From Phlebiopsis flavidoalba (taxonomy: Eukaryota > Basidiomycota > Agaricomycetes > Polyporales > Phanerochaetaceae): a DNA stretch of 15,442 nucleotides. The position numbers and the translations under genes are program-made. Below are positions 1-15,442 of the stretch, one piece after another (the first letter of the stretch is position 1; every line of letters begins with the position of its first letter). The stretch lies in the NCBI GenBank assembly GCA_035772785.1, contig JAOCPU010000122.1, forward strand, positions 1-15,442, read 5' to 3'. The notes beneath the pieces were generated by a model. That model worked only from the letters and a program-made list of their open reading frames with translations, did not search any database and was not told where the DNA came from.

Positions 1-437
1 TTATATCTAGTGAAGGACGTGGGTAGAACCATGGGTATCTCAGAGCCTACCCCTACCCATACCCACCAAAACCCATACCCACTGCCATGGGTGTGGGTTT
101 TTGAAGGGTACAGGTGGGTATAGGTAAGAACCATGGGTTTGGACCATTAAATCACTACAAAACACAAGGCAGGCATGTCATACAAGTCATAGAATATATA
201 CCAAACATGTATAATACTGCATAGAGCAATAGTACAATGCTCAAAAATGTGTTTATAATGTTTTCTATTAAAATACAGAATATTCCACCAAGTATCACAT
301 TGCTGATGTCAACTGGTGGGTTTTTGGTGGCGCCGGTACCGTGGGTTTTGGGATGGCTACCCCTACCCATACCCATAGGTACCCATACCCACAACCCACG
401 TGGGTTACCCATACCCATGTCCTTCACTACTTATATC
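1..437. mobile_element. hAT-type MITE with 8-bp target site duplication
   Basis: The element proper runs 8-429 (422 bp). Its ends are inverted copies of TAGTGAAGGACRTGGGTA at 8-25 and 412-429, matching at 17 of 18 positions. The flanks are TTATATC (1-7, first base outside the window) and CTTATATC (430-437), so the duplication is 8 bp, the size made by hAT transposases. The interior has no credible coding sequence. Both subterminal zones are packed with ACCCATACCC-like words on both strands, plus the palindrome ACCCACGTGGGT near 393; clustered words like these are typical of transposase binding regions. A small non-autonomous element mobilised in trans by a hAT transposase is the best reading. 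The partner family is not proven. Confidence 0.87.
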
Positions 438-789
438 ACCACTCCTTCACCCTGTCTCCTGTCACCAGTATATCGTCTCACCCTACAGTGTGTAGGCACT
501 CGTCAAACCAGCAAAAATGAGACACTCTCGTCTTCAACTGCGTGATGGGGATGCGCCACTTCCGATCGAGACGAGTCAGGCGGGTCTATCCAGCGGAAGT
601 AAACCCGCAAATTCGGTACGTCCCCTCAATTATCCAGGTCCCTCGATTACTCAGAGTCCCTCCAGAATCGTACCATTCCAATGGCGACTTCTGGGTCTTC
701 ACACGGATCACGCAAGCGGCAAGAGAGAGCTACCCGGTAGACCTTGAAGAGCTGCCAGTATCAGAGGCCTTTAAACGTTCACGCTCGCA
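438..789. other. Putative 5' region of the hAT element
   Basis: About 350 bp lie between the MITE and the first credible transposase-coding segment. The short open frames here have no recognisable domain and switch frame. It probably holds the leader and promoter of the hAT gene, and perhaps a frameshifted first coding part. I see no hAT terminal repeat here, so the left end of the hAT element is either further left than the window or destroyed. Confidence 0.4.
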
Positions 790-1495
790 GTGCCGACAAG
801 TTCGAGTCTCCCTTCCACCCACAGCGGCCACCTTCCCCACCGACCACGCTTCTCGTCTCTATGCCACGAAAGAAGAAGAGTCATCGCGGATTCCACTGGA
901 CGCAAGCGCAGGCGTGTCGAATCAGACCCAGGCAGCGGCGATGAAGACCGAACGTCAGCGGCCGGCCCTAGCAACACTCGCGCATCATCACCCGACTCAG
1001 AAATTGTTGAAGTCGCCGCTCCTACCACAGAACATTCGAAGCGAGAAGCGTTTGAGAAACGCTTCAATGTCGACGAACGCTCCACTGAGGAGGTTCTCAG
1101 TGCGTCCCATTTATAGCTGCATTACACCGTAAATACTGATGTTGCGAACAACCAAAATAGAAGAGCAACTCGAGTCCTGGAAGTCCGGTGTATATGACCA
1201 CTTCAAGCCCCCCACAATCAAGGAGCTCGCTGACGGGGGTGGTGAAGTATGTTTTCGTGTGCAAGCACAAACCGTAAGCCTTTACTATACTCTTGCGTCT
1301 ACTTTGCGTTGCTGATTAACCGCAACAGTAGTATATCAGTCTCTCTCGGGTACGCTGGGATGATTCCACCAGCAACCTCTCTCGGCATGTGAAGAACTGT
1401 GTCAGAGAACTCGCCCCCTCCAAGCAGCGCATTGAAGACTACGCGCACGGCTCGCGTTATACGAAATCGCGCTTCCGCTATCTGCTGGCGCTCTG
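790..1495 (+). pseudogene. hAT transposase, 5' part (disordered N-terminus and BED-like finger)
   Basis: This is the N-terminal part of a DNA transposase. The start is uncertain; the first ATG in this frame is at 790. Exon 1 encodes a polar, disordered stretch with a nuclear-localisation-like GRKRRRVE, ending at 1099. A plausible intron, 1100-1160 (GTGCGT, TACTGAT, AATAG), joins in frame to KEQLESWKSGVYDHFKPP. A second intron starts at 1274 (GTAAGC) and ends at 1328 or 1331. After it, RWDDSTSNLSRHVKNC carries the His and Cys of a BED-like zinc finger. The expected first half of the finger, YVFVCKHKP, is in the neighbouring frame after a G run near 1240, so there are probably two compensating one-base shifts. 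Coding then reads SRFRYLLAL and is cut at 1495 by the 3.47-kb insertion; it resumes at 4972. Confidence 0.82.
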
Positions 1496-1944
1496 CATCA
1501 GGAAAAATCCAGCCATTATTTAACGTTTTTTAATAGTTGAACTCCCAGCGAATGCAACTAATGACTGAGCATTTGTGGCTTATTATTTACCATCGTACCC
1601 CTAGTTCGTTCATTCCTGCATTCGGTGCATTTGGTGCATTCGCCAGCCATTCGCCAGCCATTCGCTGGCTGTTTTGGCAAGTATTATCTTGTTTATAAAT
1701 TTAGTTATTTGATGTATTCATGTATTTTCAATGTTTTACTATTAGATACATTCAGCTACTTAGCCAGTTTGATTATTACAACATTAGCCAGTTAAACTAA
1801 TTCTACTATTTGCCAGGTTCACATCATTAGATAGTTTGTAAATCATTCTTACTGAATCCACCAGTCAATCACCATTATAGATGTAAACACTGAATGCTCA
1901 TTATAGAGAAATGGTATATACAAATTGAGGGCCAGTATCAGCCC

Positions 1945-2520
1945 TCATCATGCTGTAGTTGGCCTCGTCGCGCGTTTGCCGCCCTTGTCGTGCCGTCATG
2001 CCGTTTTCATCCTTGGTGTGTTTGTCCTTATTGCGCCGTGGTCATTGTACGCTCCGCGCCGTCCGTGTCCCGTCGTGGCCGTTCACGCCGTGGTTGTCCT
2101 TGTTGTGCCGTGCTCGTGCTCGTTGTGTTGAGCTCGTCCTTGTCGTGCTCGTGCTCGTTGTGCTGCGGTCGTACTCGTCGTACTCGTCTTTGTTGCATCG
2201 TGGCCGTCCACGCGGAGGATGTTCTCGTCGTGGTCCTCGTCGAGATTGTCCTCGTTGCACTTATCCTCGTCGTGCTTGTCTTCGTCGTGCTGTGGTCATC
2301 CTTGTCGTCCTCGTCGTGGTCGTCCTCGTCGCGCCATGGGTTGTCCTCGTCGGGCTTGTCCTCGTCGCGCGCCGTGGTCGTCCCACGCGCCGCGCCGTCC
2401 ATGTGGCGTCGTGGCCGTCCAGCTGTGGCCCTCCTTGTGATGGTATCCGTTGCATACGTCCTCGTCGTGCGCGCCCTCATTGTGCTTGTCCCGTGTCATG
2501 GCCGTCTCGACAGCGGAAAG
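1945..2520. repeat. Degenerate GTCCTCGTCGTG-type minisatellite
   Basis: Dense imperfect repetition of CTCGTCGTG, GTCCTCGTC and close variants with trinucleotide periodicity. It opens long reading frames in several frames on both strands (Val/Leu/Ser/Arg-rich on +, Arg/Thr/Asp-rich on -). Such frames come from the repeat rather than from selection for a protein. It lies in the GC-rich core of the 3.47-kb element. Confidence 0.8.
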
Positions 2521-4460
2521 GCCGTGTGTTGCGCCCGAACCGTCTTGTGCTCGTCGTTGCGATGGCGCGACCCACTGGGCGACGGCATCATTCGCGAGGG
2601 ATCTGTAACCGTCCGCGCGATCAACCGAAGGTCGACACCACCCAGGCGCGTGTGTTGTGTGTTTGAAGTAAACCTGGGCCAGTCTTGGCTCCCAAGCGTC
2701 TTCGGGCTTCGTTTCTGCGCATGGGAGGGGCCTGTGGGCAGGGGTAGTGGTTGGATGGCAAGGCAGGAGATGCACCTGGGGTCGTCTCGAGCTCGCGGAC
2801 TCGCAGTTACCGAGAAAAAAACGCTGAATGAATTGCTGACACACCTTTGTAGAGAATTTTTACACGCCCTTGAAAGGCGTATGTGCGATATAGTCCGGAG
2901 CGCGGTCGCGAGAATTCAGTCGCGGCTCCCCGCGTGCGCGGGGGGAGAATATGCCACGCACCTTGGCCACCGAGCCCGCAGGCTCGTTGGCATCCACACC
3001 AGGCCACCCCTGCGTGCCCTGTGGACCTTCCACACCCCCCATGATGCTTGCTGAGTGCGAGCATCGCCGCTCTTGAAGCGGCACGGCCCGAGGTGGTTGA
3101 GGTCGTGCGTGCGCGTGTTGAACGGCGCCCGGGCGGTGACGGTGGCGGAGAAGCTGGAGAATTGAGGAGAAGGGAGAAGAGACTTCAGAGACTTCCTATG
3201 GAAGTCTCTGAGCAAGAACGAAAGCAAGAACAGCCGCCATGGTCTCGTGAGTGAACGACGGCGGAGGATGGGAGCGAGAGACAGAGCGTCACGAGCAGCA
3301 TCCAGACTTGAACATCGGCGCGTGAGCGCAAGCGCCCGTGCTCGCCTTACGTTATACCCGGCCTCCACCGTCGGCCGTCGTTACGCAGAGAACGCGCGGT
3401 TCCCCTGCTACTCTCTCGTCTTGCACAAGGGCTCCTTTGGGGGGGCTCTTGATGGACTCTCTCTTTTACTTCAACGCCCCCGACAGGCCTCGACTGCCCT
3501 CGAAAAAAAGCCCATCCCAGCGCAGCATGCAGCGCATCTCTGGCAAACCTCGCTCTCGCTGGCCTACTCATTGAACCCACCGCGGCCACGGCTTTCACTC
3601 ACCAGCACCTCTTGATACACAAGACGACACTTCAAGAGTGTCAGGGACGGCCGGGTAGGTGCCGCTGGGCGCACGATCCGGTCTCCTGCGGGACGAACGA
3701 CGCCTGCGGGCTCGACGGCACGAGGTGAGTAAGACCACCGCTTTGCCGTCTTCATGTGCCGACCCCCAGCCAACCCTCCTGTGCGCGTATGTGCAAACGT
3801 ACGCTGCTTGTGGTCAGCAAGCGTCGGCCTGACACGCTGGTCGTCGTCTATATCCTCTCGCCCCCGCCCCAATGGTCGCGCCCTCAAGCCCCCGCGCCCT
3901 CACACCGCGCCCTCACCTTCGAACCCCCGGGCCCTACCCCTGCCCGGGGGGGAATCTGGCGGCGCATCCTCCTGTCAATGCCATCATCGCCGCCCCTCGG
4001 CGCCCTCGTCACACATGCCGCACTATCGCACTCTCGCCACTCCACGGCTCCTACCCTCGCGCTCACGCCATTCCACCACCGTCCTCGACCTTGCCCTCTT
4101 GCGCTGCCAAGACCTTACCCTATCGCGCTCGCGACCGTTTCCGAACTTCGTATCCGCGAGCTCTCGCATCCCTCGCTTAGGCTCTGCAGCCCTCGCTCTC
4201 GCCACCCGCGCCGTGGCATCCGCCGCGGCCCCCTCCTCGCGCTGGCGCTTGGGTCCCCGTGCCTGTACACCGCGATCGGTCCCGCGCCGTCGCTGTCACT
4301 ATGGCGCCCTGCGCATTCTCGTGGTCACGCCACCACGCCGTCGCCGTAGTCGCCATCCCACCTCCACACCAATCATGTCCTCGCTGTCGACATTGTCCCC
4401 ACAAGGCGCTGTCAGCCTCGTTCTCGCGCGCCGTTGCATTGCTGACCTTGTGTCCATATT
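2521..4460. other. GC-rich core of the 3.47-kb element, no recognised gene
   Basis: Roughly 1.9 kb of GC-rich sequence. It contains long but low-complexity open frames (Arg/Ser/Pro-rich) on both strands, none with a domain I recognise. 3860-4300 is strongly C-rich on +, with repeated CCCTCGCGCTC-like words. A perfect 10-bp inverted repeat, AGAGACTTCC-TAT-GGAAGTCTCT, sits at 3187-3209. It may be captured host sequence or expanded non-coding DNA inside a non-autonomous transposon. Confidence 0.5.
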
Positions 4461-4971
4461 TTAGCATTCTATACATCCCTTGTAGTTAGACTGATTGTCT
4501 TAAAATAGCTGTGAAGTACTTGGGTTTAGGCAATGAGAGTGTATAGTTGAAGACCACACTCACTGAATCACTAAACAGCTGTCAAATGTAGTATAAACTC
4601 AAGAATGTTGTTTAATAGAGTAACTGATAGCAAATGTCTAGCAAACTATATGGTAATGCCTAATAGGAAGTAATGCATCCCTGAATGTAAAAATGACAAA
4701 AAAGAGCCAAAATAAACTGTGAATTAATCATGAATGCACAAATGAAAGGTAATAGTCAAATAAAGTGATAATGAACAAAGAACATGTTAATGTATAGGTA
4801 ATATCACTAATGATTGAATGGTTGGATAATGACTGGTGAATGCAGGAAACAGTGGCAAACTTGTGGCAAATGCAGCGAATGCAACAAATGCCAGGCGAAT
4901 GCCACAAATGATGGAGAAAACTGTTGAGCATTAATTAATGTTAAATAATTGGAGGATTTTTCCTGATGCTG

Positions 4972-7251
4972 GATATCACGTCGCGCGCGGCCGTTTGTCA
5001 TCGTTCAGGATGCAGAGTTGGTAGAGATCTTCCAAATGCTCTACGCGAAGGTGGAGATTCCCCATCCCACAACGGTGTCACGCGACGTCAAGGAGATGTT
5101 TGAACTCACGCGCAAGAGCGTTAGCCTCCCTTCTACAGGTAAGTATCCACTGCTGTCGAGTCATCTTGATGGATGCTGATGTACTTCACTGTCACAGGCT
5201 CATCCTGGACGGCTGCATCTTTGCGTGGATGGCTGGACATTCTCTCCGAACGTGATATCGTTCCTTGGTGTCACCATCCAGCGCGTTGTGGGCCCGGAAC
5301 TCGAGGTTTTCATCCTCGACTCATCAAACTCACAAAAGGCCACACCGGAGTTTACCTAGCTGAACAGCTCGCAAAATGCCTGAAGGATTATGAAATTGAA
5401 AAGAAGGTACGAGCTAGTATGGCTGTCTTCATACCCTTTTACACTTCTGACTAGTCCTTCAACAACTCCAGATCCTCGGCATCACTGCAGACAATGCATC
5501 CAACAATGACACTATGGTGTCAGAGCTGGATGTCCTCGGCGGGATGAATAGCACAGAGACCCGCGTGCGATGCTTTGCGCACGTGTGGAATCTTGTTGTA
5601 AAGGTACTTAACCCTATCTCTCTGTGTGACGTATATTCTAATTGGCTGGTGTGCGCATATTTCCAGGCTATCATTGCGCCGTTCACAAAACGCCGCACGA
5701 AGCCCACGGAACGGCGACAACGAGGACGAAGATGATGTCGACGCCGCCATCGATGCCCTCCTTACTGCCGACACTATCGACAACGAGACGAACGATGATG
5801 ACGACGACAACGAGCTTGACGTCGATGCCGATCGGGAGCGTGCTGACGAGGAGGAGATCGAGGCAATTATCCGAGAGGTTGAAGCAGCGCACAGCCTCAC
5901 TCGTGAGGATGAGCAGCTTGGCCGTCATGCCGTCACCAAGGTATGTGGCTGCCGTTCGGTGTTACGCTTCATCTAGATACTGATAGTGTTTCGTTTTACC
6001 GCGTTAGCTGACAGAACTAGCCAAGAAAGTCTTCCACTCACCGACAATGCGATCGGACGAGGACTTGGGGTCTTCGTGCGACGACGGCCCATATTGCCGC
6101 GCAAGGAAATGGTCCCCGCTCTGTCAAGAACACAATGGAACTCACTCGCAGAGGCAATCAAGCGAGCGCTCGACCTTCGCGCGGCATTAGAGAAGTTCTT
6201 CAACCTTGCCAAGTATGGCAAAGGCCGCACCGACCTCCGTGCGTACAAGCTCACCGAAGACAAATGGCTGTTACTCCTCCAACTATGGCAGGTCCTTGAT
6301 GTAGGTTTTTCCTTGGTGCGGTCAATATTCTTTACTAATGCAGCACTTGGCAGGCTTTTCTGCAGGCAACACAGCGAGTATCAACGAAGTCTCAGCCGCT
6401 GCTACACCAGGTCATCCCCCTCATCGACGTCCTCACCGGCCACCTTGAAACCGTGGTGGCCAATCGAGATCTCCTGATGGTCATCCGGGCCGCGGCCGGT
6501 CTACCGCGCGCGGCTCTTAGCCGTCCTCAACAAGTATTACAGCAAGACGGATGACTCAGTCATGTATCGAATTGCAAATAAGTGAGTCTTTTGCTCGAAT
6601 GGTTTCGCTGCTCGCAGACTTACCTTGCTCCACAAATCCTCATCCACGCTGCAAGCTGGACTACTTTCGTCGACAGAAGTGGCCTTCGACTGGATTGAAG
6701 AGGCCAAACGACTGCTTCGCAAGTACTGGGAGGCCCCACTACAAGGTTGTCGAAGTGGCACCCCGCGCAGCTCCGGCGACACCTATGGTATGTGCTATCT
6801 ACACCCACCATCAGTTTTGACACAATTCTGACATCTTTGCCACAGTCTTTCAACCCGAATGACTTATTCGCCGACGTTGACTCCTTCAACGTGTCTTCAA
6901 GCGATCAAGATCCCATCGACGAGTACTTGGAATCCCCAATCCTCGGCCACGTCACCGATCCCATCGCCTTCTGGCATGGCCAGCTCGCAAGCCGGACACC
7001 CCCTTGCTCAGATGGGACTGGACTTTCTGTCTGTCCCAGCTGCTTCTGTTGACGTGGAGTGCGCCTTCTCGCGTGGTGGGCTTACGGTCTCCAAACGACG
7101 TCACGCACTCAGCGACGAGTCCGTCCGTGCGGCAACGGTGTTGGGGTCGTAGGCTTCAGTCAAAGGGCTCGTGCCCGAAGCTGATATTCTCAAGGCGTTC
7201 GGCGACAAGAAAAGCATATACCGGCCGGCCAACCACGCAAGGACAGGGTAG
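4972..7251 (+). pseudogene. hAT transposase, catalytic core and dimerisation domain
   Basis: This continues the gene broken at 1495. The RNase H-like core is visible in pieces: HLCVDGWTF near 5218 with the first conserved Asp, GITADNASNN at 5481-5510 with the second, and RVRCFAHVWNL near 5560. An acidic, Asp/Glu-rich insert follows (about 5710-5940), then WNSLAEAIKRALDLRAAL (about 6136), HPRCKLDYF (about 6640), and the hAT C-terminal dimerisation block DVECAFSRGGLTVSKRRH (about 7051). Short introns are plausible at 5139-5197, 5407-5471, 5604-5666, 5941-6007 and 6301-6353, most of them with GT..AG ends. Damage: one-base shifts near 5128 (C run), 5323, 5690, 6510, 6690 and 6990, and an in-frame TAG at 7150 (VLGS*ASVKGLV) where the family normally has Trp. 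The ancestral stop is 7249-7251. This copy cannot make transposase. Confidence 0.92.
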
Positions 7252-7798
7252 GTGACGTGGCGGCCGGCACTGCCAGCGACGGTGCCACTGCGGTCAACGC
7301 CATCGTTGTGTAGTAGTTGTAATAAGTAAAACATATGTATGAGAGCCAATAAATAAGGTATCTATTTACAAGACTTTACATGCGGGCTTCTCTTTTTTGA
7401 ATCCACTCCTCAATGCCTTCGCGTCGTGCACCGTTGAGACTTTCCCAACACACGCCTTCCCGATTTGGTCGGGCTCTGGGCGCGTCTAACGCCACCACGA
7501 TGGGCGGCTTTCTATAACGGGCATGGTGATGATGACTGAGTTCTCGTCTACTGTGTAAAAAACTAACTTACCCGTTGCTCCCTAGGGTTCTCAGCACTCA
7601 AAAGTCATAAAACTCGATGTGTGATATTGTGCACAGGTACCGCAGGTCAACCCGCCATACCCCAAACCCAGCACCCAGATCTGGGCAAGACCTTTACCTG
7701 TGGGTGATAATAACCCGCGGGTCCGTATATACCTGCGGGTATCTCTCACGGCTCAAACCCATGAGTACTCGGGGTCACCCGGACTCGTGCAGAGCTTT
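7252..7798. other. 3' non-coding part and probable right end of the hAT element
   Basis: No gene is visible. AATAAA near 7347 could serve polyadenylation. From about 7640 the sequence fills with palindromes: CCCAGATCTGGG, ACCCGCGGGT and TACCTGCGGGTA, like the ACCC..GGGT words of the MITE at 8-429. Around 7798 it changes abruptly into gypsy integrase coding (HWY at 7799-7807, minus strand), so the hAT right terminus is probably about 7790-7798 (…GACTCGTGCAGAGCTTT). No matching left end is in the window. Confidence 0.6.
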
Positions 7799-9590
7799 AT
7801 ACCAATGCTACACGAAGAACAACTCGGCGAATTCCTCCGCTGAGATGTCCGTACGGCAAGGCACGCAGCGAAAGTCGGAATTCAGGCGATCTGTCATCGT
7901 CACGATGCAGTCCATCCCTTCGTCCTTGGGGAGCGGTCTGATGAAATCAATCGCAACAGATTCATAGCGACCGTCAGATACGGGAAAGCGGGGTGCAGCA
8001 GGCCAGGTGGGCGACGGATTTTGAGCGATCCTTGTTGCGCTGACAATCCTCGCACGAGGGCAACGTAGAGCTTCTCGAGCTCCTGACGCATGTCCTGCGG
8101 CCAATAAAAGGCGTCACGGGATTGCGCCGTATGACTTCTCACTGCCGAAGTGCCCTAAGAAATCATGAGCGAGACGGAAAAACCGCCTTGCGCAGATCAG
8201 TCACCCGCGGAATGACAAGTCTGTCACCCACGTAAAGCAAACCGTTCCGTGCGGCAATCCCGTTGGTATGTCGGCCGTCCAGTAACCCCTTGCGCAGCGC
8301 AGACAATGCAGACAGGCCCTCACCGTTTTCCCCCCAGCAGCGTCCTTCGCCTCAGCATTCCACAGCGTGTCCACCAACTTCCGCGTCCAACTATCTTCCT
8401 CATAACCATCGCTGATCCGCGTCAACCAGACCGGATCAGTGGCTACGCGTAGCGAACCACGCGTAGCCCTCGTAGCGCATTACGCTTCGCCGTTCAGTCT
8501 GCACGTCCTGGACAGCGGGGATGCGATGTGCGCGGGACGCACGGCCGAGCCGTCGTAAGGCGGCCACCACCGGCGGCGGCCAAGGCCAGCGCGACATCAA
8601 GTCGGCAGGGGTGTTCAGAGGTCCCGGGATATAATGAATGTGTAATCGTACTGGGATAAAAATTCCTGCCAATGCGCCTGTCGGCGGGATAAATGTTTCT
8701 GCTCGTCAAAGTTCTCCAACGTCTTGTGGTTGGTGTACACCTCGATAGGTACGCCAATGAGGTCGGTACGCCACTTCTTCAATGCACGGATGATCGAGAA
8801 GAGTTCCTTCTCGTGTACAGGGTAGTTGAGCGCAGCGCCGTGAAGCTGCTGTGATTCGAACGCAACCGGCCTTGCTGATTCCACTGCACGTCTGGACAGC
8901 GGGCGAGTGCGCGGGACGCACGGCGGAGCCGTCGTAAGGCGGCCACCCACTGGCGGCGGCCAAGGCCAGCGCGACATCGAGTCGGCAGGGGTGTTCAGAG
9001 GTCCGGATATAATGAATGGTGTAATCGTACTGGGATAAAAATTCCTGCCAATGCGCCTGTCGGCGGGATAAATGTTTCTGCTCGTCAAAGTTCTCCAACG
9101 TCTTGTGGTCGGTATACACCTCGATAGGTACGCCAATGAGGTCGGTACGCCACTTCTTCAATGCACGGATGATCGAGAAGAGTTCCTTCTCGTGTACAGG
9201 GTAGTTGAGCGCAGCGCCGTGAAGCTGCTGTGATTCGAACGCAACCGGCCTTGCTGATTCCAAAGACTCGCCGTAAGTCAAAACAGCTCCGGTGCACCTG
9301 TCGCTCGCATCACATGAGACGAAGATGCGGTTGTTGCCCATGTGGTTGTGGTCGATAACAGTCAGACACTCCGCCGAAGTGACTAACTGTTTCACTGCGT
9401 TGAACGCCTGTTGGCGTCGGTCCAGCCATGCAAAGTCCGTCTCGGCCTCCTTCGTCGTCAAAGGGGTGAGTACGTCTGTGTACTGTGCAAGCCCCGGCAG
9501 GTGTTGCGCCATGTAACGCACCACCCCCAGGAAACCCGCGGACATGTGAGGCGCATGTCGGTGTCGGCCATTCGACCACCAGAGCATGTA
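7799..9590 (-). pseudogene. Ty3/gypsy retrotransposon pol remnant (RT end, RNase H, integrase)
   Basis: The remnant is a piece of an LTR retrotransposon polyprotein. Along the minus strand: the end of reverse transcriptase (FLGVVRYMAQHLPGLAQYT, near 9510), RNase H (FVSCDASD, HEKELFSIIRALKKWRTDL, VYTDHKTLENF), and its closing IPGPLNTPADLMSRW (about 8620). Next come the integrase zinc finger (His pair in LAHDFLGHF near 8160; CEDCQRNK near 8048, in a shifted frame) and the start of the integrase core (VAIDFIRPLPKDEG, near 7950, with the first catalytic Asp). Coding ends after ELFFV with an in-frame TAG at 7808, then HWY, and stops at the hAT boundary. The second Asp, the Glu and any LTR are absent. 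Frameshifts occur near 8175 and 8055, and the RNase H segment is duplicated. Nonfunctional. Confidence 0.93.
8499..9261. repeat. Tandem duplication of about 380 bp in gypsy RNase H
   Basis: Two direct, adjacent, near-identical copies: 8499-8882 and 8884-9261. Both begin CTGCACGTC and end CTTGCTGATTCC. They differ mostly by small indels (CGTCCTGG/CGTCTGG, GGTCCCGGGA/GGTCCGGA, GAATGTG/GAATGGTG) plus a few substitutions. Each copy carries the same RNase H segment, so the pol remnant seems to have two RNase H domains in a row. The similarity implies a recent event or an assembly duplication. Confidence 0.95.
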
Positions 9591-10921
9591 GCCGTTATAT
9601 ATAACGGGACTATCTTTCTAACAGCCTGCATTGCATTATTGGGCTTGGGCTCAGTGGCAGCCGTAATGCCCTGTATTCTAGAATGGGGGGTCAAAACCAA
9701 TGTTGTAGCCATCACTCAGGGCATCCTAAACATACCAGAATGGTATGTTTTGATGGAGAACTGGAGGAGCTATTCGCAAAATACATTTTTGGAGCCGACT
9801 CTTTTTTCGCAAAATAAGCGCCCAAATGCGGGAAAGTGCGGCTGGTTCCTGGGCCAGGCCCAGGGGCTGCCACTTGCCTGATTTGGCTCAGAATTGATGG
9901 CAATCCGCTTCCCATCAATTCCGCTTTTGGGCTGCATTTGGGGTTGCTCCCCAGCTTCTCCCTTGCTTATTTAGGGCGCTGTATTGTAGTTTGAGTACCT
10001 ATGTATGCTTAGAACATGCTCACCGAACAGAATTCTCATATTTGGCCTGTCAGGGGTGCTACCAATATAATCCGATTTTATTTCGCTTTTTTCGCGATTT
10101 TCAAATAGGATACCCTGGGTTCCCCTGCATTCCCCTGGCCTTGCTGCTTCTCGTTTAAGCTCATATATGATCCCTGAGTATGCCCATAACATAGGAACAT
10201 CATCTGACACATTCCCATTATCCTGGGAATTGTTTCGAATTTTCTGGTATTTTTCGAAATCTGGGGGGTCTGGGCATTGCTTCCTATTGATTGGGAATTG
10301 TTCCGAGCATTTCCCCCATGTATCTACACCATATTAGAGTATTTCCACCATGTAGATCAAAGGACTTAACATGATATGCATGTTTTGCAACATATTTTTG
10401 CGGAATTGATGGCTACTTCCCCTATACCCCCCAGATCAATAATATACTATTCTGAGCGGATGAAAAGTATTCTATGGGTGCCTAGTACATGCAGATAAAT
10501 TGTGGAAGCAAGGGGATGGCTGTAGCTAGTGTGATTTCCCAGATCTTGGTCGATTATCCTGGCGCTTATTTTCGGATTTTAGGGTTAAGCTCAAATCATG
10601 GTATTCCAATACAAATGAAGCTTAGCTGATATCTCCATCGTATTCTACACCCCTGAAAACCCTTATATACAAATTTGCGAAAAGGAGGGAACATGTACAG
10701 GCTGTCAGAGCATAAAAACAGACAGGAAGTTGTATAATTGTACAGAGATTCATGTTAACCCCATGCATTCTCTTGTAACACTAGCACATCTTTCCACTCA
10801 CTTGGGGGATTGATGTAAACTAAATTGTAGCATGTGTGGGAGGTATGTAGGATGTGTTCTACAGCTGGAAATGAATTATCCTGCTCTGTGTGTGAATAGG
10901 TGCACATGTTTTCGCTTTTTT
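9591..10921. other. Non-coding spacer with several palindromes
   Basis: About 1.3 kb, mainly AT-rich, without a credible gene. It contains the perfect palindrome CCGTTATATATAACGG (9592-9607) at the gypsy edge, the inverted repeat AAACATACC/GGTATGTTT near 9728-9750, CCTGGGCC-A-GGCCCAGG near 9848, and GAATTGATGG/CCATCAATTC (9891-9900/9912-9921). AATTGATGGC recurs near 10405, and GGGAATTGTTTCGAA and GGGAATTGTTCCGAG near 10226 and 10290. It may be subtelomeric DNA or an unrecognised non-autonomous element. Confidence 0.5.
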
Positions 10922-10943
10922 AAACCCTTAGGGTTTAGGGGGG
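10922..10943. repeat. Telomere-like seam at the 3' end of the Penelope-like element
   Basis: AAACCC is followed by TTAGGG (10928-10933) and TTTAGGGGGG (10934-10943), exactly where AT-rich spacer gives way to GC-rich structured sequence. On the minus-strand RNA this would be a 3'-terminal CCCCCCTAAACCCTAA. That is the kind of C-rich end that can pair with a G-rich telomeric overhang. The tract is only two repeat units, so chance is possible taken alone. Confidence 0.6.
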
Positions 10944-11003
10944 CGGAGCCCGAGCGAAGCGAGGGCGACGGCGTTGGGTTTGTTAGAGAGAGAGCGCGAG
11001 GGC

Positions 11004-11079
11004 GGCGAGAGTAAAGGGTAGTGACTCGAGGTGAGTCACCGTACACTTTCGACTTGAAGTCTCATCAGTACTCTCAGCC
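11004..11079 (-). ncRNA. Hammerhead ribozyme (type I), candidate
   Basis: On the minus strand the full conserved core is present: CUGAUGA (11062-11068), stem II GACU-UCA-AGUC (11051-11061), and GAAA (11047-11050). Stem III is A-G-x-G-U-A pairing with U-A-C-x-C-U, then a two-base bulge, then GUGACUC/GAGUCAC (11033-11039 with 11021-11027) and a 5-nt loop. The expected cleavage is after CUU at 11014, which satisfies the NUH rule. Stem I is GAGAGUA (11069-11075) with UACUCUC (11007-11013), continued by GGC/GCC past a U bulge. All three helices sit directly on the core as they should. One mismatch in stem III and a CUU rather than GUC site may slow it. Hammerheads are a known component of Penelope-like elements. 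Confidence 0.82.
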
Positions 11080-11096
11080 TGGTACTTATACCTGAC

Positions 11097-11126
11097 TGTC
11101 AAGGGTCCCGGTAGGGACCCTTGACA
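11097..11126. repeat. Perfect 13-bp hairpin next to the ribozyme
   Basis: TGTCAAGGGTCCC (11097-11109) and GGGACCCTTGACA (11114-11126) are exact inverse complements around a GGTA loop. It lies 17 nt from the hammerhead and begins the structured 3' region. It could end transcription, cap a folded RNA, or stall reverse transcription. Confidence 0.9.
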
Positions 11127-11425
11127 CTAGCCTGTAACCGTGATTGGCTGGCTAGACTTAGTAATGCTTGCTGACCGCTGACTCGGCGATGAGTAAGTCA
11201 GTGGAGCAATAACCAATTGAGGCCTTAACGCTATTCGCTAGGCCGGGCGGAGCCCGGCGGCCCTAGACTGTCAGCAAGAAACAGTCAGCATCGGTGATCG
11301 GGGATAAGCCAGCCGATCACGCCGAGGACCGGGCCGTGAGGCCCGGCAGCGCCCGGACATTGCCGAGCGACTAACCACGTGGTAGTCACGTGCCCCGGCG
11401 CTTTGCCACCGACACGGCGCCATGG
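11127..11425 (-). ncRNA. Highly structured 3' untranslated RNA region of the retroelement
   Basis: There is no open frame of note. Successive stems can be seen by eye: CTAGG+CCGGGC (11238-11248) with GCCCGG+CCTAG (11252-11266); GACTGT/ACAGTC (11266-11271/11281-11286); GTGATCGG/CCGATCAC (11294-11301/11313-11320); CCGGGCC-GTGA-GGCCCGG (11329-11346); and CCACGTGG within GACTA/TAGTC near 11370. The word GGGCGGAGCCCG (11245) recurs at 10941. The density of stems suggests a selected RNA fold, possibly for packaging or priming. I do not recognise it as a group I intron, telomerase RNA or any named family. The strand is inferred from the flanking element. Confidence 0.6.
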
Positions 11426-11434
11426 TTTAGCGCC

Positions 11435-11507
11435 GTTAGGGTTTAGCGGTTAGGGTTAGGGGTTAGGGTTAGGGGGCTTAGGGCTTAGGGCTTAGGGTTT
11501 AGGGTTC
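11435..11507. repeat. Degenerate telomeric repeat tract, TTAGGG on +
   Basis: About ten units of TTAGGG and variants: GTTAGGG, TTTAGCGG, GTTAGGGG, then GGGCTTA repeated three times, then GTTTAGGG. It is followed by GGTTCGAACC (11503-11512, palindromic) and the 3' UTR of the reverse transcriptase gene. The G-rich strand points into the antisense of the element, the polarity expected when a telomeric 3' end primes reverse transcription. The mixture of unit types suggests age or sloppy synthesis. It could instead be a built-in C-rich tract of the RNA. Confidence 0.88.
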
Positions 11508-11557
11508 GAACCTATCCAAAGCAGCCTTTCCTAAGGAGCCTAAGCCCCCACATTACT

Positions 11558-12205
11558 TTAGTGCCATTCATCCAAGTAGCCTTCAACGATATCTTCGTTG
11601 TCGGCTGTAGCTAGGACGGACTTTTTCCAGCGTGAACTGAGATCAGCAAGGTTTTTGTTACGCTTGCGTGATACAATCCACTCACGTTGATGATAACCAA
11701 CGGATCTAATATCCAGAACGTGCTCCACCTCAAGGGCATTCCCAAAGCGAACCGGCTTCAGTCGTCCGGTCGGAATCAGGTTACCCATACGCCACTCCTG
11801 TGGGAGTGGGTCCGCATTGGCAACGAACGGCGTTTCCGCCCGCAGAGGAGTTGGGACCGGACCCTGTTCGAAAGGATCCAGATACTCCAGAGAAGATTCG
11901 CGTTCCATTATCGAGCCATGCTCACTTGGGGCAGCGGGCTCGGGCGAGTGACCCCAAAGTGGCGATGAATTCCCGGTAGGGTTTCTACGCACACCGGCAG
12001 GGGCCAGCACGCCAATAACGGGCGACGAACCAAGCTCTGAGCCAGAACCGTCCTCTGTGGTCATGGCCGGGATTGAGAGCCCCCGGACTTCCACCACGTG
12101 GGACGACGCGGACGACGGGAGAAACCCGAAACGTTCCAGACTGAACTGTACCAGCTCAGCCTCAGGCGATCCCCGAGGAGCGAGCTGGCGGGCCCAGGCC
12201 AGCAA
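11558..12205 (-). other. C-terminal extension of the retroelement protein, unknown function
   Basis: This is the longest undamaged stretch of the element, read in one frame to its stop. The first half is Ser/Pro/Glu-rich and looks disordered. The end is basic and more compact (GYHQREWIVSRKRNKNLADL). Just upstream, in another frame, LKSHFNPAWSAFNVHELG precedes it and looks conserved. EN-minus PLEs carry C-terminal domains of unclear role; nothing here resembles a nuclease. A role in telomere or nucleic-acid contact is a guess. Confidence 0.6.
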
Positions 12206-14214
12206 CGGAGGCGGGACCCGCAGAGCTCCCAGAGGGAGATGCGCGCTCGCCGCCGTGTTCTAGATATCGTCTCCGACGCTCATTTTCCTCCAGTATATGG
12301 AGGCCTGAGAGCCAAGATTCAACAACGATACGTCCTAGTTCATGGACGTTGAACGCACTCCAAGCCGGGTTGAAATGGGACTTGAGAACTAACACTTCAC
12401 GGGCCCTTGATGCCACACCAAGGCGGTTTACCCAGCGAGAGACGTAATTTTCTCGAGCCCCACTTACGAACGAGGTCGGTGTGGGTATCCACGTGCAACA
12501 TAAAGACCCGTCAAGTCAGTAATTGCGTCTGCGTAGTGATCAGGTTTACTACTCAGCGTGGCCAGCCTAGACATCTCACCGACGAAAGTTCCGCGCTTTA
12601 CGTCTTTGGGATGGTGAGATGCCCAGGGAATGCGTTCACGATGGTTTAACGGTTTACGGTAGGGTTTGTGCTCGACTCGCCGTGTCAGAGGATCTAAGTA
12701 TACAAACATGTCCAGGAATGGTGTGTGCCATTCCGAAACCGACCCATTCGATTTCGACGCCTTCATACACAACTTGTTGTGCAAGCAACATCGCTGCCTC
12801 CGCCGTAGGGGCGTAGACAATGCCAAGAAGGTCATCGATTCGGTTAAGGTACCGTCCGAAGAATGCGAAAGCGGACTTGAGTGGTTCCTCGTTAAGAATA
12901 CGATTTTCGAAGTACGAACCATAAAGGTTCGCGAGATCTGGTGAACAGGCAATGCCCATCGCCAGTCCGTTGACTTGCTCCGCGTATTCTTCGCCGAACT
13001 TTATTATTAACTGCGTATTAGCTAGTTGCATACAGCGGAGAAACATATGACGTTCCTCCGGAGACTTGTTTACACCCTATCGCATCAAGCCACATCTTGC
13101 TTACTTTAGCGATGCATGAACGTAGGGGAACGTTAGGGGTAGAATGCGACAATGTCACCGCTAACGATCCAAGCCTTTCGTGAATGCTCTAATTGCAGTC
13201 CGCTCAATTTCTGTGCAAGGTCTTTGGAACCATGCAGAACGATATGGTTGCTGTGCAACCAAAGGTTTGAGCTGTTTAGAAACATAAGTGGCAGCCGGGG
13301 CCTGTGCGTTGGAATGGCACGGCACGATTGGGCGCATCTTTACCGGTTTCTTATGCATCTTTGGGATGCCATAGAACTCCGGCAACGCTGACCGAGCGTG
13401 AGGATCAACCTCCTCCGACGGGACTTTACTACCGATGAATGTTGCCAGCTGTTTGTCCCCCGAGCTGCGTCTCAGCAAAAAGACTTAGCTCCTGAACAGC
13501 CTCATGTTTCCGATCCATAATAAGATCTGATTCAGCTTCGGTGATATGACGATATGCCGAGGGATCGTTCCAAAGCTTACGCGTATTCTCTACGAACCAT
13601 GCCTTAGTGATTACCGCTACACCGAGGGGTTTTTTGTCCGTATGCGACACCATATACTGGTGCGCCTCCAGATAGGACTGAAGACGGTCAAATTCGACGA
13701 GCCTATGACGACGCTCATCGCTTTTCAACGTGGGCATGACCTCACTCAAAAAACGAGAAATATATCGGTCACCAGCGTCGAGACCGTCCTCAAAATAGTC
13801 AGCGGTCTCGCCCGAGAACTCGGGGGTCTCGTGCGGGACTTCGTAATCTGGGTCGTAGTCGCGTTCTTTGCTGTCTCCTCGCGCGCTTTCTTAGTATCGT
13901 GATGAAAACGCCACCTTAAGCGTAACTTAAAGTTGTTTCCAAGCCTCGGTCACACGCGTTGCAGAAGGCGATGAATACAACATATATTTTAGAGACGCAG
14001 ATAGGTGTACAGCAAGATGATCAGGTAAAAAAAACTCCCGGCCCAACGAAAAACGCGCGAACGAAACTCGCAGGCCTGCCTTACGTCGGCGGGCACACGT
14101 TCGTGCAGTAGGGCGATAGCTGTGGGAGCAGGTACCATTAGTATTTCGTTCTTCCGGATACGAGAGGGGATTCACGTTACGACCATACGAGCGGCGCGAC
14201 GGATATGCGCGCAA
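11558..14214 (-). pseudogene. Penelope-like reverse transcriptase, Coprina-like, endonuclease absent
   Basis: This is the polymerase ORF of a Penelope-like element. Along the minus strand: LKYMLYSS and FKLRLRWRF (about 13990-13900), an acidic linker, then fingers with TDKKPLGVAVITKAW (about 13620). The PLE signature YGIPKMHKKPVKMRPIV is at 13323-13376. Motif A is GDIVAFYP (13136-13159, catalytic Asp codon 13154-13156), motif B QVNGLAMGIACSPDLANLY (12921-12977), and motif C RIDDLLGIV (IDD 12831-12839). The thumb has VEHKPYRKPLNHRERIPW and GEMSRLATLSS (about 12480-12712). The last 215 codons (12205-11558) are open and end at a TGA/TAA/TAG-type stop, with no GIY-YIG or other nuclease motif. At least six frame changes break the rest, for example an extra C after FYP that puts TAA in frame. 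The original start is uncertain; an ATG is at 14212-14214. Confidence 0.9.
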
Positions 14215-14224
14215 CGAGGTCGTT

Positions 14225-15390
14225 CTAACGACCGGACTTCCCCTTCTTCGCTCCAGAAGCAGCTTGCTTCTGGTTGGCCTTGATACTCGGTACCGAGCGA
14301 GCCTTTCTCCTTCTTACTTGCGGGAGCCCTGTGAGGAAGGGCGTGCCAAACTTGAGGATGGCCCGGGGGCGTTTTGAGGCGCCTTGTTGCCCTTGCCTTT
14401 TTTTCGGCTTGAGACTTCGCCGCCTTTTTCGCCCTAAAGCGACGTTAGAACGTGAGTTGAGGGGGGGTTCGAGGGACATGGGACGGACCTACGTTTTGCG
14501 TGGGAGTTCGAGCCTTTGCGAAGCTCGTCCACGGTCTTGCGCAACTCCGCAAGTTGCTCTTCGGTCGTCGGTGCTTCGTGCATCTCGACGTCGGCCGCGT
14601 CCTTGAGCCCCTTTTTTCTTGGCAGTCTTCTTTGCCGCCTCGCGAATTACCTTGTTCTCTGGAGGAGAACGCAAGTGGTCGGACGAGGCGTGAGACGCCG
14701 GTGATCATGCGGTCGCGCAGTTTCACCATGGGCTCGTAGGTGGCCCACCCCGTGATCTTGGGATTCCCGTTACCGTCGATCTCGTCACCGAAGACCGGGT
14801 ACTTGTAACGGGGTTCCAAGACCTTCCGCCCAGTGCATCGAGACGACGCGCAATGAGCGGGGGAATGGAGGCCTCAGCTTTGAGCTGTCCCTCGAAGAAC
14901 GCACACTCCTTTCTCTTGGTAGAGATAAAGTTGTCGAGTACGGCAAGTTGGAACTTGCCGTACTCAGTGCGTGGGGCGGCCATAAGGGCGGACGCATCAC
15001 CGTCGCCCTCGAGGAACGCCTTCGAGAGTTGCAAAAAAAGACGGTTCGCCTTACCGCCCAGGCTTGGGGGTAAGGTTCCTGCCGCCTTGTGCTGCTCCAA
15101 CTTCGCGAGCTGGCCCTTGATCTCGACGAACCTGCCGGCTCGATCGTAGACCTCGCGTAAGGGTAAGCGGAGGACCTCGCGGTATAGTCGATGGGGGATC
15201 GTCGAAAGACGTCGTCAAACGAACGTGCTAAGCCGAGGGCGGCTTTCGCGACGCTCGTCTGATGGCTCCCAGTCGCGTGGTCATTCGCGCGAGAGACGTG
15301 GCGACCGGAGGCAGCGGGGTGAAGGGGCCCCGCGTGAAAGGACCGGTGACGCCCCGCGGAGGGACGTAAGCACCTGTGACGTGACGACAT
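14225..15390 (-). pseudogene. ORF1-like region of the Penelope-like element (coiled coil, basic tail)
   Basis: The ATG at 15388-15390 opens a frame that reads VAKAALGLARSFDDVFRRS. It then shifts at a C run near 15195 to YREVLRLPLREVYDRAGRF and IKGQLAKLEQHKAAG. QLSKAFLEGDGDASALMAAP and EPRYKYPVFGDEIDGNGNP (another frame, from about 14819) follow. After ENKVIREAAKKTAKKKG, a shift at AAAAAAGGGG (about 14625) leads to TTEEQLAELRKTVDELRKG, a short heptad coiled coil. A strongly basic tail (RKRRRSLKPKKRQGQQ, SGAKKGKSGR) ends at 14225. The stop lies 11 nt before an ATG for the polymerase frame, so this may be a separate ORF1 with structural or RNA-binding function, or the N-terminus of one long protein. 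The family is not recognised. Confidence 0.65.
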
Positions 15391-15442
15391 AAGTACCGGC
15401 GGCGGGGGGTGTGTTTTTGTTCCTGCTTACGCGTTTGTAAGA
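15391..15442 (-). other. Leader side of the retroelement, cut by the window edge
   Basis: GC-rich sequence upstream of the first ATG of the minus-strand element, running off the window. No telomeric repeat, hammerhead or promoter motif is visible in these 52 bases, so the 5' end of the element lies further right. Confidence 0.4.

Follow-up and report, generated by a model that had tools for sequence, protein, structure and literature searches.

A predicted type I hammerhead fold and a telomere-complement tail in the 3' region of a putative endonuclease-deficient Penelope-like element of Phlebiopsis flavidoalba

Reverse transcriptase frame and predicted hammerhead fold

The window, that is the whole stretch of DNA analysed, corresponds to the entire 15,442-base contig C122 of the Phlebiopsis flavidoalba genome (36.3 Mb in 129 contigs, the search space for all copies). 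Its minus strand, on which all the window features described here are located, carries a Penelope-like reverse transcriptase (RT) reading frame at 11558..15187, in at least five pieces, which matches residues 43-1246 of the 1247-amino-acid relative P0001. The named RT relatives are from Agaricomycetes. The structure model of an RT relative gave telomerase as the best match, and a Pfam scan of 30 RT relatives showed RVT_1 in 20 of them and a GIY-YIG family in none. The RT pieces of the window and of contig C42 exhibited no GIY-YIG match, and this domain was missing from the fold lists, which is uninformative by itself. PDB sequence searches returned one weak, unrelated match with one RT piece, and four weak RT matches together with an unrelated one with the family profile. 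From its telomerase-like RT devoid of GIY-YIG, the element would be classed as an endonuclease-deficient (EN-deficient) Penelope-like element (PLE); the basidiomycete members of this class go by the name Coprina. In the model of the relative P0002, residues ~734-789 form a small conserved C-terminal domain made of strands and a helix and ending WIVSRKRTRNL..W, and a domain of the same type also ends the window RT; this domain may be a degenerate endonuclease-like domain.

A predicted type I hammerhead ribozyme fold was found at 11004..11081 by an architecture scan, a core pattern, pair counts and a hold-out covariance model. The minus-strand RNA from 11081 to 11004 reads GGCU GAGAGUA CUGAUGA GACU UCA AGUC GAAA GUGUACGGUGACUC ACCUC GAGUCACUACC CUU|UACUCUC, with the order open stem I, CUGAUGA, stem II, GAAA, stem III, CUU site and stem I. 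Stem I pairs 11075-11069 to 11013-11007, the core strands CUGAUGA and GAAA occupy 11068-11062 and 11050-11047, stem II lies at 11061-11051, and stem III, at 11047-11015, has 12 pairs in the counted structure with one 1x1 mismatch and one 2-nt bulge. U16.1 is at 11015 and U17 at 11014, so the predicted cleavage falls at 11014|11013. The motif thus has the CUGANGA and GAAA core, the NUH site, the open stem I and the helix order of a type I hammerhead. The earlier note had claimed a complete core with three placed helices, about 480 nt from the RT stop and about 60 nt from a C-rich end. The coordinates, both distances and the predicted cleavage position proved correct on the minus strand, the RT frame was found to end at 11558, and the tail motif was located at 10944-10928.

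The architecture scan, run on both strands, required the core, an NUH site, a 15.2/16.2 pair and minimum lengths of 3 bp for stem II and 6 bp for stem I. It gave one match in the real window against none in 300 dinucleotide shuffles. The folding energy of the hammerhead had a z-score of -2.57, with 2 of 200 shuffles folding equally well. The window motif can be regarded as a real type I hammerhead fold, with self-cleavage only predicted from the sequence. In the window motif H17 is U, and hammerheads with such a CUU site are slower than those with GUC.

Genomic copies, helix conservation and covariance models

The core pattern CTGATGAGACN(2-8)GTCGAAA had 11 matches in the 36.3 Mb genome, and none when read backwards. 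The 11 copies comprise two of a type that we call A (the window and one copy in C116) and nine of a type B, whose stems are quite unlike those of A. When one B copy was used as the query of a similarity search, two decayed copies (C21 and the end of C33) were added, together with three units, C74, C116:1701 and C77:1, that are cut short in the hammerhead or close to it, for a total of 16 units. This total and that of three RT copies are lower bounds because the genome searches score the best candidates only. The same fungal core was found neither in viral contigs nor in prokaryote contigs; a looser core had at least 120 matching stretches in viral contigs by pattern match alone. A generic pattern, CTGATGAN(6-16)GAAA, was discarded as too loose to use, with 242 occurrences in the genome against 150 when reversed.

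Ten of the 11 exact-core copies were assembled in alignment A2, from which C42:283948, cut off in stem III, and the decayed copies C21 and C33 end were omitted. Standard pairs were present in 98.7% of its 230 cells and 10 of its 23 pairs were altered on both sides, eight of these ten changes resting on a single A-B contrast. None of 500 shuffles reached either the paired fraction or the count of both-side changes, the number of further pair types was ordinary (40 of 500 shuffles as high), and sliding the pairing partners lowered the pairing to 32-44%. The both-side changes are shared equally by stem I (five pairs) and stem III (five pairs, with its 12 pairs kept in 98.3% of cells). The compensation looked for in related copies was therefore seen in stems I and III, and the invariant stem II is neither supported nor contradicted by pair changes. 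A single A-U to U-A swap separates the window copy from the C116 A copy, and within the B copies two neighbouring stem III pairs swap fully. Alignment A3, built from six of the eight B-type rows of A2 (C42:288256 was omitted for its scarred stem I and C77 for a 2-nt insertion), showed by itself a modest covariation, with two both-side pairs, a number reached by 177 of 500 shuffles, and four changed cells, reached by 1 of 500. Between C33i and C94, 2 of 69 hammerhead positions were changed, both keeping G-U pairs, and none of the 13 core positions, against 54 of 387 positions in the flank (P 0.002 for the contrast). The decayed copies C21 and C33 end each had two of 13 core positions altered.

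The earlier note had also named the lack of a covariance hit as a refutation, and here the answers of Rfam and of a model built from other genomic copies diverged. Rfam gave no hammerhead at E<=10 on the whole window, no match on 10900-11200, and on 11000-11085 alone only RAGATH-1-hammerhead (RF03152) at 15.1 bits and E 1.5, so that no hammerhead family reached its gathering score for the window motif. RAGATH-1-hammerhead, the sole hammerhead family that scored at all, has UACUGAUGAGACUU in common with the window motif, which nevertheless lies far under its cut-off of 56.3. On the B copy of C95, Rfam yielded only noise of miRNA/sRNA type, on the upstream hairpin. The Rfam models are curated from other lineages and a missing score is no test of the defining fold. 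The hold-out model R2, made from the six diverged B copies of A3, had a single match up to E 10, namely the window copy, which scored 51.1 bits (E 1e-10).

The silence of Rfam at any useful score is what would be expected if the window held a chance cluster of hairpins only resembling a hammerhead. Such a cluster would have to arise with an architecture absent from all 300 shuffles, be found by the hold-out model, and pair far better than the slid controls with 10 pairs altered on both sides. Being already contradicted by the pair changes, the hold-out model and the shuffles, the chance reading has a negligible probability.

Telomere-complement tail, RNA 3' region and junctions

TTTAGGG is unusual for fungi, in which TTAGGG is common. 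In the P. flavidoalba genome, TTTAGGG telomere ends were observed at the right ends of contigs C47, C42 and C73, and three exact TTTAGGG in a row were present only at the ends of these contigs and at the 3' junction of the C95 unit. The genome search for the tail CCCCCCCTAAACCCTAA (at most one mismatch) gave 11 matches, all of them at the 3' ends of the present units. As the host telomere is TTTAGGG and the tail matches only at unit 3' ends, the RNA 3' tail of the window, GCCCCCCTAAACCCTAA at 10928..10944, is the complement of the host telomere; its presumed role is that of an annealing site on the telomere overhang.

The RNA 3' region also comprises, upstream of the hammerhead, a 13-bp hairpin with a 4-nt loop at 11097..11126 (one A and one B fold, and the copies) and a small hairpin GGUAUAAGUACC at 11081..11092 adjoining stem I (fold and copies). 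A spacer of 62 nt at 10945..11006 leads from stem I to the tail and holds a CTCGCTTCGCTCG stretch, which recurs in the A copies and in several of type B. The B-type copies have, at the position of the A-type 13-bp hairpin, a 12-bp hairpin of different sequence, and GGGUAUAUAUGCCC is their counterpart of the small hairpin. The order is thus the same in the A and B copies compared (12-13 bp hairpin, small hairpin, hammerhead, CTCGCTTCGCTCG-like spacer, and C tract running into TAAACCCTAA), with a common layout and different sequences for the first two hairpins. When six copies were folded as single strands, the 13 nt at the end stayed mostly unpaired, with means from 0.69 to 0.98. Among the B copies, the hammerhead fold of C95 was at -25.2 against a minimum free energy of -28.0, and the C23 fold lost stem II. 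Over the longer 3' region, the core strand of C116 A, C95, C100 and C23 was paired to the tail side. With their core paired elsewhere, the hammerhead is not favoured in these four copies by minimum free energy folding alone. The B tails (C95 and others) hold UCUCUAUCAGC, complementary to the core strand CUGAUGAGA, a pairing that could sequester the core and has weak statistics: in six B copies, it was equalled by 17 to 99 of 500 shuffled tails, and in two A copies matched by 442 and 413 of 500. Since shuffled tails pair as well, this idea was dropped.

Between the RT stop and the 3' untranslated region, a degenerate CCCTAA array is found at 11424..11506. It is internal to the element in all three RT-bearing copies found (window; L010 3551-3594, contig C42; L033 1122-1158), which rules it out as the attachment seam. 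Of the C-rich telomere-like end described previously, the short tail at 10928-10944 is thus retained, and the larger array as seam is not. The array could possibly be an old seam that joined a non-coding hammerhead unit to an RT unit. Three non-coding units (C94, C100 and C42:288256) start at or just past the array position, and they could be separate mobile units or recombination products at the array.

Most copies are found close to contig ends and have the 5' side turned outward; some are 5'-truncated against CCCTAAA and some are arranged head to tail. Fifteen of the 16 units are no more than 26 kb away from a contig end, a zone that makes up at most ~18.5% of the genome (the 26-kb limit was chosen after the distances were seen), and 14 of 16 have their 5' side towards the nearest contig end, C33i and C47 facing the other way; these counts are supportive and not a proof, since some contig ends could be breaks in the assembly and units of the same contig are not independent. 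Contig C74 begins with CCCTAAACCCTAAACCC, joined directly to a unit that starts in the stem III loop, and the C116 A copy begins after CCCTAAACCCTAA. In contig C42 two units follow each other head to tail, and the tail of the distal one directly meets the RT-bearing unit of ~4.2 kb at its 5' end; head-to-tail units are also present in C77. The 5' truncation points and the proximal flanks differ between copies. On the distal side, C94, C100, C116 and C77 have a common subtelomeric flank right up to the junction, which suggests chromosome-end repair or recombination besides telomere addition. This subtelomeric repeat, ending ...CCTACTAAGCCTCA just distal of the units, was located at L026 860-970 (C94), L028 6440-6557 (C100), L033 100-203 (C116) and L029 ~1280-1370 (C77). 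The units of C74 (L045 19) and C116 (L033 1701) are 5'-truncated within ~2 nt of each other in the stem III loop, with CCCTAAA repeats directly before; an RT stop or an RNA break in the loop possibly accounts for the shared position. The C77 unit starts at a similar place in stem III because its contig begins there.

At the 3' end, 13 of the 16 units have a telomere-repeat tail; in 12 of these the sequence past the cleavage site is whole, and no unit starts or ends exactly at the predicted site. For most inserted copies, these ends do not agree with a template cut at 11014|11013, where cleavage would fix an RNA end according to the earlier note. The three units devoid of a proper tail are C33i, with no repeats, C94, which ends just after stem I, and C42:283948, which ends in stem III and is followed by TAAACCCTAA. 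In C42:288256 the tail is kept and a scar starts ~4 nt past the predicted cleavage site, so that, with the end of C94, this scar leaves a possible place for processing near the site.

Role of the hammerhead and comparison with known elements

Taken together, we read the locus, with a probability of about 0.8, as the 3' end of an EN-deficient fungal PLE that attaches to chromosome ends, in which the hammerhead would be mainly a folded domain recognised by the RT, cutting being at most secondary. The RNA tail CCCUAAACCCUAA would anneal to the 3' G-rich telomere overhang, which would prime reverse transcription, and the cDNA would extend outward from the 3' end of the element. Telomerase, or recombination involving a different chromosome end, would then cap the 5' end, often truncated, and the next unit would attach to these capping telomere repeats. 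EN-deficient PLEs are described in PMC3846280 and PMC6431247 as using telomere-primed reverse transcription, after which telomere repeats are added where the 5' end is truncated, a scheme that the present junctions fit step by step. In favour of this reading, each of the three RT copies found has a hammerhead 3' of the RT, intact in the window and in C116 and cut off in stem III in C42. The hammerhead would mainly be recognised by the RT and keep the tail exposed, a landing and tail-presenting function favoured by the fact that most 3' ends keep the tail and none lies exactly at the site. Most inserted copies were probably made from RNA uncut at 11014|11013. Because a cis cut at this position removes the attachment tail, self-cleavage, if any, would be confined to read-through RNA of head-to-tail units, where it would set the downstream 5' end, or to RNAs that it retires. 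The Anolis element PAc agrees with the role of a folded domain: according to PMC11167929, its cleavage needed protein and was not required for insertion in vitro, cleavage mutants left insertion unaffected, and RNA reads ending at the site were absent.

The hammerhead could instead be primarily a cutter of tandem or read-through RNA that defines the unit ends, the tail then being either the 5' terminus of the downstream unit or an internal part of a re-ligated circle. We consider this unlikely, though clearly the strongest of the competing readings: the core is intact in 11 units (a set selected by that core), helix III is long, unlike that of minimal variants, and C42 and C77 have head-to-tail units, but a cut would detach the attachment tail, no boundary among the 16 units falls exactly on the cleavage site, and the PAc results of PMC11167929 show insertion by cleavage mutants and no reads ending at the site. 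Alternatively, the hammerhead might be a passive relic, with copies spread by subtelomeric duplication and recombination and nothing now mobile. The distal flank common to C94, C100, C116 and C77, the window RT in at least five pieces and the finding of only three or more RT copies would agree with such a relic, which is made improbable by the varied 5' truncation points and proximal flanks, by the compensatory pair changes and by the constraint on the hammerhead of C33i. Slightly less probable again is a telomeric retrozyme family formed by the units devoid of RT, in which hammerhead-cut RNA would be re-ligated to small circles with CCCUAAACCCUAA internal, and overhang-primed copying with the PLE RT in trans would give the head-to-tail units. 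At least nine of the 16 units are without RT and four more have contig ends too near to judge. The plant and animal retrozymes, as presented in PMC7761336, resemble these units in being non-coding and bearing hammerheads, and differ in that no hammerhead-bearing terminal repeat pair is present here and attachment is by the telomere complement.

The reading as a domain at the 3' end of a chromosome-end-attaching PLE has its closest parallel in the terminons, the Athena PLEs of bdelloid rotifers, which have a hammerhead near the RNA 3' end and reverse-complement telomere repeats (PMC6431247, section 8). Both systems combine a PLE RT lacking the endonuclease, a 3'-terminal hammerhead with reverse-complement telomere repeats, 5' truncation by telomere repeats and head-to-tail units at chromosome ends. 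They differ by the tail, which is CCCTAAA in the fungus and ACACCC/TCACCC in terminons, by its position, ~62 nt past the hammerhead against immediately after it, and by the long helix III and the fungal host of the present element. Given the conserved hammerhead, the telomerase-like RT and the end complementary to the host telomere, the layout of terminons is indeed paralleled in a fungal element, as had been proposed. In the literature surveyed, hammerheads with telomere-complement ends were described only for the rotifer terminons and no hammerhead was reported in a fungal telomere element; the key original papers may mention fungal cases. The EN-deficient PLEs of fungi in PMC3846280 have in common with the present element a telomerase-like RT devoid of GIY-YIG, fungal hosts and telomere association, and differ in that the excerpts of this source make no mention of a hammerhead in them; the source also notes that protist and fungal PLEs differ in structural organisation from animal EN-containing PLEs. 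In other basidiomycetes, PLEs are described at chromosome ends in Agaricus bisporus (PMC7473861) and five Rfam Hammerhead_3 hits are listed in Pleurotus ostreatus (PMC5040776). The minimal PLE hammerheads, according to PMC7761336, are similar to the window motif in type I order, core, short stem II with no evident loop-loop contact and PLE location. They lack helix III, which here has 12 pairs, a mismatch and a bulge; the window motif thus falls outside a definition by an absent or diminished helix III, and its long helix III makes cleavage as a monomer conceivable. A fungal arrangement matched to its own telomere repeat could reflect either an old shared attachment device of endonuclease-less PLEs or convergence, and this compact system would suit tests of telomere-primed reverse transcription and of the unsettled role of PLE hammerheads.

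Terminons reach up to 40 kb with accessory ORFs. The sole complete unit found here, the B-type unit of C42, measures ~4.2 kb from the previous tail to its own hammerhead, and its sense frames of at least 120 amino acids match RT. The A-type unit of the window runs past the contig at its 5' end. As terminon size and accessory ORFs are absent from the C42 unit and the window unit is incomplete, the element is filed not as a terminon but as an EN-deficient fungal PLE whose 3' end is terminon-like. Proximal to the window element, the minus strand carries at 8499-9617 a retroelement RNase H fragment (PF17917, E 4.7e-30), which we take to be of the Gypsy type and which bears a 379-bp tandem duplication with copies 96% alike.
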